Below, piece after piece: positions 1-64,000 of a DNA stretch of 64,000 nt. Below the pieces are notes generated by a model, which did no database searches, was not told where the DNA came from, and saw nothing but the letters and a program-made list of their open reading frames with translations. Numbering within the stretch: the stretch's first letter is position 1; each line of letters opens with the position of its first letter. The DNA lies in NCBI RefSeq assembly GCF_004369205.1, contig NZ_QFGA01000001.1, forward strand, positions 2,108,001-2,172,000. The letters run 5' to 3'. The DNA comes from Pelotomaculum schinkii (lineage in GTDB: Bacteria; Bacillota; Desulfotomaculia; Desulfotomaculales; Pelotomaculaceae). The position numbers and the translations under genes are program-made.

Positions 1-810
1 TTTCTCCTCAGCCTGCCCGCCGCCTGCTTGTCCAGGTGTTTCGTAGGATATATCTTTGCCGTATGAACTCCCTGTGGTTATGCCACGTAGTTCATCTGAC
101 TTCTCACGTCCCACGTCCCACGACTCATTTCCCAATTCGGGTATGTAAACGCTGGTAAGATGGTCCACCCAGTCCAGCCTGTCAATTTCAAAAAGCGGGT
201 GTGTCTCGATCCTTTCTTCACCTGTTATACCTGCGGCCCTAACCACCGTCACCGGGTGTTCGGGCGGATAAATTTCCATGAGATAAAGCTTTACATCCGA
301 TGCCACGAGGCGGCTGTAAACCTGGGTGATTACCGCGGGCCTGGCCGGCAAGGGAGGCCTGTCCTCGAGCCGCAAACCGTCTACAACCTGAAGTCCCCGG
401 CCCGGGTCCAACCGCAGGGAGGTGTAAATCGCGTCAAGGAAGCTGACTGCAGGCAGTACCGCTACCTCCAGCCCCTCCTCTTCCGCCTTCTCAATAATCA
501 GGCGCACCGATTCTTCAGCCACCAGGGGGTGCCCCGGTACAGCGTACAACACATGAGCGCGACGGGCTTCTTCTATCACCTGCCCGGCAATACGCTCATA
601 GACCTCGCCAAACGAAGCGGCTTCATCGTAAAAACCGTCAAAGGTTTGGAAGTTAATCCCCTGGTTGCGGAGCCATTCTACAACCGGGTGCTTTCCCGTG
701 CGGAGATAGATGCAAGTGGAGCCCCTCAACGCTTCCCAAACACCCATAGTAAGGCCGGAAGAAGCCCCGGCACCAAGTCCGGCGATAGTTATCCTTGCAT
801 GGCTGGGCAT
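1..810 (-). CDS. mazG: MazG-type nucleoside triphosphate pyrophosphohydrolase, N-terminal part (cut by window edge)
   Basis: The reading frame is open from an ATG at 808-810 to base 1, giving 270 codons. A GGGAGG ribosome binding site lies just upstream of the start. The protein begins with a tetrapyrrole-methylase-like fold (IAGLGAGA at residues 9-16; VPGHPLVAEE at 91-100), the usual N-terminal half of the YabN/MazG fusion; the C-terminal MazG pyrophosphohydrolase half must lie beyond the edge. In related genomes mazG follows spoVT, as here. Residues about 229-236 are encoded by bases 101-124, which match the GTGGGACGTGGGACGTGAG-type repeat found between genes elsewhere in the window, so a repeat seems to have entered the interdomain linker in frame. 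MazG enzymes remove noncanonical NTPs; the role of the methylase-like domain is unclear. Confidence 0.85.
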   Translation of the reverse strand, partial: MPSHARITIAGLGAGASSGLTMGVWEALRGSTCIYLRTGKHPVVEWLRNQGINFQTFDGFYDEAASFGEVYERIAGQVIEEARRAHVLYAVPGHPLVAEESVRLIIEKAEEEGLEVAVLPAVSFLDAIYTSLRLDPGRGLQVVDGLRLEDRPPLPARPAVITQVYSRLVASDVKLYLMEIYPPEHPVTVVRAAGITGEERIETHPLFEIDRLDWVDHLTSVYIPELGNESWDVGREKSDELRGITTGSSYGKDISYETPGQAGGGQAEEK

Positions 811-851
811 AAAAATAAGCCTCCCTTGAATATTAGTGAGCCTATGCCCAG

Positions 852-960
852 GTCGTAAGGCGTAGGGCGTAGGGCGTAAGAATTGGACGTGAGACGTGCG
901 ACGTGAGACGTGAGTATATACTGCATTCCTTATTGGTCTCATGTGCGAATGAATTCGCAC
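852..960. repeat. R2 repeat run (852-940) abutting an R1 box A palindrome (943-960)
   Basis: Bases 852-940 hold a run of GTAAGGCGTAGGGCGTA and GACGTGAGACGTG units ending in the core TATACTGCATTCCTTA. Two bases later comes GTGCGAATGAATTCGCAC, an 18-base palindrome (8-base arms) that is box A of the R1 family. No coding potential is seen. The same R2-next-to-R1 arrangement recurs near 8.6, 22.35 and 62.0 kb. Confidence 0.8.
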
Positions 961-1036
961 CTACATTTTGGCTGCGTTAAATAGCAATGGGGATAGTTCC
1001 CACTATCTACATCTGTCTAAGTTAAGCAATGAGAAG

Positions 1037-1640
1037 CAATAAGAACCGTCTTGTCCCACCTGGCTCAAAAAGCATGCTCGAAAAGGCTTGACTTGCGGGC
1101 ACGGGGTTATCCGGAGCGAGCGGAGCACCTGGATGCGTTCCTTAGCGCGTGCGTTGCTTGCAGAAAAGCTTAAATAGCGCGTAACCAACGGATGGCTGTC
1201 TGCGACTCGCGGTCGGTATAATTTTGCTTTAATCAAACGTAGAATTGCGAAGCGAGCGGAGGATAACCCCAGGCCCACTACCCCAGAGGCTTTTCGAAAA
1301 CCATTTTACAATGATCTTTATCATTACGTCGGTATAATTTTGCTTTAATCAATAAGAACCTTCCACTGTTCCACCTGTCCTCAAAAAGTATGCTTCGAAA
1401 AGGCTTGACTTGCGGGCACGGGGTTATCCGGAGCGAGCGGAGCACCTGGATGCGTTCCTTAGCGCGTGCGTTGCTTGCAGAAAAGCTTAAATAGCGCGTA
1501 ACTAACGGATGGCTGTCTGTAAGGCGCGGTCGGTATAATTTTGCTTAAATCAAGCGTAGAATTGCGAAGCGAGCGGAGGATAACCCCGTGACCACTACCC
1601 CAAAGGCTTTTCGAGAACCAAATTACATTGATCTTTTCGC
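1037..1640. repeat. 317-bp tandem duplication of a noncoding element
   Basis: Two copies lie head to tail with a 317-base period (for example AAAAGGCTTG at 1081 and at 1398). Both share the segment with GGGGTTATCC, the GGTATAATTTTGCTT stretch and GGATAACCCC, and each is bracketed by CGAAAAG near one end and CTTTTCG near the other. The inner GGGGTTATCC/GGATAACCCC pair could form a long-range stem. A tail fragment of the same element recurs at 26081-26130 (GGCTTTTCGAGAACCA). Open frames inside it are short, lack ribosome binding sites and resemble no protein, so the stretch 961-1700 is best read as noncoding repeat DNA. Its function is unknown. Confidence 0.8.
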
Positions 1641-1702
1641 TTCGAACACATTTGCATCCATATAGCGTACTGGTATTTTTATGTATTGTCAATTAAAAAA
1701 AT

Positions 1703-1727
1703 AAAGTGGCCGTTTAGAGGCCACTTT
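1703..1727 (-). terminator. Rho-independent terminator of spoVT
   Basis: The 9-base arms AAAGTGGCC and GGCCACTTT are perfect inverted repeats around a 7-base loop. Read on the minus strand, the hairpin lies directly after the spoVT stop codon and is followed by a T-rich run. Confidence 0.85.
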
Positions 1728-1728
1728 G

Positions 1729-2289
1729 TTACTGTTCCATCTGTTTGGCAAGAAAACCGGCTGCGGTCTCGGCCAGTTTCAGCTCCATCTCACCCATTTT
1801 AGTTTCCGATTCCCTGGAGGCCAAAATCACAGCCCCGATGGGATCTCCTTCGGCAATAATTGGAGCGATAACTTCGGAAGAATATTTACATTCACCGTCT
1901 TCTATGATCATACAATCCTTACAGGAGGGATCTTCACCCGGGTTGTTAATGACCACTGCCTTGCGGTCTTCCATTACTTTCTCAATAGCCGGCCCAATCG
2001 GTTTATTTATAAATTCTTTTTTTGGCGCGCCGGATACGGCGACAATAGTGTCCCGGTCAGCGATACAAGCAATGTGACCCAAGGCCTCATACAAAGAATC
2101 CGCATACTCCTTGGCAAAATCGCCCAGTTCGCCGATTGGTGAATACTTCTTTAGTATTACTTCACCTTCCCTATCAACAAAAATCTCCAGGGGATCGCCT
2201 TCACGGATTCTCAGTGTTCTCCTTATTTCCTTGGGGATAACAACTCTACCCAGGTCGTCTATACGGCGAACTATACCTGTTGCTTTCAT
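1729..2289 (-). CDS. spoVT: Stage V sporulation protein T (AbrB-family regulator)
   Basis: The 186-residue protein starts with an AbrB-type swapped-hairpin DNA-binding domain (residues 1-50, ATGIVRRIDDLGRVVIPKEI) followed by a GAF-like C-terminal domain (about 56-180), the architecture and length of SpoVT. In B. subtilis SpoVT tunes sigma-G-dependent genes in the forespore. A strong ribosome binding site (GGAGGGAAGGGG) precedes the ATG. It lies downstream of prsA and mfd and upstream of mazG in the conserved clostridial order, and has its own terminator. A second AbrB-type gene of this window (57793) lacks the GAF-like domain. Confidence 0.95.
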   Translation of the reverse strand: MKATGIVRRIDDLGRVVIPKEIRRTLRIREGDPLEIFVDREGEVILKKYSPIGELGDFAKEYADSLYEALGHIACIADRDTIVAVSGAPKKEFINKPIGPAIEKVMEDRKAVVINNPGEDPSCKDCMIIEDGECKYSSEVIAPIIAEGDPIGAVILASRESETKMGEMELKLAETAAGFLAKQMEQ

Positions 2290-2417
2290 TAATTCCCCTT
2301 CCCTCCTTATCGGCTCATTTCAAGGTTTAGCTTTATAAAATAGTATATAACGGGAGGGGTTTGATTATTCATTTTTTTCCAATCAACCATAAAAACTTTT
2401 CAGCTTTCGTCAGGCTT

Positions 2418-3410
2418 TTATTGTTTTGAGTTATCTTCTGCCTGGTCTAACAGTTTATTAGTTATATCAGCATTATTTTTAGCTTCCTCCATAAACTGGC
2501 TGAACTTGGTCTGCTTGGCTTCCTCATTCATCTGTTCGGCAAGTTCGCTCTTGACCTCTTCAAAAGACGGTGTTTGCGCCGGAATCAGTTTCTCTCTGAG
2601 AATAACATGGTAGCCATAGTCGGTTTTTACCGGCGACTTGGTGTACTCGCCGTCTTTTAAGGCAAACGCGGCTTCTTCAAATTCCGGAACCGCCTGGCCT
2701 TTGCTGAAAGTGTAAAGGCCGCCGTCAACCTTGGTCCCGTCCTCAGATTTTTCGCCGGCTAGTTGAGAAAAGTCCTTCCCTTGCTGAAGCTGGCCGATGA
2801 CATCCTGCGCCAGCTGCTTTGCTTCAGCGTCGGTATGCTTAAACGGGTAGCCCTTGTCACCTTCATCCACGAAGAATAAAATATGGCGGACCTGCAACTG
2901 CTCGGGTTGGGCCATCTGCTCCTTGTTTTCTTCGTAATACTTTTTAACCTCGTCATCGGTTACGGGGGGCAGGTCCTTAGTAAGCTCGTCCTGCAGGTTC
3001 AAGATATAAGCGATGTCTTCCTCACTCATTTTGACCTGGTCCAGTAACTGCTGATACTCTTCCTCGGACGAAAACAGCTGTTTATACGCGCCTATTATCT
3101 CCTGAACCCGATCAGTGGACAGGGTACCCACTTTCTTTGCTTCCTGGAGCATCAGTTTGTTGTTGATCATCTGTTCCAGGGTGCTCTTGCGGAGAGTCTC
3201 CAGCAAGCTTGCGCCCTGGTCCCCGCTGAAGTCCATGCCCTGTTGTTCGTAGCCGGCCTTTTCTTCTGCAACCCGCTTGTCCAGTTCCTGGCTGGTAATC
3301 TTCTCACCATTTACGGTTGCCACAACATTGCCGTTGCAGCCCGCAACAATGACTACCGCCAGCAGCGCCAGCGACAGGACAAAAAACCTCAATATTTTCA
3401 TCATTATCAT
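2418..3410 (-). CDS. prsA: Peptidylprolyl isomerase lipoprotein (PrsA/SurA-type foldase)
   Basis: The 330-residue product has a lipoprotein signal peptide with lipobox VAGC (Cys25), an N-terminal SurA-like chaperone region, and a parvulin-type PPIC domain at about residues 172-275 (VRHILFF through GYHVI). Such proteins sit on the outer face of the membrane and help exported proteins fold. The start could be the ATG at 3410 or one of the next ATG codons (MIMMK); the GGGGGG run a few bases upstream fits the third or fourth codon better. The position between mfd and spoVT is common in Clostridia. The gene symbol is assigned by family; the substrates are unknown. Confidence 0.88.
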   Translation of the reverse strand: MIMMKILRFFVLSLALLAVVIVAGCNGNVVATVNGEKITSQELDKRVAEEKAGYEQQGMDFSGDQGASLLETLRKSTLEQMINNKLMLQEAKKVGTLSTDRVQEIIGAYKQLFSSEEEYQQLLDQVKMSEEDIAYILNLQDELTKDLPPVTDDEVKKYYEENKEQMAQPEQLQVRHILFFVDEGDKGYPFKHTDAEAKQLAQDVIGQLQQGKDFSQLAGEKSEDGTKVDGGLYTFSKGQAVPEFEEAAFALKDGEYTKSPVKTDYGYHVILREKLIPAQTPSFEEVKSELAEQMNEEAKQTKFSQFMEEAKNNADITNKLLDQAEDNSKQ

Positions 3411-3445
3411 ATCCCCCCTTCAAAACAACATAGGTACATTATATA

Positions 3446-6400
3446 TTAACATTGCTTCCTCTGGCAACCACCTGACATTTTGTGGCAAAACCGGTCACCA
3501 ACCAGCAGGTTTAAAAAAGCTTCCAGTTGTTCCAGAAGAAAACTGCCCTCATAGTGGCCATTCCCAGCCAGGCGCAGCTTGATTTCGAATTCGTCTCCGG
3601 CGCCTGAGTATTTTACCCGGTTCTGGTATTGCCGGCCGGCTGCTACCAGGTCCTCCCCCGCCAGGGGATGGCCTGCGGCGAACAAGAGGCGAAACTGTCC
3701 GGGCAAAAGGCTGATTGACTTAATTTTTAGCCACCCCGCCAGTACCCTGATTTTGGCCACAGCCAAAAGGTTACCCACCGGCCCCGGTAAATCCCCGAAG
3801 CGATCCACCAGTTCATCTTCCAGATCCGGAATTTCTGAAAGCGAGCTAAAGGCCGCTATCCGTTTGTAAATCGCCACCTTCTGGTTGGAATCCGGTATAT
3901 AGGTGTCAGGAATATAGGCCTCTACCGGCAGTTCAATAGAAGCTTCCACCATCCTGGGCGCCTCCTCACCCCTGGCTTCCCGCACCGCTTCTTCCAGGAG
4001 CCGGCTGTACAGGTCAAAGCCGACTGCCGCAATGTGCCCGTGCTGCTCCGCCCCCAGGATATTGCCGGCGCCGCGAATTTCCAGGTCTCGCATGGCGATC
4101 TTGAAGCCGGAACCCAGCTCGGTGAACTCACGGATGGCGGCCAGTCGTTTTTCGGCAGCCTCACCAAGCACCCTGTCCTTGCGATAGGTAAAGTAAGCGT
4201 AGGCCACGCGGTTGGAACGGCCAACCCGACCCCGCAATTGGTATAACTGGGCCAGGCCCATCATGCCGGACTCCTTGACCATAAGAGTATTTACATTGGG
4301 GATATCCAGGCCGTTTTCAATAATAGTGGTGCAGACCAAGACGTCGTACTCGTGGTTCAAAAAATCCAGCATCACCCGTTCTAACTCGTCCTCTTTGATT
4401 TGGCCGTGGGCAATTGCTATCCTTGCTTCCGGCACCAGGCCCTGCAGCCATAAGGCCACCCTCTCCATATCAAAAATACGGTTGTAGACAAAGAAGACCT
4501 GCCCCCCGCGTCCCATCTCACGGTGAATAGCCTCCCGGATCAGGACCGGATCCTCTTCCAATACATAGGTCTGGACCGGGTAGCGATTTTCCGGCGGCGT
4601 CTCCAGGATGCTGGTGTCCCGCATCCCCACCAGGGACATATGCAGGGTACGGGGGATGGGAGTGGCGGAAAGGGTAACCACATCCACGTTTTTACTGATT
4701 ATTTTCAGCCTTTCCTTATGAGCGACCCCAAAGCGCTGCTCCTCGTCCACCACCAAGAGGCCCAGGTCCTTGAAACGGACGTCTTCCTGCAGCAGGCGGT
4801 GGGTGCCGATGATGATGTCAACAGTACCCCGCTCAAGTTCCTGGAGTACCTGGCGCTGCTCGCGGGTTGTGCGGAAACGGCTTAAAACATCGACCCCTAC
4901 GGGATAGCCCGCCAACCTCTCCCGGAAGGTGTTGTAATGCTGCTGGGCCAGGATGGTAGTCGGAGCCAGCACGGCGACCTGCTTTCCTTCCATGACCGCC
5001 TTGAAAACAGCCCTTAAGGCTACCTCGGTTTTGCCATAGCCCACGTCCCCGCACAGCAGCCGGTCCATCGGCCTGCTACGCTCCATATCGGACTTAATCT
5101 CCTCCGCGGCACGCAACTGATCAGGGGTTTCCTCAAAGGGGAACGCATCCTCAAACTCCCTTTGCCATACCGTATCCTTCCCGAAGGCATGGCCCTTGAC
5201 GGTCTCTCTGGCCGCATAAAGGGCAAGCAGCTCATGGGCCATCTCCCGGACCGCTTCCTTTACCTTGCCCTTGGCCCTGGCCCACTCGCCGCCACCCAGG
5301 CGGGACAGCCGGGGGGCCTCGCCTTCACTGCCCAGGTACTTTTGGATTAACCCCACCTGGTCCACCGGAACATAGAGCTTATCCTCCCCGGCGAATTTGA
5401 CCAGGAGGTACTCCTTCTGAACCCCCTGGATAGTCAAGGGCGTCACCCCGAGATAGCGGCCAATCCCGTGATTGACATGCACCACATAATCACCGGTTTT
5501 AATATCCACAAAGGGAGCCAGCCGGTCCGACCGCCTCCACTCCCGCCTGGGTTTTTTGCGCTGGCCGTAAACTTCCGACTCAGTGAGCACCACCAGGCGG
5601 CAGCCGGGAAGCTCGAAACCCGCTGCCGGGCTGCCGTTGGAAATCACCACGTTGCCGGCCCTGACGTGACCTTCCAGGGAATTGGCATAAAAGGCGTCAA
5701 TATTGTAGTCCCGTAGAGCTAAGAGCAGCTGCTGGGCCCGCAGCTGGCTTGACACAAGGACCACCACGGCATAACCTGATGCATGCCACTGGCGTATTTC
5801 TCCCGCCAACAGCCCCAGGTTCCCCATGAAAGACGGTACGGATTTGCCGGGAAAGTTAATGATTTGTTCGGGCTCGATAAACCCGGGCTGGCGGGGCAGT
5901 AGAGATGAATAAATAGTAATATGGGAAGCAAAGCCCGCCTGGAGATGTTCCCAACCGGCGTAAGTCAGGAACTGGGATGGCAGGAGCTTTCCCTTGGCCA
6001 AAAGGTCCGCGTAGGTTTCGGCGTGTTCCCGCAGCACTGCTTCCGCAACTTCCTTGACGCGCGACGGGTCATCTACAAAAATTGGAACCTGGCCAGGCAG
6101 GTAGTCAAGGAGGGTAACTGTCTCGGGGTAAAAATAAGGGAGAAATTGCTCGATACCGCTGAAGTAGCCGTCAAAACCCTCCAGGATCTCCTCGAATTTT
6201 TCCTGCAGCTGCTGCAATGCTCCCTGTTCTCCTGTTTTCCCCAGCTTGCGGCGCTGCGTCAGGTATTCCTTATCGACGGCCAACCGGGCTTTTTCCCGGG
6301 TATCGCCCCTGACAATCAGCTCCCTGGCCGGGTAGATCACCAATTCGTTGGCCTTCTCCTCTGAGCGCTGGGTTGTAATGTTAAAGCGGCGGATGGAGTC

Positions 6401-7003
6401 CACCTCGTCGTCAAAGAATTCAAGGCGGGCCGGCCGGTGGGCGGTCATAGGGAAAATATCCAGAATACCCCCCCGCCTGGCAAACTGCCCTCTTCCCTCA
6501 ACCAGATCAACCCGCTCGTAGCCCATGGCCGACAAACTATACAGGATGTCTTCCAAATTTACCCGATCACCGATAGTCAGCCGCAGCACCGCTTTTTTGA
6601 AGTCGTCAGGGGGGGGCAAGCGCCGCAATAAAGCTTCAACAGGAGCAATGACAATGGTCTGATCGCCCTGTGACAGCGTTTCCAACACCTGCAGGCGCTG
6701 AGCCGCCACCTCCATGCTCTGGGCCAGTACCTGATAGGGCAGCAACTGCATTACCGGGAACTGCTGCACAGTGACGCCGGGCAGGAATTCCACCAGTTCA
6801 TCGCCTAAAGCCAGGGCTTCCCGCTCACCTACCGTCACCACCAGGAACGACTGGGGGGCGCTTTCAACCAATCCGGCCAAAAGATAGCTGCGCTGTGACC
6901 CGGTCAGGCCAAATACCTGCTGTTGCTTCATTTTTTTCTCCAGTCCTGCGGCCAGGCTGCCGAACTCAGCCGAGGATTGAAGCGGCTTCAAAATCCCGCG
7001 CAT
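3446..7003 (-). CDS. mfd: Transcription-repair coupling factor
   Basis: The 1185-residue protein has the full Mfd layout: a UvrB-like N-terminal module, a CarD-like RNA-polymerase interaction domain near residue 505 ([17 protein letters not shown]), a superfamily 2 motor with Walker [10 protein letters not shown] near 650 and the DEEQ box near 750, and a C-terminal TRCF domain. It displaces stalled RNA polymerase and recruits UvrA. The ATG at 7003 was chosen because GGAGG lies 8 bases upstream of it; an in-frame ATG five codons earlier overlaps that ribosome binding site and is unlikely to be used. The genes fin and pth lie upstream, as in B. subtilis. Confidence 0.97.
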
Positions 7004-7132
7004 GAATATATCCTCCATTTACCCATCACAAAAAGAGCTTTAGCAGCTTAAAGGCCAAAGCTCACGTATCATGGTTTTACATCGCTGTAATTTCATCCTC
7101 TGTTTGCAACGCGTCATGCCTATTGTGGACCT

Positions 7133-7366
7133 TTAATTGAGCACCGGCCCGCCAAAATAAGCGCTGTCAGGACCTCCGTACATGTCTTCCAGGCACTCCT
7201 CACAAAGGGTGGTCAAGATCACCTGGTCCCCGCTGCCAGACATACTAATTATATTCTGCGACTCTGTACCCGTCAAGGCAGACTGCATTTCTCCCGGCGA
7301 AAGGGCCTCCACTTCTAAACTATGCACGACAATATCACAACATTCACAAACATATACGAGTTTCAA
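7133..7366 (-). CDS. fin: Anti-sigma-F factor Fin family protein
   Basis: This 77-residue protein has the Fin (YabK) pattern of two zinc-type CxxC pairs (Cys7/Cys10 and Cys55/Cys58) and sits between pth and mfd exactly as fin does in B. subtilis. In that organism Fin is made in the forespore and inhibits sigma-F to favour the switch to sigma-G. The extra cysteine (CECC) is a local oddity. Identification rests on length, cysteine spacing and synteny. Confidence 0.8.
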   Translation of the reverse strand: MKLVYVCECCDIVVHSLEVEALSPGEMQSALTGTESQNIISMSGSGDQVILTTLCEECLEDMYGGPDSAYFGGPVLN

Positions 7367-7394
7367 AAAGGCCTGCCCTCATTCCATGATTTAG

Positions 7395-7478
7395 TAAAGG
7401 AAGCAGGGGGAGAAGCAGGGGGACGGTTCTTTTGCTTCCTTTTTTGGAAGCAAAAGAACCGTCCCCCTGCTTCCTTTA
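7395..7478. repeat. Long inverted repeat (28-bp arms, 6-base loop)
   Basis: Arms at 7412-7439 and 7446-7473 are perfect reverse complements, built around GGGGACGGTTCTTTTGCTTC, with a TTTTTT loop. The outer 16 bases of the left side (7395-7410) duplicate the start of the arm and can also pair with 7463-7478, so two alternative hairpins are possible. It lies between fin and the 7482 gene and may stop transcription, but its size and internal duplication suggest a dispersed palindromic element. Confidence 0.85.
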
Positions 7479-7481
7479 CAT

Positions 7482-7850
7482 TTACTTGTTGTGTCGCTTT
7501 GCCGATAATTTCACAACCAGGCAGTTCCAGGCCATATGGGTCAAAAACGCCGCGCCCAAAGCGGGTGGCAGGGTACCGTAAAAACGGTAGACAGATAAGG
7601 TTATAAAACCAAAAATGGAGTGGCTGGCCAGAGCCGCCAGCCCGGCGTAATAACCATTGCGGCGGTTGAAGTATTCCCAAAAGCCTTCCACTGCTCCAAA
7701 GGACAGGTGGGTTAACAGGATGTCCCCGCCGAATAAAACAGCTGCGGCAGTTTTGGAGATCTCCTCCACCAGTGGGGCCAGGTATTCCCACCTTTTGCCG
7801 GCCCATCTACCAAAATGTTTATTAACCTCCCAAGCCAGGGCTGCAGCCAT
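7482..7850 (-). CDS. Small PrsW-like integral membrane protein (putative glutamic-type intramembrane protease)
   Basis: The 122-residue frame encodes several hydrophobic segments carrying the motif set typical of PrsW-type membrane proteases: EExxK (Glu29-Glu30, Lys33), FxxxE (51-55), HSIFG (77-81) and HxxxN (105-109). PrsW family members cleave anti-sigma factors or other membrane proteins in the bilayer; whether this one is active is inference. The start is uncertain: the frame continues upstream of the ATG at 7850 with a strongly hydrophobic stretch (FLPSLPLSLILGV), but no ATG, GTG or TTG occurs in frame before a stop inside pth. Either the first helix is trimmed or a rare start codon is used. 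It follows pth by about 60 bases. Confidence 0.6.
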   Translation of the reverse strand: MAAALAWEVNKHFGRWAGKRWEYLAPLVEEISKTAAAVLFGGDILLTHLSFGAVEGFWEYFNRRNGYYAGLAALASHSIFGFITLSVYRFYGTLPPALGAAFLTHMAWNCLVVKLSAKRHNK

Positions 7851-7911
7851 TACCCCCAGGATCAGGGACAGTGGCAGGGAGGGTAAAAACTGCTTGAGGC
7901 GTATGTAACAA

Positions 7912-8469
7912 TCACCTTCTGTTGTAAAGGTTCATAGCTTTCTCCAGTCCATCGCGCACTATGCAAACGACCGACCCGGCAGCGGCCTTCAGCGCATCCT
8001 CCATCTCCCTGGGCTCAAGGCGGCTGAGGACATAATCCACCGTCTCCATGTCAACGGCTTCCGGCCTGCCGATCCCAACTCTAACCCTGATAAAATTTTC
8101 AGTACCCAGGACCGCTATGATCGATTGCATTCCCTTGTGCCCGCCGGAACCTCCTGAGGGACGGATACGCAAGGCGCCGGCAGGCAGGTCCAGGTCGTCG
8201 TAGACAACCACCAGGGCAGACGGATCAAGTTTGTGCCAGTTTAACAAGGGGCCTACCGCCTGCCCGCTTAAATTCATATACGTCTGGGGCATGGCCAGCA
8301 CAATTTTTTCCCTGTCAATCAGCCCCTGGCCGACCAGGCAATTAAACATCTTTTTAGTCACAGCCACATTCAGTTCCCGCGCCAGCCGGTCGATGACCAT
8401 AAAGCCTATATTATGCCTGGTAGCGGCATACTGTCTGCCCGGGTTACCAAGTCCCACAACCACTTTCAT
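7912..8469 (-). CDS. pth: Peptidyl-tRNA hydrolase
   Basis: The 185-residue protein carries the Pth signatures GLGNPG at its N-terminus, TRHNIGF with the catalytic His19, and VVYDDLDLPAG. It releases tRNA from peptidyl-tRNA that drops off ribosomes. The ATG at 8469 has GGAGG 8 bases upstream; a GTG three codons earlier is too close to that site. The gene order rplY-pth-fin-mfd is that of B. subtilis ctc-spoVC-fin-mfd. Confidence 0.96.
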   Translation of the reverse strand: MKVVVGLGNPGRQYAATRHNIGFMVIDRLARELNVAVTKKMFNCLVGQGLIDREKIVLAMPQTYMNLSGQAVGPLLNWHKLDPSALVVVYDDLDLPAGALRIRPSGGSGGHKGMQSIIAVLGTENFIRVRVGIGRPEAVDMETVDYVLSRLEPREMEDALKAAAGSVVCIVRDGLEKAMNLYNRR

Positions 8470-8538
8470 AAAGGGCACCTCCGCCTCTAAAACTCTCCCC
8501 TATTTTACCAGGGCCTGCTTAGGAGGGAAAGGCTAAAA

Positions 8539-8628
8539 TGGGCGTAAGGCGCGAGCTTATGCTGCATTCCTTAGCGGTGAGGCGTAAGCTTATGCTGCAT
8601 TCCTTAATGGTCAGGCGTAGGGCGTAGA
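8539..8628. repeat. R2 repeat, two tandem units
   Basis: Two adjacent units each contain GGCGTAAG followed by CTTATGCTGCATTCCTTA, ending with GGCGTAGGGCGTAG. It lies between rplY and pth and is followed 40 bases later by an R1 element. No gene is seen in 8470-8785. Confidence 0.75.
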
Positions 8629-8667
8629 AAAAAATAAACCTGAGTTATCATCTTCCACCCTGAAAAT

Positions 8668-8750
8668 GTAGGTGCGAATTCATTCGCAGAAATGTTACAT
8701 TGGCGCCCGCAAGTTCGGCGCTGACGCGCCGTGTACGATTGAAGTGGCCT
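8668..8750 (+). repeat. R1 three-palindrome element, A-B-C orientation
   Basis: Box A (GTGCGAATTCATTCGCA, from 8672), box B (GGCGCTGACGCGCC, about 8718) and a decayed box C (GTACGATTGAAGTGGCCT, from 8733) follow in the order seen at 21.97 and 54.47 kb. Confidence 0.75.
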
Positions 8751-8785
8751 GCAAAAGATGGATATTCTTGTTAGACAGCCATACC

Positions 8786-9427
8786 CTATTTAGAGGACTC
8801 TTCTTCACCCGCCCCGGCAGGCTCGGCTTTCTCCTCATCAGGCTCAGCCACGGTTTCAACTGGCTCTCTCCCAGGCGCAGCTACCGTGACCACAGCGGCG
8901 TGCAGGTCTTCGTTAATTCTAACATCCGGAGGCAGTACAAGGTCGGCCACGCTTATTACATCCCCGACCTCAAGGCCGGAGATATCCACGGTAATGGCAT
9001 CGGGGATTTGTGTAGGCAAGCACTCCACCTCGACCCGCCGCAGGAGCGGTGTAAGGACACCCCCCATCACCACACCAGGAGCGGTACCGTTCAAAACAAC
9101 CGGTACGGTGGTGTGAATTCTGTCCTTCAAAGAAATTTGGTGAAAATCAGCATGTACCAGAACACGGCGCAACGGATCCCGCTGGACGGCTTTGACCAGC
9201 ACCTTGTGCTTCTTGGTTTTACCATTTTCATTGATCTTCATACTGATCAGGGCGTTTGAACCGGCTTCCGCCAATATTTTCTGCAATTCCTTGGCATCCA
9301 CTTCAATAGCCATGGCGCCTATGTTTTTTCCATACACAACAGCCGGGATCAACCCTTTATTTCTTATCTCATGGGTATGGCTGCTGGTTTTATCCAACCT
9401 TTTCCGGACTTCCAATTCCGGTTCCAT
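8786..9427 (-). CDS. rplY: 50S ribosomal protein L25/general stress protein Ctc
   Basis: The 213-residue protein has the two-domain TL5/CTC form of L25: an N-terminal 5S-rRNA-binding domain (residues 1-95; TSSHTHEIRNKGLIPAVVYG is typical) and a C-terminal beta domain, ending in an acidic Glu/Ala-rich tail. It binds 5S rRNA in the large subunit. An AAGGGGGG site precedes the ATG. In B. subtilis ctc lies between prs and pth; here 6 kb of inserted genes separate it from prs. Confidence 0.95.
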   Translation of the reverse strand: MEPELEVRKRLDKTSSHTHEIRNKGLIPAVVYGKNIGAMAIEVDAKELQKILAEAGSNALISMKINENGKTKKHKVLVKAVQRDPLRRVLVHADFHQISLKDRIHTTVPVVLNGTAPGVVMGGVLTPLLRRVEVECLPTQIPDAITVDISGLEVGDVISVADLVLPPDVRINEDLHAAVVTVAAPGREPVETVAEPDEEKAEPAGAGEEESSK

Positions 9428-9535
9428 CTAAGAAACCCCCCTTTGGTAACTATTATTCCCTATATTTGTCATAAACATTCCAGCGTGGGCATATGAATTA
9501 GCTTAAGAAACTTATTTGCTGCAGGGGGGGTTAAG

Positions 9536-10369
9536 ATGCGTAAGAGCAAGCGTTTTGAATCCATGCCGGTAATCAGTTTGGAGGAAGGCCAGCAGATCGG
9601 CCATGTTAAGAGTCTGGTAGTTGACCCTGCCGGTAAAAAGGTGGCTGCGCTGATTATTGAGCAAAAGGGCTGGTTTAAGGAACAGAGGTTTATACCTTAT
9701 CATAAGGTTAAAAGCGCGGGCAGCGACGCTATCACCATTGAAAAAACAGCCAGTGTGGAACGGGCAGCGAGCCTGCCTGACATAGTCAAGCTGGCCAGAG
9801 AAAAGGTCGGCGTCATCGGCGCCCGGCTCGTGGCTGAAAACGGGACTCTCCTTGGCAATGTTGACGAGTACTACGTGGACTTGGCCACGGGTACTATCGC
9901 CGGCCTGGAATTTTCCGGCAACCTGCTCAACAGCTTTATCAAGGGCCGTGCCTTCCTGGACACCATTTATGTCCGGACCCTGGGCAAAGAAGTGGTGGTA
10001 ATTACCAACGAGGCGCTGGACAATATTTTCAAGCTCGACGGCGGGCTGCAGGAAACCGTCAAAAATATCCGTGAAACAACCGGCCATCTATGGGAAAACA
10101 CGGTGCAAAAAACAAAGGACCTGGGTACCACCTTGAACAAATCTATCGAAAAAGTAAAGAAGGATATAAAAGCCGCAACCAACCCCGAAGGCGAAGAGGC
10201 TCTGTCCGCTGACAGGGAAAAGAACGAAGATCCGGCTGCTGCTGGATTGTCTGCAGTTACCACGCAGAAAGCGGGTCTAGAAAAAAATGAGCGCATAGTA
10301 GAAAATCCCCCGGCGCAAGCCGGCCCGCCAAACGAGGAAAACCGCACTCCCCCGCCTCCGCAAGCTTAA
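9536..10369 (+). CDS. PRC-barrel domain protein
   Basis: The 277-residue plus-strand gene starts with an ATG after an AGGGGGGG site. Residues about 1-75 and 85-165 each look like a PRC-barrel module (MPVISLEEGQQIGHVKSLVV; GARLVAENGTLLGNVDEYYV). PRC barrels occur in the ribosome maturation factor RimM and in many uncharacterised proteins of photosynthetic and spore-forming bacteria. The region after residue 185 is Lys/Glu-rich and then Pro-rich and is probably disordered. There is no signal peptide, so the protein is predicted to be cytoplasmic. It is divergent from rplY, with about 100 bases between the two starts. Confidence 0.75.
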   Translation: MRKSKRFESMPVISLEEGQQIGHVKSLVVDPAGKKVAALIIEQKGWFKEQRFIPYHKVKSAGSDAITIEKTASVERAASLPDIVKLAREKVGVIGARLVAENGTLLGNVDEYYVDLATGTIAGLEFSGNLLNSFIKGRAFLDTIYVRTLGKEVVVITNEALDNIFKLDGGLQETVKNIRETTGHLWENTVQKTKDLGTTLNKSIEKVKKDIKAATNPEGEEALSADREKNEDPAAAGLSAVTTQKAGLEKNERIVENPPAQAGPPNEENRTPPPPQA

Positions 10370-10382
10370 AGGGACGGTGGGT

Positions 10383-10511
10383 ATGGGAAAGTCTGTACGC
10401 GATCGATTTAGAATGCTGATTACGTCCATAGATATGAGAAACACAAAACAAGTGAAGGGTCAGGGGCTTTCATTGAAAACAAATGACGGCCTTTTTTTCA
10501 TACACAACTAA
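10383..10511 (+). CDS. Possible 42-residue basic protein
   Basis: A short frame starts with ATG (MGKSVRDRFRMLITSIDMRN) 13 bases after the PRC-barrel stop codon, preceded by a GGGACGGTGGG stretch that could serve as a ribosome binding site. It is rich in Arg and Lys and ends LFFIHN. No homologue is recognised. Tight spacing behind the upstream gene is the main support; it may equally be chance. Confidence 0.3.
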   Translation: MGKSVRDRFRMLITSIDMRNTKQVKGQGLSLKTNDGLFFIHN

Positions 10512-10596
10512 ATATTTAACTTTTTTTCTTGATGGAAGGTAATTGAGGACCAGGTGTGGAAAAAGAAGGAATAGTTCTTTATTGGGGGGATAAAAA

Positions 10597-12219
10597 GTGA
10601 AAAGGCATTGTTTTTTATCTGTGCTTTTAAGTTTGTTGTTCTGCCTGGCTGTCGCTAACGCAGCTTTCGGGGAAACACAAACTTCGGCCAAGCAGTTGTT
10701 CCTGACCGATTTGAAGAATAACGGTCTGGTGGTAAGTGGTATACCTTACCACATCTATTCCGGAACATCAGTTTTGGAAATTAAAGAATTAAAGACTAAT
10801 TTGCCCGGCAGTGAAGAAGCCATACAGCTGCTGACCCGTGCCAGGTTGAAGTTAGACTCCAAGGTTGACGGCCCTGCTGAAAAGATGGAAGCAAAATATA
10901 CGCTTACCCTGGGGGGGAAAAACCGCAGCGGCTCCTTATTTATGGATAGCGACAAAATGATTGTATCAACAGAGTTCATGGACCTGATTAAGGACTTGTA
11001 CCAGGCGCCTGCCCCCAGCGACTTAACCCTGCCCCGTTATGTCTATTTTACCGGGCTAGCCGACGCCGGGGGTTGGGACAGCATGGTCCAGCCTGAAATT
11101 TCACCGGCCCTGGAGGAAATGCTTATATTTATCTTCGAAGCAATACCGGAGCATTACTATCAGCTTTCTCCTGCCGAAAAAACAATAAAATTACAGATAG
11201 ACCGGAACGGATTGCCGGAGGTCATACGCTCTTTAACATTCAAGGCTTTTGACGAGCCGGAGCGGTTCGCCGATCTGGTGTTTAATATTTTAACCGCCTT
11301 CGATCCTACGGTAAGTGCGGAAGATAGCAAACAAGGTATTCTGGAGACATTGGAATACCTCTATCAAGTTGCGGATACTCCTGACAGTCCCGATCAAATG
11401 CTGGAGATGCTGGGCGACAAACTGACCTTCAACCTGGTTATTGAGTCCTCCCTGCTGCCGGCAGGCCCGGACAAATTTCTCTTTGAGCTCGGCATGAATG
11501 ACTTGGGCACATCAACCAACATCCACATCGACAGCACAACCCAGGGCGGCAAAGAAAACATAAGCGGTACCGGACTTATTTCCTTCAACTTAACAGATAA
11601 AACAGAAGGTTTCAGCCTTGATGGAAAAGTAAGCCAGGATCTCCGCCTGACTAAGGCTGAATACCGCACCAACTCTATAATAGATCTTAATTTTAGCGAA
11701 AGCAGCGACGAGGACAGCTACCTGCTCTTAAGCCTGAAGGGAACAGATCGCTACAAACCTGAAAAAAGTGTTGCCATAAACCTCCCCGAACTTACCCCCG
11801 ACAACAGTATGGATCTCACAGAGGCAAGCAGCAAGCCGGCTCCATTCCATGAGGAGGTGCAGGTAGTCCTTGACGGCGAAGCGCTCTCCTTTGACGTGGA
11901 CCCCTTTATCAAAGACGGCAGGACTATGGTCCCGATCCGGGACCTGGCGGAAAAACTCGGCTTTACAGTCGTTTGGAGTGAGCCCAATCAGGTCGTTATG
12001 ACCAATGGGGATACCACCATCTCCATATTCCTGGGTGATCAGACCTACACTGTCAACGGTACCCGGAAGCACCTGGATGTTACCCCTTTTGCAAGCGAGG
12101 GGAGAGCTATGGTCCCGGTGCGGTTTATTGCCGAGGAGTTAGGCTGCATGGTTTATTATAGTGAGGCTACAAATACTGTGTTCATCAACCATAAGGCAAG
12201 TACCCGCGTCATTCCCTAG
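10597..12219 (+). CDS. Secreted protein with C-terminal copper-amine-oxidase N-domain-like stalk repeats
   Basis: The 540-residue product begins at a GTG with GGGGGGA upstream and has a signal peptide (FLSVLLSLLFCLAVANAAFG). Residues 30-400 match no family I recognise. Residues about 415-535 form the repeated stalk domain called copper amine oxidase N-terminal (VQVVLDGEALSFDVDPFIKD; GRTMVPIRDLAEKLGF; RAMVPVRFIAEELG). In Clostridia this domain is a common surface or spore-associated module with no oxidase activity. The likely location is outside the membrane; the function is unknown. Confidence 0.75.
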   Translation: MKRHCFLSVLLSLLFCLAVANAAFGETQTSAKQLFLTDLKNNGLVVSGIPYHIYSGTSVLEIKELKTNLPGSEEAIQLLTRARLKLDSKVDGPAEKMEAKYTLTLGGKNRSGSLFMDSDKMIVSTEFMDLIKDLYQAPAPSDLTLPRYVYFTGLADAGGWDSMVQPEISPALEEMLIFIFEAIPEHYYQLSPAEKTIKLQIDRNGLPEVIRSLTFKAFDEPERFADLVFNILTAFDPTVSAEDSKQGILETLEYLYQVADTPDSPDQMLEMLGDKLTFNLVIESSLLPAGPDKFLFELGMNDLGTSTNIHIDSTTQGGKENISGTGLISFNLTDKTEGFSLDGKVSQDLRLTKAEYRTNSIIDLNFSESSDEDSYLLLSLKGTDRYKPEKSVAINLPELTPDNSMDLTEASSKPAPFHEEVQVVLDGEALSFDVDPFIKDGRTMVPIRDLAEKLGFTVVWSEPNQVVMTNGDTTISIFLGDQTYTVNGTRKHLDVTPFASEGRAMVPVRFIAEELGCMVYYSEATNTVFINHKASTRVIP

Positions 12220-12255
12220 CTTACAAATGATAATAAGATAAATTTTTGGCCCAAA

Positions 12256-13254
12256 TTACTTTTTGGAGACACTTCCTTGTTCACCCGTCAAAGGCGTCAG
12301 TTTTTCCCGGTTGAACCTTTGAAAGATATTCTTTTTCAATATCACTGATTCAAGTTGGATAAATAACCTGGTCCTTGCCAGTGAGAAAACCGTCAAAGCA
12401 ACCCAGATAAAAACAAAGGACACCATGTGAACAGTTGTGAACGGTTCATGAAAAATAAATACTCCTAAGAGCAGCGCAATGGTTGGGGCGATATACTGCA
12501 AAAACCCCATGGTCGACAACGGGAGGCGCCTGGCGCCGCTTGCAAACAAGATTAGCGGCACTGCCGTGACAACGCCGGCCCCGGCTAAAAGAACTGAAAT
12601 ACCGGGATGACCAAAGCCAAAGAATAGGGCCCCGTGGTTATGTACATAATTGAGATAGAGCAAGGCAAACGGGGTCATAATGAGGGTTTCCAATGTTATT
12701 CCAGTGATGGCCCCGAGTTGGATCATTTTTTTGCACAGACCGTATAAACCAAAGGTAATTGCCAGGATCAACGCAACCCAAGGAATAGCGCCGAAGTGAA
12801 ACGTCAGATTCAACACACCAAGCATGGCCAGGAAGAAGGAAACCATCTGCCAAAACGATAGCTTTTCTTTAAGTATAATAATGCCCAATAACACGCTAAC
12901 CAGTGGATTGATGTAATAACCCAGGCTCGTGTCAATAATATGGTTGCTGTTTACAGCCCAAATATAAGTCAACCAATTCACGCTGATAAGCAAAGAAGCT
13001 ATTACAATGCCGGACAATTTTTTTAGTTTACAACTGATTTCGCACAGTTCGCCCCAAAAATCTTTAAACTTTCTGGTTGAAAGCAAGACCAGCGCCATAA
13101 AGAAAAAAGACCAGGTAATCCGTTGCGCCAGTATTTCAAGAGGCGGAACAAGGTCGACCAGCTTCCAGTAAAGCGGCAATATGCCCCACAACAAATAAGC
13201 TCCGGCGGTAGCTGCCATACCGGTTAGTCGTTCGTCTGTCTGTTCAGTTTTCAT
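12256..13254 (-). CDS. rarD: EamA-family transporter RarD
   Basis: The 332-residue protein has ten predicted membrane helices in two EamA halves and the RarD hallmarks near the N-terminus (GAYLLWGILPLYWKLV; EILAQRITWSFFFM) and the LGYYINPL motif in the middle. RarD belongs to the drug/metabolite transporter superfamily; the substrate is not established. The gene is convergent with the secreted protein gene (10597), with about 36 bases between their stop codons, and is separated from alsT by a hairpin. Confidence 0.88.
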   Translation of the reverse strand: MKTEQTDERLTGMAATAGAYLLWGILPLYWKLVDLVPPLEILAQRITWSFFFMALVLLSTRKFKDFWGELCEISCKLKKLSGIVIASLLISVNWLTYIWAVNSNHIIDTSLGYYINPLVSVLLGIIILKEKLSFWQMVSFFLAMLGVLNLTFHFGAIPWVALILAITFGLYGLCKKMIQLGAITGITLETLIMTPFALLYLNYVHNHGALFFGFGHPGISVLLAGAGVVTAVPLILFASGARRLPLSTMGFLQYIAPTIALLLGVFIFHEPFTTVHMVSFVFIWVALTVFSLARTRLFIQLESVILKKNIFQRFNREKLTPLTGEQGSVSKK

Positions 13255-13313
13255 AGTCTTACCCCTATTTACGAATAAATCTATTTTATGTTTATCTATC
13301 TATAAAAGCAAGC

Positions 13314-13337
13314 GAGACAGGGGACGATCCCTGTCTC
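13314..13337 (-). terminator. Probable terminator hairpin after the alsT-like gene
   Basis: The arms GAGACAGGGA and TCCCTGTCTC pair perfectly around CGA. The hairpin lies 20 bases beyond the stop codon at 13358; the downstream T-run on the minus strand is weak (GCTTGCTTTTA). Confidence 0.5.
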
Positions 13338-13357
13338 ACCTGCATGATGAGATTTTT

Positions 13358-14734
13358 TTATGCTTCTGAAGACGATAATTGCGTTTTGAGCATACTTTCT
13401 TTTGCGCGCAGCTTCTTAAAGTCGTTTGTTTCCGCCGCAATAATTCCAGACAAAGCGATCAGGGCGATCAGGTTGGGTATAGCCATGGCTCCATTCATGG
13501 TGTCGGCGATATCCCAAACCAGACCAAGATTTAATGTTGCTCCCACCACAACAGCTATGCTGAACAGCACCCGGTAAACGATGATAAAACGCGCGCCAAC
13601 CAGGTAATAGAAGCATTTTTCACCGTAATAATACCACCCTAAAACAGTGGAGTAAGCGAATAGGATTAGGCCAATAGTAACTATCAGGCTGCCGATGCCC
13701 GGGAAAAAGGCTTCAAAAGAACGGCTCGTAAGCGCCGCGGCCTGTGCTTTTTCTACTCCGGGATACAGACCGGCCATTACCAGAACGATGCCTGTAATGC
13801 TGCAGACTATAATGGTATCAAGAAAGGTGCCCGTCATGGAAACCATCGCCTGACGGCACGGGTGGTCGGTCTTGGCTGCGGCCGCAGCGATGGGGGCCGA
13901 GCCCAGGCCGGCCTCATTGGAGAATACGCCCCGGGCTACCCCGTAACGAATGGTACTGCCGATCAAAGCTCCAAAACCAGCCTGGAAGCTAAAAGCGCTG
14001 CTAAAGATAAGTCCAAAGGCGTGGGGTAGTTTATCCAGGTTCATAATAATGATAACCAACCCGGCCAGAACGTAGAAGACTGCCATGAATGGCACAATAA
14101 CGCCGGAAGCTTTGCCGATACTTTTGATGCCGCCAATTATAACCGCAGCGGTCAACACGGCCAGGATTATGCCTGTTTTCCATGCGGCAACCCCAAAGGT
14201 ATCATGCACTGCGCCCGCAACAGAGTTTGCCTGCACCATATTTCCTATGCCGAAAGCAGCTATGGCGCCAAAAAAAGCAAATAACCAGGCCAGCCATTTT
14301 TGCCCCATACCTCGTTCAATATAGTACATGGGACCACCGGCCATTTCACCTTTTTCATCTTTGATCCGGTACTTTACAGCCAGTACGGCTTCCCCGTATT
14401 TGGTAGCCATACCAAATACAGCGGTTACCCACATCCAGAACAGCGCGCCAGGCCCGCCCAATACCACGGCTGTGGAAACCCCTACGATATTGCCGGTTCC
14501 AATGGTGGCCGACAGAGCAGTCATCAGCGCCTGAAAGTGAGATATATCACCTGAGGATTTTTTATCCTGCCTCGCGGGTGAAAAGGCCAGCTTCAATGCG
14601 TACGGCAGGTTGGAAAACTGCAAAAAACCCAGACGCAAGGTTAAGAATATACCTGTGCCGACCAGTAAGGTCAGCATCCACGGGCCCCACACAAACCCGT
14701 TTATTTTCCCTACAATTAATGAAATTACCTCCAT
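13358..14734 (-). CDS. Alanine/glycine:cation symporter (AGCS family)
   Basis: The protein has about ten membrane helices and the AGCS signatures (ATIGTGNIVGVSTAVVLGGP; GPMYYIERG; GVARGVFSNEAGLGSAP). It takes up small neutral amino acids with Na+ or H+. The ATG at 14734 (MEVISLIVGKING) was chosen because AGGTGATG lies upstream and the first helix follows directly; a frame start 19 codons earlier exists but adds a polar extension. The C-terminus is a short Lys/Glu-rich tail. Confidence 0.88.
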   Translation of the reverse strand: MEVISLIVGKINGFVWGPWMLTLLVGTGIFLTLRLGFLQFSNLPYALKLAFSPARQDKKSSGDISHFQALMTALSATIGTGNIVGVSTAVVLGGPGALFWMWVTAVFGMATKYGEAVLAVKYRIKDEKGEMAGGPMYYIERGMGQKWLAWLFAFFGAIAAFGIGNMVQANSVAGAVHDTFGVAAWKTGIILAVLTAAVIIGGIKSIGKASGVIVPFMAVFYVLAGLVIIIMNLDKLPHAFGLIFSSAFSFQAGFGALIGSTIRYGVARGVFSNEAGLGSAPIAAAAAKTDHPCRQAMVSMTGTFLDTIIVCSITGIVLVMAGLYPGVEKAQAAALTSRSFEAFFPGIGSLIVTIGLILFAYSTVLGWYYYGEKCFYYLVGARFIIVYRVLFSIAVVVGATLNLGLVWDIADTMNGAMAIPNLIALIALSGIIAAETNDFKKLRAKESMLKTQLSSSEA

Positions 14735-14884
14735 TCCTGCATCACCTGTCCTTACAATTAATTTAGTTTTTGTCGTGAAGTCGCTTATCACACCTTTGTT
14801 GCGGCTGCTTGTGATTTATTCGACATAAAGCTATGAATTCCTTGGTCCCTGGCTACCTCCTGTGGAAAACAAGCAACAAAAATA

Positions 14885-14904
14885 CCGGCGGAATTTTCCG
14901 CCGG
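14885..14904 (-). terminator. GC-rich hairpin with minus-strand T-run
   Basis: CCGGCGGAA and TTCCGCCGG pair perfectly with a 2-base loop, followed on the minus strand by TATTTTTGTT. It may end transcripts from prs or attenuate the alsT-like gene. The rest of 14735-15328 contains the hairpin at 15139 and no convincing gene. Confidence 0.55.
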
Positions 14905-15138
14905 CTGGAGTCAATAAAATGCGTAAATCGATCAAGGAACTTAAAGCTGCCAATGATATTCTAAAAAGAAGTAGCTGCCCAAGAGCTTTTTTCGATGGAT
15001 ATGGATGGATACAACGGAGGCTATCCGGCTCTGGTGAAACGTTCTTTTACAGGGCTCGGCTAGCCGAAGCAATATAAAACTGGCAGATAAGGCCTGCTTC
15101 AGAAAACCGTCGCAAGATTTCTTCCTATAATAAGGTTC

Positions 15139-15201
15139 GTCAATGGTAAGGTGGAGATTTCCCAGCGGTTTCTGCTGGAAGATCTCCACCTTACCATTGA
15201 C
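15139..15201. repeat. Perfect 20-bp inverted repeat between prs and alsT
   Basis: GTCAATGGTAAGGTGGAGAT (15139-15158) and its exact reverse complement (15182-15201) flank a 23-base loop with an inner CCAGC/GCTGG stem. There is no T-run on either side, so it is not a simple terminator. It resembles a small palindromic mobile element or a structured RNA 3' end for prs mRNA. Confidence 0.8.
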
Positions 15202-15328
15202 TTCATAAAATTACGAGTTTAAGGACTAAACTGGATTTGACAATTCCAGAAGCAATTTGTTCTTTTGCCCATTGCCGAGGAGCATGCTGGGGATAGCCAC
15301 TTTTATTTTCTTATGAGTCCATGACTTT

Positions 15329-16273
15329 TTAATCAAACAATTTGCTCACGGAGAGATCCTCATGGATGCGGATGATCGCCTCGCCGAGAAGTGGAGCGAC
15401 AGATAAGACCTTGATTTTATCGATCATTTTTTCCTTGGGCACAGGGATGGTATTGGTAACGATCACTTCTTTGATGGGCGCCTCGTCGAGCCGCTTTATC
15501 GCCGGCCCGGAAAGGATAGGGTGAGTGCAGCACACATAAATATCATTCGCGCCCCATTGTTTTAAAGCCTCGGCCCCTTTGGTGATGGTCCCGGCAGTAT
15601 CAATGATGTCGTCCAGCATGACCACATTTTTGCCCTTGATGCTGCCAATGATGCTGGAAACTTCGGCCACGTTGGGCTCAGGCCTGCGTTTGTCGATTAT
15701 GGCGATGGTGGCGCCAATCCGTTCGGCCAGATCCCTGGCCCGGGTGACACCACCCAGGTCGGGTGACACCACTACGATATTATCAAGCCCTATTTGTAAA
15801 ATATACTCGGCCAGGATGGGAACACCGGGCAGATGATCAACCGGAATATCAAAAAAACCCTGAATTTGACCAGCGTGCAGGTCCATACAGAGGACCCGCC
15901 TGGCGCCGCTGGCATTCAAAATATTGGCAACCAATTTGGCGGTAATAGGGTCTCGCGCCCTGGTTTTCCGATCCTGTCTGGCGTACCCGTAATAAGGCAG
16001 AACCGCGGTAATCCGCTTCGCGGAAGCGCGCCGCACGGCGTCAATCATGATCAGGAGTTCCATCAGGTGCTCATTAACGGGACTGCAGGTAGGCTGCATG
16101 ATAAAAACATCGGCGCCCCTTACGCTCTCGTTAATTTTAACCTGGATTTCTCCGTCACAGAAACGGGTGCATTTGGCGTCGCCCACAGATACCCCCAGGT
16201 ACTGCGCAATCTCTTCAGCCAGTTCGGGATTGGCGTTTCCGGTAAATATTTTTAGCCTCTTGCGAGATGACAT
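15329..16273 (-). CDS. prs: Ribose-phosphate pyrophosphokinase
   Basis: The 314-residue enzyme makes PRPP from ribose 5-phosphate and ATP for nucleotide, histidine and tryptophan synthesis. It shows the divalent-metal motif [18 protein letters not shown] and the PRPP loop [13 protein letters not shown]. The ATG at 16273 ([15 protein letters not shown]) has GGAGG 8 bases upstream; an earlier in-frame ATG overlaps that site. It lies 70 bases after glmU, the same order as B. subtilis gcaD-prs. Confidence 0.97.
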
Positions 16274-16345
16274 GCCTACTACCTCCAAAATGTATTAACC
16301 GCAGATTATTTTTCTGGTTTTCGAAGAGAGATGGTCACGTAGACG

Positions 16346-17734
16346 CTAACCATCCCTACCCTTCTCGGCCTTGCTTTTTTTCCTGCTCTCCCAGTCAAGC
16401 ACCAGGGCTTGCTTGGCCCTTTCCACGCCCAGGGCGCCGTCGGGTACATCCCTGGTGATGGTGGAACCGGCTCCGGTTGTCGCGCCGGCGCCTATTTTGA
16501 CCGGAGCTACCAGGTTGGTGTTGCTGCCTATGAAAGCCCGGTCACCAATATGTGTGGGCCATTTTTGTTGGCCGTCATAATTGCAGGTAATCGTGCCCGC
16601 CCCAATGTTGACCTTCCGGCCGACAGTCGCATCGCCAACGTAGGCCAGGTGAGGCACCTTGCTGCCGTTACCGATATCTGATTTCTTGATTTCAACAAAG
16701 TCGCCCACCTTGACATCCTCTCCCAGCCTGGTTTCAGGACGGATATAGGAAAATGGGCCAATCGAACAGCGGTCCTGGATATAGCTTTCAAGAACGATGG
16801 AGTTTTGGATCGTTACACCGCTTCCCACCACTGAGTTTACCAGGCGGGTATCCGGGCCAATGACGCAGTCCTCACCTACTGTCGTGCTTCCCTCAATAAA
16901 AGTAAAAGGGTAGATGGTCGTGTCCCGGCCGATCCGTGCCCCACGGTCTACAAAAGTAGATTGCGGGTCAACTACAGTTACTCCCGATCTCATTAGCTCC
17001 AAAAGGACCCTCGACCTGATCACCCGCTCCACCTCGGCCAGTTGGACACGGTCGTTAATCCCGGCTGCCTCAGCCTGGTTTGCCAGAAGCATTGCGCCGA
17101 CCGCCCTGCCCTCCGCGGCGTAAGTTTTAATAATATCGGTGAGGTAGTACTCACCTTGGGCATTGGCCGGTGTAACTTTGTCCAGCGCCTCAAAAAGACC
17201 GGCGGACTCAAAGCAATAAATGCCGGTATTGATCTCCAGCACCTCAATTTCTTGTGGAGAAGCGTCTTTTTGCTCAACTATCCTTTTCACTCTGCCTTGT
17301 TTGTCCCGGATCACCCGGCCATAACCGGTTGGCTCCTCCACCTTGGCAGTCAGCACGGTGGCGACAGCTCCCGTGGCCCGGTGTGTCTCCACCAACCGGG
17401 AGAGCGTTTCAGGCTCAATTAGTGGGGTATCGCCGCATAGTACCAGGAGCTGGCCATTAAATTCCTTTAATAAAGGGCTCGCCTGCAATAGCGCATGGGC
17501 TGTTCCCAACTGTTCCGCCTGCAACGCAACCTGGCCCCGGCCCGCCACTTCCTGGGCGACCAAATCCGCGCCGAAACCCACCACTACAATATTCTGTTCC
17601 ACCCCGGCAGCTGCAACAGCCTCAAGAACATAAGACAGCATCGACCTACCGCAAATCTTATGAAGCACCTTGGGCATCCCGGACTTCATCCTGGTGCCTT
17701 TACCCGCAGCAAGAATAACTGCCGCCAGACTCAT
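16346..17734 (-). CDS. glmU: Bifunctional UDP-N-acetylglucosamine pyrophosphorylase/glucosamine-1-phosphate acetyltransferase
   Basis: The 462-residue protein starts with the nucleotidyltransferase motif [18 protein letters not shown] (residues 8-25) and ends in a left-handed beta-helix of hexapeptide repeats, about residues 250-445. It makes UDP-GlcNAc, the precursor of peptidoglycan. AGGAGGT stands 7 bases before the ATG. It is flanked by spoVG and prs as in Bacillus. Confidence 0.97.
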
Positions 17735-17975
17735 CCGGCGACCTCCTTTGCAGTGTTCTATAATAATAATGGTGAAGATTCCCTAAAATATGGTTTACCA
17801 CGAGAATCCACATTATTAGCATATTCAACAAAAAAATTTAATTTCCTCTAGCTTTAGATAAAAAGAGCGCTTGTACTCCAAGTGGTTGTGAATTTGCCCT
17901 GAAGTGGTAAAACGGTGCGCAAGGCATTAGACAACCATATCTGGAAGCAAGAGCTCTTACTTGTCAATTATTTAA

Positions 17976-18230
17976 TTAAATAGCCATAGCATAGGCCTGT
18001 AGAACGGCGGTTTGGATTAATTCACGAGCGATAGAAGTAATCGGGTGCGCTATGTCACGAAACTCTCCGTCCGGTGTTTTCCTGCTGGGCATCGCCACAA
18101 ACAGCCCGTTTTGCCCCTCAACAACCTTGACATCGTGAACAACAAAAGAATCATCCAAAGTAACCGATACAATTGCTTTCATTTTGCCTTCTGTTAAAAC
18201 TTTACGAACCCTGACGTCGGTAACTTCCAC
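17976..18230 (-). CDS. spoVG: Septation/sporulation regulator SpoVG
   Basis: The 84-residue protein has the SpoVG core ([41 protein letters not shown]). The GTG at 18230 is taken as start because it gives the family's conserved N-terminus and has GAAGGTGG upstream; the frame extends 28 codons further without support. SpoVG binds RNA or DNA and affects septum formation and sporulation genes. It lies between the threonine ammonia-lyase gene and glmU. Confidence 0.95.
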
Positions 18231-18338
18231 GAATTTCACCACCTTCCCAAATATGGTTACCGCTCTTAAAATAGCTCTTTCTGCAACACTTGGCAAATTC
18301 CTTCTTATTTCCAAAATTTTAAGAAAATAATTCCTTTG

Positions 18339-19556
18339 TTATATTATCTCTGGCAAATAATTGCTTTTCTTTAGTATGGACACTATTTCCTGGATGTGTT
18401 CCTGGTCCCTCGTCTCAAGATCAAGCTGCACTTCGGCCTGTTTTAAAGGTATGCCCGGTCTAATCCGGTCATGATTTATCGAAATCACGTTAGCATGAGT
18501 TTGAGCGACTACCGACAGCAGTTTCTGAAGGCTGCCCGGCCGGTCGGTCAAGGTTGTCCGCAAGCGGACATAACGGCCTGACTTGGCCAAACCACGCTCG
18601 ATAATGATGGAAAGAATATTCACATCTATATTGCCGCCACTTAAAACAACTGCAGTATTAGCTCCTGTCAAAGATGTTTTATGATAAATTAATGAGGCCA
18701 AGCCGACCGCTCCGGCGCCCTCAACCACCAGTTTCGAACGCTCCAGAAGCATCAGGATAGCGCCGGCAATCTCTTCGTCATCAACGGTGATGATATCGTC
18801 CACATAACTCCGGATGATCTCAAACGCCAGCTTGCCGGGCCGACGTATCGCTATCCCGTCAGCAAAGGTGCTGGTATTGCTGCTTTCAATCAGGGCGCCT
18901 TCCCGGTATGAGCGATACATGGCCGGAGCCCCCCCGGCCTGCACGCCAATTATACGTACTGAGGGTTTCGATTTTTTTATGGCCAGCGATATACCTGCGA
19001 TCAGTCCGCCTCCGCCAACCGGTACCAGCACCGCCTCCAGGTCCGGCATCTGCTCAAGCAGCTCCAGGGCAATCGTGCCCTGACCGGCCATTATTTCCAC
19101 ATCATCAAAACCATGGATGAAAGTGGCCCCGCTCGTCGCCTGGAGCTCAAGAGCGCGGTGGTAGGCTTCATCATACCCACCTCCGGCCAGGATTACTTGC
19201 GCACCGTAACCACGGGCTGCCATTATTTTAGAAATCGGCGCCCCCTCAGGCATGACAATGGCGCTGGTTAAACCCGCCCGGGCTGCGGCATAGGCCACCC
19301 CCTGGGCATGGTTGCCGGCTGAAGCCGCAATTACTCCGCGCGCCTTTTCTTCACCACTCAGGCTCATAACCTTGTTATAGGCCCCCCGAATTTTAAAAGA
19401 ACCTGTTTTCTGCGTGTTTTCCAGCTTGAGGAAAACATTATTGCCAGTTAGCCGGCTGAAGGTATGAGAATACTCAAGCGGGGTGATGTGCGCCGCCCCG
19501 GCCATCCGCTGCCTGGCGGCCCTGACCATGTCCAGTGTCAATAACGCCTCCGACAT
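18339..19556 (-). CDS. ilvA: Threonine ammonia-lyase with C-terminal ACT domain
   Basis: The 405-residue PLP enzyme has the Schiff-base lysine in GSFKIRG (Lys55), SAGNHAQGVA, and the glycine loop VGGGGLIAGI. Residues about 330-405 form an ACT-type domain. It deaminates threonine to 2-oxobutyrate. The length fits the single-ACT form often annotated ilvA or tdcB; which role applies is not decided by sequence. The ATG at 19556 has AAGGAGAG upstream. The gene takes the place of purR-yabJ in the Bacillus order; yabJ (RidA) handles the enamine made by this enzyme class, but no ridA is seen here. Confidence 0.9.
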   Translation of the reverse strand: MSEALLTLDMVRAARQRMAGAAHITPLEYSHTFSRLTGNNVFLKLENTQKTGSFKIRGAYNKVMSLSGEEKARGVIAASAGNHAQGVAYAAARAGLTSAIVMPEGAPISKIMAARGYGAQVILAGGGYDEAYHRALELQATSGATFIHGFDDVEIMAGQGTIALELLEQMPDLEAVLVPVGGGGLIAGISLAIKKSKPSVRIIGVQAGGAPAMYRSYREGALIESSNTSTFADGIAIRRPGKLAFEIIRSYVDDIITVDDEEIAGAILMLLERSKLVVEGAGAVGLASLIYHKTSLTGANTAVVLSGGNIDVNILSIIIERGLAKSGRYVRLRTTLTDRPGSLQKLLSVVAQTHANVISINHDRIRPGIPLKQAEVQLDLETRDQEHIQEIVSILKKSNYLPEII

Positions 19557-19590
19557 AATTCTCTCCTTGTTTTTATTATTAGATACACAT

Positions 19591-19719
19591 GCCGCTATCC
19601 AGGCGCTACGTATCATGAAAATACCAGCCGGTGCAGGCGCGATTTTAATCGCACAACGGCGCGTCAGCGACGCACTTGGGCAGATAATGTAGCCTTTGTG
19701 CGAATGAGTTCGCTAGACC
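19591..19719 (-). repeat. R1 element, C-B-A orientation
   Basis: Flank GCCGCTATCCAGGCGC, box C (GCGCGATTTTAATCGCAC, 19637-19654), box B (GGCGCGTCAGCGACGC) and box A (GTGCGAATGAGTTCGC, 19698-19713) fill the gap between the threonine ammonia-lyase start and the upstream gene. It ends at the stop codon of the 19719 gene. Confidence 0.75.
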
Positions 19720-20438
19720 TAGGTGACGTCATTGAGCGTTCTCGCCCACGCTTCCGGCGCGACGTCACGGTATTTCCGGTTGCCCACGTAAAAATCCCGT
19801 CCTGTCAGCGCTCTTTTGTGGATTACCCCGGGACCCTGCAGTTCCACCATGCGGTAAATATTCCAGATGCTTCTGTAGCCCAGGTTGGTCCTTACCTCTG
19901 TGGTTAAGATCATCATCACTTGCGGCGCCTTAATCAGCGCTTTCGGTTCCACCAGGCGGGCGGCCAGAGCACGGATCTCGGACTGGGGTTCGATTTCACC
20001 CTCCGTGTAGCTTCCTTCAAAAACTTCAGCCAACGAGGTTGTCCTGCCTTCCATGATAATTGGCCCGAAAATACAACTGGCTTTTTCCAGTGTCGACTGG
20101 TCCACTGCCAGGTAGCTGCCGATGGGCGTCTGGAAAAGCTGCTCCAGACGACAGGTCAGCCCTTCCCTGCCCACCCTTGCGTAGGTCTCAGAAATGGTGA
20201 GATGGTGTTCACCCTCGTTAATCCTGATATATACCGGTATGGCCACGATACCCACCGGATTGCCGCGACCTTGCGCTGTCATGAGCGTAACGGCTTTAAG
20301 GCGGTCATTTTCAGTCCAAAAAATAAGGATGTTGCCTTGACCGTCCTGCGCCGCCCCGGATGGATTAACCCAAGCGGCAAAAAGCAAAAGAAATACTAAA
20401 AGGACAAGGCAGCTCCGTATACACCTGGTGTATGTCAT
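19719..20438 (-). CDS. Secreted LCP (LytR-CpsA-Psr)-like protein, divergent
   Basis: The 239-residue product has an N-terminal membrane anchor or signal peptide (CLVLLVFLLLFAAW) followed by a region patterned like an LCP domain: NILIFWTEND, then VGIVAIPVYIRI, ISETYARVG and PIGSYLAVDQSTLEK. LCP proteins attach teichoic-acid-like polymers to peptidoglycan. The usual arginine and aspartate motifs (RSDT, IPRDT) are not kept, so it may be a non-catalytic relative. The ATG at 20438 has AAGGGGG 6 bases upstream. The next gene upstream is the GNAT-like one. Confidence 0.55.
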   Translation of the reverse strand: MTYTRCIRSCLVLLVFLLLFAAWVNPSGAAQDGQGNILIFWTENDRLKAVTLMTAQGRGNPVGIVAIPVYIRINEGEHHLTISETYARVGREGLTCRLEQLFQTPIGSYLAVDQSTLEKASCIFGPIIMEGRTTSLAEVFEGSYTEGEIEPQSEIRALAARLVEPKALIKAPQVMMILTTEVRTNLGYRSIWNIYRMVELQGPGVIHKRALTGRDFYVGNRKYRDVAPEAWARTLNDVT

Positions 20439-20582
20439 AGAAAGCCCCCTTAAATCTACCAAAAATATTATGAAACTGCGGGCTGACTTTTATTCTAAAA
20501 AAAATTCGCCTCTGACGACCTGTGGGCTTATAACGCGGCTCATGTTCGTCCCAATTTTGTTCAACGTTATTTTCAGGATGTC

Positions 20583-20742
20583 CAGCCGCCAGCGGCGCCA
20601 CGTATCATAAAAACACCAGCGATGTAGGCGTCGATTCCAACCGCATACGGCGTGCCAGCTCCGAACTCGTGGCAGCCAATCCGCATTTGTGCGAATGAAT
20701 TCGTACCTACATTTTTGGGGTCTCGCTTCGTATGCCGGACTC
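20583..20742 (-). repeat. R1 element, full length with both flanks, C-B-A orientation
   Basis: This 160-base copy runs from GCCGCCAGCGGCGCC to the reverse complement of GAGTCCGGCATACGAAGCGA and contains box A at 20689-20706. It has the same two outer flanks as the copy at 54436-54591 in the opposite orientation, which defines the ends of the element. Boxes B and C are decayed. The gap 20439-20813 holds nothing else recognisable. Confidence 0.75.
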
Positions 20743-20813
20743 TTATTTTCAGTGGCGGGCCTTAAAATCACGCTAGCGTGAGCCCACAGATCACCTCTGC
20801 GGACGTGAGGTTA

Positions 20814-21878
20814 CTACGAATCGAGAAGCGTTTTTCGATAAACCCGGTAGACCCTGCCCTTCCTGGCTTGCCCCATGTTCTGGATAATTTTGTTCATCAT
20901 CCGGTTACTCTCCGCAATTTGGGATAATTCGAAGCGCATGACGCCTCTCCGGCCAGCCCTGCGGATACATTCTAGAATCAGCGCGGCTTCCAGCCCCTTA
21001 AACCGAAAGGGCGGCAGCACGGCCAAGACGGCCAGACGGGCGGTCCGGGGACCCGCCAGCGCCCTACCGGAGTTTCTTCTTAAAGCTAAAAGGGTCAAAC
21101 AGAGACCGGCCGGCTTTCCGTCAACTTCAGCGATCAGGATCAAGCCGGGGTCATAAAAACCCTTCAGTCTATGCAAAATGGCGGCGCCTTCCTCCGGGGA
21201 AAGAGGCGCGAACCCCCAGATACCCGGCATTGAACCGTTATGCAGGCATGAAAATTTTTCTCCCTCAGCTGTCAGGTTGTTAAAATCCAGTTCCCTGATA
21301 CGCAGGGTCTGGTTATTCATAGCCCGGGAAGCCACTCTTACCAACCGCTCCGGTAAAGGCTTCCCGAGGTCACGGTGGTAAGCCAGCAGGTCCACTTCCA
21401 GCTCCAGCCCGCTTGCTTTTAACAGATCCTGATAATAGGGGGGATTATAGGGCATGCCCGGCAGGTGAAAACCCTTAAAACCCTCCACCAATAGGCCCAC
21501 CCGTTCGTGCGGAGTAAGATCAACAGGTCCGATCATTACCTTTACTCCCCTGCCGGCCAGCCATGCTGAAGCTCTTTCAATCAGCGCAACCGCCACAGTG
21601 GGGTCGGGTAAAGCTTCAAAGTACCCAAAATAACCGGTAGACCTTAACTGTTCGTCCGTATGGACACCGGCCGCAATGCGCCCGGCAGCATAACCTCTAT
21701 GCACCGCCAGAAAAGGCTGCGCTTCCACCCGCGCAAACAGGCGATCCCGTCTCGGGTTGGCGGGATCGATAATGGGAAAAGACGGCGCCGTAAAAACACC
21801 ACGGTAAACCGATCCCGGGAAGGCGTTAAAGACCTGAAGTTCTTCCGGGCTCGAGACAGCTACAACCTCTACAGCCAT
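20814..21878 (-). CDS. GNAT-superfamily N-acetyltransferase-like protein
   Basis: The 354-residue cytoplasmic protein looks like two tandem GNAT folds. The N-terminal part has GYAAGRIAAGVH and FGYFEA motifs (about 59-90), and the C-terminal part has LILIAEVDGKPAGLCLTL (about 247-265) and a final AALILECIRRAGRRGV helix. It resembles the group of large uncharacterised acetyltransferase-like proteins found in Clostridia; no substrate can be named. An R1 element lies on each side. Confidence 0.65.
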   Translation of the reverse strand: MAVEVVAVSSPEELQVFNAFPGSVYRGVFTAPSFPIIDPANPRRDRLFARVEAQPFLAVHRGYAAGRIAAGVHTDEQLRSTGYFGYFEALPDPTVAVALIERASAWLAGRGVKVMIGPVDLTPHERVGLLVEGFKGFHLPGMPYNPPYYQDLLKASGLELEVDLLAYHRDLGKPLPERLVRVASRAMNNQTLRIRELDFNNLTAEGEKFSCLHNGSMPGIWGFAPLSPEEGAAILHRLKGFYDPGLILIAEVDGKPAGLCLTLLALRRNSGRALAGPRTARLAVLAVLPPFRFKGLEAALILECIRRAGRRGVMRFELSQIAESNRMMNKIIQNMGQARKGRVYRVYRKTLLDS

Positions 21879-21967
21879 AACACACCCCCACTTTTTTTGC
21901 TACAGGTTATTCCGGCAGTCAGCCCATTGCTACTACCTTGAAAATACACACAGATCGCTTCAAAACA

Positions 21968-22085
21968 TGTAGGTGCGAATTCATTCGCACAAATGCAACA
22001 TTGGCTGCCACAAGTTCGGCGCTGGCGCGCCGTTGTGCGATTGAAATCGCACCTCGCTAAGTATGTTTTCATGATCCATGATACC
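21968..22085 (+). repeat. R1 element with all three palindromes intact, A-B-C
   Basis: Box A GTGCGAATTCATTCGCAC (21973-21990), box B GGCGCTGGCGCGCC (22018-22031) and box C GTGCGATTGAAATCGCAC (22035-22052) are all intact. The outer GTAGGTGCGA before box A can also pair with TCGCACCT after box C, so the whole unit could fold as one long stem. Confidence 0.85.
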
Positions 22086-22195
22086 GCTGAAGGCATGACA
22101 ACTACCTTATAAATAAGTGGGCAGCATACAAAAAGCCAAACCCAAAGAAAATGTGGCTGCTTACGCTGGCACAGCGATAAGGCATGTGAATTTAT

Positions 22196-22231
22196 CATAA
22201 AAAAACAACAAACCGGCCCTCAAGGACCGGC
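22196..22231 (-). terminator. Terminator downstream of the NTP-transferase gene
   Basis: On the minus strand GCCGGTCC-TTGA-GGGCCGGT forms a hairpin followed by TTGTTGTTTTTTT. It lies about 180 bases after the stop codon at 22409. Confidence 0.7.
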
Positions 22232-22323
22232 AGATTCAGAGTGCATTGACGATACAAACCATTGTACCGAAACAAATATTGGAACAAATTAACTATTACC
22301 GCTTGCACCTTATACCCAATCAA

Positions 22324-22395
22324 GTGCAGGCGCGAATTTATTCGCACGCATCTCAAAGGAACACGAACACAGATACGCCCTACGCCTTACGACCA
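22324..22395. repeat. Partial R1 box A (22330-22347) and short R2 fragment (22373-22395)
   Basis: A box A variant (GCGAATTTATTCGC) is followed 25 bases later by TACGCCCTACGCCTTACGAC, an R2 unit in reverse orientation, directly before the stop codon of the NTP-transferase gene. Confidence 0.6.
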
Positions 22396-22408
22396 ACCAC
22401 AGAGTTAA

Positions 22409-23164
22409 CTATGCTCCCAAAGTCTTCAGCGCCAGAGTAAGGTCGGCGGGCTTATCAACATCAACGCCAACTTCAGGATATTTTGACATTACCACAATTC
22501 CCTTAATCATGCCCAAAAGCTGTGAGGCTTTTTGCTCAGCCTCGGCAATGGTCAGGGAGCGCATTAAAAACTTCAGTACAAATCCCAGGCCGATTAGCCT
22601 GCAAAGTCCAACCGGGCTCTTGCGCAGGCTGATAATTTTTTGCCCGTTTTCAACACATTGCTTAAAAATCGCGGGGTTAATTAAGAAGAGGTTTCCCCCC
22701 GTAAACACACCCTCTTTTAAATTGACATAGGTGCGCCTGGTCGTTGGGAATTTACTCTCCACCACCTGCTTGGAAATGATAGGGTAATACAGGTCGCCGC
22801 TCATATCGCCGCAAAGCTCGAGGAAATCGTTAACCGCCTGGGTTGTGAGCATGGGAATGTCGGAAGTAACCAGCAGTACCCGGCCAGCCCCCAGGACACT
22901 CTTCAGTCCTGCTTCGATGTTTTCCATAATACCGCCGCGAGACTCTATAACAGATACCCGCTCTCCGTTAAAAAACGGGGAAAGCTCTGCAACGGGACCA
23001 ACCACCACCACCCGCCTTATCTGACGACATCTCAATAGCGCTTCAACCACATACTGGACCATGATTTTTTCGCCTATCGGTATCAGCGCCTCGTAGCGGA
23101 CCTCGCTGCATTCTCTGAGCGGCCCTTCATTGCTGCTCCCGGCCAGGACAACAGCGTCAACCAT
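22409..23164 (-). CDS. MobA-like NTP transferase domain protein
   Basis: The 251-residue protein opens with VDAVVLAGSSNEG and has LLVTSDIPMLT around residues 97-107, the pattern of nucleotidyltransferases of the MobA/GlmU N-domain type. The sugar or cofactor it activates is unknown. Its ATG overlaps the stop codon of the GntR gene (TAATG), so the two are translationally coupled. The pair sits between ispE and the spoVG region. Confidence 0.75.
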   Translation of the reverse strand: MVDAVVLAGSSNEGPLRECSEVRYEALIPIGEKIMVQYVVEALLRCRQIRRVVVVGPVAELSPFFNGERVSVIESRGGIMENIEAGLKSVLGAGRVLLVTSDIPMLTTQAVNDFLELCGDMSGDLYYPIISKQVVESKFPTTRRTYVNLKEGVFTGGNLFLINPAIFKQCVENGQKIISLRKSPVGLCRLIGLGFVLKFLMRSLTIAEAEQKASQLLGMIKGIVVMSKYPEVGVDVDKPADLTLALKTLGA

Positions 23165-23844
23165 TAAGCCTCTTCCTCCCTGAGGGCATTTAAGAGGCTT
23201 TGCTCGGCGTTTTCAATATGCTCAGTGGCAAGTTTCTGGGCTTGTTCCACGTTGCGGTCGGAAATCGCCTCAACAATCTTGGTGTGTTCATCCAGAGCGA
23301 TTTTTAAACGGCCCGGCTGGGATAAAGATGTCATACGAAAACGGTTAATCTGCTCATGGAGATTAATAATAATCTGTTCCAGTCGCTGGTTGCGGGAGGA
23401 TTTGTAAATAAGAGCGTGAAAAGCAGTATCTCCTTCAACTACCGCTTTGAGATCTTCCTCTGCGCTGACGTTTATTTGATGAATTGACCGCTCAAGTTGA
23501 TCCATCTCTTCGTCCGTGATTCTCTCGGCGGAAAGTCCGGCAGCAAGCCCTTCCAGGGCAGCCCTCACTTCAAAAATATCTACGATATCCTTTACCGATA
23601 TGCCCGCCACATAAGCCCCCTTGCGGGGAACCATAACCACAAACCCTTCCAGTTCCAGCTTGCGGATGGCCTCCCTGACCGGGGTGCGGCTCACACCCAT
23701 TTCTTCGGCGAGCTGGATTTCCATCAGTCGCTCGCCCGGCCGCAACCTCCCCTGGATAATTGCTTCCCGGAGGGACTCGAAAACCATTTCACGAAGGGGT
23801 TTATAATTGTCCAGTTTAATAGGTATAAGTCTTGACTTGTCCAT
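23164..23844 (-). CDS. GntR-family transcriptional regulator (FadR/FCD type)
   Basis: The 226-residue protein has an N-terminal winged helix (residues 15-80; LREAIIQGRLRPGERLME, MGVSRTPVREAIRKLELEGF) and an all-helical FCD effector domain (about 90-220). Members usually sense small carboxylic acids and repress neighbouring metabolic genes. The ATG at 23844 has GGGGAGGG 6 bases upstream. It shares a one-base overlap with the NTP-transferase gene and lies 60 bases after ispE; what it controls is not evident. Confidence 0.9.
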   Translation of the reverse strand: MDKSRLIPIKLDNYKPLREMVFESLREAIIQGRLRPGERLMEIQLAEEMGVSRTPVREAIRKLELEGFVVMVPRKGAYVAGISVKDIVDIFEVRAALEGLAAGLSAERITDEEMDQLERSIHQINVSAEEDLKAVVEGDTAFHALIYKSSRNQRLEQIIINLHEQINRFRMTSLSQPGRLKIALDEHTKIVEAISDRNVEQAQKLATEHIENAEQSLLNALREEEA

Positions 23845-23902
23845 CAATGTCCCTCCCCGGAATGTAAGTGTAATAATATTTATATTTTACTCTCGGTTAT
23901 TG

Positions 23903-24784
23903 TTAATCGCAAGAAATATACGCTTTATTGCCAGTGTTTAATATATTGGTGACAATCACCTGCTCATCCCGCCGGTTATAACGGGCCGCGACAGCATGGG
24001 CCGTGTCCAGGTCCGGAGTCAGTCCGAATACGGTAGGTCCGCTGCCTGACATCAGAACACCCAGGGCCCCCGCTTGCAGCAATTTTGCTTTAATTACCGA
24101 TATCGCCGGCTGCAGCTGGATCGCCACCGGCTCCAGCATATTGACCAGGTGGCTGCAAATAGCGCGGGCGTCGTTTTTTTCAATTGCGTTAATCATACCC
24201 CGGTGATCCGGTTTATCGACGCTTACTTCCCGTTTATAAGACTGGTAAACATGCGCCGTCGATAGTCCAAAGGGGGGTTTAACCAGTACCACACCCAGAC
24301 CGGGACAAGCTGGAAGCCGCTCCACTCTTTCCCCCCTGCCGCGGGCCAGCGCGGTGCCCCCCAACAGGCAGAATGGTATATCCGAACCCAACCGCTCCCC
24401 AAGCTTCATTAAGTCTAGCAAGGAGAGACCTGTCCCCCACATCTTATTTAAAGCAATCAGGGTAGCCGCGGCATCTGCCGAACCTCCGGCCAAACCGGCC
24501 GCAACTGGTATGTATTTTTTGAGGTGGATGCTTGCTCCTTGCCGGATCCCCCTGTGGCCGCGCAGTAAGTCGGCCGCACGGTACACCAGGTTTTGCGCGC
24601 CGGCAGGCAAGCCGTCTCCTTCGACCGTCAGGGTTATTTTTCCCGGTGTTGGGCTAAACTCAAGGTAGTCATGCAGTTCAATTGACTGCATAACCATTTC
24701 CACTTCGTGGTAGCCATCCGGTCTTTTACCTAATACTTCCAGGGTAAGGTTTATCTTAGCCCTGGCTCGGGCTTTAATACTCAC
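23903..24784 (-). CDS. ispE: 4-(cytidine 5'-diphospho)-2-C-methyl-D-erythritol kinase
   Basis: The 293-residue GHMP kinase shows ARAKINLTLEVLGKRPDGYHEV at its start (key residues Lys10 and His21 region) and the ATP loop PVAAGLAGGSADAAA. It phosphorylates CDP-methylerythritol in the MEP pathway of isoprenoid synthesis. The start is a GTG with GGGAGATGG upstream. In B. subtilis ispE lies two genes from yabG; here about 12 kb of accessory genes separate them. Confidence 0.96.
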   Translation of the reverse strand: MSIKARARAKINLTLEVLGKRPDGYHEVEMVMQSIELHDYLEFSPTPGKITLTVEGDGLPAGAQNLVYRAADLLRGHRGIRQGASIHLKKYIPVAAGLAGGSADAAATLIALNKMWGTGLSLLDLMKLGERLGSDIPFCLLGGTALARGRGERVERLPACPGLGVVLVKPPFGLSTAHVYQSYKREVSVDKPDHRGMINAIEKNDARAICSHLVNMLEPVAIQLQPAISVIKAKLLQAGALGVLMSGSGPTVFGLTPDLDTAHAVAARYNRRDEQVIVTNILNTGNKAYISCD

Positions 24785-24845
24785 TGGGGCACCATCTCCC
24801 GTGTATTAAGTTAGCCTTAAAAGACCGAAAATCCTCTTATCTCCT

Positions 24846-25364
24846 TCACAATTTCTTGATTTTTTCCGGGTATGCAAAATCCTGGTTCTGGTGGCCTTTG
24901 CAACGCCAAACTTCTTCCGGCCGCACGCCCAGGACCATCAGCCCTGCAGCGGCAGCCAGGGCATCTTCCAGCCGGTTTGCGTCTGAAACGTTACAGGGAT
25001 GTGTTTTTGTTTTGGTAATCGTCCTGGACCGGCAGCCGTTTGCGACAAGCACCTTGCCTTCACGGATAAACACAGCCATCCCTCCTGCTCCCAGATGCCG
25101 CCTGACCACAGCGTTATCAGGATAAACACTGTAGTATACAACCCGGCCCTTAAGCCTGCCGGCAGGATATAACTCTTGCTGGCTGTCCGCATTAACCACC
25201 TCGTAGCCAAAACGGCCGGCAGCTTGCAGGACCAGTTCCCTGAGGCCGGCCAGGCGCAACAGGCGGGATCTTGGCGCATCCGGACCCTGACGGTATTCGT
25301 CCACAAACTTTTGGATTGATGAATAAAACTCCATGCTTAGCCATTCAGTTCCAGAATTAAGCAT
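24846..25364 (-). CDS. Mur-ligase-like fragment resembling the C-terminal domain of cyanophycin synthetase
   Basis: This 172-residue protein has no P-loop but contains a stretch that looks like part of the Mur-ligase domain of cyanophycin synthetases: GRVVYYSVYPDNAVVRRHL, GGMAVFIREGKVLVA and NRLEDALAAAAGLMVLGV (about residues 72-150). In the full enzymes this part lies just before the inter-domain Asn-Ala-Ala helix. It has a good ribosome binding site (GGAGGGATGTC before ATG) and an unbroken frame, so it may be a maintained stand-alone domain rather than debris. The N-terminal 60 residues are unrecognised. It lies upstream of ispE with 60 bases between them. The assignment is inference from motif resemblance. 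Confidence 0.5.
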   Translation of the reverse strand: MLNSGTEWLSMEFYSSIQKFVDEYRQGPDAPRSRLLRLAGLRELVLQAAGRFGYEVVNADSQQELYPAGRLKGRVVYYSVYPDNAVVRRHLGAGGMAVFIREGKVLVANGCRSRTITKTKTHPCNVSDANRLEDALAAAAGLMVLGVRPEEVWRCKGHQNQDFAYPEKIKKL

Positions 25365-25506
25365 GACATCCCTCCATCACTATTCCTAAGGTTATTATTA
25401 ACCTTATTTAGGCAAATGATACAATTTTTTTTAGTTGTCATTGATGCTCAATGCTATTTCCCTCTCATAGAATAAAGATAATCAAACCTCTGATAGGAGG
25501 GCTATA

Positions 25507-26067
25507 ATGGCTGATAAATTAATGCGTGCCCACGGCAGTTATATAACCATAAACCTGGCCACCCGCCGCCTTGGTTTTCACGAAGGAGGGCGCCTGGTAA
25601 ATACCTACCCGGTTGGAGTAGGGAAACCTTCAACACCTACACCAACCGGCAGCTACAGCGTTAGAGAGAAGATCATGTACCCCGGCGGAGCCCTGGGTAC
25701 ACGCTGGATGGGATTGTCTGTCCCGGGAGGGAATTACGGTATCCACGGAACCAATAATCCTCCGTCGATTGGAGGTTATGTTTCCAACGGGTGTATTCGC
25801 ATGTACAACCAGGATGTGGAAGAACTTTTCCCAAGGGTGATGATTGGCACGGCAGTAGAAATTTCAGCCGGGACAGTCCAATCAAAGACCGAGAGCCTAA
25901 CGGGCGCCGCGCAGGGAGGACAGCGCAAGCATATTGTGCAGGCCGGGGAAAGCCTGTGGGAGATTGCGCAGAAATATGGCAAAAGCCTGGAATCACTCAT
26001 TACTGTGAACCTGATCGCCAACCCGGATGTGATTTACCCGGGCCAGGTCCTGATTATACCGGCTTAA
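25507..26067 (+). CDS. L,D-transpeptidase (YkuD) with C-terminal LysM domain
   Basis: The 186-residue protein has a YkuD catalytic domain (residues 8-115) with the HGTN motif (His80) and SNGCIRM (catalytic Cys96), and a LysM peptidoglycan-binding domain at about 139-185 (HIVQAGESLWEIAQKYG). Such enzymes make or remodel 3-3 cross-links in the wall or spore cortex. No signal peptide is visible, as in several spore-associated YkuD proteins, which leaves the route outside the cell open. AGGAGG precedes the ATG. Confidence 0.9.
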   Translation: MADKLMRAHGSYITINLATRRLGFHEGGRLVNTYPVGVGKPSTPTPTGSYSVREKIMYPGGALGTRWMGLSVPGGNYGIHGTNNPPSIGGYVSNGCIRMYNQDVEELFPRVMIGTAVEISAGTVQSKTESLTGAAQGGQRKHIVQAGESLWEIAQKYGKSLESLITVNLIANPDVIYPGQVLIIPA

Positions 26068-26253
26068 GAGACGTGTGAGTATGCGGCTTTTCGAGAACCA
26101 GTTAACTATGACCTTTACCATTGCGATACACTCGGATTTATAATGGGCTGCAAAACTGATTAGTACGTATGTTTTTGGTCTACTGTCCTGCACCGCCTAA
26201 TATGATCGAACAGTACACTATTTGCAAAGGCTGGTGCAGTTTTGGGAGAGATT

Positions 26254-26961
26254 GTGTTACTGGGGCTAATTGCCGGGTTGGGAACCTGCCTGGGAGCCCT
26301 CCTTGTTGTTGCCTTCGGCCGCCTGGGACCCGCTTCTATTTCTCTAATGCTGGGATTTGCCTCCGGCATTATGACTGCCGTTATTATTTTTGACCTGCTG
26401 CCCTCGTCCTTACATTATGGCAGCCTTGCCGCCACCCTAACGGGTTTTGCCGGCGGCATCCTTCTCATGGCTTTCCTGGACCTGGGGCTCAATATTTTGG
26501 CCCCTTCTCTTTTTAGAGGCAGGGGCTATTTAAAAATGGGTTACCTCATTGCCGCAGGAATTGCCCTGCATGATCTCCCGGAGGGATTTGCTATTGCCGC
26601 AGGATTTGCCGCGGCGGAAAGATTGGGACCAATCCTGGTGTTGGCCATCGGACTCCACAACATCCCGGAGGGGATGGCCACGGCTGCTCCTTTGAGGTAC
26701 GGGGGTATGGGGGCCGGCCGGGTACTGGCGCTCAACGCCATAATCAGCCTGGTGACACCGCTCGGCACCTTTGTTGGACTGGAGCTGGTAGCAGCCTCCT
26801 ACACCTTTATCGGACTGCTCCTGGCCTTTGCCGCAGGGGCCATGACCTATATCGTCCTTGGAGAATTGGCTCCTGAGTCCCGCCGCAGCAATAAGCCATT
26901 GGCCTATACAGGCATGTTGGCGGGTTTAATCTTAATCATGGCCCTTAGCTTTATTGCCTAA
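26254..26961 (+). CDS. ZIP-family metal transporter
   Basis: The product (about 235 residues) is a membrane protein of eight hydrophobic segments with the ZIP metal-binding helices HDLPEGFAIAAGFAAAERLG and HNIPEGMATAAPLRYGG. It probably imports zinc or another divalent metal. A GTG at 26254 preceded by GGGAGAG is the likely start; a TTG four codons earlier is also possible. Its 3' end overlaps the convergent YdcZ-type gene by 11 bases. Confidence 0.88.
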   Translation: MLLGLIAGLGTCLGALLVVAFGRLGPASISLMLGFASGIMTAVIIFDLLPSSLHYGSLAATLTGFAGGILLMAFLDLGLNILAPSLFRGRGYLKMGYLIAAGIALHDLPEGFAIAAGFAAAERLGPILVLAIGLHNIPEGMATAAPLRYGGMGAGRVLALNAIISLVTPLGTFVGLELVAASYTFIGLLLAFAAGAMTYIVLGELAPESRRSNKPLAYTGMLAGLILIMALSFIA

Positions 26962-27397
26962 GGATCAGCCAGGCGCCTCCGGCCATCATCAGAGTTCCGA
27001 TCAGGTTATAAAGACTAAACGGTATTTTGTTCATGCCAAAAAGTCCGAAGTGGTCCACCAAACTCGCTGTCAGGACCTGCGCCAGGACGATGGCAGTGGT
27101 GGCTGGAGCCACCCCTATCTTGGGAATAGCCCTGACGACACAATATATAATTATGACGCCCAGAATACCACCAAGGTAGGTATACCAGGGAGCCTGGGGT
27201 ATCTGGGCCAGGCAGCCGTCTCCCATACGGCAGACAAACAAGAGGACTGCAACCAGCAGGAGTCCGATGAGGTGAACAATAAAGGTGGTTTCCCATAAAC
27301 CAACTACTTTACCGAGCGCAGAATTTAATGTGCCCTGGATAGCCATAGCCACCCCGGAAAGAGCAGCAATGATCAGAGGTAAGAACTTAGGCGCCAT
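26951..27397 (-). CDS. DMT-family (YdcZ/DUF606-type) membrane protein
   Basis: The 148-residue protein has about five membrane helices and the half-size DMT pattern (AALSGVAMAIQGTLNSALGK; YLGGILGVIIIY; IVLAQVLTASLVDHFGLFG). Such proteins work as pairs or dimers; the substrate is unknown. It is convergent with the ZIP gene, with overlapping 3' ends and no room for a separate terminator. Confidence 0.85.
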   Translation of the reverse strand: MAPKFLPLIIAALSGVAMAIQGTLNSALGKVVGLWETTFIVHLIGLLLVAVLLFVCRMGDGCLAQIPQAPWYTYLGGILGVIIIYCVVRAIPKIGVAPATTAIVLAQVLTASLVDHFGLFGMNKIPFSLYNLIGTLMMAGGAWLILRQ

Positions 27398-27468
27398 AAT
27401 TGACTCCTCTACAACCTTTTTAACGTATTTTCTCCTTAAGTCCCTCCTTTATTCCCGGATAGTACCAC

Positions 27469-27590
27469 ACGCCGCTATCGCGGCGCCAGGTATCATGAAA
27501 ACACCGTGCGATTTTAATCGCACACGGCGCGCCAGCGCCGGACCTGGGCATCTAACATAACTATTGTGCGAATGAATTCACACCTCGTAT
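27469..27590 (-). repeat. R1 element, C-B-A orientation, nearly intact
   Basis: Flank GCCGCTATCGCGGCGCC is followed by box C GTGCGATTTTAATCGCAC (27506-27523), box B CGGCGCGCCAGCGCCG (27525-27540) and box A GTGCGAATGAATTCACAC (27566-27583). Confidence 0.85.
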
Positions 27591-27692
27591 TCAGAGTAGG
27601 TCGCCATGCCGTTGGCACATGCACAGACATGTGGTGTAACAGAAATGATTTCGGCAACATAAAATAAACCAAACAGCATACCGCATCAAGAG

Positions 27693-27953
27693 ATGAAAGG
27701 AGTTGTGTACATCTTGTACCGTTTATTGCCTATACTCATGATGCTGGCAGTAAGCCCCGACTCTGAGAAAAAGTTGGAAAACCTCAGTTCCTTCCTGACG
27801 GCAGCTAAAGATTCCGTAATGACCATTAGAAACGGCCTTGAGACATTTCAAGCCAATATGGCGCCGCTCATGATGAATCTGGCAGATAATAAATCAAACG
27901 CAGCAAGCCAATCCCAAACGGCCGAGGACAATGTGGCCCACCCCCCGGAATAA
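27693..27953 (+). CDS. Small hypothetical protein, paralogue of the 28055 gene
   Basis: Up to 86 residues. Its core (LPILMMLAVSPDSEKKLENL, then SVMTIRNGLETFQANM) matches the layout of the protein encoded at 28055, with the shared pattern hydrophobic stretch, P-[DE]-x-E, Asn-Leu, and IRNGL/IKNGL. The first ATG overlaps the AAAGGAG ribosome binding site, so translation more likely starts at the TTG at 27714, which also gives the same N-terminal length as the paralogue. The C-terminus is Ser/Gln-rich. No known family is recognised; no signal peptide or cysteines. Confidence 0.6.
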   Translation: MKGVVYILYRLLPILMMLAVSPDSEKKLENLSSFLTAAKDSVMTIRNGLETFQANMAPLMMNLADNKSNAASQSQTAEDNVAHPPE

Positions 27954-28054
27954 TCGACCTGTACTTTTAACCGCAACGAGCAGTCCTGCGAGAGGGCTTA
28001 CCGGCCGGGCTGCCGTTCTTGTCCGGCTTTTTATTTTTTTGTGGAGGTGTCAAA

Positions 28055-28246
28055 ATGAAACAGGCAGTAAACCCGATCCTCTTTTTACTGGCAAACAACC
28101 CTGAGACCGAGCAGAATTTGGAAGTCATGATGTCCATACTCCAAGTCACAAACGAAGCGGTAAAAAGCATTAAAAACGGCCTTGATAATTTTCACGAAAC
28201 CATACTTAAAATAAAAGACCAAACCCCTCACAACAGCAACCAGTAA
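28055..28246 (+). CDS. Small hypothetical protein, paralogue of the 27693 gene
   Basis: This 63-residue protein starts with an ATG preceded by GTGGAGGTG. It reads NPILFLLANNPETEQNLEVM and then VKSIKNGLDNFHETI, aligned almost without gaps to its upstream neighbour. A hydrophobic N-terminal third and an amphipathic helix in the second half suggest a small self-associating or membrane-near protein. About 100 bases separate the two genes. The function is unknown; nearby genes suggest a sporulation setting, which is inference only. Confidence 0.65.
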   Translation: MKQAVNPILFLLANNPETEQNLEVMMSILQVTNEAVKSIKNGLDNFHETILKIKDQTPHNSNQ

Positions 28247-28325
28247 AACGCTTAAAAGTACACCGTTATTAGATGTGCAAGTTGTTTATCATAATGACGT
28301 TCTTTGCCTCCGGCTGATCCAATAT

Positions 28326-28472
28326 GGCGCTAACGCGCCGTAGCTCTATTGAATCAAATCAACACAACCTTAAAAATCATAAACTCTACCGGCTCGGCTC
28401 CCTGCATGGTAAACCATACTGAGGCAAAAACGTGGACTGGCTTTTAAAATGTAGTTGCGAATTTATTCGTAG
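28326..28472 (+). repeat. Decayed R1 pieces: box B (28326-28339) and box A (28451-28472)
   Basis: GGCGCTAACGCGCC matches box B and TTGCGAATTTATTCGTAG is a weakened box A. The stretch 28247-28585 holds these pieces and the terminator at 28509 and no gene. Confidence 0.55.
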
Positions 28473-28508
28473 ATGACCTTACGACCTGCGATCAAAAAAG
28501 ACGCCTGC

Positions 28509-28572
28509 TAAGGGCCTGTTGAAAAAGGGCTGAGCGTTCTTCACGCTCAGCCCTTTTGTCAACAGGCCCTTA
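28509..28572. terminator. Bidirectional long-stem terminator
   Basis: The inner arms GGGCTGAGCG and CGCTCAGCCC flank a 7-base loop and are followed by TTTT on both strands; the outer stem TAAGGGCCTGTTGA/TCAACAGGCCCTTA lengthens the hairpin. It separates the plus-strand small genes from the minus-strand gene at 28586 and fits both 3' ends. Confidence 0.8.
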
Positions 28573-28585
28573 GGCGCCCCCTTTT

Positions 28586-29155
28586 TTATTTAAGCTGGTC
28601 CCATTTCATGATCTTAGGTACTTCTCTCTTTTCACCTCCGTCTTCCCTGCTTTTATCAATTTCCTTGAAACCCGGCTTGGCAGGACCTAGTTCACTGCCG
28701 CAGGATGGACCTGCGGTATCTTGCTGCTGGCTTGCCGCCGTTTTACCGGGAGGGCACATCAAACCTGACAGCATTCCCATCATCTTGCCCAGGTCAACGT
28801 TTTGACTAAGGGCCGCCAGCATATTGAGCAATGTGGCCGGGTTTATTCCCTGCCCCGTGGAATCCCCATTACTTTGGGAACCCAGCATTTTTAGCAGCGC
28901 ACCCAGCATGTTTTCCAGCGGCGGGCCTCCTGCCTGCGGCGTCCCGGCCATCAACGGAGGTAAAGGAAGCGTTGCCGGGGCAATGCCGGCGCTGCCGCCG
29001 TAACGCCGGTTAAGCAGATTCAATATACTCATTAAGTTTACAGAACTCAAATAAATCAGCATGGTATCCTGATCAATGCCGTATTTGGTCTGATGTTCAA
29101 GTATCCTGACCACAGAATCCTCAAGAGCGCCAGGACCGGCGCCGCCTTCCGTCAT
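28586..29155 (-). CDS. Hypothetical protein with Met/Leu-rich middle, sporulation cluster
   Basis: The 189-residue protein has a helical N-terminus (ILEHQTKYGIDQDTMLIYLS), a Gly/Pro-rich spacer, a Met/Leu-rich helix region (LENMLGALLKMLGSQ; LLNMLAALSQNVDLGKMMGM; MLSGLM) and a charged Lys/Glu-rich tail. AGGAGGG precedes the ATG. The low-complexity Met/Leu pattern resembles coat- or inclusion-associated proteins of spore formers, but I recognise no family. It lies 22 bases downstream of the YbaB-like gene, so the two are probably one operon. Confidence 0.65.
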   Translation of the reverse strand: MTEGGAGPGALEDSVVRILEHQTKYGIDQDTMLIYLSSVNLMSILNLLNRRYGGSAGIAPATLPLPPLMAGTPQAGGPPLENMLGALLKMLGSQSNGDSTGQGINPATLLNMLAALSQNVDLGKMMGMLSGLMCPPGKTAASQQQDTAGPSCGSELGPAKPGFKEIDKSREDGGEKREVPKIMKWDQLK

Positions 29156-29177
29156 ATCAATCCCTCCTAAGCGACAA

Positions 29178-29480
29178 TCAAAACATTCCCGGAATATTGG
29201 GGAAATTCATTCCTCCGGTCATTTTGCTTACCTCGCTTTTAATAATATTTTTTGACTCCACAATAGCTTTGTTTACGGTTTTTAGGATTAAAGACTCCAA
29301 TACGCCGGCCTGCTCCGGACGCAGCAGGGATGGTGCAATTTTAATGTCCTGCACTTCCTGATGCCCGTTGATAACAATCTTACAGGCTCCTCCCTCTTCG
29401 CTTATTTCTATGGTCATGTTTCTTAGTTCCTGCTGCATCTTTTGCACTTTTTCAATCAGTGCGCCCATGTTATTAATCAA
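29178..29480 (-). CDS. YbaB/EbfC-family nucleoid-associated protein paralogue
   Basis: About 100 residues with the YbaB pattern: an N-terminal helix (IEKVQKMQQELRNMTIEIS), a strand pair (GGACKIVINGHQEVQDIKIA), then a helical segment and a final TGGMNFPNIPGMF. YbaB proteins bind DNA as dimers. The usual copy sits next to recR and dnaX; this one is embedded in a surface/sporulation cluster and has an altered tail. A TTG at 29480 with GGGGG 10 bases upstream is the likely start; the ATG at 29468 is an alternative with no ribosome binding site. Confidence 0.75.
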   Translation of the reverse strand: MINNMGALIEKVQKMQQELRNMTIEISEEGGACKIVINGHQEVQDIKIAPSLLRPEQAGVLESLILKTVNKAIVESKNIIKSEVSKMTGGMNFPNIPGMF

Positions 29481-29611
29481 ACACGAAAGCCCCCTTTCAA
29501 AAACTAATTGCTGCAAAAAAAAAGCTGCTTTCCAACAGCTTCAACAGCTTGGAGACTGCTGATTTAGTGACAATTTAAAATTGCATGTCAAATAAGATGT
29601 GGAGTGTGGCT

Positions 29612-29639
29612 GCAATAGCTGGTGCGCCAGCCATTGCAG
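29612..29639. repeat. 28-bp near-perfect palindrome
   Basis: TGCAATAGCTGG and CCAGCCATTGCA pair with one mismatch around TGCG. It lies between the YbaB-like gene and the 29761 gene, in an otherwise empty 280-base gap. Confidence 0.5.
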
Positions 29640-29760
29640 CGTACCTTGAAATCCCCGGCGTATACAGCCAAACCCCGGCGGCAGTATTAACACCGGGGGT
29701 CAGCCAGTTGTCCCAAAAGATTCTTATATCCTAACATAAGTCTTTTCGCAAGTTCCGTCC

Positions 29761-30843
29761 TTATATCTGGGCCTCGCCAAGTGTTAGCGGAACGCACTCC
29801 AGCATCACGTCGTCGATTTTGACCGTATTGGTATTGGTAGAACCCGGCGTAAAGGCAAAACGGATCATAGCGGAGGCCACGTTTGTACCGGTAACCGGGG
29901 TGACAAACTGGACCTGGCTGTAAGATGTTTCAGGAATTCCTGTACTGGCCACGGTCTGGGTTCCAATACCAACCTGGATACCATTGTGATCAAAGAACAC
30001 AACCTCGGCAGTCAAGGAGAAATCGCTGACCCCCGCGCCGAAAACATCTTCTCTTACCCAGAAGGTGAGCCGGTACTGGCGCCCGCCCACGATGCCCCTG
30101 GTCACCATCTGGAACAGAGACCCCGGTAATAGTGGATTCAGACGACCAATCTCAGCTGCAAAGGCGCCGGCATGGGAAACGGTAGTCTGGGCTACATTGC
30201 TGGCGCCCCAGAAGACCGGGTGAGCAGCGTCCGCCCAGATTTCCAGGCCGGGATCCCTGGCCAGGTTCCCCCGCGGACACTCTCTCGGTCTGGGGCAGAT
30301 CTGTACAAAGATTTGGCGGTCCTCCACTACCTTGGCGGTAAGCTGGACAACAGCAGTCTGGTGAAGCCGGCTGGCTCTCTGGAGTTCCCAGTTGATATCC
30401 ACATCGATATTGTGGAACTGTATAAAGACATCGTTCCTGTTGGAAATTTTCCTGGGAGTCCGCAGTTCAACAAGCTTGGTGAAAGGAAGGTCTTCGGCTG
30501 TGTGTCTGACCTCATTATTCTTGTTGACAAAGAAAATCTGCTTGTGGATGGTGCCGCTGACAATCACCTTTTTGACCGTATATTCTCTCAAAACGCCGGG
30601 TATGCCTCCAAGTGGCACTAGAACGATATCACCAGATACGTTTTCATCAACGAATACCGCTGTTCCCCTAAGGTCACGTATAGAAGCAAGAATTTTGTCT
30701 ACCTTAATTGCAAGTTCGGGAAGGGTCATTGTACTTTCTACAACTTGCTCAACGTCAACTGCCTCAATGACAACCGGAACTTTGATTTCGATGCACGTCG
30801 CCGGTTGGGTCTCGGTGAAAAGATACTGAAATGGCACAGACAT
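29761..30843 (-). CDS. SPOCS (DUF3794) domain protein with C-terminal carbohydrate-binding-like domain
   Basis: The 360-residue protein has an N-terminal SPOCS-like region (about 15-190; VKKVIVSGTIHKQIFFVNKN, FTKLVELRTP and FIQFHNIDVDINWELQ) of the kind found in SipL and spore-coat proteins. From about residue 210 it switches to a jelly-roll-like domain (NLARDPGLEIW, GGRQYRLTFWVRED, VASAMIRFAFTPG, VKIDDVMLECVPL) typical of carbohydrate-binding modules. The combination suggests a coat or exosporium protein that binds a glycan. It has no signal peptide, as expected for proteins made in the mother cell. It sits downstream of the SPOCS-LysM gene in the same orientation. Confidence 0.75.
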   Translation of the reverse strand: MSVPFQYLFTETQPATCIEIKVPVVIEAVDVEQVVESTMTLPELAIKVDKILASIRDLRGTAVFVDENVSGDIVLVPLGGIPGVLREYTVKKVIVSGTIHKQIFFVNKNNEVRHTAEDLPFTKLVELRTPRKISNRNDVFIQFHNIDVDINWELQRASRLHQTAVVQLTAKVVEDRQIFVQICPRPRECPRGNLARDPGLEIWADAAHPVFWGASNVAQTTVSHAGAFAAEIGRLNPLLPGSLFQMVTRGIVGGRQYRLTFWVREDVFGAGVSDFSLTAEVVFFDHNGIQVGIGTQTVASTGIPETSYSQVQFVTPVTGTNVASAMIRFAFTPGSTNTNTVKIDDVMLECVPLTLGEAQI

Positions 30844-30900
30844 TCTCGTTAAACCTCCTTATATTTGATTATTTTAAAAAACCAACTGACCTTCGCTATT

Positions 30901-32448
30901 TCAGCCCATGGCCGGGCAAGGGATCTTGATAACCTGACCCACCTCGATGACATCCGGGTTGGTTATTTGTGGATTTAGCTCCAGGATCATTGGAACAGTT
31001 ACTCTATGAGCAGCCGCAATCTTTCCAAGGGTATCACCGGCCCTAACGACATAATCAATGGGCGGACAGGGGGTCTCGGTTGGAGTAACTGTTGGTACCA
31101 CTTCCTCAGGCACATAGACATCTTGCTGGATCATTTCGGTAACGGTTGCCGATACGCTCAGCACGACCTCGGTATGGACATCCACGCCAACCTGGTCAGC
31201 GCTTACGAACTCCGGCTCAACTGTTACGTCGACATCCATGTCCGGCTTGGCGTCCTCAACGATGACAAAGGTACGGAAATTAAGTTGCTGGTGCAAGGCG
31301 TGCACAGCCTGGTCAGGCTCGGTGCTCACGTAAACAATCTCCACATTTACGTAGCCACGGATGATAACTTTGCCCTTAAGTATTTTGGTATCGGTTATTT
31401 CAGCATGGTCGACAATTGCATCAAGGACTTTCATTATGTCGGGCTTCGACTCAGGAACTGCAATACTTTCTCTCAACACCACCTGGGTGTCCCCGGCTCC
31501 GATTTCGCGGTCTACTTTCAGCTTTCTCTTGGTATAACCTTCCTCATTCTTTAATAGGGTTGGGACATCATGCAAAGTCCTTGTTTCAGAAACAAACACG
31601 GTTAGCTTGATGATAACGTCCGCCCTCAGCGCAGGGTCGATTACCGGTTCTACATCCGCTGCTTCAACCTCTGCCAGCACGTGGACATTCATACCTGGCT
31701 GCGCATCCGGGACCTCCACGAAAGCACTGAATCTGATGGTATGGTGCAGGTCGTGAACCGACTGCCGGGGTTCGAATGCGACATAAAGGATCTGGAGTCT
31801 GACCTCGCCGTCTACAATGACCTTGTTGGCCACCAGTCTCTTATCGGTTATTACAGCCTCCGCCTTGACCTTGAGGATTTTTTCAACTTCCGGCTTTTCT
31901 TCAGGTACTTCAAATACGTCACTGACAATAATCTGCTTGGTTTCTTTGTCCCCAATCAGGTGCTCAACCGTAAGATCCGCAGTCTCCAGGGCCACATTTC
32001 CTGCAGGCGTTTCGGTAAGTATCTCCATCTCATCGACTTGGGTTATTTTTGCAAATGTACTCAATACTGCTGCAACGTCAAATTTACGCGGGTTCCTTCT
32101 GCTGGTAGTCAGGCTCACATCCTCGACTGTAAATTGAACAAAGTAGTCATCTCCAGGTTCGGCGCCCGGCACATCCACATAGGTCGTGAAATTCAAGTCG
32201 TCATCGAATGAGTGGACAGACTGATCCGGCTTAAAAGCAACGTAGGTCACTTGTATAGAGAGTGTTCCTTCTACAATAACTTTGTTGGGGACAACACTAA
32301 CGTTTCTAACTTTGGCGTCTGCTGTTTTTGACAGAATTTTTTCTACATCCGGCTTCGCTTCAGGAACTTCAATCTGTCCCTTGACTACGGTCTGGACTCT
32401 ATTTTCACCCTGGACCAGATTGACTTTAAGCCGTTCGGTTCCAGCCAT
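30901..32448 (-). CDS. Triple-SPOCS (DUF3794) protein with C-terminal LysM, SipL/SafA-like
   Basis: The 515-residue protein contains three SPOCS repeats (about 20-140, 180-300, 330-445), each opening with a VPEAKPDVEKIL/VPEEKPEVEKIL/VPESKPDIMKVL motif, then VIVEGTL/VIVDGEV/VIIRGYV and a VTYVAF-like strand. A Pro/Thr linker leads to a LysM domain (about 467-510; YVVRAGDTLGKIAAAHRVTV). This is the layout of SipL, the Clostridioides difficile protein that ties SpoIVA and the coat to the forespore. The ATG at 32448 follows AAAGGAGGAG. The mother-cell coat-basement role is inferred from the family. Confidence 0.85.
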   Translation of the reverse strand: MAGTERLKVNLVQGENRVQTVVKGQIEVPEAKPDVEKILSKTADAKVRNVSVVPNKVIVEGTLSIQVTYVAFKPDQSVHSFDDDLNFTTYVDVPGAEPGDDYFVQFTVEDVSLTTSRRNPRKFDVAAVLSTFAKITQVDEMEILTETPAGNVALETADLTVEHLIGDKETKQIIVSDVFEVPEEKPEVEKILKVKAEAVITDKRLVANKVIVDGEVRLQILYVAFEPRQSVHDLHHTIRFSAFVEVPDAQPGMNVHVLAEVEAADVEPVIDPALRADVIIKLTVFVSETRTLHDVPTLLKNEEGYTKRKLKVDREIGAGDTQVVLRESIAVPESKPDIMKVLDAIVDHAEITDTKILKGKVIIRGYVNVEIVYVSTEPDQAVHALHQQLNFRTFVIVEDAKPDMDVDVTVEPEFVSADQVGVDVHTEVVLSVSATVTEMIQQDVYVPEEVVPTVTPTETPCPPIDYVVRAGDTLGKIAAAHRVTVPMILELNPQITNPDVIEVGQVIKIPCPAMG

Positions 32449-32533
32449 ATTTACTCCTCCTTTCAAAACTTTTCTATACTAATATATGAGGGTGATTCAA
32501 AAAAGTGCTAAAAACGTAGCGTAAACGAAAAAA

Positions 32534-32567
32534 CGAAAGAAAGAGGAACCAGGTCCTCTTTCTTTCG
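32534..32567 (-). terminator. Terminator of the CAP-repeat gene
   Basis: CGAAAGAAAGAGGA and TCCTCTTTCTTTCG pair perfectly with a 6-base loop; on the minus strand TTTTTTCG follows. It lies 70 bases past the stop codon at 32638. Confidence 0.85.
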
Positions 32568-32637
32568 CTGCTAATTATTACTCTTTTTTGTAAAAAAAGG
32601 GTACGTTCATCTGAGCCCTAAGAAGGGGCGGCCGGAT

Positions 32638-34077
32638 CTAGCCATTAAACATCTGCACAAACATCTTGCCGTAAGGGCCTCCGCTGACTACACCTATCCC
32701 TACTTTGGTGTAGTTGCTGTTTAAGATATTGGCCCGGTGCCCCGACGAGTTCATTAAATTTGCGTGAGCGCTGCTAACCGTGGAAGCTCCGGCCAGGTTC
32801 TCTCCGGCATAGCTGTACTGCACGCCATACTTCTTCATCATATCGAACGGCGAACCGTAGGTGGGCGAAGTGTGGCTGAAATATCCATTGTCAATCATAT
32901 CCTGGGCCTTCATCCGGGCCAGTTTGACCAGGGTCGGGTCGCTTTGCAGGGGCTTCAGTCCCGCTTTTGCCCGCTCCTGGTTGACCAGATTAAGCATCTG
33001 CTGCTCGTCGGCGGTCAGACCGCTGTCCGTGGTAGGTGTTGTGGGTGTTGTGGGTGTTGTAGGTGTTGTGGGTGTTGTGGGTGTTGTGGGTGTTGTGGGT
33101 GTAGTTGGCGTAGTTGGGGTTGACTGAGAACCTGACACCGGCTTGATAAACATCTGTACAAACATCTTGCCGTAGGGCCCCCCGCTGACCACCCCAATAC
33201 CCACTTTGGTGTAGTTGCTGTTTAAGATATTGGCCCGGTGCCCCGACGAGTTCATTAAATTTGCGTGAGCGCTGCTAACCGTGGAAGCTCCGGCCAGGTT
33301 CTCTCCGGCGTAGCTGTACTGCACCCCATACTTCTTCATCATATCAAACGGCGAACCGTAGGTGGGCGAAGTGTGGCTGAAATATCCATTGTCAATCATA
33401 TCCTGGGCTTTCATCCGGGCCAGTTTGACCAGGGTCGGGTCGCTTTGCAGGGGCTTAAGTCCCGCTTTTGCCCGCTCCTGGTTGACCAGATTAAGCATCT
33501 GCTGCTCGTCGGCGGTCAGACCGCTGTCCGTTGGCGCCGGGGATTCTACCGGCGGCTGTGACGGAGTGGTAACTACCTTCTTCCCTCCGGCAAACATCTG
33601 CACGATAATCTTGTAATTACCGCTGGTGATCACCCCAACTCCAACCTGGTCAAAATTGCTGCTCAGCATTTTGGCCCGCGTTGTACTTGAATTCTGCAGC
33701 GCGCTAAAGGCTGAACCGATAGTTGGAGCTTTGGCAATGTTTTCTTCCGCGTAAACAAACTCGATCTGAGCGGCCTTCATCATATCCTGCTGAGACCCGT
33801 AGGTAGGCGAAGTGTGGCTGAAGTAACCGTTGGAGGCCATGTCCTGGGCTTTTATCCGGGCCAGGCCCGAAAGCGCCGGATTTACCGTGAGTTTCGCCAG
33901 ACCGGCGTTCGTCCGGACCTGGTTGATCAGGTCAACCATCTGCGATTCATCGGTAGTCAGGGGGACATAGACGTCTGCCGCCAGGGCTGTTCCCGTTAAG
34001 CCCAGGGTCAGCAGCAAGGCAAAAAGGAACATAAACACTAAGGATCTCGGCCTTAGGCCTTTTGACTGGAAGCTCAT
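32638..34077 (-). CDS. Secreted protein with three CAP (SCP/PR1-like) domains
   Basis: The 479-residue protein has a signal peptide (SLVFMFLFALLLTLGLTGTALA) and three CAP domains, at about 38-165, 185-310 and 355-479. Each has the motifs of bacterial YkwD-type CAP proteins (MLNLVNQERAKAGLKPL; MIDNGYFSHTSPTYGSP; AGENLAG; SSGHRANILN). Domains 2 and 3 are almost identical, also at DNA level (501-base period), and are joined by a (PTT)n linker encoded by a 9-base minisatellite at 33027-33120. CAP proteins occur at the cell or spore surface; no enzyme activity is established for this group. The ATG at 34077 has AAAGGGG 10 bases upstream. Its leader resembles a c-di-AMP riboswitch. Confidence 0.88.
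   Translation of the reverse strand: MSFQSKGLRPRSLVFMFLFALLLTLGLTGTALAADVYVPLTTDESQMVDLINQVRTNAGLAKLTVNPALSGLARIKAQDMASNGYFSHTSPTYGSQQDMMKAAQIEFVYAEENIAKAPTIGSAFSALQNSSTTRAKMLSSNFDQVGVGVITSGNYKIIVQMFAGGKKVVTTPSQPPVESPAPTDSGLTADEQQMLNLVNQERAKAGLKPLQSDPTLVKLARMKAQDMIDNGYFSHTSPTYGSPFDMMKKYGVQYSYAGENLAGASTVSSAHANLMNSSGHRANILNSNYTKVGIGVVSGGPYGKMFVQMFIKPVSGSQSTPTTPTTPTTPTTPTTPTTPTTPTTPTTPTTDSGLTADEQQMLNLVNQERAKAGLKPLQSDPTLVKLARMKAQDMIDNGYFSHTSPTYGSPFDMMKKYGVQYSYAGENLAGASTVSSAHANLMNSSGHRANILNSNYTKVGIGVVSGGPYGKMFVQMFNG
33027..33120. repeat. 9-bp minisatellite encoding the Pro-Thr-Thr linker
   Basis: About ten units of GTGTTGTGG (plus strand) with a few single-base variants encode the repeating PTT linker between CAP domains 2 and 3. 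Copy number is likely to vary by slippage. Confidence 0.85.
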
Positions 34078-34101
34078 GAGTTGATTTTCCCCTTTCTTTG
34101 T

Positions 34102-34257
34102 GCCTCCGGAGTTAGCTGACGGGTTCGGTAAAAAGAATAAACCTACCCTTTGAGAGGTGGGACGTGAGATCTGGGAAGCCGGGTGGTAATGCAGCCGTTG
34201 GGACATTTGCCGCAGACAGCGGAGCGCCTGTCATTTTCCCTCCAACACCCGCTTAAT
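34102..34257 (-). promoter_or_regulatory. Probable c-di-AMP (ydaO/yuaA-type) riboswitch
   Basis: On the minus strand, the leader of the CAP gene contains CCGAACCCGTCAGCTAAC followed by TCCGGAGGCA and AAAGAAAGGGG, close to the 3' half of known ydaO riboswitches (CCGACAGCTAACTCCGGAGGCA is the form I recall from Thermoanaerobacter). GGTAGG and TACC before it pair as expected. The 5' half is less clear: GGAGGGAAAATG, a GACAG/CTGTC hairpin and GCGGCAAATGTCC are in the right order but diverged. A repeat-like GTGGGACGTGAGAT lies between the halves (34158-34171). The 5' limit is approximate. Upstream, 34258-34781 shows no gene or recognisable element. Confidence 0.55.
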
Positions 34258-34781
34258 TGGCTGTTTGAATTTCCGCTTTCCGCAACTTTCGTCTAATGTC
34301 TCATTTCCTTTTTCTCATGTCTTGGCGCACGACTCAATGGGATTCACCCCTGAAATTGGTTCCTCCGTACCCAAATTTATTGAGATTCGGCCTTTATTCA
34401 GTCATCAAGCGCCAGTTAGCTGGTTATTTGGAAAGCTGCGCTATGCGCCCTTGCCAATTACAGCTGCCGGGCCTGCGACTAACATGGTAAAAAAAAATAG
34501 GCATGAACAAGATAATGCTTGTACAGCCTACTATACCTGCTAAAGGAACGCGATGGCAAAGCCGGTAATATTAGTTCAAGACCTAAAATATTAGCAACTA
34601 AGGTACTTAACTACTGACCTTTCAAATTAACACCTAATTAGAAATAGATGTTAAAATGTAGCAACCTGGCTTATAAAAGCTAAACAAATCTGATCTATAC
34701 AGGATAATTCAGATTTTCAATGGTTTTTTTATTCTTCTCTCAACATATTCAGGTATTTTCATAGCAGTTCCAAACCTGCTT

Positions 34782-35186
34782 TTACTGGAAGCGGTTGACA
34801 ACCGCAGCTTCAATATTCAGGATCTTTAATAAAGTTTCGGCATCTCTCGCAGAAGGACCTGTCAGGAACACTCTGGCCTGTCCGCCGGTGATCAGTTTCC
34901 GTATGGTTTCAAGGACCTGTATCTCAGGTGTCCTGTCGGTCTGGAGAGCGTCCTCCCCGTCTCCTCGCAGCGCCGCGACGAACCCATTGTTATAGCCAAG
35001 GTTGCTGCCTTCAGCATAACCCTTATCATAACCGGACTCAAAACCCTGGTTGTATCCAAGGTTATAGCCAAGGTTCTTGCCGGCCAGATATGCTTCTTCA
35101 GTTAATTTCTTTTTACCAAGCCGGTGGTTTTCCTGACAGCCACGAGCAAAGCTCTTTTCGAAACCACCGGATATGTTATTGCTCAT
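34782..35186 (-). CDS. Hypothetical protein with Gly-Tyr repeat segment
   Basis: The 134-residue protein has a central run of GYxxG units (NLGYNLGYNQGFESGYDKGY, then AEGSNLGYNNGF; residues about 40-72), followed by a compact predicted alpha/beta C-terminus (VLETIRKLITGGQARVFLTG; AETLLKILNIEAAVV). The repeat resembles Gly/Tyr-rich stretches of coat proteins; the C-terminus is unrecognised. The ATG at 35186 follows GGGCGGTGA. It lies 60 bases downstream of the 35249 gene. Confidence 0.6.
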   Translation of the reverse strand: MSNNISGGFEKSFARGCQENHRLGKKKLTEEAYLAGKNLGYNLGYNQGFESGYDKGYAEGSNLGYNNGFVAALRGDGEDALQTDRTPEIQVLETIRKLITGGQARVFLTGPSARDAETLLKILNIEAAVVNRFQ

Positions 35187-35248
35187 GGTCACCGCCCTTT
35201 ACCGATGCGCTTAATTCCTGTTCAAACCATAGCATCGGGATAACGCCT

Positions 35249-35665
35249 TTACGGGCGCCAGTTTTTGATTGCATTGGGGGTGTAAAAAACCGCTCCTAAA
35301 CCCTCTGTGAGTACCAGACACTCCTGTCCATCCGCCCCATCGACAAAACAGGTCAGAATAAACAATTTTTTCTTCAGCCCTTTTCGAAACCTCTTTAATA
35401 ACAGTTCATCGAGGTTGTTTAGTTTACCAATCACCTGCCTGGAACCCATAACCACCAGGGAATACCGGCCGTCAGCCTGCCTGTTGAGGGAAATCTGTAC
35501 AGGTGTTTCACGGCCTTTACCAGACATCTGATGTATCCCTTCAAGATACTGCCGTGCTACCGCTATGGCCTCTTCTCTGTTATTAAATTTGGGACCAATC
35601 GCTGGAATGTTTTCTCCCAAAAAAGTCAAGGCAGCGTCGCCTGAGAAAACTGACCGGTAAACCAT
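35249..35665 (-). CDS. Hypothetical protein
   Basis: The 138-residue protein has no signal peptide or membrane helix and a mixed alpha/beta pattern (ALTFLGENIPAIGPKFNNRE; EAIAVARQYLEGIHQMSGKG; YSLVVMGSRQVIGKL; KLFILTCFVDGADGQECLVL). AGGAGGC precedes the ATG. I recognise no family. It is grouped with the Gly/Tyr protein and the trypsin-like gene on the same strand, with 97 bases to the latter. Confidence 0.6.
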   Translation of the reverse strand: MVYRSVFSGDAALTFLGENIPAIGPKFNNREEAIAVARQYLEGIHQMSGKGRETPVQISLNRQADGRYSLVVMGSRQVIGKLNNLDELLLKRFRKGLKKKLFILTCFVDGADGQECLVLTEGLGAVFYTPNAIKNWRP

Positions 35666-35762
35666 ATGGTAAGCCTCCTCGGTTATTAATATATGGCCGG
35701 GATGGCCTAAAGGTGAGGCGGCTTAAATCAAAACTTTAATACTTGCCTGACCTTCACAAACA

Positions 35763-36767
35763 CTAAAATTCAAATCCCAGGCGATCCATCACATTGCTAA
35801 TCCGGTTAAAAATGGTCAACTTATCCGACCCTGCGAACAACAAGCCCACCGCTTTCCGTTCCTGGTCCAGGATCAAAGCTCCGCTGTCACCCGGTTGGGA
35901 TATCAACTCGGTAACAACCTGATCGGAAAACCATACCTTCTCATCTTTGTCCATCTCGACCTGCAGCACTGTGCCGACCGATTTTATAGCTCCGTTGGTA
36001 AGGCCGGTAGTCCTGCCGCTTTTTTGCACCTTTTTGCCCGGCTTAGCCTCCGCCACTCCCGTGATATCGCCTATTTCAAGAATAGAAGGCGCTACCAGGT
36101 CTATTGAATCAATTTTAGCCAGCGCGCAGTCCACCGTGTTCTCAGTACTAAAGCGTTTATAAAACCGGATTTCATAGTCCCTTTTGACTATATTGAGCAG
36201 GAAGTTGCCCCCCCGCGCCACAGACGAGGCCACCGGACAATCCGACCTGGCAACACTTTTCTCCAGGGGAACGTAACGCAAAAGTGTACCTATGCGGTCT
36301 TTGAGCGTTCCTCCATCGTATGGACCTGGTTGCAGGATGGGGTCTCCGGGTTTGGCCCGGGCCTCCTGAATGCTGGAGCCATTGGCAAGGACATGGTTGT
36401 TGGACAACAACATCAGTTCCTTGGTTTGCTTGTCTTTAACCACCGCTCCAAAAGTACCGGCCGTTGACTTGTAGTGTCCTATGCTCACTCCCGGCTGAGC
36501 CGGTCTTTCCCTTGAAGTCCTGACTCCAAGCGCGCGGACAACTCCTATTTCAACCACATCGGTATTAAGCCCGCCTATTTTTTCAGGCACCACATGACCA
36601 CGCATGAGGTTTTCAACAGGCAGCTTTTTTTCCACATAAACAATAAAGGCCGGTTCTCCGGTGTTTTCCGATCCAATCTCCTTATGCCCTATGCCAAGGC
36701 CGACAACATTCTGAAGGCGCAACAATTTATCGCGCGTTTTGTTTAGCGCCCTAAAATACCGTTCCAT
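35763..36767 (-). CDS. Trypsin-like serine peptidase without signal peptide
   Basis: The 334-residue protein carries a chymotrypsin-fold triad pattern: LLSNNHVLA (His125), VDCALAKID (Asp213) and QPGDSGALI (Ser295). The N-terminal 80 residues (VVGLGIGHKEIG; PAFIVYVEKKLP) match the prodomain-like start of similar clostridial proteins. No signal peptide is seen, so it would act in the cytoplasm or mother cell, perhaps on coat proteins; this is inference from its position next to yabG. The ATG at 36767 has AAAGGGGG upstream. Confidence 0.78.
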   Translation of the reverse strand: MERYFRALNKTRDKLLRLQNVVGLGIGHKEIGSENTGEPAFIVYVEKKLPVENLMRGHVVPEKIGGLNTDVVEIGVVRALGVRTSRERPAQPGVSIGHYKSTAGTFGAVVKDKQTKELMLLSNNHVLANGSSIQEARAKPGDPILQPGPYDGGTLKDRIGTLLRYVPLEKSVARSDCPVASSVARGGNFLLNIVKRDYEIRFYKRFSTENTVDCALAKIDSIDLVAPSILEIGDITGVAEAKPGKKVQKSGRTTGLTNGAIKSVGTVLQVEMDKDEKVWFSDQVVTELISQPGDSGALILDQERKAVGLLFAGSDKLTIFNRISNVMDRLGFEF

Positions 36768-36796
36768 GCGCAAACCCCCTTTAATTGATAAAGGTT

Positions 36797-36816
36797 GTTC
36801 GAAAAGCCTTTCGAAC
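36797..36816. repeat. Short palindrome between yabG and the trypsin-like gene
   Basis: GTTCGAAA and TTTCGAAC flank AGCC. The core CGAAAAGCCTTTCG is related to the ends of the 317-bp element near 1.1 kb. Confidence 0.5.
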
Positions 36817-36871
36817 TAGAATTTTTGCCCCTGCACCATCATATGCATGAGTCTTAAAAGGGGTACGCGGC

Positions 36872-37765
36872 CTAATATGGTGAAACAGGTATACCCAACC
36901 GAAATTTTCCTCGTGATTCCATCCCGCCGATGCCGTCAAACCCGGTAATGGTCCCCGCAATGATATCCTTAATAGAAATTGGATCATATATGGAGGTGTA
37001 GGCGATTTTCTCCATTACAAAAACCGGGTCGTAGGCGTGAATCATCACACGCTGCGGGGAACTGGCAAAGTTGGCGCCTGCTTTTAGCAGAGATTCATAA
37101 TGAGATTGGCAGGCGCCGGCAAAAATAACCAGGTCATCCCTGCTTTTCTCATAGTTTCGAGCCACTTTGACCGCTTCCATAAAATATTTGGAGGAGTAGT
37201 AATTATCTATATCTTTAAAATTCTCACGTCCCTTTATAAAACCGTCATGCCCGGTAATTACCAGCATGTCGGGAGCATGCTTTTTTAGGAGGTCCTCCAC
37301 CACCTCAGGCTGTTTCTCCTCAGGGATATTGTAGCCATCGGCGGGAATACTGAGCTGCTTGTAAGTAGTCATACACAAATCCAGGTAATCCCCGTCACCG
37401 TCGATATGGAGGACGGTACCAGGTATATCAAACCCTTCCACCTTGCTTTCTTTCTTGGGAGGCTCCTTGTCGCTGTGCACCGCTCTGCCCCAAAACAGTT
37501 CACGCTCCCTTTGCCGCCGGGCAAAAATACGGCCCATCTGCTCATTACTCTTCAAAGTAACATCCCGTAGACGGGACATCTGTGCGCCTGGGTCTATCCT
37601 GACCAGGTCCTCCATAGGGGCGCTGGCACAGAGTCTTGTATATACTCCCTTCAGCCTGGCGAATTTCTTCCCGTTACTGTATTCAAAAAAATCTATGATT
37701 TTAAAATAAATGTCTACACCATAAGACTTGCGCCCCACAACATCTCCCTTATGAAACTCCTCCAT
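36872..37765 (-). CDS. yabG: Sporulation-specific cysteine protease YabG
   Basis: The 297-residue protein aligns with YabG over its whole length. The residues expected to be catalytic are His173 (VITGHDG) and Cys219 (AGACQSHY), one position from B. subtilis His172 and Cys218. YabG is made in the mother cell and trims coat and SipL/SpoIVA-type proteins. The ATG at 37765 follows AAAAGGGG. It lies upstream of the SPOCS cluster in transcription order, which fits, because YabG processes SPOCS-type proteins in C. difficile. Confidence 0.95.
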   Translation of the reverse strand: MEEFHKGDVVGRKSYGVDIYFKIIDFFEYSNGKKFARLKGVYTRLCASAPMEDLVRIDPGAQMSRLRDVTLKSNEQMGRIFARRQRERELFWGRAVHSDKEPPKKESKVEGFDIPGTVLHIDGDGDYLDLCMTTYKQLSIPADGYNIPEEKQPEVVEDLLKKHAPDMLVITGHDGFIKGRENFKDIDNYYSSKYFMEAVKVARNYEKSRDDLVIFAGACQSHYESLLKAGANFASSPQRVMIHAYDPVFVMEKIAYTSIYDPISIKDIIAGTITGFDGIGGMESRGKFRLGIPVSPY

Positions 37766-37907
37766 GACCAATACCCCTTTTAGGTTTTTCTAATATCATA
37801 TGAAGGGAGTAATGGTATTGGGATAGTGCAAGGTCGGTAACTTTTCATTAATTTTTCCATATATTACACATTAAGAAACCGGTTTTTAAAAACACGGGAG
37901 TGATAAG

Positions 37908-38696
37908 ATGCTGGCTGCTGTAGTGCCGATCAAAAATGAGGAAAAAAGGTTGGAACGGACAATTGAAACCCTTTTGTCCATTCCGGCTGAACTGATTATT
38001 ACAGTCATTAACGGGAGCAACGATAATTCCTACAACATCGTCCGGCACATCCTGACAGGAAAAATTTTGCCCTTGCACTTCACAGAAACCCTTGGGTTTG
38101 ATATCCCGCGGGCGATTGGGGCAAAAGCAGCGCTGGAAAGGGGGGCCACCACAGTATTGTTTATAGACGGCGATATGGACGGAAATATTTCTGAAAAAAT
38201 AATGGAACTTGCCGACATAGTTGGCAAGGGCGCCGACATGGCCCTGACCGACTGTTACCCGGGGGAAAACATTAAAGACCTGTCCCACCTGGCCAACCAT
38301 GTCCTCAAAGTCCGTTACCAACTGAACCAGACTCTGGGGCTGGAACAAAGCCTCGGCACAGCTTCACCCAGCCACGGCCCACACGCGGTCTCCCGCCGGC
38401 TCCTGCTGTCTGTTCCACTGCGTGAGCTGGCCATTCCACCGGTTTCCCTGGCTCTGGCCGCTAAAGGAGGCTTGAAGGTACATGTCGGCACCAGGGTGCC
38501 GCATAAAGAGCTGGGTTCACCCCGCAAAAATACCCGTCATGCCCAGCTTATTGCCGAAACAATCATCGGGGACTGCATGGAAGCCATAAACGTTTACCAC
38601 GGCCAAGAACGCCGCCGCGCCTGCGGGCAGGTGGAGTACGACGGTTACCATTCACAGAGGCGCTGGGACATTTTAGACAATTATCTGGGTGGATAG
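37908..38696 (+). CDS. Family 2 glycosyltransferase
   Basis: The 262-residue protein has a GT-A fold start (LAAVVPIKNEEKRLERTIET), a nucleotide-binding segment (VINGSNDNS) and the metal motif LFIDGDMDG around residues 84-92 (DGD in place of DxD). It has no membrane helices. Similar genes near yabG occur in other Desulfotomaculum-like genomes, as far as I recall. The sugar and acceptor are unknown; modification of a coat protein is possible. It is divergent from yabG, with about 140 bases between the starts. Confidence 0.8.
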   Translation: MLAAVVPIKNEEKRLERTIETLLSIPAELIITVINGSNDNSYNIVRHILTGKILPLHFTETLGFDIPRAIGAKAALERGATTVLFIDGDMDGNISEKIMELADIVGKGADMALTDCYPGENIKDLSHLANHVLKVRYQLNQTLGLEQSLGTASPSHGPHAVSRRLLLSVPLRELAIPPVSLALAAKGGLKVHVGTRVPHKELGSPRKNTRHAQLIAETIIGDCMEAINVYHGQERRRACGQVEYDGYHSQRRWDILDNYLGG

Positions 38697-38713
38697 TAAT
38701 CAGGCTCCAGACA

Positions 38714-38755
38714 AAAGGGTGAAGCCGGCCAGAATACGCCGGCTTCACCCTTTTT
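38714..38755 (+). terminator. Rho-independent terminator of the glycosyltransferase gene
   Basis: AAGGGTGAAGCCGGC and GCCGGCTTCACCCTT pair perfectly with an 8-base loop and are followed by TTTTT. Confidence 0.9.
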
Positions 38756-39299
38756 AAATATAAATGGCAGCATTCGTTGAAATTGAACATAGTAGTTTGC
38801 ATAAGAGCATTTCATATGGATCTATCCACTGCTCAAGGCTGCTTAGCTATCCACATCTTTAGGTCCGTAGTCGCTGGGTAGGAAACCTTGACCGTCAAGA
38901 CTTCCTTCTGCACCGCTTTGATTAAAAAAGACCTCCAGGCTCCACCAGGAACATTTTAAGAAAACAAGGTAGAGCTGTTTTTTTATTTACAAAATGTTAA
39001 CCGTATGACAAGGTAATTAAGTTTTGTCACGTACGGCCTAATGCTGTGGGTAGAACTTGCAATGCGAATCACGTTAAAATACTTTATGTTATATTTTATA
39101 TTGTTATATTACGTTTAAGGTTGTATAATGAAATACACAATGTTTACTGAAAAAACCAATGTTAGAATTGATTGGTAAGGGCTAAAGCGAAGCTGTGCGC
39201 TCTTCAGACATTGGAAACAAGAGTGAGAGGCTCCATATAAATGGGGGCCATGGCAAATATTAACTCGTCACCAGAACAACACCGGACAATACCTATATA

Positions 39300-39825
39300 T
39301 CTCAAAGTTATGATCTCAATGTTCTGATCGTTCGGCCCATTACAGCCGATGAAGGAAAAGCAATGGAACGACTTAGTGAATGAGCATCACTATCTGGGAT
39401 TCCGACACTGACCGGCAAGACGCTCAAATACGTAGCCGTGTTAAACGATCGTTGCGCTGATTGGCTGGGGCGCTTCCCCCTTTAAAAGCAGCCACCGTGA
39501 AAAATGGATTGGCTGGTCACAAGCGCAAAAAGCAAAACGGTTAATCTTTGTTGTTAACAACCAGCGGTTTTAGCTCCGGATAAAGCAGACAGTGGATATC
39601 TGTTGGAAACTGGTCTATTGAAAATTCCCTGCACTGGTGCGTGATGTAACCTTTGATGAAGACCGCTCGCATATCCGGACCGGCTCTGCTCTCCGTGTTT
39701 TTGCTACTATACGTAACCTTGTTATCAGCTTATTACGATTAAAAGGTGTGAAATCCATTGCCTCCGGTTTGCGTAATCTCAGCTGGAATACTCAACGTGC
39801 TTTGGAGTTAAGTGGTGTTTAAACT
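39300..39825 (+). pseudogene. Decayed transposase with DUF4338 (DruA-like) N-part and ISAs1 C-part
   Basis: Reading through several frameshifts and stops, the 5' part encodes LIVRPITADEG, NEHHYLGF, TLTGKTLKYVAVLNDR and KWIGWSQ...LIFVVNNQRF, the DUF4338 pattern. The 3' part encodes WSIENSLHW and RDVTFDEDRSHIRTGSALRV through LSGV-stop, the C-terminus of ISAs1-family transposases. The central DDE region is missing. At least four frame breaks show it is dead. Apart from this remnant and the preceding terminator, 38697-40169 shows no gene; it is AT-rich. Confidence 0.8.
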
Positions 39826-40169
39826 GTTTGTTTGTGACTTTGACGTGGTCCTGGTAGGTAAAGCCAATTTTAGATGTCTTGGAAGCCTTATTTATCAAGG
39901 GCTTGGCGTTTTGGAATCGTCTCATACCTAGTAAGAATTTTGCCACGGGAAATAGCTAGTTATATATTTGTCGTCTACAGCAGGCTATTGAACCTAAATA
40001 AATAATGTTAATTAAAAAGCCTTGCAATGATGTAACATGGAGGTTTTTTAATCTCGCACCTAAGTATGGAATGGGGTGAATCCAATGGGCTAAACCTTAA
40101 ATTAAGAATGCTTTACAAAAAAACTACAAATTTTGTAAACACAAAAACTAAATGAAAGGATGAAATATA

Positions 40170-41243
40170 GTGAACTGGAAAAAAATTTGCCTTACTTTGA
40201 CCATAATAGGCTGTTTTATACTTGCTCCTATGAGCGCAACTAATGCCTCTGGAGCAACGCAACCTGATAATACAGATATAGAATTAACTTATTCAGAGAT
40301 AGAATTACTGCCAGACGGTGGCAAAGCTTATATTTTTTACATTGATGGTGTAAAAAACAAATACCTCGTCCCACCGGAAGGATTTAATCCCCTTACAGCA
40401 ACTGATGAACAACTTGAAGAATATTGCTTACCTCCTAGACCAAAGGATGAAAAAGGATTAACTGAATGGCAAAATAATATAATTTATTATAAAAGAACTT
40501 CTTCTGAACCAAAGCTTAAAATAATTAGACACATATCACAGAAATCAGATAACATGGCAGTTAATGAGATATCAACCAGCAATTTAACAGCTAGTAATTA
40601 TCCATCTCAAAACTGGTCTGGTTATTACGGCACCGCAGCTTTATTTAAATTTACTTCAGTTCAAGGTATATTTATACAACCTACAGAACAACCCGATTCA
40701 GTTCTTAATTCATATGAGTGTTCTTGGGTTGGTATTGGTGGAATGTTCGGTAGCGGAAAGTTAGAGCAAGTAGGAACGATGATGCATAATTATGAATATT
40801 ATGGATGGTATGATTATTTTGCTCCAGGTACTGATAAAAGATTGATTGCTCTACCAAGTCCCATACACCCCGGTGACCGAATTCAAGTATGTGTATGGCA
40901 TCATGAAGATACAAATTTAGCTTGTTACTCTGTTGCAAATTTAACTACAGGAACTTGGGATCCTGTTGTGGTTGAATCAGCCAATCTCTACTATGATCCT
41001 TATTATGTGGAATGGATAGAAGAGCGTCCAGTGGTTAATGGGGCATACACAACACTTTCTGATTACGGTACTATCACCTGGACAAATGCTTATGCCGCTG
41101 ATTCAAGAAGTACTAACATAAATAGTTTAGGTTCATATATTTATAACGCAATAACAATGTATGATGGACAAAAAATTATATCGCAGCCCGATCCACTTTT
41201 AACAAGTACTTCTTTTATTGATCGCTATATCCATAATCCTTAA
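40170..41243 (+). CDS. G1-family (eqolisin-like) glutamic endopeptidase, secreted
   Basis: The 357-residue product has a signal peptide (CLTLTIIGCFILAPMSATNA), a propeptide-like region to about residue 140, and a peptidase A4/G1 domain: NWSGYY (148-153), CSWVGIGG (184-191), LEQVGT with the candidate catalytic Gln200, and VEWIEERP (280-287) with the catalytic glutamate. G1 peptidases cut proteins at acidic pH in fungi; bacterial members are scattered. The start is a GTG after AAAGGATG. The coding sequence is clearly more AT-rich than neighbouring genes and lies beside a decayed transposase, so transfer is likely. Confidence 0.85.
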   Translation: MNWKKICLTLTIIGCFILAPMSATNASGATQPDNTDIELTYSEIELLPDGGKAYIFYIDGVKNKYLVPPEGFNPLTATDEQLEEYCLPPRPKDEKGLTEWQNNIIYYKRTSSEPKLKIIRHISQKSDNMAVNEISTSNLTASNYPSQNWSGYYGTAALFKFTSVQGIFIQPTEQPDSVLNSYECSWVGIGGMFGSGKLEQVGTMMHNYEYYGWYDYFAPGTDKRLIALPSPIHPGDRIQVCVWHHEDTNLACYSVANLTTGTWDPVVVESANLYYDPYYVEWIEERPVVNGAYTTLSDYGTITWTNAYAADSRSTNINSLGSYIYNAITMYDGQKIISQPDPLLTSTSFIDRYIHNP

Positions 41244-41531
41244 ACTTATAGATACCTATCAATATTTACCAAAGATCTTACGATGTCAGTAATGACTATA
41301 CTATTCTTTAAATGTTACCACTCGCAAACTGGCAGTAATAAAACTAATCACAATGACGTTGTTTAGGGACTATTTGGATTTTAGCGGGAAAATTGTTAAT
41401 CTATGCAGAAAAGACGTCTCATTACTAATTAAATTTAACATGAGACTAGGAGATCGTCAAAGTCGTGATTTTATCAGTATATTCTGCTGATGCTCCCTTA
41501 ATGACACTATATACCATGTTAATAATCTACT

Positions 41532-41714
41532 TTGACGAATCCTGAACATGAGACGGCTGACGCTCCTCCGAAACTCCATAAAGAACACCAGTTTTTACGC
41601 GGTTTCTCCCATTCGCCGGGCTCCACTTATACCGGTGTGGTACTTGACGTTGGTTCGACTGACTTTCGCAGGGTCGAACTCAAAATGGTGTTTCAACTTA
41701 ACATATCTTTGTAA
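41532..41714 (+). CDS. Possible small ORF or gene remnant
   Basis: A 60-codon frame from a TTG reads EHETADAPPKLHKEHQFL, then TYTGVVLDVGSTDFRRVEL. The composition looks protein-like but there is no ribosome binding site and no family match. It may be the tail of a broken gene. Confidence 0.25.
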   Translation: MTNPEHETADAPPKLHKEHQFLRGFSHSPGSTYTGVVLDVGSTDFRRVELKMVFQLNISL

Positions 41715-41726
41715 CTTGAGCGTTGA

Positions 41727-41993
41727 TCAGTTGATATCAACGTCAAACCATCACCAAAGCAGGTTAGTGTAGTAATAAAAAAGGACCACGCCGCCCACAC
41801 TTTCTCTTGTCTCGGAGCCGGGGTCGCTTACGGTGGGCACGTTCCGACCTGGGTATCTACCCCTATTCCGGGTGAAAAGCTGTTAGAAATCAAAACTTTT
41901 AGAATGATTTTATTGAGCGATATCATTACTTGGGTTCCTACTATCATAGAAGATATTTTATCAGACAGGAGATTGTTTCATGAAGTAAAATAA
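41727..41993 (+). pseudogene. Open frame without start codon, probable gene fragment
   Basis: Bases 41727-41993 are open to a TAA and read VKPSPKQVSVVIKKDHAAHT, GAGVAYGGHVPTWVSTPIPG, then LLSDIITWVPTIIEDIL. No ATG, GTG or TTG start lies in frame after the preceding stop. It looks like the 3' end of a truncated gene of unknown family. The rest of 41244-42319 shows only the hairpin at 42080. Confidence 0.3.
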
Positions 41994-42079
41994 AATATAA
42001 GCATATAATATGCCCCCGCTTGCAACCTTTTGTGACTATACGGCCCAACATGACAAGATGTCCATGGAACTATGTACGC

Positions 42080-42113
42080 CTCCCAGTAGGAAAAGTATAT
42101 TGCCTACTGGGAG
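42080..42113. repeat. Hairpin upstream of the S-layer-domain gene
   Basis: CTCCCAGTAGG and CCTACTGGGAG pair perfectly across a 12-base loop. No T-run follows, so it could be an operator or an RNA stem in the 5' leader of the 42320 gene. Confidence 0.5.
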
Positions 42114-42319
42114 TAAAGACCAAGTGCACGTTTCCAATCTCAGTTTTTTTAAAGGGTGGATGATATTCCCGTGTACTATAAATAGAAATAAAGGCTCTAC
42201 ATGCTCCCAGAGAGCAGATAAATAGGTTAAATGCGCAAAAGTCAGAGTAAGAAACTGAATTTCGCCATACTGCCTTGCAGGTAGTGAGTGAATACTATCA
42301 AGAAAGCGAGTGAAAATTC

Positions 42320-43960
42320 TTGCGCTTGAAAGCAACTGCCATTACCGTTTTAACTGTGGTTCTGTTCTGCGTGACGGCTTTCAGCTCGTTTGAACCCGCT
42401 GCGGCTGGAACCACTGCTCCCATACTGGAAACCGCAGCCCCACCTATCGCAAAAAATTGGGTTTTGCTAACCGGTACCCTGGTGACACTTACGACCACTA
42501 CCCCGGAAGCAACTATTTACTACACACTGGACGGCAGTACACCATCAATGAACAGTACAAAGTATAAAGGGGTATTCTCTATCCCTGAGGACTGCATAAC
42601 CACCATCAAAGCCATTGCCGTCAAAGCCGGCATGAACGACAGCCGCGTGATGACGGTGTCGTATCTTGCGCCTCATGGAAGTGGATTTCAGCCAATGGAC
42701 ATACCAATAACCACCCCAACAGTTATTATAGCTGACGAACTTCATAAAAACCTAGCCATAACCCAGGATACATTGAACCTGAACACCCCTGTTACGATTA
42801 GCGTTCAGAACATTGGTAATGACAACAAAATCAACGTAATTGCACTTATGAAAAAGCCCGTATCCGGCACCATCACTACCAGCGCCCTGCCGGCCATAAA
42901 CATAGCAGTCCGTACAACAACAAACAGAACGCCGGTGCAAGTTGCGATACCTGCAGGAACAACCATAAACGCTCCTTCAGATTGGGGCGGCACAATTTAC
43001 TTACCTGTAGTTGAACCCGACATTGCGGCCTCATATCTGTCTTCGTTAACGAATACCACAGTAAACACGGTCATTGAAGTGGGCTGCGGCAATGTGCCGC
43101 TAACTTTCAACAAAGCGGTAAGGCTTCTTATACCCGATCAGGCCGGCAAAAGCGTGGGGTATTACCGCAATGGGGTATTTACCCAAATAACCAGAATTTG
43201 CGACCTGGATAATCAAAACTGGGCGGATTTCAACATACCTGACGGTTCAGATGGCGTAATCAATGTCGGCAACGACTTGGTGATCTGGACCAAACACTTC
43301 ACCGAGTTCTTTACCTATACCCAGACCATACCTGTTGATGGTGGCATTACTCCAGTACCCACGGGGGTAAATTCCATCAAGGACCCTGCCACAATTGCCC
43401 CCATGGACAATACGGCAGCAACTGGCAATAATATACAAAATAACCAAGTGACTTTAACAGACATCAACAGTCACTGGGCCCAGAACAACATCAATAAACT
43501 GATGGCAACCGGCTGCATAAGCGGTTATCCCGACCTCACCTTCAGGCCCAATAACCCCATTACCAAAGCTGAATTCGTCACCTTGCTGGTAAATGCCTTC
43601 AAATTGGCGCCCCGGAACAGCAATGAAACATTTACAAACGGTCATTGGGCTAGAGACTCTATTGCCACGGCAGCAGCCAACGGGATAGTCAACGGTTATG
43701 ACACCGGTACATTCGGCCCAGATGATTTGATTACCCGTGAACAGATGGCCATGATGATTGTCAAGGCAACCAAGCTAGCCCCTGTACCAGGTGAAACCCA
43801 GTTTGCCGACAGCATCGATATTTCGGATTGGGCCAGGGAAGCAGTTGCCACCACTGTTACAAATGGGATAATCAAAGGATATCCCGATCACACTTTTAAG
43901 CCTCAAGATAAAGCTTCAAGAGCCGAGGCTGTAACAGTTATTGCGAATATGCTAAAGTAG
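42320..43960 (+). CDS. S-layer homology (SLH) protein with chitobiase-like domain
   Basis: The 546-residue product starts at a TTG with a weak ribosome binding site and has a signal peptide ending near Ala-Ala-Ala-Gly. Residues about 45-115 form a CHB_HEX_C-like beta-sandwich (TTTPEATIYYTLDGSTPSMN). Residues 120-340 are beta-rich and unrecognised. Three SLH repeats lie at about 375-546 (DINSHWAQNNINKLMATGCI; GHWARDSIATAAANGIVNGY; DISDWAREAVATTVTNGIIK), ending at the C-terminus. SLH repeats anchor proteins to pyruvylated wall polymers. Confidence 0.85.
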   Translation: MRLKATAITVLTVVLFCVTAFSSFEPAAAGTTAPILETAAPPIAKNWVLLTGTLVTLTTTTPEATIYYTLDGSTPSMNSTKYKGVFSIPEDCITTIKAIAVKAGMNDSRVMTVSYLAPHGSGFQPMDIPITTPTVIIADELHKNLAITQDTLNLNTPVTISVQNIGNDNKINVIALMKKPVSGTITTSALPAINIAVRTTTNRTPVQVAIPAGTTINAPSDWGGTIYLPVVEPDIAASYLSSLTNTTVNTVIEVGCGNVPLTFNKAVRLLIPDQAGKSVGYYRNGVFTQITRICDLDNQNWADFNIPDGSDGVINVGNDLVIWTKHFTEFFTYTQTIPVDGGITPVPTGVNSIKDPATIAPMDNTAATGNNIQNNQVTLTDINSHWAQNNINKLMATGCISGYPDLTFRPNNPITKAEFVTLLVNAFKLAPRNSNETFTNGHWARDSIATAAANGIVNGYDTGTFGPDDLITREQMAMMIVKATKLAPVPGETQFADSIDISDWAREAVATTVTNGIIKGYPDHTFKPQDKASRAEAVTVIANMLK

Positions 43961-44055
43961 TTGATGAAATAATATTCAGATAGATGCAGTTTCCTTAATT
44001 AAAAACGATCCGACACATATCCAGGTTTGTAAAACCATAAAATAGATAACAGTTG

Positions 44056-44088
44056 AAGCCTTGTTGCTAACTTTCGCAACAGGCTTCA
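44056..44088 (+). terminator. Probable terminator of the SLH gene
   Basis: GAAGCCTTGTTGC and GCAACAGGCTTC pair with one bulged T around TAACTTTC; ATTTG follows. The rest of 43961-44317 shows no gene. Confidence 0.6.
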
Positions 44089-44317
44089 TTTGTTAAAGGA
44101 AGATTACCACTGCAAATCAGGTGAATATGGTTTCCTGCAAATACCATCTCTACATATTTCGAAGGAAAAGAACCTGCTCAACCGCAAAACCAAATAAGCC
44201 GGTGCGGAAATAAAAACCGGCGGTAAATACTGTTGCCCGGATTGCTGTTGTCAGAGGAATTTGTTATTATTACCGGAAGAAGGACATCCTGCCTTGAGTC
44301 ACGGGAGGCGATGGGGA

Positions 44318-45091
44318 ATGAACTGGGGAATGAACTTTTTAATAGGATTGGCAACAGGGCTTTTCGGAGGGCTTGTCGGAATCGGCGGCGGTGTGATCAT
44401 GGTCCCTCTGATGGTAGGCGTCCTCAAAATGGGCCAGCTTAAAGCACATGGCACAAGCCTTGTGGCGCTTGTCTTTACCGGAATAGCAGGGGCTGTCACT
44501 TACGCCTTGGAGGGTTCGGTGGACATAATGGCCTCTGTGCTTCTGGCGTCAACCGCCATTTTCACAGCCAGGGCCGGAGCGCGTTATGCCGATGCGCTTC
44601 CTGAATGGAAGCTTAAGAAGTCCTTTGGCTTATTTTTACTCCTGATCACCCTGCTGCTGTTACTGAAACCTTATATACCACATATCGCCGAACCAGCCAC
44701 GGGATGGTTTAAAATTATTATCCTCTTATTGACCGGGGCTTTTACCGGCTTTCTCTCAGGGATGATGGGGGTCGGAGGAGGTACGATAATGGTGCCTGCC
44801 ATGGTCCTTTTGGCCGGTTTACCTCAGTATACGGCGCAGGGCAGTTCCCTGCTCGCCATGGTCCCTGCCGGAGGGGTTGGCGCGTTCACCCATTGGCGTC
44901 TCGGAAACGTCAATACGAGTATCTTAGCGGGATTGGTCCCCGGCATCATAATCGGCACATTTTTTGGCAGTTCCTTCGCCCATAACCTTTCGGAAGGTGT
45001 TTTGCGTATCATATTCGCGGCCGTGCTGACCTGGTCAGGGATTAAGTACTTAAGAACGCCCGTTACCGAAACTGTTGAGGAGAATCAGTAA
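44318..45091 (+). CDS. TauE/SafE (TSUP) family membrane permease
   Basis: The 257-residue protein has about eight membrane helices and the twin TSUP motifs (LFGGLVGIGGGVIMVPLMVG near the start; FLSGMMGVGGGTIMVPAMVL in the second half). The family exports or imports sulfur-containing anions such as sulfite or sulfoacetate. The ATG at 44318 has GGAGG 9 bases upstream; frame extension upstream adds polar residues without support. It is convergent with ykuK. Confidence 0.88.
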   Translation: MNWGMNFLIGLATGLFGGLVGIGGGVIMVPLMVGVLKMGQLKAHGTSLVALVFTGIAGAVTYALEGSVDIMASVLLASTAIFTARAGARYADALPEWKLKKSFGLFLLLITLLLLLKPYIPHIAEPATGWFKIIILLLTGAFTGFLSGMMGVGGGTIMVPAMVLLAGLPQYTAQGSSLLAMVPAGGVGAFTHWRLGNVNTSILAGLVPGIIIGTFFGSSFAHNLSEGVLRIIFAAVLTWSGIKYLRTPVTETVEENQ

Positions 45092-45153
45092 GCGCCGGGA
45101 CATCCGGCCCGGGAGGGCGCGATGCGGGGGCGAATGGTCATTTTCCGTGTACA

Positions 45154-45624
45154 TTATTTGGTGTGTTTATCCGCCACGCTTGAGGCGCCGTATGCCTCAG
45201 GCTTAATTTTAGCCGTAAAGCCGCTCCCTGTGACCATGCCCACGACCTCGCGAATGAGGTCTTTGGTCTCGCCTTGCACACCTACATCAATATGTATTTC
45301 CACGTTTAAATCAACAAAGCCCTCGTCGGCAAAGTACTTATGGACCAGCCCGCCCACCTCCAGGCTGAGCGCTGTTTCGTAGAATATTTTTTGCCGCAGG
45401 CTTTTTATTTTGCGCTGAATTTTCTTACGATAGAAATAGCGGGCTCCTTTGCCCAGGCGATGCACGATAACAGCCGTAATGAAGCAGGTTTCTGTTTTTA
45501 CCATGGAGTCGGAGCCGATAATGATTTTATAGGAAGAAGTGGGCAGGCCTTTGATGTAATTGACAATATCTGTCATCATCTCATTAAAGCCCATACGTCC
45601 CCTGGTAGGGCTTATGAAATTCAT
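45154..45624 (-). CDS. YkuK-type RNase H-like protein (DUF458)
   Basis: The 156-residue protein has the DUF458 layout with KIIIGSDSMVK (Asp39 region), FITAVIVHRLGKGARYFYRK and NVEIHIDVGVQGETKDLI, a predicted RNase H fold with acidic residues placed as in a metal-dependent nuclease. Activity has not been shown for the family, to my knowledge. It lies 34 bases downstream of ksgA on the same strand. Confidence 0.8.
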   Translation of the reverse strand: MNFISPTRGRMGFNEMMTDIVNYIKGLPTSSYKIIIGSDSMVKTETCFITAVIVHRLGKGARYFYRKKIQRKIKSLRQKIFYETALSLEVGGLVHKYFADEGFVDLNVEIHIDVGVQGETKDLIREVVGMVTGSGFTAKIKPEAYGASSVADKHTK

Positions 45625-45658
45625 GATACCCCCTCCTTCCAGTAATACAACATTCCCG

Positions 45659-46549
45659 TTACAAACCCGCGCAAAAATCCAGGTAAGCCCCGGTCAGGCA
45701 AGCAAATTCAGCCAGGGCCAAGGTCTCACCTCTCCGGGAGGCGTCAATACCACAGCGCTGCAGAACCTTAAGCCAGGTTGCTTTGTCCGGACCGAGCCCG
45801 GAACCATCCAGAGAATTCAGCAGGGTCTTGCGGCGCCGGCCGAAAGCAGCCCTGACCAATTTAAAGAAAGTTTTCTCATCCCGTACGGAAACAGCCGGTA
45901 GGGCCCTTTGGGACAAACGGACCACCGCGGAATCTACTTCCGGGGCCGGGAAGAAGACGGTACGCGGCACTTTAAAGAGGATTTTAGACTCGGTAAAATA
46001 CTGCACAGCCACACTCAGCGCTCCGTATTGCTTGGCGCCGGGCCCGGCTGCCAGGCGCTCAGCCACTTCCCGTTGGACCATGACTATGGCCACAGAAAAG
46101 TTAAAACGGTTCATCAGCAAATGCATTAAGAGCGGGCTGGTAATGTAATACGGCAGATTGGCAATCAGCTTATATTTTTTCCCGCCGCTGCCAAACAATC
46201 CACCGGTTTTTTCCCCTGCCAACCGGTCAAAGTCTGTCTTTAAGGCGTCGCCTTCGATAACCTCTACATTCCCGGCGCCCTCCAAGGTTTCCGCCAGTAC
46301 CGGCAATAGGCCGCGGTCCACTTCCACAGCCAATACCTTGCCGGCGCTTTGGGCCGCCTGTGCGGTCAGCGCCCCCAGTCCGGGGCCTATCTCAAGGACC
46401 AGGTCGTCCAGCGTTAACTCAGCTGAATCCAGTATCTTTTGTATTATATTCAAATCCACCAGGAAATTTTGCCCCAGGCTTTTGCGGCAGGATATATTGT
46501 GGCGACGCATAATAGAACGTACGGCAGCCGGGGAAGCAACCTGAATCAA
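45659..46549 (-). CDS. ksgA: 16S rRNA dimethyladenosine transferase
   Basis: The 296-residue enzyme has the KsgA/RsmA pattern: KSLGQNFLVD (residues 23-32), the SAM loop LEIGPGLGALT, and NLPYYITSPLLMHLL. It dimethylates two adenines in helix 45 of 16S rRNA. It sits between yabE and the yabG region as in B. subtilis; the RNase M5 gene (rnmV), usually located between yabE and ksgA, is absent. Confidence 0.97.
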   Translation of the reverse strand: MIQVASPAAVRSIMRRHNISCRKSLGQNFLVDLNIIQKILDSAELTLDDLVLEIGPGLGALTAQAAQSAGKVLAVEVDRGLLPVLAETLEGAGNVEVIEGDALKTDFDRLAGEKTGGLFGSGGKKYKLIANLPYYITSPLLMHLLMNRFNFSVAIVMVQREVAERLAAGPGAKQYGALSVAVQYFTESKILFKVPRTVFFPAPEVDSAVVRLSQRALPAVSVRDEKTFFKLVRAAFGRRRKTLLNSLDGSGLGPDKATWLKVLQRCGIDASRRGETLALAEFACLTGAYLDFCAGL

Positions 46550-46698
46550 GGAGGAACCCCCTGTTTATACCAAATTTTAGTGATAATTCGACATCAGTCT
46601 GCCGGTTTCCTTTATTATTCCCTGTTTTCCCCAGAACAAATCAATATCAGGCGACCTGTGAACTATCTAATTCATTGCTTCTTATTTTTTCCCAAAAC

Positions 46699-46722
46699 AA
46701 AAAGGACCTTGCGGTCCTTTTT
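46699..46722 (-). terminator. Terminator of yabE
   Basis: AAAAAGGACC and GGTCCTTTTT pair perfectly with a TTGC loop; the hairpin lies 15 bases past the yabE stop and carries a T-run on both strands. Confidence 0.85.
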
Positions 46723-46736
46723 CGCTTGCCCTTTTA

Positions 46737-47756
46737 TTATTCGAAGAAATAAACCTTTACGGTCCGTAAACCCCATCTCCTGGCTTCACTTTCCGATTCA
46801 AAGAAGAGGTCAATCCGGTTGCCCCTGATAGCGCCCCCGCGGTCCCGGGCAGTTGCGTAACCGTATCCTTCCACATACACTCTGGTACCGAAAGGAATCA
46901 CCGATGTGTCAACCGCCATTACCCCGTAATGGGGAGGTACTCCCGAGGCGGTGTTGTAGCCGGTGTAGGTATAACCCGAAGCCACCATCTGTCTAACATC
47001 AGAGTACCTGATGTTTTCACCGCCCCGCGACACCACCATCCCGCTTCCGACCAAAATCTGCCTGTCTACCGGAGGAGTTATTACCTCCCGTGAAACCAAC
47101 TGGCGGCTGACCTCATTACCATCCCTGTACACCACCTGCCAGGTTTGGCGCTCGGTTCCGTCCTGTCCTTCCCGGACCACCCGGGTAGCGCCTTCTTCCA
47201 GCTTGACGGTATACTGCTTTTTCGTTTCATAATTGATTGGTACTTCGCTCTCCTCGGTAACAGTGCGTACCCTGGCCACCTGGACCTGCATGCCAGGGAG
47301 CACAGGCTCTTCTACGCCCGGGGAGACCTCGTCCTCGGGTCCAAGGTTGATGCCAAACTCAAAAAGAATATCTCCTACTGTCCGTCCCCTGGTTCTGGCA
47401 GGCGATGCGCTTCCGTCAACGACCAGGTTGAAATCAACCGCTCGGTTGACCGTAACCACCATACCTTCTTGCAAAGGTGTTTCGGGAGCTGGAATCACTT
47501 CATCCTTTTCGAGCAAAGAGATCTTCTGGGCTTTCAGAAGACTTCCCACTGTACCCGAAAAAGTCCGGACCGCTTTCTCATTCCCGTCAACCAGTACCAC
47601 CACGGACTTTTGAGCCCAGGTGTAACCGCAGAACATAAGCGCGATAATAACGGCGCCAACAACAGCCCGGAGGAAAAAAGCGCCCCGCTTACCGGGGTCC
47701 CTGTCTTTGTTATTTTCCTTTTGACTTCCCAACCTCAGCCATCCGTACCAATTCAT
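46737..47756 (-). CDS. yabE: YabE-like cell-wall protein with ubiquitin-like DUF348, G5 and 3D domains
   Basis: The 339-residue protein has one N-terminal membrane helix (FLRAVVGAVIIALMFCGYTW), two DUF348 repeats (about 50-160), a G5 domain (about 165-240; VPINYETKKQYTVKLEEGAT) and a C-terminal 3D domain (about 250-337) with three aspartates (MAVDTSVIPFGTRVYVEG, ATARDRGGAIRGNRIDLFF). 3D domains are lytic transglycosylase-like folds seen in resuscitation and germination factors. It belongs to the conserved tatD-yabE-ksgA order; here the liv operon lies between it and tatD. Confidence 0.92.
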   Translation of the reverse strand: MNWYGWLRLGSQKENNKDRDPGKRGAFFLRAVVGAVIIALMFCGYTWAQKSVVVLVDGNEKAVRTFSGTVGSLLKAQKISLLEKDEVIPAPETPLQEGMVVTVNRAVDFNLVVDGSASPARTRGRTVGDILFEFGINLGPEDEVSPGVEEPVLPGMQVQVARVRTVTEESEVPINYETKKQYTVKLEEGATRVVREGQDGTERQTWQVVYRDGNEVSRQLVSREVITPPVDRQILVGSGMVVSRGGENIRYSDVRQMVASGYTYTGYNTASGVPPHYGVMAVDTSVIPFGTRVYVEGYGYATARDRGGAIRGNRIDLFFESESEARRWGLRTVKVYFFE

Positions 47757-48185
47757 TAAATGCCTCCTTTACACAAGTCCGGCACTCATCTCGGGTAAAA
47801 TTAACCATTCCTTCTTTCCAAATCACAGTTTTTTAGCGCACTTGCAAGAGAAATTATAGCAATACACATTTTCATTGGCTATGGTGCCGGTAATTTCCTA
47901 ACACATTTACATCTTACTACGAGTTGGCGGTTTTGGATAGGGTGAATTTTTGTCGAGCTGTTGTAAATTTATGGCATTATATTGTTCTTTTAAATCTAGA
48001 AGGAAAATCTCTTATGATAACGAACTTTCTACATTTATAATATCTTTTGCTTGTTTGCATTTTAACAAATCTGAACTGGCGGAGGTGATGTCGCTTCCAG
48101 GTTAAGCCAGGCCGACCACACCGTGCCGGCAAAAAATTAAAGAGAAGTATGAGTACTTAACGCAAAACCAAGGAGGGAAATTTGG

Positions 48186-49346
48186 ATGTTAACAAACAAG
48201 AGGATTCTGGTTTTAATGATTCTGGTACTGGGCCTGGCTCTGGTCCTCACGGGCTGCGGCGGCGACAATAAAGCTACCAGTACAGGCGAAAAGGTTATCA
48301 AAATCGGTTTCATCGGCCCCCTGACCGGTGACGTCAAAACTTTTGGCGAGTCAACCAAGAACGGCTTTTTATTGGCCCTGGAACAGGCCGGCAACAAGGC
48401 TGGCGATTATAAGATCGAATATGTGACCGCCGACGACCGCAACGATGCCACCGAGGCAGTTAACGTGGCAACCAAGCTGATTGCCGAGGACGGAGTCAAG
48501 GCTATTGTCGGCTCGGTTACCTCCAGGACCACCATCGCTGCCTCCGAACTGGCCAATGATAGCAAGATGGTCATGATTACCGGTACCGGCACAGCCCCCA
48601 AGGTTACTGTTGATGACAATGCCAAACGCAAAGACTTTATTTTCCGGGCCTGCTTTATCGACCCGTTCCAGGGTACCGTTGCAGCCAAGTTTGCTACTGA
48701 GACCCTTAAGGCCAAAACCGCGGCCATTTTATATGACCAGAGTAATGACTACACCATCGGGTTGGCCAAATTCTTTAACGAAACCTTCACCCAACACGGC
48801 GGTAAGGTTCTGTCCATGGAAGCTTATGGCAAGGACGATGTGGACTTTTCTGCAGTCCTGACCAATATAGCTCAGCAGAAGCCTGATATTCTCTACCTCC
48901 CCGATTACTACCAGAAAGTCAGTCTGATTGGCAAGCAAGCCCGGGAAAAGGGTATCAAAGCTATCTTCCTGGGCGGTGACGGCTGGGATTCCACGGAACT
49001 CGACTATGCCACCATGGAAGGCGGCTATTTCACCAGCCACTACTCCCCCGACGATCCCCGTCCGGAAGTCAAAACCTGGGTAGAGGCATACAAGGGCAAA
49101 TACAACTCTGTACCTGATGCCTTTGCCACTCTCGGTTATGACGCGACCAACATGCTCATAAACGCCATTAAGACTGCCAACAGTGATGACCCTGCCAAAA
49201 TCAGGGACGCACTGCAAGCAACCAAGGACTATGCCGCAGTAACCGGTAAGCTTAGTTTCGATAAGGACGGCAACCCCATTAAGCCGGCTGTAATTCTACA
49301 AATCAAAGATGGTAAGCAAGTCTATGTGACCACTGTAAACCCGTAG
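48186..49346 (+). CDS. livJ: Branched-chain amino-acid ABC transporter substrate-binding lipoprotein
   Basis: The 386-residue product has a lipobox (LVLTGC, Cys24 region) and a type I periplasmic-binding fold (IKIGFIGPLTGDVKTFGEST; DYKIEYVTADDRNDATEAVN; FLGGDGWDSTELDY). It would capture leucine, isoleucine or valine outside the membrane for LivHMGF. AGGAGGGAAATTTGG precedes the ATG. Nothing recognisable lies in the 430 bases upstream. A strong hairpin follows at 49420. Confidence 0.93.
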   Translation: MLTNKRILVLMILVLGLALVLTGCGGDNKATSTGEKVIKIGFIGPLTGDVKTFGESTKNGFLLALEQAGNKAGDYKIEYVTADDRNDATEAVNVATKLIAEDGVKAIVGSVTSRTTIAASELANDSKMVMITGTGTAPKVTVDDNAKRKDFIFRACFIDPFQGTVAAKFATETLKAKTAAILYDQSNDYTIGLAKFFNETFTQHGGKVLSMEAYGKDDVDFSAVLTNIAQQKPDILYLPDYYQKVSLIGKQAREKGIKAIFLGGDGWDSTELDYATMEGGYFTSHYSPDDPRPEVKTWVEAYKGKYNSVPDAFATLGYDATNMLINAIKTANSDDPAKIRDALQATKDYAAVTGKLSFDKDGNPIKPAVILQIKDGKQVYVTTVNP

Positions 49347-49419
49347 TATAGCAACATATATTCGTGCCGAAAACTACCAGAAGCCTCGGCACGGTTGCCC
49401 TGCAAATTAATAGGATTTT

Positions 49420-49446
49420 CGGGAGGGGGAGGGAAACCCCCTCCCG
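49420..49446 (+). terminator. Hairpin between livJ and livH
   Basis: CGGGAGGGGG and CCCCCTCCCG pair perfectly with a 7-base loop and are followed by GTTTA. A second weaker stem (GTGCCGA/TCGGCAC, 49363-49392) precedes it. It probably limits read-through so that livJ is made in excess of the membrane parts. Confidence 0.7.
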
Positions 49447-49509
49447 GTTTACAAACATGGGTACAAATTGTTTTTAAAAATATTCAACAACTAAAGGGAT
49501 ACCCCAAAA

Positions 49510-49581
49510 AAGTGGGTGCGAATTTATTCGCACAATGCTGTAATAGTCCCAATGTGCGATTAAAATTGCACCCACATCGTT
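49510..49581 (+). repeat. R1 element lacking box B
   Basis: Box A GTGCGAATTTATTCGCAC (49516-49533) and box C GTGCGATTAAAATTGCAC (49553-49570) are present with only 19 bases between them. The gap 49347-49722 holds no gene. Confidence 0.75.
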
Positions 49582-49734
49582 TAGTCTCATCCTTTGCTGG
49601 TACCGTGATAGTAGCGGATAACTAATACTCGAAATAGATTTTTTCTCAATTTATTATTATAAAGCCTCTTAATTTATACTGGTCTCGGCAGAGGCCGGTA
49701 GTATAGCTTATCGGCCGTAGATATGGGGGTTGTA

Positions 49735-50622
49735 GTGTTGGAACATGTAATGGGGCAGATCATCAACGGTCTGCAACTCGGCTTTATGTACGCTTTGATT
49801 GCCCTGGGATACACCATGGTGTACGGGGTGGTTAAACTGATCAATTTTGCCCACGGCGACGTCTTCATGGTAGGCGCTTTTGTCGGTTATTTCGGCTTCA
49901 GCCAGTGGGGAATGCCGGTACCGGTGGCGGTCCTCACTGCTATGGCGGTTTGCGCCGTTCTCGGCGTGGTCATAGAAAAGATCGCGTACCGCCCACTCCG
50001 GTACGCTCCCAAAATCGCCGCACTAATCAGCGCCCTGGGCATGTCCCTTTTTTTAGAGTATTTTTGCAGTTTAAAATTCGTCTTTGGACCCAATTACCGG
50101 GTGGTCCAGCGCCCTATTGAAGAGGTCCACTGGCAATTGGGCGGCATCACCGTCTCGAATATCCAGGTTATGGTCATGGTCACGGTAATATTGATGCTGC
50201 TCCTGGTTCAGTACATGCTTTTCAAGACCAAAACCGGTATGGCCATGCGCACAGTGTCGCTTGACCACGACGCCGCCCGCCTGATGGGTGTTAATGTGGA
50301 CAGCGTTATTTCTGCTACTTTTGCCATCGGTTCGGCCCTGGCCGCCGCCGGGGGTGTGCTTTACGCCATCGCCTATCCACAAATCCATCCGTTTATGGGC
50401 ATTATGCCCGGCCTAAAGGCTTTTACCGCAGCGGTGCTGGGCGGGATCGGGATTGTCCCGGGTGCGGTTTTAGGCGCTTTAATCATGGGCCAGGTGGAAA
50501 CCCTGACAGCCGCCTTTTTATCGTCCCAGTTGAGGGACGCTATCGCCTTCGGAATCCTGATTCTGGTATTACTGGTGCGGCCCTGCGGCATTCTGGGTAA
50601 AACCGAAACCGAGAAAGTTTAA
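49735..50622 (+). CDS. livH: Branched-chain amino-acid ABC transporter permease LivH
   Basis: The product (about 295 residues) shows the LivH start (QIINGLQLGFMYALIALGYT), eight predicted helices and the EAA-like loop near GLKAFTAAVLGGIG. The GTG at 49735 with GGGGG 5 bases upstream is taken as start; an ATG four codons earlier lacks a site. livM follows after 24 bases. Confidence 0.93.
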   Translation: MLEHVMGQIINGLQLGFMYALIALGYTMVYGVVKLINFAHGDVFMVGAFVGYFGFSQWGMPVPVAVLTAMAVCAVLGVVIEKIAYRPLRYAPKIAALISALGMSLFLEYFCSLKFVFGPNYRVVQRPIEEVHWQLGGITVSNIQVMVMVTVILMLLLVQYMLFKTKTGMAMRTVSLDHDAARLMGVNVDSVISATFAIGSALAAAGGVLYAIAYPQIHPFMGIMPGLKAFTAAVLGGIGIVPGAVLGALIMGQVETLTAAFLSSQLRDAIAFGILILVLLVRPCGILGKTETEKV

Positions 50623-50646
50623 CCAGGGTAAAGGATGGTAAACAAA

Positions 50647-51663
50647 ATGAAGCAGAAATATAATCAAACGTTATTACTTATTGCCGCGGTCGTAATCTTT
50701 TATGCTTTAGTTAAAACACTGATATATTTTGGTGTACTTTCATCCTACTGGCAACTCGTGCTTGACCAGTCCATGATTGTCACCATCGGCGCTCTGGGGT
50801 TATCCATTATTTACGGTTTTACCGGCCAGTTCTCTCTTGGACACGCTGCGTTTTATGGCATAGGCGCATATACCGCAGGGGCCATCGGCAAGACAATAGG
50901 GCACGGCGATATACTCTGGTTTATCATTGCCCTCATTGCAGGTTCCCTGGCAGCGGCTCTGGTTGCCTTATTAATAGGTTTACCTATTTTGCGGCTGCGC
51001 TCCGACTACCTGGGCATCGCTACTTTGGGCTTCGGGATTATCGTCAAGGTCGGCATGGACAATGCCAACAAAGTCATACCAGTCCTCGGCGGAGCCACCG
51101 GCATGAGCGGCTTACCCAGGGTAGCGAACTTCGAAATAATTTTTCTGTTTTTCCTTGCCGCTATTTTGCTGGTTAGAAACCTTATTTATTCTAAATACGG
51201 GCGTGCCTTCACCTCTATCCGGGAGGATGAAATAGCCGCTGACGCCATGGGTATTGACACCACCCGCTACAAAACCATGGCTTTTGTCCTGGGTTGCGCC
51301 CTGGCGGGACTGGCTGGTTCCCTCTATGCGCACCGCTATCCCTTCCTGCACCCGGCCAGCTTCGACTTCCTCAAATCTTTTGACTTTTTATTGATCGTCG
51401 TGCTGGGTGGGCTGGGCAGCTTAAGCGGTACCATTGTAACAGCCATAGGCTGGGCCTTTCTACTGGAGGGCTTAAGGTTTGTACTGGGCGAGCAGTTCAT
51501 CGATTTCCGCGGAGTTATTTACGCACTGATCCTGGTTGTTACCATCTTGATGCGGCCGCAGGGCCTTTTCAACGGTAAAGAACTCCTCTTTATGAAACCA
51601 CCCAGGCTAAAAACACCTGTAATAAAAGGAGAGGAGGGTCCTCATGCCGGTCTTGGAAATTGA
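50647..51663 (+). CDS. livM: Branched-chain amino-acid ABC transporter permease LivM
   Basis: The protein of about 338 residues has the LivM signatures LSIIYGFTGQFSLGHAAFYG, LRLRSDYLGIATLGFG and GLGSLSGTIVTAIG, with about ten helices. The ATG at 50647 follows AAAGGATGG; an ATG four codons earlier overlaps that site. Its 3' end overlaps livG by 20 bases. Confidence 0.93.
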   Translation: MKQKYNQTLLLIAAVVIFYALVKTLIYFGVLSSYWQLVLDQSMIVTIGALGLSIIYGFTGQFSLGHAAFYGIGAYTAGAIGKTIGHGDILWFIIALIAGSLAAALVALLIGLPILRLRSDYLGIATLGFGIIVKVGMDNANKVIPVLGGATGMSGLPRVANFEIIFLFFLAAILLVRNLIYSKYGRAFTSIREDEIAADAMGIDTTRYKTMAFVLGCALAGLAGSLYAHRYPFLHPASFDFLKSFDFLLIVVLGGLGSLSGTIVTAIGWAFLLEGLRFVLGEQFIDFRGVIYALILVVTILMRPQGLFNGKELLFMKPPRLKTPVIKGEEGPHAGLGN

Positions 51664-52416
51664 AGGTTTAAGTAAAAGTTTTGGCGGCTTGCGGGCTGTC
51701 TCCAACTTTGATCTGACGCTTGAAGATAATGAAGTTGTAGGGTTAATCGGTCCTAACGGGGCAGGCAAAACAACCATATTCAACTTGATTACCGGAATTT
51801 ATCCGGTTACCTCCGGCTCCATTAACTTCGTAAGCAAGAGCATATTGGGTATAAAGCCCTTTAAAATTACGCAACTGGGCATCGCGCGGACCTTCCAGAA
51901 TATCCGTATTTTCAAGGAATGCACAGTCCTGGACAACGTTCGCACCGTCTTTCATCCCCGGGTGAAATATGGTGTGATAGACGCTTTTCTGCACACACCA
52001 CGGTATGCAGCTGAAGAGGCACGCATCACCGAGCTGTCATATGAGCTTTTGAAGGCCATGAACCTGGACGGGAGGGCTGAATTAAAGGCAGCCAGCCTGC
52101 CCTACGGAGACCAGCGCCGCCTGGAAATCGCCCGCGCTCTGGCCGGAGAACCGAAAGTCCTGCTTTTGGATGAACCGGCAGCCGGTATGAACCCCTCCGA
52201 GGTCGGTACCCTGGTAGAACTGATAAGGTTCATTAGAAACCATTTCAAAATTACCATTCTTTTAATCGAACACCAGATGAACGTGGTCATGAACGTATGC
52301 GACCGGCTGGTAGTGCTCGACTTCGGAGAGATTATCGCCGAAGGACTGCCCGAAGAGATCCGCAATAACCCGAAAGTTTTGGAGGCTTATCTGGGCAAGG
52401 GGGTGACGGTAGCCTG

Positions 52417-52417
<1 letters not shown>
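51644..52417 (+). CDS. livG: Branched-chain amino-acid ABC transporter ATP-binding protein LivG
   Basis: The 257-residue ATPase has Walker A GPNGAGKTT (about 36-44), the LPYGDQRRLEIARAL signature and Walker B KVLLLDEPAAGMNP. The long insert before the signature (residues about 95-135) is typical of LivG. GAGGAGGG precedes the ATG inside livM; the stop codon overlaps the livF start (TGATG). Confidence 0.95.
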
Positions 52418-53136
<719 letters not shown>

Positions 53137-53157
53137 CAAAAAAGCTGGGAGCATAAG

Positions 53158-53190
53158 AAAAACCCGGGGCGGATACTCCGGGTTTGCTTT
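53158..53190 (+). terminator. Terminator of the liv operon
   Basis: AAACCCGG and CCGGGTTT pair around GGCGGATACT and are followed by GCTTTATA. Confidence 0.7.
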
Positions 53191-53198
53191 ATAAGATG

Positions 53199-53305
53199 TC
53201 GTAAGGCGTAGGGCGTAAGTATATACTGCATTCCTTATAGGTCATATTTAAATCGTAAAAGGTCAACGTTAAGAGTAATCTTTTTACGCCTTACGCCCTG
53301 CGACT
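53199..53305. repeat. R2 element with inverted ends (MITE-like)
   Basis: The left end GTCGTAAGGCGTAGGGCGTA and the right end, read in reverse complement as GTCGCAGGGCGTAAGGCGTA, match at most positions. The core TATACTGCATTCCTTATAGG lies near the left end. The 107-base unit has the look of a miniature inverted-repeat element and fills most of the gap between the liv operon and the 53321 gene. Confidence 0.7.
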
Positions 53306-53320
53306 GACCCAAAGGCATAT

Positions 53321-53791
53321 CTATAATCGTTTGTTGACACCGCAGGGATCATTTTTGCCGGGGACTTCGGCCTCAACCAGCTCAATCCCTTTGGCCTTAA
53401 ACCATTCTTTTAAAAAGACAGCATACCTGTCATTCTGATACTTATACCACTCTCTGCGTGTTTCCTCGTAATCATCCTCCATCAGGGCTTTTCTGAAATC
53501 CACATCCGCAGCCAGCGCCTTGGCCAGGATTTCCTTCACCAGGGGGGCATCAAGGGTATCAATGAAATCCTGTTTGATTTTTATGTCCAGTTCCTTATCC
53601 AGCTTGGGGAGCCTCGCAAAGTTTTCCGGCTGGCTGTCCATTTTCTTAACTTTTTCTTCGTGTTCAGGGAAGTCCATAGGCGCGTAAAAGTAATGTTTTC
53701 CTGTCTGCAGATCCAGGTAATACTCGGAATACTCGCTGCTGTTTTCAAAAGCGTTGACCAACCATGCCAAAACCACAGGTACCTGGCGCAT
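53321..53791 (-). CDS. UPF0158-family protein
   Basis: The 156-residue protein resembles UPF0158: VVLAWLVNAFENSSEYSEYY followed by LDLQTGKHYF near the N-terminus, a charged helical middle, and EWYKYQNDRYAVFLKEWFKA near the C-terminus. The family is cytoplasmic and uncharacterised. The ATG at 53791 follows AAAGGAACGG. It lies 53 bases before the cobO start side of the cluster, on the same strand. Confidence 0.7.
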   Translation of the reverse strand: MRQVPVVLAWLVNAFENSSEYSEYYLDLQTGKHYFYAPMDFPEHEEKVKKMDSQPENFARLPKLDKELDIKIKQDFIDTLDAPLVKEILAKALAADVDFRKALMEDDYEETRREWYKYQNDRYAVFLKEWFKAKGIELVEAEVPGKNDPCGVNKRL

Positions 53792-53843
53792 CTCAACCGT
53801 TCCTTTCTTCAAGTACTGCCGTCAACAGCCAAGCAGCTCTCCA

Positions 53844-54383
53844 TTAAAATTCTATCCCCTTCTGGGCGGGAATCCCCCGGGTAAAGGGATGTTTAATTTC
53901 CCGCATCTCAGTGACCAGGTCTGCCTTAGCGATAATTTCGGGAGAAGCATTGCGTCCGGTCAGGACCACGTGCAAACTTTCCGGCTTGGCGTCTAAAAGG
54001 GCCAGAACGTCACTCTGAGCTACCAGCCCGTAATGGATGGCGTACAGGATCTCATCCAGAATGATCAGGTCGTAATTTGCCTTTGAAAATTCAGCCCTGG
54101 CGGCCTCAAGCGCCTCCCCGGCGGCATGTCGGTGCTCGTCAAGCGACTGGTCGTCCGCTCCCTTGATGAACCCTTCTCCCATCTGCCTTATTTCAAAATT
54201 TGGGCCAAGCTTTTCTACCGCCTTCAGTTCCCCGTATTTCCAGCCACCCTTGATGAACTGGAGAACCAGCACCTTCATCCCCTGCCCCCAGGCTCTTAAG
54301 CCCATACCAAGAGCAGCTGTGGTTTTTCCCTTGCCGTTGCCCGTGTTGACCAGGATTAAACCTTGTTTCTTTTGCTCTTGCAT
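53844..54383 (-). CDS. cobO: Cob(I)yrinic acid a,c-diamide adenosyltransferase (CobO/BtuR type)
   Basis: The 179-residue protein has the P-loop NTGNGKGKTTAALGM near the N-terminus and LIILDEILYAIHYGL and VVLTGRNASPEI later, the full CobA/CobO/BtuR pattern. It transfers adenosyl from ATP to the cobalt of corrinoids. No other cobalamin gene or cobalamin riboswitch is seen nearby, so it may serve salvage or be a stray member of the regulon. Confidence 0.93.
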   Translation of the reverse strand: MQEQKKQGLILVNTGNGKGKTTAALGMGLRAWGQGMKVLVLQFIKGGWKYGELKAVEKLGPNFEIRQMGEGFIKGADDQSLDEHRHAAGEALEAARAEFSKANYDLIILDEILYAIHYGLVAQSDVLALLDAKPESLHVVLTGRNASPEIIAKADLVTEMREIKHPFTRGIPAQKGIEF

Positions 54384-54435
54384 AATAAGCTCCCGTTCCT
54401 TTCTTCACAGAAAAATCTTTCTATCCTGAACATAA

Positions 54436-54591
54436 GAGTCCGGCATACGAAGCGATACCCCAAAGATGTAGGTGCGAATTCATTCGCACAAAGGCAACAT
54501 TGGCTGCCACAAATTCGGCGCTGGCGCGCCGTGTGCGATTGAAATGGCGCCTACATCGGCTGGTATTTTCATGCTATGCGGCGCCGCCGGC
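54436..54591 (+). repeat. R1 element, full length with both flanks, A-B-C
   Basis: It runs from GAGTCCGGCATACGAAGCGA through box A (54472-54489), box B GGCGCTGGCGCGCC (54517-54530) and box C GTGCGATTGAAATGGCGC (54532-54549) to GCGGCGCCGCCGG. The same ends in inverse order occur at 20583-20742. Confidence 0.85.
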
Positions 54592-54602
54592 TTATTATTT
54601 AT

Positions 54603-55373
54603 TCAAGCAATTCCGAACAATCTCCTGCCATTTTCTGTACATGTTTTCGCCAATTTTTCGACATCTATTCCCTTAAGCGTCGCAATCTCTGCCGCGGTAA
54701 AAGCAATGTAAGAGGGTTCGTTGCGTTTGCCCCGGTGCGGCGACGGCGTCAGGTAGGGCGCATCTGTTTCCAGCAGCAGGCGGTCCATGGGAACCCGGCC
54801 GGCTACATCTTTCAACCTGGACGCATTCTGGTAGGTTACCGGCCCGGCAATGGAAATATAAAAGCCCATGGACAGGCATTCCTGCGCCATCTCCCAACTG
54901 CCGGAGTAGCAATGCATGACACCTCCGGCGGCGCCCAGTCCCAACTCGCGCAAGATATCCATGAGATCACCGTGCGCGTCCCGGTCATGAATGATTACCG
55001 GCAAGCTCAGCTCGCGAGCCAGGATTAACTGCTCCCGGAAAACCTTGCGCTGCATTTCCCGGGGGGAAAGATCACGGTAGTAATCCAGCCCAATCTCGCC
55101 CAGCGCCACCACCCTGGGGTGGGCGGACATGTTCTTTAATTCCTCAAGGTAGCCGGGCCCGGCTTCCATCGCATTGTGCGGGTGAAACCCTACGGAAGCA
55201 TATACCATGTCATTATTTTCGGCCAGTGTTATGGCTCGCCGGGAGGATTCCAGGTTGTAGCCCACGTTGTTGATATAGGCCACCCCTGCGCCGCGCGCCC
55301 GTTCCAATACCTCCTCCCGGTCGAGTTCGTACTCCTCTTCAGCAATGTGGGCATGTGTATCAAACAAAAGCAT
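54603..55373 (-). CDS. tatD: TatD-family metal-dependent DNase
   Basis: The 256-residue protein has the TatD motifs LLFDTHAHI, VALGEIGLDYYRD, LPVIIHDRDAH, GGVMHCYSG and LLETDAPYL, which carry the metal-binding His, Glu and Asp residues of this TIM-barrel family. The ATG at 55373 is taken as start (MLLFDTHAH). It lies 20 bases downstream of metG, as in B. subtilis metS-tatD (yabD). Confidence 0.95.
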   Translation of the reverse strand: MLLFDTHAHIAEEEYELDREEVLERARGAGVAYINNVGYNLESSRRAITLAENNDMVYASVGFHPHNAMEAGPGYLEELKNMSAHPRVVALGEIGLDYYRDLSPREMQRKVFREQLILARELSLPVIIHDRDAHGDLMDILRELGLGAAGGVMHCYSGSWEMAQECLSMGFYISIAGPVTYQNASRLKDVAGRVPMDRLLLETDAPYLTPSPHRGKRNEPSYIAFTAAEIATLKGIDVEKLAKTCTENGRRLFGIA

Positions 55374-55392
55374 GGCAATCATCCTGTCCTTT

Positions 55393-56928
55393 TTATACTT
55401 CAATCCGCGGGAAAAGAGCCTGGGCCCGCTTAACTTTTACCCCGGCGGGGAATTTCCCCCAGGCCAGGGAATCCCAGGTTTGCACGTCCTCCCGGCCGGC
55501 CAGGCCCAACTGGGACCAGACCCGCGGGGGCAGTAGAGGCATGTAGGGCGCCGCTATGACGGTGATAAAACGAATGCACTCGGCCAGGTTGTACATGACC
55601 GTAGCCAGCCGCTGCCTCTGAGCCGGGTCTTTGGCCAGGCCCCAGGGCGCCGTCTCGTCCACGTACTTATTGGCGCGTCCCACCAGGCGCCATAAGGCGC
55701 TCAAGGCTCCGGAGAGGTCCAGCGCGTCCATTGCTTCTTCAACTTTTACCGGAGTCTGTTCGGCCAGGTCGATCAATTCCTGATCCGGACCTTCGGGGGC
55801 GCCGGGCGCTTCAACCACACCCTGAAAATATTTTTCAATCATGGCGATGGAGCGGCTGACCAGGTTGCCCAGGTCATTGGCCAGGTCCTTGTTGATCCGC
55901 TCTACCAGAGCGTCCTCGCTATAAGAACCGTCCGAGCCGGGGGGCAGTTCGCGCAGCAGGTAATAGCGGATGGCATCCACCCCGTACTTTTCGATTAAAA
56001 CCAGCGGGTCCACCACATTTCCTTTGGATTTGGACATTTTACCGCTATCGAGCAACAGCCAGCCGTGGCCCACCACCCGCTTGGGCAGTTCGAGTCCAAG
56101 AGCCATCAGGAGACACGGCCAGATGATGCTGTGAAAACGCACAATGTCCTTGCCCATCAGGTGGACATCGGCCGGCCAGTATTTTTTAAAAAGGGTATCG
56201 TCGCCGGTTCCGTAACCCAGCGCGGAGATATAGTTGGTCAAAGCGTCCACCCAGACGTAGATGACATGCTTGGGGTCGAAGGGAACAGGAATACCCCAGT
56301 TAAAGGTGGTCCTTGAAACACAGAGGTCCTCCAGACCGCTCTTAATAAAACTCACCATTTCATTGCGCCGTGAAGTGGGCTGAATAAACTCCGGGTGCTC
56401 CTCTATGTGCTGCAGTAGGCGGTCGGCGTACTTGGAAATCTTAAAAAAATAACTTTCTTCCTGGAGCAGTTCCACCGGACGTCCGCAGTCGGGACAATTG
56501 CCCTCCTCCAGCCTGCTTTCCACCCAAAAAGCTTCACAGGGTGTACAGTACCAGCCTTCGTAGCTGGCCTTGTAGATATCCCCCTGGTCGTATAATCTCT
56601 GAAAGAATTCGGAGACCACCTTTTTGTGACGCGGTTCAGTTGTGCGAATAAAATCATCGTAACTCACTTCCAGGCTACCCCACAGGCTCTTAAAGCCGGC
56701 TACGATTTTATCAACGTATTCCTGAGGGGTCTCACCACGTGATTTGGCCGCCCGCTCAATCTTCTGGCCGTGTTCATCCGAGCCGGTAAGAAAATACGTA
56801 TCCCACCCGGTGAGCTTCTTGAACCGGCTCATGGTGTCTGCAGCCACCGTGGTATAAGCATGCCCGATATGCAGGTTGTCGCTGGGGTAGTAAATCGGGG
56901 TAGTAATGTAAAACGTGCCCTTGCTCAT
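55393..56928 (-). CDS. metG: Methionine-tRNA ligase (short form)
   Basis: The 511-residue class I synthetase has HIGH (residues 20-23), a zinc knuckle with Cys128, Cys131, Cys145 and Cys148, and GKMSKSKGN near 297. It ends right after the anticodon-binding region (LFPRIEV), so it lacks the C-terminal tRNA-binding EMAPII-like domain present in the approximately 660-residue Bacillus enzyme. AAAGGAGG precedes the ATG. Expression is probably controlled by the T-box about 400 bases upstream. tatD follows. Confidence 0.96.
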   Translation of the reverse strand: MSKGTFYITTPIYYPSDNLHIGHAYTTVAADTMSRFKKLTGWDTYFLTGSDEHGQKIERAAKSRGETPQEYVDKIVAGFKSLWGSLEVSYDDFIRTTEPRHKKVVSEFFQRLYDQGDIYKASYEGWYCTPCEAFWVESRLEEGNCPDCGRPVELLQEESYFFKISKYADRLLQHIEEHPEFIQPTSRRNEMVSFIKSGLEDLCVSRTTFNWGIPVPFDPKHVIYVWVDALTNYISALGYGTGDDTLFKKYWPADVHLMGKDIVRFHSIIWPCLLMALGLELPKRVVGHGWLLLDSGKMSKSKGNVVDPLVLIEKYGVDAIRYYLLRELPPGSDGSYSEDALVERINKDLANDLGNLVSRSIAMIEKYFQGVVEAPGAPEGPDQELIDLAEQTPVKVEEAMDALDLSGALSALWRLVGRANKYVDETAPWGLAKDPAQRQRLATVMYNLAECIRFITVIAAPYMPLLPPRVWSQLGLAGREDVQTWDSLAWGKFPAGVKVKRAQALFPRIEV

Positions 56929-56986
56929 AATCTTATTCCTCCTTTGTTTAAGCTATCGAAGTAGACATTATTTTTTTCTTATTTTG

Positions 56987-57279
56987 GTCGTAAGTCGTAA
57001 GGCGTAGGGCGTAAAAAGAATGCCTTCTTTTGTTTGATACTTGAATCTGAAAAATGTTGCAGCTAAAAAGACCCGAAAGAATGCAGTATATACCTACGCC
57101 CTCGACCCATTTAAGCATGAAGGGAAAATTTTTAGTTGTGGCAGAATAAATACAAGAGCTTGTACGACAAGTGCTTCTTTGGTTCACGCATACAAATCTT
57201 TGACACATAAGGAATACAGAATATACCCACGTCTCACGTCCCACGACCCAAGACTAACATATACCTACGCCCTACGACA
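56987..57279. repeat. Two R2-type elements in the metG leader
   Basis: The first (about 56987-57106) starts GTCGTAAGTCGTAAGGCGTA and ends, in reverse orientation, AATGCAGTATATACCTACG. The second (about 57207-57279) shows GGAATACAGAATATACC and ends TACGCCCTACGAC. Both lie between the T-box terminator and the metG start and enlarge the leader. No gene is seen here. Confidence 0.65.
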
Positions 57280-57327
57280 GTTTGATAATACGCCACAACC
57301 TCCTCTTACCAGAAAAAGTTTCAGTAA

Positions 57328-57612
57328 ACAAAAACACTCCCTCCTTGTTACCAAGGGGCGGAGTGTTAATTACCCGCGGTACCACCCTTTTTTACCGGCT
57401 TCTCACGAAGCGGCCTTTCAAGGTACGGGGAAGATCGTTCCCGATACCCAAGCCTGGTAACGGCGCTAATCCCGTCGCGACCTACTGTAAGTTCAGACGC
57501 GCAGCTCCAGGGCCATGTTCAGCCGTCCTTTCCCCGCGGGTTTCCACCCAACCCCGCTCTCTGTCGGGTACTAATACCAGCTTACTCTTCCCCTTCTCAG
57601 CCTTTTTGAAGC
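57328..57612 (-). promoter_or_regulatory. T-box riboswitch (tRNA-Met sensing)
   Basis: The minus strand holds the T-box core AAGGGTGGTACCGCGGG (complement of 57374-57390), the AGAGAGC and GTGGAAACC stem I features, and a terminator with arms ACACTCC/GGAGTGT (57334-57340 and 57360-57366) followed by TTTTTG. GAACATGGCC places an ATG methionine codon (57514-57516) in the expected specifier region. Uncharged tRNA-Met would stabilise the antiterminator and raise metG expression. The 5' end is approximate. Confidence 0.9.
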
Positions 57613-57711
57613 ATTTAAGAAAGCCAACAAACTGATTTTAATCCAAGGGAATCTGATTTGTCAAGTTTTCGACAATCAGGAAAAAAAGTAGTTGATTAGT
57701 AAATAAATGTG

Positions 57712-57740
57712 TTGACTTTTACTGGAATCGTTGGTACCAT
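57712..57740 (+). promoter_or_regulatory. Candidate sigma-A promoter of the AbrB-like gene
   Basis: TTGACT (57712-57717) and TACCAT (57735-57740) are spaced by 17 bases, about 50 bases before the AbrB-like start codon. Confidence 0.5.
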
Positions 57741-57792
57741 TTAGTTGTAAGAAATTTAAACATTATGTCGAATTTTGTAGAGGAGGGATAGC

Positions 57793-58047
57793 ATGAAATC
57801 GACAGGGATTGTCAGAAAGGTGGACGAGCTCGGCAGAGTGGTCATTCCCATTGAATTGCGGCGGACGCTGGGAATTGACGAAAAAGACCCTCTGGAAATC
57901 TACGTAGATAATGAGAAGATTATCTTGAAAAAGTACGAGCCGGCCTGCGTCTTCTGCGGCAACGCTTCGGATGTCCAACACTACCGCGGCAAAATGGTAT
58001 GCCGTGAGTGTGCTCTGGCCATGATTGAAAACGCTCAAGCAATGTAA
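57793..58047 (+). CDS. abrB: AbrB-family transition-state regulator
   Basis: The 84-residue protein has an AbrB DNA-binding N-terminus (residues 1-50; STGIVRKVDELGRVVIPIEL) and a C-terminal piece with two CxxC pairs (CVFCGN and CREC) that could bind zinc, unlike the B. subtilis protein, which has a single cysteine. AbrB represses post-exponential genes. GAGGAGGGA precedes the ATG. It lies between rsmI and metG as in B. subtilis, and is transcribed against them on the plus strand. Confidence 0.9.
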   Translation: MKSTGIVRKVDELGRVVIPIELRRTLGIDEKDPLEIYVDNEKIILKKYEPACVFCGNASDVQHYRGKMVCRECALAMIENAQAM

Positions 58048-58060
58048 TTTGCAGTAATAA

Positions 58061-58086
58061 GAGGGACGAAAGTCTCTCATTTTTTT
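58061..58086 (+). terminator. Terminator of abrB
   Basis: GAGGGAC-GAAA-GTCTCTC forms a short hairpin with a G-T pair, followed by ATTTTTTT, immediately before the convergent rsmI stop codon. Confidence 0.75.
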
Positions 58087-58088
58087 AC

Positions 58089-58946
58089 TCAAGTTTCTTT
58101 CTCAAGTACCGCCTGGTAGACCTCCCGCCTGGAAATACCACGCAAACGGGCAACTTCCCTGAGGGCATCCTTGCGGCCGGCTCCTTTTGCCTCGATTAGG
58201 GCTACATGATCGGCAGGACTCAAGTGAAGCCACTCCGGCTCATTTTTTGCCGGGCTTTCGGCGCCGGCGCCGTCAACAACCAGGGTAAACTCGCCTCGCG
58301 GTTCCTTTTCCCTGAAATGCTCCACTAGTTCGGCCAGCGAACCCCGGATAATTTCTTCATGCAGCTTGGTCAGTTCCCTGGCTGCCGCTGCCGCCCGGTG
58401 GCCAAGGACCTCATACAGGTCAGCCAATGTCGCCCGCAAGCGGTGCGGCGCCTCATAGAAAATAAGAGTACCCTGTTGGGGCTGAAGTTCCCTTAATTTT
58501 TCGCGCCTCGCTTTGGCGGAGCTTGGTAAAAATCCAATAAAAATAAAGCTTTCCGTAGGAAGGCCGGAGACCACCAGGGCTGTAATAGCGGCGCTTGGCC
58601 CTGGTATCGCAGTAACCCCACACCCTTCCCGCAGGGCTAACCCGACCAGTTCCGACCCCTGGTCCGACACTCCCGGCATACCGGCGTCGGAAACCAGGGC
58701 AATATTTTTGCCGGAGCGTAGCAGGTCCAATAGGACCGGCCCCTTGGCGCGCATATTATGGCGGTGGTAGCTGGTAAGCCCGGTATGAATATCATAGCGG
58801 CTCAAAAGTTTCCGGGTGTGACGCGTATCTTCCGCGGCAATCAGGTCGACCTCCCGCAACACCCGCAGGGCGCGCATCGTAATGTCCTCCAGGTTGCCGA
58901 TAGGCGTCGCGCACAGGTAAAGCATCCCTTTTTGCCCTTCTGTCAC
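58089..58946 (-). CDS. rsmI: 16S rRNA (cytidine-2'-O)-methyltransferase
   Basis: The 285-residue protein has the RsmI pattern LYLCATPIGNLEDITMRAL, AEDTRHTRKLLSRYDI, SDAGMPGVSDQGSELV and GPSAAITALVVSGLPTESF. It methylates C1402 of 16S rRNA using SAM. A GTG with GAGGTG 8 bases upstream is the start; the ATG seven codons later is an alternative. It belongs to the yabA-rsmI-abrB neighbourhood. Confidence 0.95.
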   Translation of the reverse strand: MTEGQKGMLYLCATPIGNLEDITMRALRVLREVDLIAAEDTRHTRKLLSRYDIHTGLTSYHRHNMRAKGPVLLDLLRSGKNIALVSDAGMPGVSDQGSELVGLALREGCGVTAIPGPSAAITALVVSGLPTESFIFIGFLPSSAKARREKLRELQPQQGTLIFYEAPHRLRATLADLYEVLGHRAAAAARELTKLHEEIIRGSLAELVEHFREKEPRGEFTLVVDGAGAESPAKNEPEWLHLSPADHVALIEAKGAGRKDALREVARLRGISRREVYQAVLEKET

Positions 58947-59050
58947 AGTGTTTCACCTCACCGGCTGGTTTAAAAGCTCCTCAAAAGACATCCTGCGCAC
59001 CCACATTATAAGGCCAGTGGAATTATATTTCCACGCTGTCTTTTAGAAAA

Positions 59051-59404
59051 TTAAGAGTTGCTCTCTTCAACCTTTTTGCCGGTTGAGGGCTCCGCTTCCT
59101 TGCGCAAAAAGGCCATACAAAAAAGGCACTCTCCAGACCTCCTGCGGCCGAAATAAAGGTTGCAGATATGGAACGCCTGGTCGTACAGTTCAAGGAGGTT
59201 CGAAAAGGCTACGCCGGACTTGCCTTCAGCCTCACTTGCCGCGCCGTTTACCAGATCCGCGCGGTAAAAGGCGGCCAGTTCATTCCTGAGCCGGGAGTTT
59301 TCCTCATCCGCTTCCCGGATTTCATGTTTCAATTCCTGCATTTCAGCAAGCAGGGAATGTAGTTTTGCTTCCATTTCTTTAATGCGTTTGAACAGGCCCT
59401 GCAC
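59051..59404 (-). CDS. yabA: DNA replication initiation control protein YabA
   Basis: The 117-residue protein has an N-terminal coiled coil (FKRIKEMEAKLHSLLAEMQE) and a C-terminal zinc motif HIC...CLFC, the YabA layout. YabA links DnaA to the DnaN clamp and limits initiation. The GTG at 59404 is chosen because GAGGAG lies 8 bases upstream and the length equals that of the family; it overlaps the ricT stop codon by one base. Confidence 0.9.
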   Translation of the reverse strand: MQGLFKRIKEMEAKLHSLLAEMQELKHEIREADEENSRLRNELAAFYRADLVNGAASEAEGKSGVAFSNLLELYDQAFHICNLYFGRRRSGECLFCMAFLRKEAEPSTGKKVEESNS

Positions 59405-60276
59405 TAAACTGTCTCCTCGTTTGATTGCCGGGGGCATTCTTTCTTATAGCCTTTGCACATTTTGGCCTGGCCATCTTTACATACAATTTCTTCACAGGGA
59501 TATTCTTTGATGATTTTACTTTCCTTCAGTTCCACACTGACGTACTTTTTAAATATATTTATACCGACTACCTTACCCTCCCCATCAGGGGTAGTAACCC
59601 AGCTGCCGGGATCAGGAAATTCTCCTCTGGCATGCTCGTAAGACTCGTTTTCGTATTTCAGGCAGCACATCAGCCTGCCGCAGATGCCGGAAATTTTGGT
59701 GGGATTAAGGGAAAGATTTTGCTCCTTGGCCATCCTGATGGAGACGGAAGCAAAATCGGAAAGCCAGGTGGCGCAGCAGAGCTCACGCCCGCAACAGCCA
59801 AGCCCGCCCACCAGTTTGGCTTCGTCCCGGACCCCAATCTGCCTTAGTTCAATCCTGGTCCGGAACACCGCAGCCAGGTCCTTTACCAGTTCACGAAAGT
59901 CAATACGCCCTTCCGCGGTAAAATAAAAAATGATTTTGTTACCGTCAAAGGTCTGCTCAACCCCCACCAGTTTCATAGGCAACTTATGGAATGCAATCTT
60001 CTCCAGACCCACCTGGAAAGCCCTGCATTCTTTTTCTTTGTTAGCGGCAAGTTGCTGGTAATCCTCAACGGTAGCTTTACGGATTACCTTTTTGAGCGGA
60101 GCCACCACTTCATCCTCATTAACTTGCAAAGGGCCCGCCACCACGTCCCCGTACTCGACACCTCTGGCAGTTTCCACAATTACCCCTTCTCCCATGGTCA
60201 GCGGGAGGTCACCGGGGTCAAAATAGTATATCTTACCGGCCTTTTTAAAGCGAATACCGACCACGATTAATTCCAC
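59404..60276 (-). CDS. ricT: PSP1-domain regulatory iron-sulfur protein RicT (YaaT)
   Basis: The 290-residue protein has the PSP1/RicT pattern GDVVAGPLQ, RIDFRELVKDLAAVFRTRIE, and a cysteine set GGLGCCGRELCCATWL and ICGRLMCCLKYE that would bind a 4Fe-4S cluster in the RicAFT complex. RicT promotes phosphorelay function and mRNA processing with RNase Y. The GTG start overlaps the holB stop. The C-terminus adds another cysteine group (CEEIVCKDGQAKMCKGYKKE). Confidence 0.93.
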   Translation of the reverse strand: MELIVVGIRFKKAGKIYYFDPGDLPLTMGEGVIVETARGVEYGDVVAGPLQVNEDEVVAPLKKVIRKATVEDYQQLAANKEKECRAFQVGLEKIAFHKLPMKLVGVEQTFDGNKIIFYFTAEGRIDFRELVKDLAAVFRTRIELRQIGVRDEAKLVGGLGCCGRELCCATWLSDFASVSIRMAKEQNLSLNPTKISGICGRLMCCLKYENESYEHARGEFPDPGSWVTTPDGEGKVVGINIFKKYVSVELKESKIIKEYPCEEIVCKDGQAKMCKGYKKECPRQSNEETV

Positions 60277-61298
60277 TAAACGATTCCCTCCTCTACTCCG
60301 GTTGTTAAGCCCGGAGCCCTTCCTGCCAGATGCAAAAATAGTATATCCAGGGCCAACCGGGTATTGGCGTTGGCCTCAATTTTTTTTCTGGTAGTTTCTA
60401 TCTCTTCTAGTATCTCCAAGAGACGCCCGGTTTCAAAGCTTCCCGCCTCCTTTTCCATGATATCAATATGGTCTAAATGATATAAAAGCCCTGTTTCTCC
60501 AGTTAATTTAAAGACCAGCAGGTCGCGGTACCAGCATTTTAGGATCTCCAGGATAGCGCTTACTTTCTCTTTTTGCTCTGCGATTTGTCCCGCCATCACC
60601 AGCGCCTCGTGGGGAGCGGCTCCGTCCAGGTCATGCGCCAGACGGATCGCGAGGCTTTGCTCCGCCTGGAATGTCCCGGCCGCGTAAGCCAGCGCTTTAC
60701 CCATGCTGCCGCCGGCCATCGCAGCGGTCAGACCCGCTTTAACCGGGTCCAGACCGTGCAGGGCAACCAGCCCTCCGGTCAGCTCCGGCAGGGGTATGCT
60801 TTTGAATGAGCACATCTGGCAGCGGGACAAAATGGTCGGAAGCAGGGACTGCGGCTGGTCGGAAACCAGGATCATGACTGTACCGCCGGGCGGCTCCTCC
60901 AGCGTCTTCAGCAGGCAATTGGAGGCATCCGCGGTCATTAGCTCGGCCTGATTAATCAAAAACACCTTACGTCCGCCCTGGTAGGACCTGTAGGGGATCC
61001 GGCGCAGCATGCCGCGCACCTGTTCAATCTTGATGGACGCTCCTGAGGGCTGTAACGTATAAAGGTCGGGATGGTTATGGTTCGCCGCCTGCCGGCAGGT
61101 ACGGCAGACCCCGCAGGCGTCCCCGGCCGCCGGTTGAGAACAGAGCAGCGCCCGCGCAAAAGCCCGGGCCGTTGTTTTCTTACCCACCCCCGCGGGGCCG
61201 GCAAAGAGGTAGGCATGGACAACATGGCCGCTGGAAACAGCGTTCATCAGAGTTTGGACTATCTGTTGATGGCCGGCTATCTCCCGCAGAAACCTCAT
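60276..61298 (-). CDS. holB: DNA polymerase III subunit delta'
   Basis: The 340-residue clamp-loader subunit has an AAA+ fold with GPAGVGKKTTARAFA (about 34-48), a zinc module with CxxCxxC (GDACGVCRTC), and NCLLKTLEEPPGGTVMILVS. It opens the DnaN clamp with DnaX and HolA. Its ATG overlaps the tmk stop codon, and its stop overlaps ricT. Confidence 0.95.
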   Translation of the reverse strand: MRFLREIAGHQQIVQTLMNAVSSGHVVHAYLFAGPAGVGKKTTARAFARALLCSQPAAGDACGVCRTCRQAANHNHPDLYTLQPSGASIKIEQVRGMLRRIPYRSYQGGRKVFLINQAELMTADASNCLLKTLEEPPGGTVMILVSDQPQSLLPTILSRCQMCSFKSIPLPELTGGLVALHGLDPVKAGLTAAMAGGSMGKALAYAAGTFQAEQSLAIRLAHDLDGAAPHEALVMAGQIAEQKEKVSAILEILKCWYRDLLVFKLTGETGLLYHLDHIDIMEKEAGSFETGRLLEILEEIETTRKKIEANANTRLALDILFLHLAGRAPGLTTGVEEGIV

Positions 61299-61918
61299 CC
61301 CAAAATTTCCTCCACAACCCCAATGATATCGTGATGGACCTGCTCTATGGTACGGTTGGCGTCAATGACACGGTAACGGTCGGGGTCGCGCCCGGCCAGC
61401 GTCAGGTAACCGGCCCGGACTTTACGGTGAAAAACACGGTCCTCCTGTTCTATACGGTCCGCACCCCGGCCTGACCCCGTAATCCTCTCCATACCGGTAT
61501 CACAAAGAAAATCCAAGAGCAGTACCAGGTCGGGCTTCAGTCCGGCCGTTGCCGTCTCGTTCAGCTTTTCTAACTGCCCGACGTCTAAACCCCTGCCAAA
61601 CCCCTGGTAGGCCAGACTGGAGTCGAGAAAGCGGTCGCACAACACTATTTTTCCTTCCTGCAAGGCGGGCAAAATCACCTGCGCCACGTGCTGCGCCCGG
61701 GCGGCGGCATAAAGGAGGGCTTCGGCGACGGGGACCAGTTCGCTATGTTGCGGGTTGAGCAGCAACTCACGGACAGTCTCCCCAATTCTTGTCCCCCCCG
61801 GTTCCCTGGTGTACAGCACCGGGCAACCCCGGGCGGACAGTTTATCACCCAAAAGCTTTAGCTGGGTGGTCTTGCCGGAGCCGTCGATACCTTCAAAAAC
61901 TAAAAACTTTCCCTTCAT
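61295..61918 (-). CDS. tmk: Thymidylate kinase
   Basis: The 207-residue kinase starts KFLVFEGIDGSGKTTQLKLL (P-loop residues 9-18) and contains TREPGGTRIGE and DRFLDSSLAYQGFGRG. It converts dTMP to dTDP. The ATG at 61918 follows GAGGTGC; upstream in-frame codons run through R2 repeat DNA and are not coding. It heads the overlapping tmk-holB-ricT-yabA group. Confidence 0.97.
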   Translation of the reverse strand: MKGKFLVFEGIDGSGKTTQLKLLGDKLSARGCPVLYTREPGGTRIGETVRELLLNPQHSELVPVAEALLYAAARAQHVAQVILPALQEGKIVLCDRFLDSSLAYQGFGRGLDVGQLEKLNETATAGLKPDLVLLLDFLCDTGMERITGSGRGADRIEQEDRVFHRKVRAGYLTLAGRDPDRYRVIDANRTIEQVHHDIIGVVEEILG

Positions 61919-61938
61919 GCTAAAGCACCTCAAAATTT

Positions 61939-62031
61939 GGTCGTAGGTCGTAAGGCGTAGGTCGTAAGGTGTATACTGCATTCCTCTTAGTCGCATGTCG
62001 TGATACGTGGATGTATTCTGTATTCCTACAG
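61939..62031. repeat. R2 repeat upstream of tmk
   Basis: GTCGTAGGTCGTAAGGCGTA is followed by TATACTGCATTCCTCTTAG and a second, decayed core GTATTCTGTATTCCTAC. Confidence 0.7.
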
Positions 62032-62103
62032 TAAACAAAAACTGATTGTTAATCACAACAGTGAAAATATGCAATCATATAGTATTACCTGACTGGTGTA
62101 GTG

Positions 62104-62190
62104 TAGGTGCGATTTCAATCGCACAACGGGGCGTTAGCGCCGTACTTGGGCATCTAATGTAGCTTTTGTGCGAATGAATTCGCACCTACA
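62104..62190 (-). repeat. R1 element, C-B-A, intact palindromes
   Basis: Box C GTGCGATTTCAATCGCAC (62107-62124), box B GGGGCGTTAGCGCCG (62128-62142) and box A GTGCGAATGAATTCGCAC (62168-62185) are all present. The gap 61919-62293 holds only this and the R2 run. Confidence 0.85.
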
Positions 62191-62293
62191 TCCGAGCAAT
62201 ATAGCAGAAGCCGAAATAATTTTTGGAGCAGCGAAACGCTAATTAAGCTATTAAGTCGCTCAATTTAAGCGCTTGTCGTACAGGCTCTTGTAG

Positions 62294-63739
62294 TTATTCT
62301 ACCACAACACTGATTGTTTTCAGCGTTGGATCGGCCGGGCCGTGGCAGGGCAGTGCCATTTTTCTGACTGCCGTCAGGTAGTTGATAACATCCACGGTGA
62401 TTTCCTCACCCGGGTTTACAGCCGGAATGCCGGGCGGGTACACAGCGATTGTCTCTGCTGAGATCCTTCCCCTGGCTTCATCAAGAGGCACCTGACGGAA
62501 TTTTGCAAACCAGGCCTCGCGTGGTTTCATCAACACAATAAAACTGTCCGGCGGGGCAACGAACGGGATGGGTTCTGTCTTGCGCTCCCTGAAGGAGATG
62601 TCCTCCATGGCGCGGGCCAGTCCTTCACAGTCGGCCCGGACGGCGCCAATTGAGACAATAGCCACCACATGGGCGGAATCAGCCATTTCAACGTAAACAC
62701 GGTAGCGTTCCGCCAGCATCTGCTGCACCTGGTAGCCGGACAACCCCAGCCTGCGCACTGAAATCACCAGCCTGGTCGGATCCAGGCTTGAGCCTTCGGG
62801 CAGGCGCTCCGGGGACAAAACACTCAAACCATCGATAATTGACAAGCGCTGGCGCAAGCCATAGGCCAGTTCCAGAGCCTGGTCCAGCAGTCCTTTCCCC
62901 CGCAGCGCCAGCTGCCGGCGGGCCAAATCAAGAGAAGCCATGAGCAGGTAGGACGGGCTGGTGGTTTGCAGCAGGCGCAGAGCTGCCGCGACACCCTGCT
63001 GCTCAATTCGTTGTCCTTGCAGGTGCAGAACTGAACTTTGGGTTAGTGAACCGCCCAGCTTGTGGGTACTCTGGACGGCAGCGTCCGCGCCGCAAGCCAT
63101 GGCATCCTCCGGCAAGGCCGGGTGAAAGCGCAGGTGGGCGCCATGCGCTTCATCTACCAGGAGCGGCTTGTCCACCCTGTGAGCAGCTTCAGCATAACCC
63201 TGCAAATCTCCGGTGACTCCGTAATAGTTGGGACTTACCGCCAGGACGGCGGCGGCTGCCGGGTTATTTTCCAACGCCGCCCGGATTGCGGCGGGTGCAA
63301 CGCCGCAATCCAGACCGAATTCAGGCATAAGCTCCGGTGTGACGTAAACCGGGTCGGCGCCGGCCAGAACCAGACCGCCCAGGACCGAGCGGTGGGCATT
63401 TCTCGGTACAACTACCTGTTTCTCACCCGCAGTTGCCACAAGCAGGGCATGAATGCCGGCGCTTGTACCGTTAACCAGGAAGAAACTGCGGTCTGCTCCG
63501 TAAAGGCCGGCAGCCAGTTCCTGGGCCAGGCGGATGGGCCCGCTCGGGCTGTGCAGGTCATCCAAACCAGGCAGCTCGGTCAAATCAAGGGAAAAAAGGG
63601 CTTTATTGTCCAGGGACATGAGACCTTCCGGAATGCATCGGCCCTGCCTGTGTCCAGGTATATGGAGATTGCACGTATTTTTTTCATTATGCCTGCAGAG
63701 CGCCTCAAAAAGAGGAGCCTGTCCTTGCCTTTCAGACAA
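62294..63739 (-). CDS. Orn/Lys/Arg decarboxylase-type PLP enzyme (YaaO-like)
   Basis: The 481-residue protein has a fold-type I aminotransferase-like core with SAGIHALLVA, DEAHGAHLRF and the PLP lysine in STHKLGGSLTQSS, and a C-terminal decarboxylase domain (about 380-481; AVYPPGIPAVNPGEEI). It decarboxylates lysine, ornithine or arginine; which one cannot be told from sequence. The TTG at 63739 has GGAGG 8 bases upstream; the frame extends 17 hydrophobic codons further without a site. In B. subtilis yaaO also lies just upstream of tmk. Confidence 0.9.
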   Translation of the reverse strand: MSERQGQAPLFEALCRHNEKNTCNLHIPGHRQGRCIPEGLMSLDNKALFSLDLTELPGLDDLHSPSGPIRLAQELAAGLYGADRSFFLVNGTSAGIHALLVATAGEKQVVVPRNAHRSVLGGLVLAGADPVYVTPELMPEFGLDCGVAPAAIRAALENNPAAAAVLAVSPNYYGVTGDLQGYAEAAHRVDKPLLVDEAHGAHLRFHPALPEDAMACGADAAVQSTHKLGGSLTQSSVLHLQGQRIEQQGVAAALRLLQTTSPSYLLMASLDLARRQLALRGKGLLDQALELAYGLRQRLSIIDGLSVLSPERLPEGSSLDPTRLVISVRRLGLSGYQVQQMLAERYRVYVEMADSAHVVAIVSIGAVRADCEGLARAMEDISFRERKTEPIPFVAPPDSFIVLMKPREAWFAKFRQVPLDEARGRISAETIAVYPPGIPAVNPGEEITVDVINYLTAVRKMALPCHGPADPTLKTISVVVE

Positions 63740-63934
63740 AAAACTGCCTCCGGAACAAAATAAATAAAAACAAAAAAAAATTAAATACAAGTTTTACTAA
63801 TCTTTAATTATATCATAGAAGTCACATTATTACCAACGCCATCCTGCAATTTTGCCATTAGTTTAACCTTATAGATAACAGAGCGCATGGTCACAATAAG
63901 AAAAACATTACTATACGTAAAGGAGTGATACCGG

Positions 63935-64000
63935 GTGGCAGAACAACAGTCCTGGAAGGTAGATGAAAAGACTCTGTCCAAAAAATACGGCACCGACGTT
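63935..64000 (+). CDS. Start of an unidentified gene (cut by window edge)
   Basis: A GTG preceded by AAAGGAGTGATA opens a frame of 22 codons (VAEQQSWKVDEKTLSKKYGT, then DV) that runs off the window. The ribosome binding site is strong. Too little is visible to name it. Confidence 0.55.
   Translation, partial: MAEQQSWKVDEKTLSKKYGTDV

Follow-up and report, generated by a model that had tools for sequence, protein, structure and literature searches.

The window, a stretch of 64,000 nucleotides from the genome of Pelotomaculum schinkii (G000 in what follows), carries on its minus strand a gene for a three-domain CAP protein of the spore_YkwD family, preceded by a c-di-AMP riboswitch and with a YabG equivalog and a SPOCS/LysM gene beside it that point to, without establishing, a spore-former setting (Table 1). 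The NCBIfam model TIGR02909 covers all three domains in three stretches (cut-off 171), and the Pfam CAP model PF00188 likewise yields three stretches over its cut-off. The open reading frame as listed begins at 34206, which falls inside the riboswitch, so that translation likely begins at the ATG at 34077; by eye, this codon is preceded by a purine-rich stretch and opens a signal-peptide-like N-terminus. The CAP protein, from a presumably spore-forming lineage, looks secreted. The protein ends with domain 3 and has no C-terminal wall anchor after it. An AlphaFold2 model built from 7 sequences (mean pLDDT 72.9, pTM 0.39) comprises three similar helix/strand units, and its pLDDT falls below 50 at residues 167-183 and 316-351, that is, within the two linkers. 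By sequence, the solved chain nearest to domain 3 is 4ifa_A ("Extracellular protein containing a SCP domain", E 5e-16), and a plasmid search returned 83 records, every one below 60% identity. The same genome has two more single-CAP genes near each other (G000:C1:357831-361014; L003, L005, L010 and L013).

Table 1. Features of the CAP locus, in positions of the window
Feature	Position	Strand	Remarks
SPOCS/LysM gene	30901..32466	-	three SPOCS (SipL) stretches and LysM; spore-coat type; downstream of the CAP gene
CAP gene (spore_YkwD family)	32638..34077	-	TIGR02909, 509.9 bits; start by eye; 479 aa
CAP domain 3 and stop codon	32638..33027	-	ends FNG
Linker between domains 2 and 3	33028..33141	-	38 residues: PVSGSQS, then PTT repeats
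CAP domain 2	33142..33531	-	ends FIK, then the linker's P
CAP domain 1, divergent	33586..33969	-	limits from a profile built in this analysis
c-di-AMP riboswitch aptamer (ydaO/yuaA leader, RF00379)	34085..34402	-	70.8 bits, gathering score 38
YabG sporulation peptidase	36872..37771	-	TIGR02855, 333.8 bits, cut-off 270.4; upstream neighbour

A search of 25 genomes of the family gave a match in 24, and the comparisons below draw on 21 complete orthologues, the window's own included, with one genome per species. Outside this set stand G001, which is 77% complete and has two single-CAP places only, G009 and G023, whose places lie at contig ends, and G018, which gave no match. The named members comprise G013 (Pelotomaculum propionicicum MGP), G016 (Pelotomaculum terephthalicicum JT), G017 (Candidatus Syntrophopropionicum ammoniitolerans), G020 (Pelotomaculum sp. 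SL1-B34.2) and G024 (Pelotomaculum sp. UBA3103), and G002, G021 and G022 are Desulfotomaculaceae bins; the source organisms are presumably all environmental anaerobes. The domains of G014 and G015 are identical to each other. Conserved gene order backs the orthology of the CAP genes: the SPOCS/LysM gene adjoins the CAP gene in 20/20 relatives' loci, the counterpart of window positions 35249-35665 flanks its other side in 19/20 (G010 being the one locus where a search did not find it), and yabG is present in 14/20, some of the remaining loci being short contigs. Three CAP domains are encoded in 8 of the 21 complete orthologues and two in the other 13; none among the 21 has more than three, with G024 scored as at least three owing to a stretch of N within the linker.

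In the window, domains 2 and 3 are encoded by two units that start at 33531 and 33030, both in frame, and are thus 501 bases (167 codons) apart. Their proteins are identical over 128 residues, and the 14 of 384 bases at which the corresponding 128 codons differ are all third-position and all silent (dN 0), which bears out the near-identity and the period that a preliminary description of this DNA had given for the two domains. Nine of the 14 differences are packed into 60 bases near the 3' end, a crowding reached in 0/5000 shuffles that kept codon position (p 2e-4); the longest identical stretch between the units measures 107 bases and is unremarkable by shuffling (p 0.13).

The 9-base repeat noted in the linker between these units is equally real: Tandem Repeats Finder reports 7.6 copies at 33035-33102 with 96% matches (score 129), and this array is both the sole one reported in the CAP gene and the top-scoring one in the window. 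The linker had been expected to vary in length, and between species it does, since the last linker spans 69-249 bases among the relatives (G024, with its assembly gap in the linker, excluded) and the repeat units differ. Units of 9 bases recur in G002 (14.1 copies) and G013 (6.9 copies), longer ones in G022 (33 bases, 3.0 copies) and G021 (36 bases, 5.9 copies), and the same program found no array in the last linker of G017 and G019. Among the two-domain genes the best-scoring linker unit has 6 bases in 5/13, the others having units of 12 to 27 bases. Some relatives have a linker length in common, 108 bases in four of them and 111 in three. We read the PTT array as a changeable and probably disordered tether.

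The history of the twin units is most clearly legible in the comparison with the congener G002, whose three-domain gene resembles that of G000 and whose linker likewise opens PVSGSQS. The protein identity of domain 2 to domain 3 is 92.1% in G002 as against 100% in G000, and over codons 1-108 the dS between the two domains is 0.924 in G002 and 0.074 in G000; between the two genomes, dS over the same codons amounts to 0.594 for domain 3 and 0.538 for domain 1. The interior of domain 2 of G000 is moreover nearer to domain 3 of G002 (dS 0.628) than to domain 2 of G002 (1.013). When domains 2 and 3 of both genomes are compared site by site, 18 sites group by genome, 9 by position and 2 are crossed. 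All 18 sites of the first kind lie at or before base 266, and 8 of the 9 sites of the second kind lie at or beyond base 329, five of them in the last two codons, the ninth being at 218 (Fisher 4e-6 for the split along the copies). With the last two codons dropped, 18 sites by genome stand against 4 by position, three of the four past base 300. Grouping within the genome thus switches to grouping by position at a tract edge, and does so in the G000/G002 pair only: the 7 other genome pairs have just two positional sites outside the last two codons, and the split does not reach significance in the pair G013/G021 (Fisher 0.075). The site split and the dS values together make it most likely that, in the window's lineage, the greater part of domain 2 was replaced by domain 3 sequence. 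We strongly infer that the duplication predates the split of G000 and G002 and that, since that split, domain 3 has overwritten domain 2 from its start to about codon 108. Such copying over the interior of domain 2 would have spared the tails, that is, FIK and P in domain 2 and FNG and the stop in domain 3.

Homogenisation of domains 2 and 3 is probable in other lineages of the family too. The crowding of their differences exceeds all 5000 shuffles in G000, G013, G021 and G019 and is not significant in G002 (p 0.40), G022 (0.35) and G024 (0.55), G017 having been excluded from this test for its unequal lengths. A tree built from the proteins of 50 domains puts the domain 1s into one group (weak support, 60/62) and in most cases joins domain 2 to domain 3 of the same genome, with 7 changes per label of which 6 are forced by starred branches; the exception is G017 and G019, whose domain 2s group with each other, hence by position. 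An interior DNA tree (28 rows, 324 columns) rejects a single clade of the 7 alignable domain 2s (p-AU 1.6e-39) and rejects the union of domain 2 of G000 with that of G002 marginally (p-AU 0.03). Independent duplications could also produce pairing by genome, which is why the congener matters most. On sequence comparison, domains 2 and 3 both prove to be of the type of the relatives' C-terminal CAP domain, with domain 1 diverged. Domain 2 of the three-domain proteins closes with IK or VK and then P in 8/8 cases, an ending present in 0/8 domain 3s and in 0/13 terminal domains of two-domain proteins, and this tail favours, without proving it, one old duplication followed by homogenisation. Among the f4 relatives, the last domain ends FI[KQR]P in 5/6 loci, so that the tail may be ancestral and the family may have undergone several independent duplications.

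The number of domains has changed repeatedly. Judged by a tree built from four genes near the CAP gene (1350 columns), the two- or three-domain state needs at least 3 changes, and on that same topology, some inner branches of which are weak, 3 changes suffice with a three-domain root and 4 are needed with a two-domain root. One of these changes has left a trace in G020, which has two CAP domains and sits inside a clade of three-domain genomes. In its first domain (L027), 29/31 sites of domain-1 type lie at or before base 141 and 46/50 sites of domain-2 type at or beyond base 177 (Mann-Whitney 5e-11); the domain ends FIK-P, as domain 2s do, and is strongly diverged, with an end branch of 1.76 in the 50-domain protein tree. 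By the type of its sites, this domain is the front of a domain 1 fused to the back of a domain 2, and recombination between CAP units must have taken out a domain's worth of sequence. The preliminary description had proposed that recombination between units 2 and 3 would add or remove CAP domains. That part of the proposal which concerns gain and loss holds between species, given eight three-domain and 13 two-domain genes among 21 and the homogenised domains 2 and 3, but the loss that can be seen joins domains 1 and 2, not 2 and 3.

Beyond the family, an order-wide search gave a match in 105/113 genomes, and of the 15 loci outside the family that matched best among those parsed, three full domains are present in 12, two domains in two, and G056 has a deleted first domain. 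In that last case (L114) the first CAP domain lacks its middle, with pieces of about 33 and about 26 residues left in frame. In a quick domain tree in which 31/63 inner branches are open, the family's domains 2 and 3 group with the last domain of other families (SH-aLRT 97), from which it follows that the extra domain of those families sits elsewhere and that, probably, CAP number changed more than once in the order. The three-domain proteins of f4, f5 and f18 were considered as the ancestral form and set aside, as in this quick tree their last domain groups with both domains 2 and 3.

The 3' end of the RF00379 match abuts the purine-rich stretch ahead of the CAP start codon. An RF00379 match above the gathering score lies upstream of the CAP orthologue in 15/20 family loci, one further locus falls just under it (36.7 bits), and the CAP loci of G017, G019, G003 and G006 gave no match; outside the family, the element is present in 6/15 loci. 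According to passages of PMC9960051, a riboswitch of the same Rfam family before the cell-wall peptidase gene nlpC of Corynebacterium glutamicum represses, most likely at translation. By analogy c-di-AMP would repress the CAP gene, and since the aptamer abuts the ribosome-binding region this repression would probably be translational.

Five motif positions were counted in the domains. In domains 2 and 3 of all orthologues the His of YFSH, the Glu of AGEN and the His of SAH are always kept, and the His of SGHR is kept except in two domain 2s, where it is Asn; in domain 1, the His of SAH is lost in 19/21 and that of SGHR in 10/21. The window's domains 2 and 3 retain the three counted His and the Glu; its domain 1 lacks two of the His, SSTTR replacing SSGHR and Phe replacing the His of SAH. 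We take the counted His and Glu positions to be CAP pocket residues. The protein is predicted to be exported to the cell or spore envelope, where the two identical CAP modules on their flexible tether could serve as putative twin binding or catalytic heads; because the twin modules would do the same job, their homogenisation would be tolerated or favoured. For comparison, YlbC of B. subtilis is described, in the portion of PMC6568419 that concerns it, as likely to belong to a sigma-F operon and as having a YkwD domain that occurs only in spore formers. We accordingly picture the CAP protein as a putative component of the envelope of cells that grow or sporulate, which c-di-AMP would repress and in which the two identical modules would act as twin heads.

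Taken as a whole, we hold with good though not complete confidence that an old pair of domains 2 and 3 has been homogenised by gene conversion, that recombination between CAP units has removed a domain's worth of sequence in G020, and that the outcome would be a protein with tethered, putative twin heads under predicted c-di-AMP repression. The competing accounts fall short of this on different grounds. A recent tandem duplication, giving rise to domains 2 and 3 with no gene conversion, would account at once for units whose 128 codons specify the same protein and which have so few bases that differ; yet the congener has an equal three-domain gene with the same linker start, and the differences crowd at the 3' end, precisely where the sites of G000 and G002 group by position. 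The G000/G002 comparison thus disfavours this origin, which we consider unlikely. Strong selection on the protein, acting by itself, would explain the dN of 0 and the conservation of the five counted motif positions in all domain 2s and 3s, the two His-to-Asn changes excepted, but it cannot make silent sites alike, and these have a dS of 0.074 inside the gene as against 0.54-0.92 in the comparisons; we give this account hardly any credence. An assembly artefact deserves as little: many of the relatives are metagenome bins and the linker of G024 contains its run of N, but the identical run between the window's units does not exceed 107 bases, the frame is intact and the contig measures 2.35 Mb, which makes a collapse of the repeat, a concern raised in the preliminary description, unlikely; in addition, 8 genomes have the three-domain form, that of the named strain P. 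propionicicum MGP among them.

There remains the suggestion that the locus is a contingency locus, in which the numbers of CAP domains and linker repeats switch within a species and so vary the surface, in the manner of Periscope Proteins. A pure 9-base array, together with in-frame repeats that are nearly identical, would permit such switching, domain number and linker do differ between species, and G020 preserves a fossil loss. Against it, there are just two near-identical units, no more than three domains occur in the 21 complete orthologues (with the gap in G024), identical copies yield no antigenic difference, the protein stops with domain 3 and so has no C-terminal wall anchor, and the genes around it are of spore-coat type. 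The recombining copies encode identical proteins, so that an exchange between them alters the domain number or nothing, and the route to surface variation that had been envisaged finds no support here; the gene lies with yabG and the SPOCS/LysM gene. In our sample of one genome per species, the protein-identical copies lead us to set aside surface or antigenic variation as the main reading, and switching of this kind appears improbable to us. Returning to homogenisation by gene conversion, a bolder version of it, which we advance only tentatively, is that across the family the twin C-terminal modules are old and have been restored to identity by repeated conversion in one lineage after another, the tails next to linker or terminus alone being exempt. 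Selection would then favour two identical heads while the tether varies freely, and the whole would have come under c-di-AMP control within a cluster of spore-coat genes.

Set against known systems, the protein matches the spore_YkwD family (TIGR02909; CAP, PF00188) in all three domains and differs in having three of them, two being protein-identical, and a proline/threonine repeat tether. With the Periscope Proteins (SasG, Rib, Sgo_0707), as presented in parts of PMC8201768, it has in common, as far as two such units go, tandem, highly identical folded domains, the number of which can change in those proteins by intragenic recombination; there the domains form a rod-like stalk with mostly short linkers, exceptions being named (section 7), whereas the window's protein has only two near-identical units, no C-terminal wall anchor and a 38-residue linker that is probably disordered, as the low pLDDT of residues 316-351 suggests. 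The pattern is that of the concerted evolution of prokaryotic paralogues, in which, in the terms of passages of PMC6053082, copies within a genome are closer to each other than to their counterparts elsewhere, but here it operates among the domains of one gene rather than among genes. The arrangement of an RF00379 riboswitch ahead of an envelope-protein gene is likewise that of C. glutamicum nlpC in the passages of PMC9960051, except that in the window the gene it precedes is of CAP/YkwD type and stands among spore-coat genes. A literature search joining the c-di-AMP riboswitch with the CAP domain returned no paper in the collection covered, and among the matches listed no title dealt with bacterial multi-CAP spore proteins; the words "tandem CAP domains" do occur in a passage of the review PMC10189770. 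The family, the riboswitch and the evolutionary process are therefore already known, and what is new is this well-resolved member. Its relatives preserve successive stages, namely two domains, three diverged domains, three with homogenisation and a collapsed chimera, and they provide a natural example of intragenic recombination both keeping tandem domains alike and changing their number. They also link a CAP protein that has received little study with a c-di-AMP riboswitch and with a cluster of spore-coat genes, a connection that is directly testable.

Two further observations concern the surroundings of the locus. A trypsin/NAL1-like gene beside yabG is intact in the window (35763-36773) and is split after LQPG, at the same codon, by about 3.2 kb in G008 (L086, 8817-13032) and G015 (L088, 8922-13188), with partial views of the split gene in L081 (G016), L089 (G011) and L087 (G014). 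The insert carries a large serine recombinase (PF00239, PF07508, PF13408) along with a gene that resembles those of alcohol dehydrogenases; recombinase motifs were found in L081 and L089 too, and none was seen in L087, a short contig. In L088 the insert has CAGCCCGG at both ends, and in L086 the longest word common to the ends is just 6 bases. As a guess, the insert resembles a skin-type element and might be excised in sporulation. Elsewhere in the window, a T-box leader lies at 57351-57607 on the minus strand (117.7 bits).
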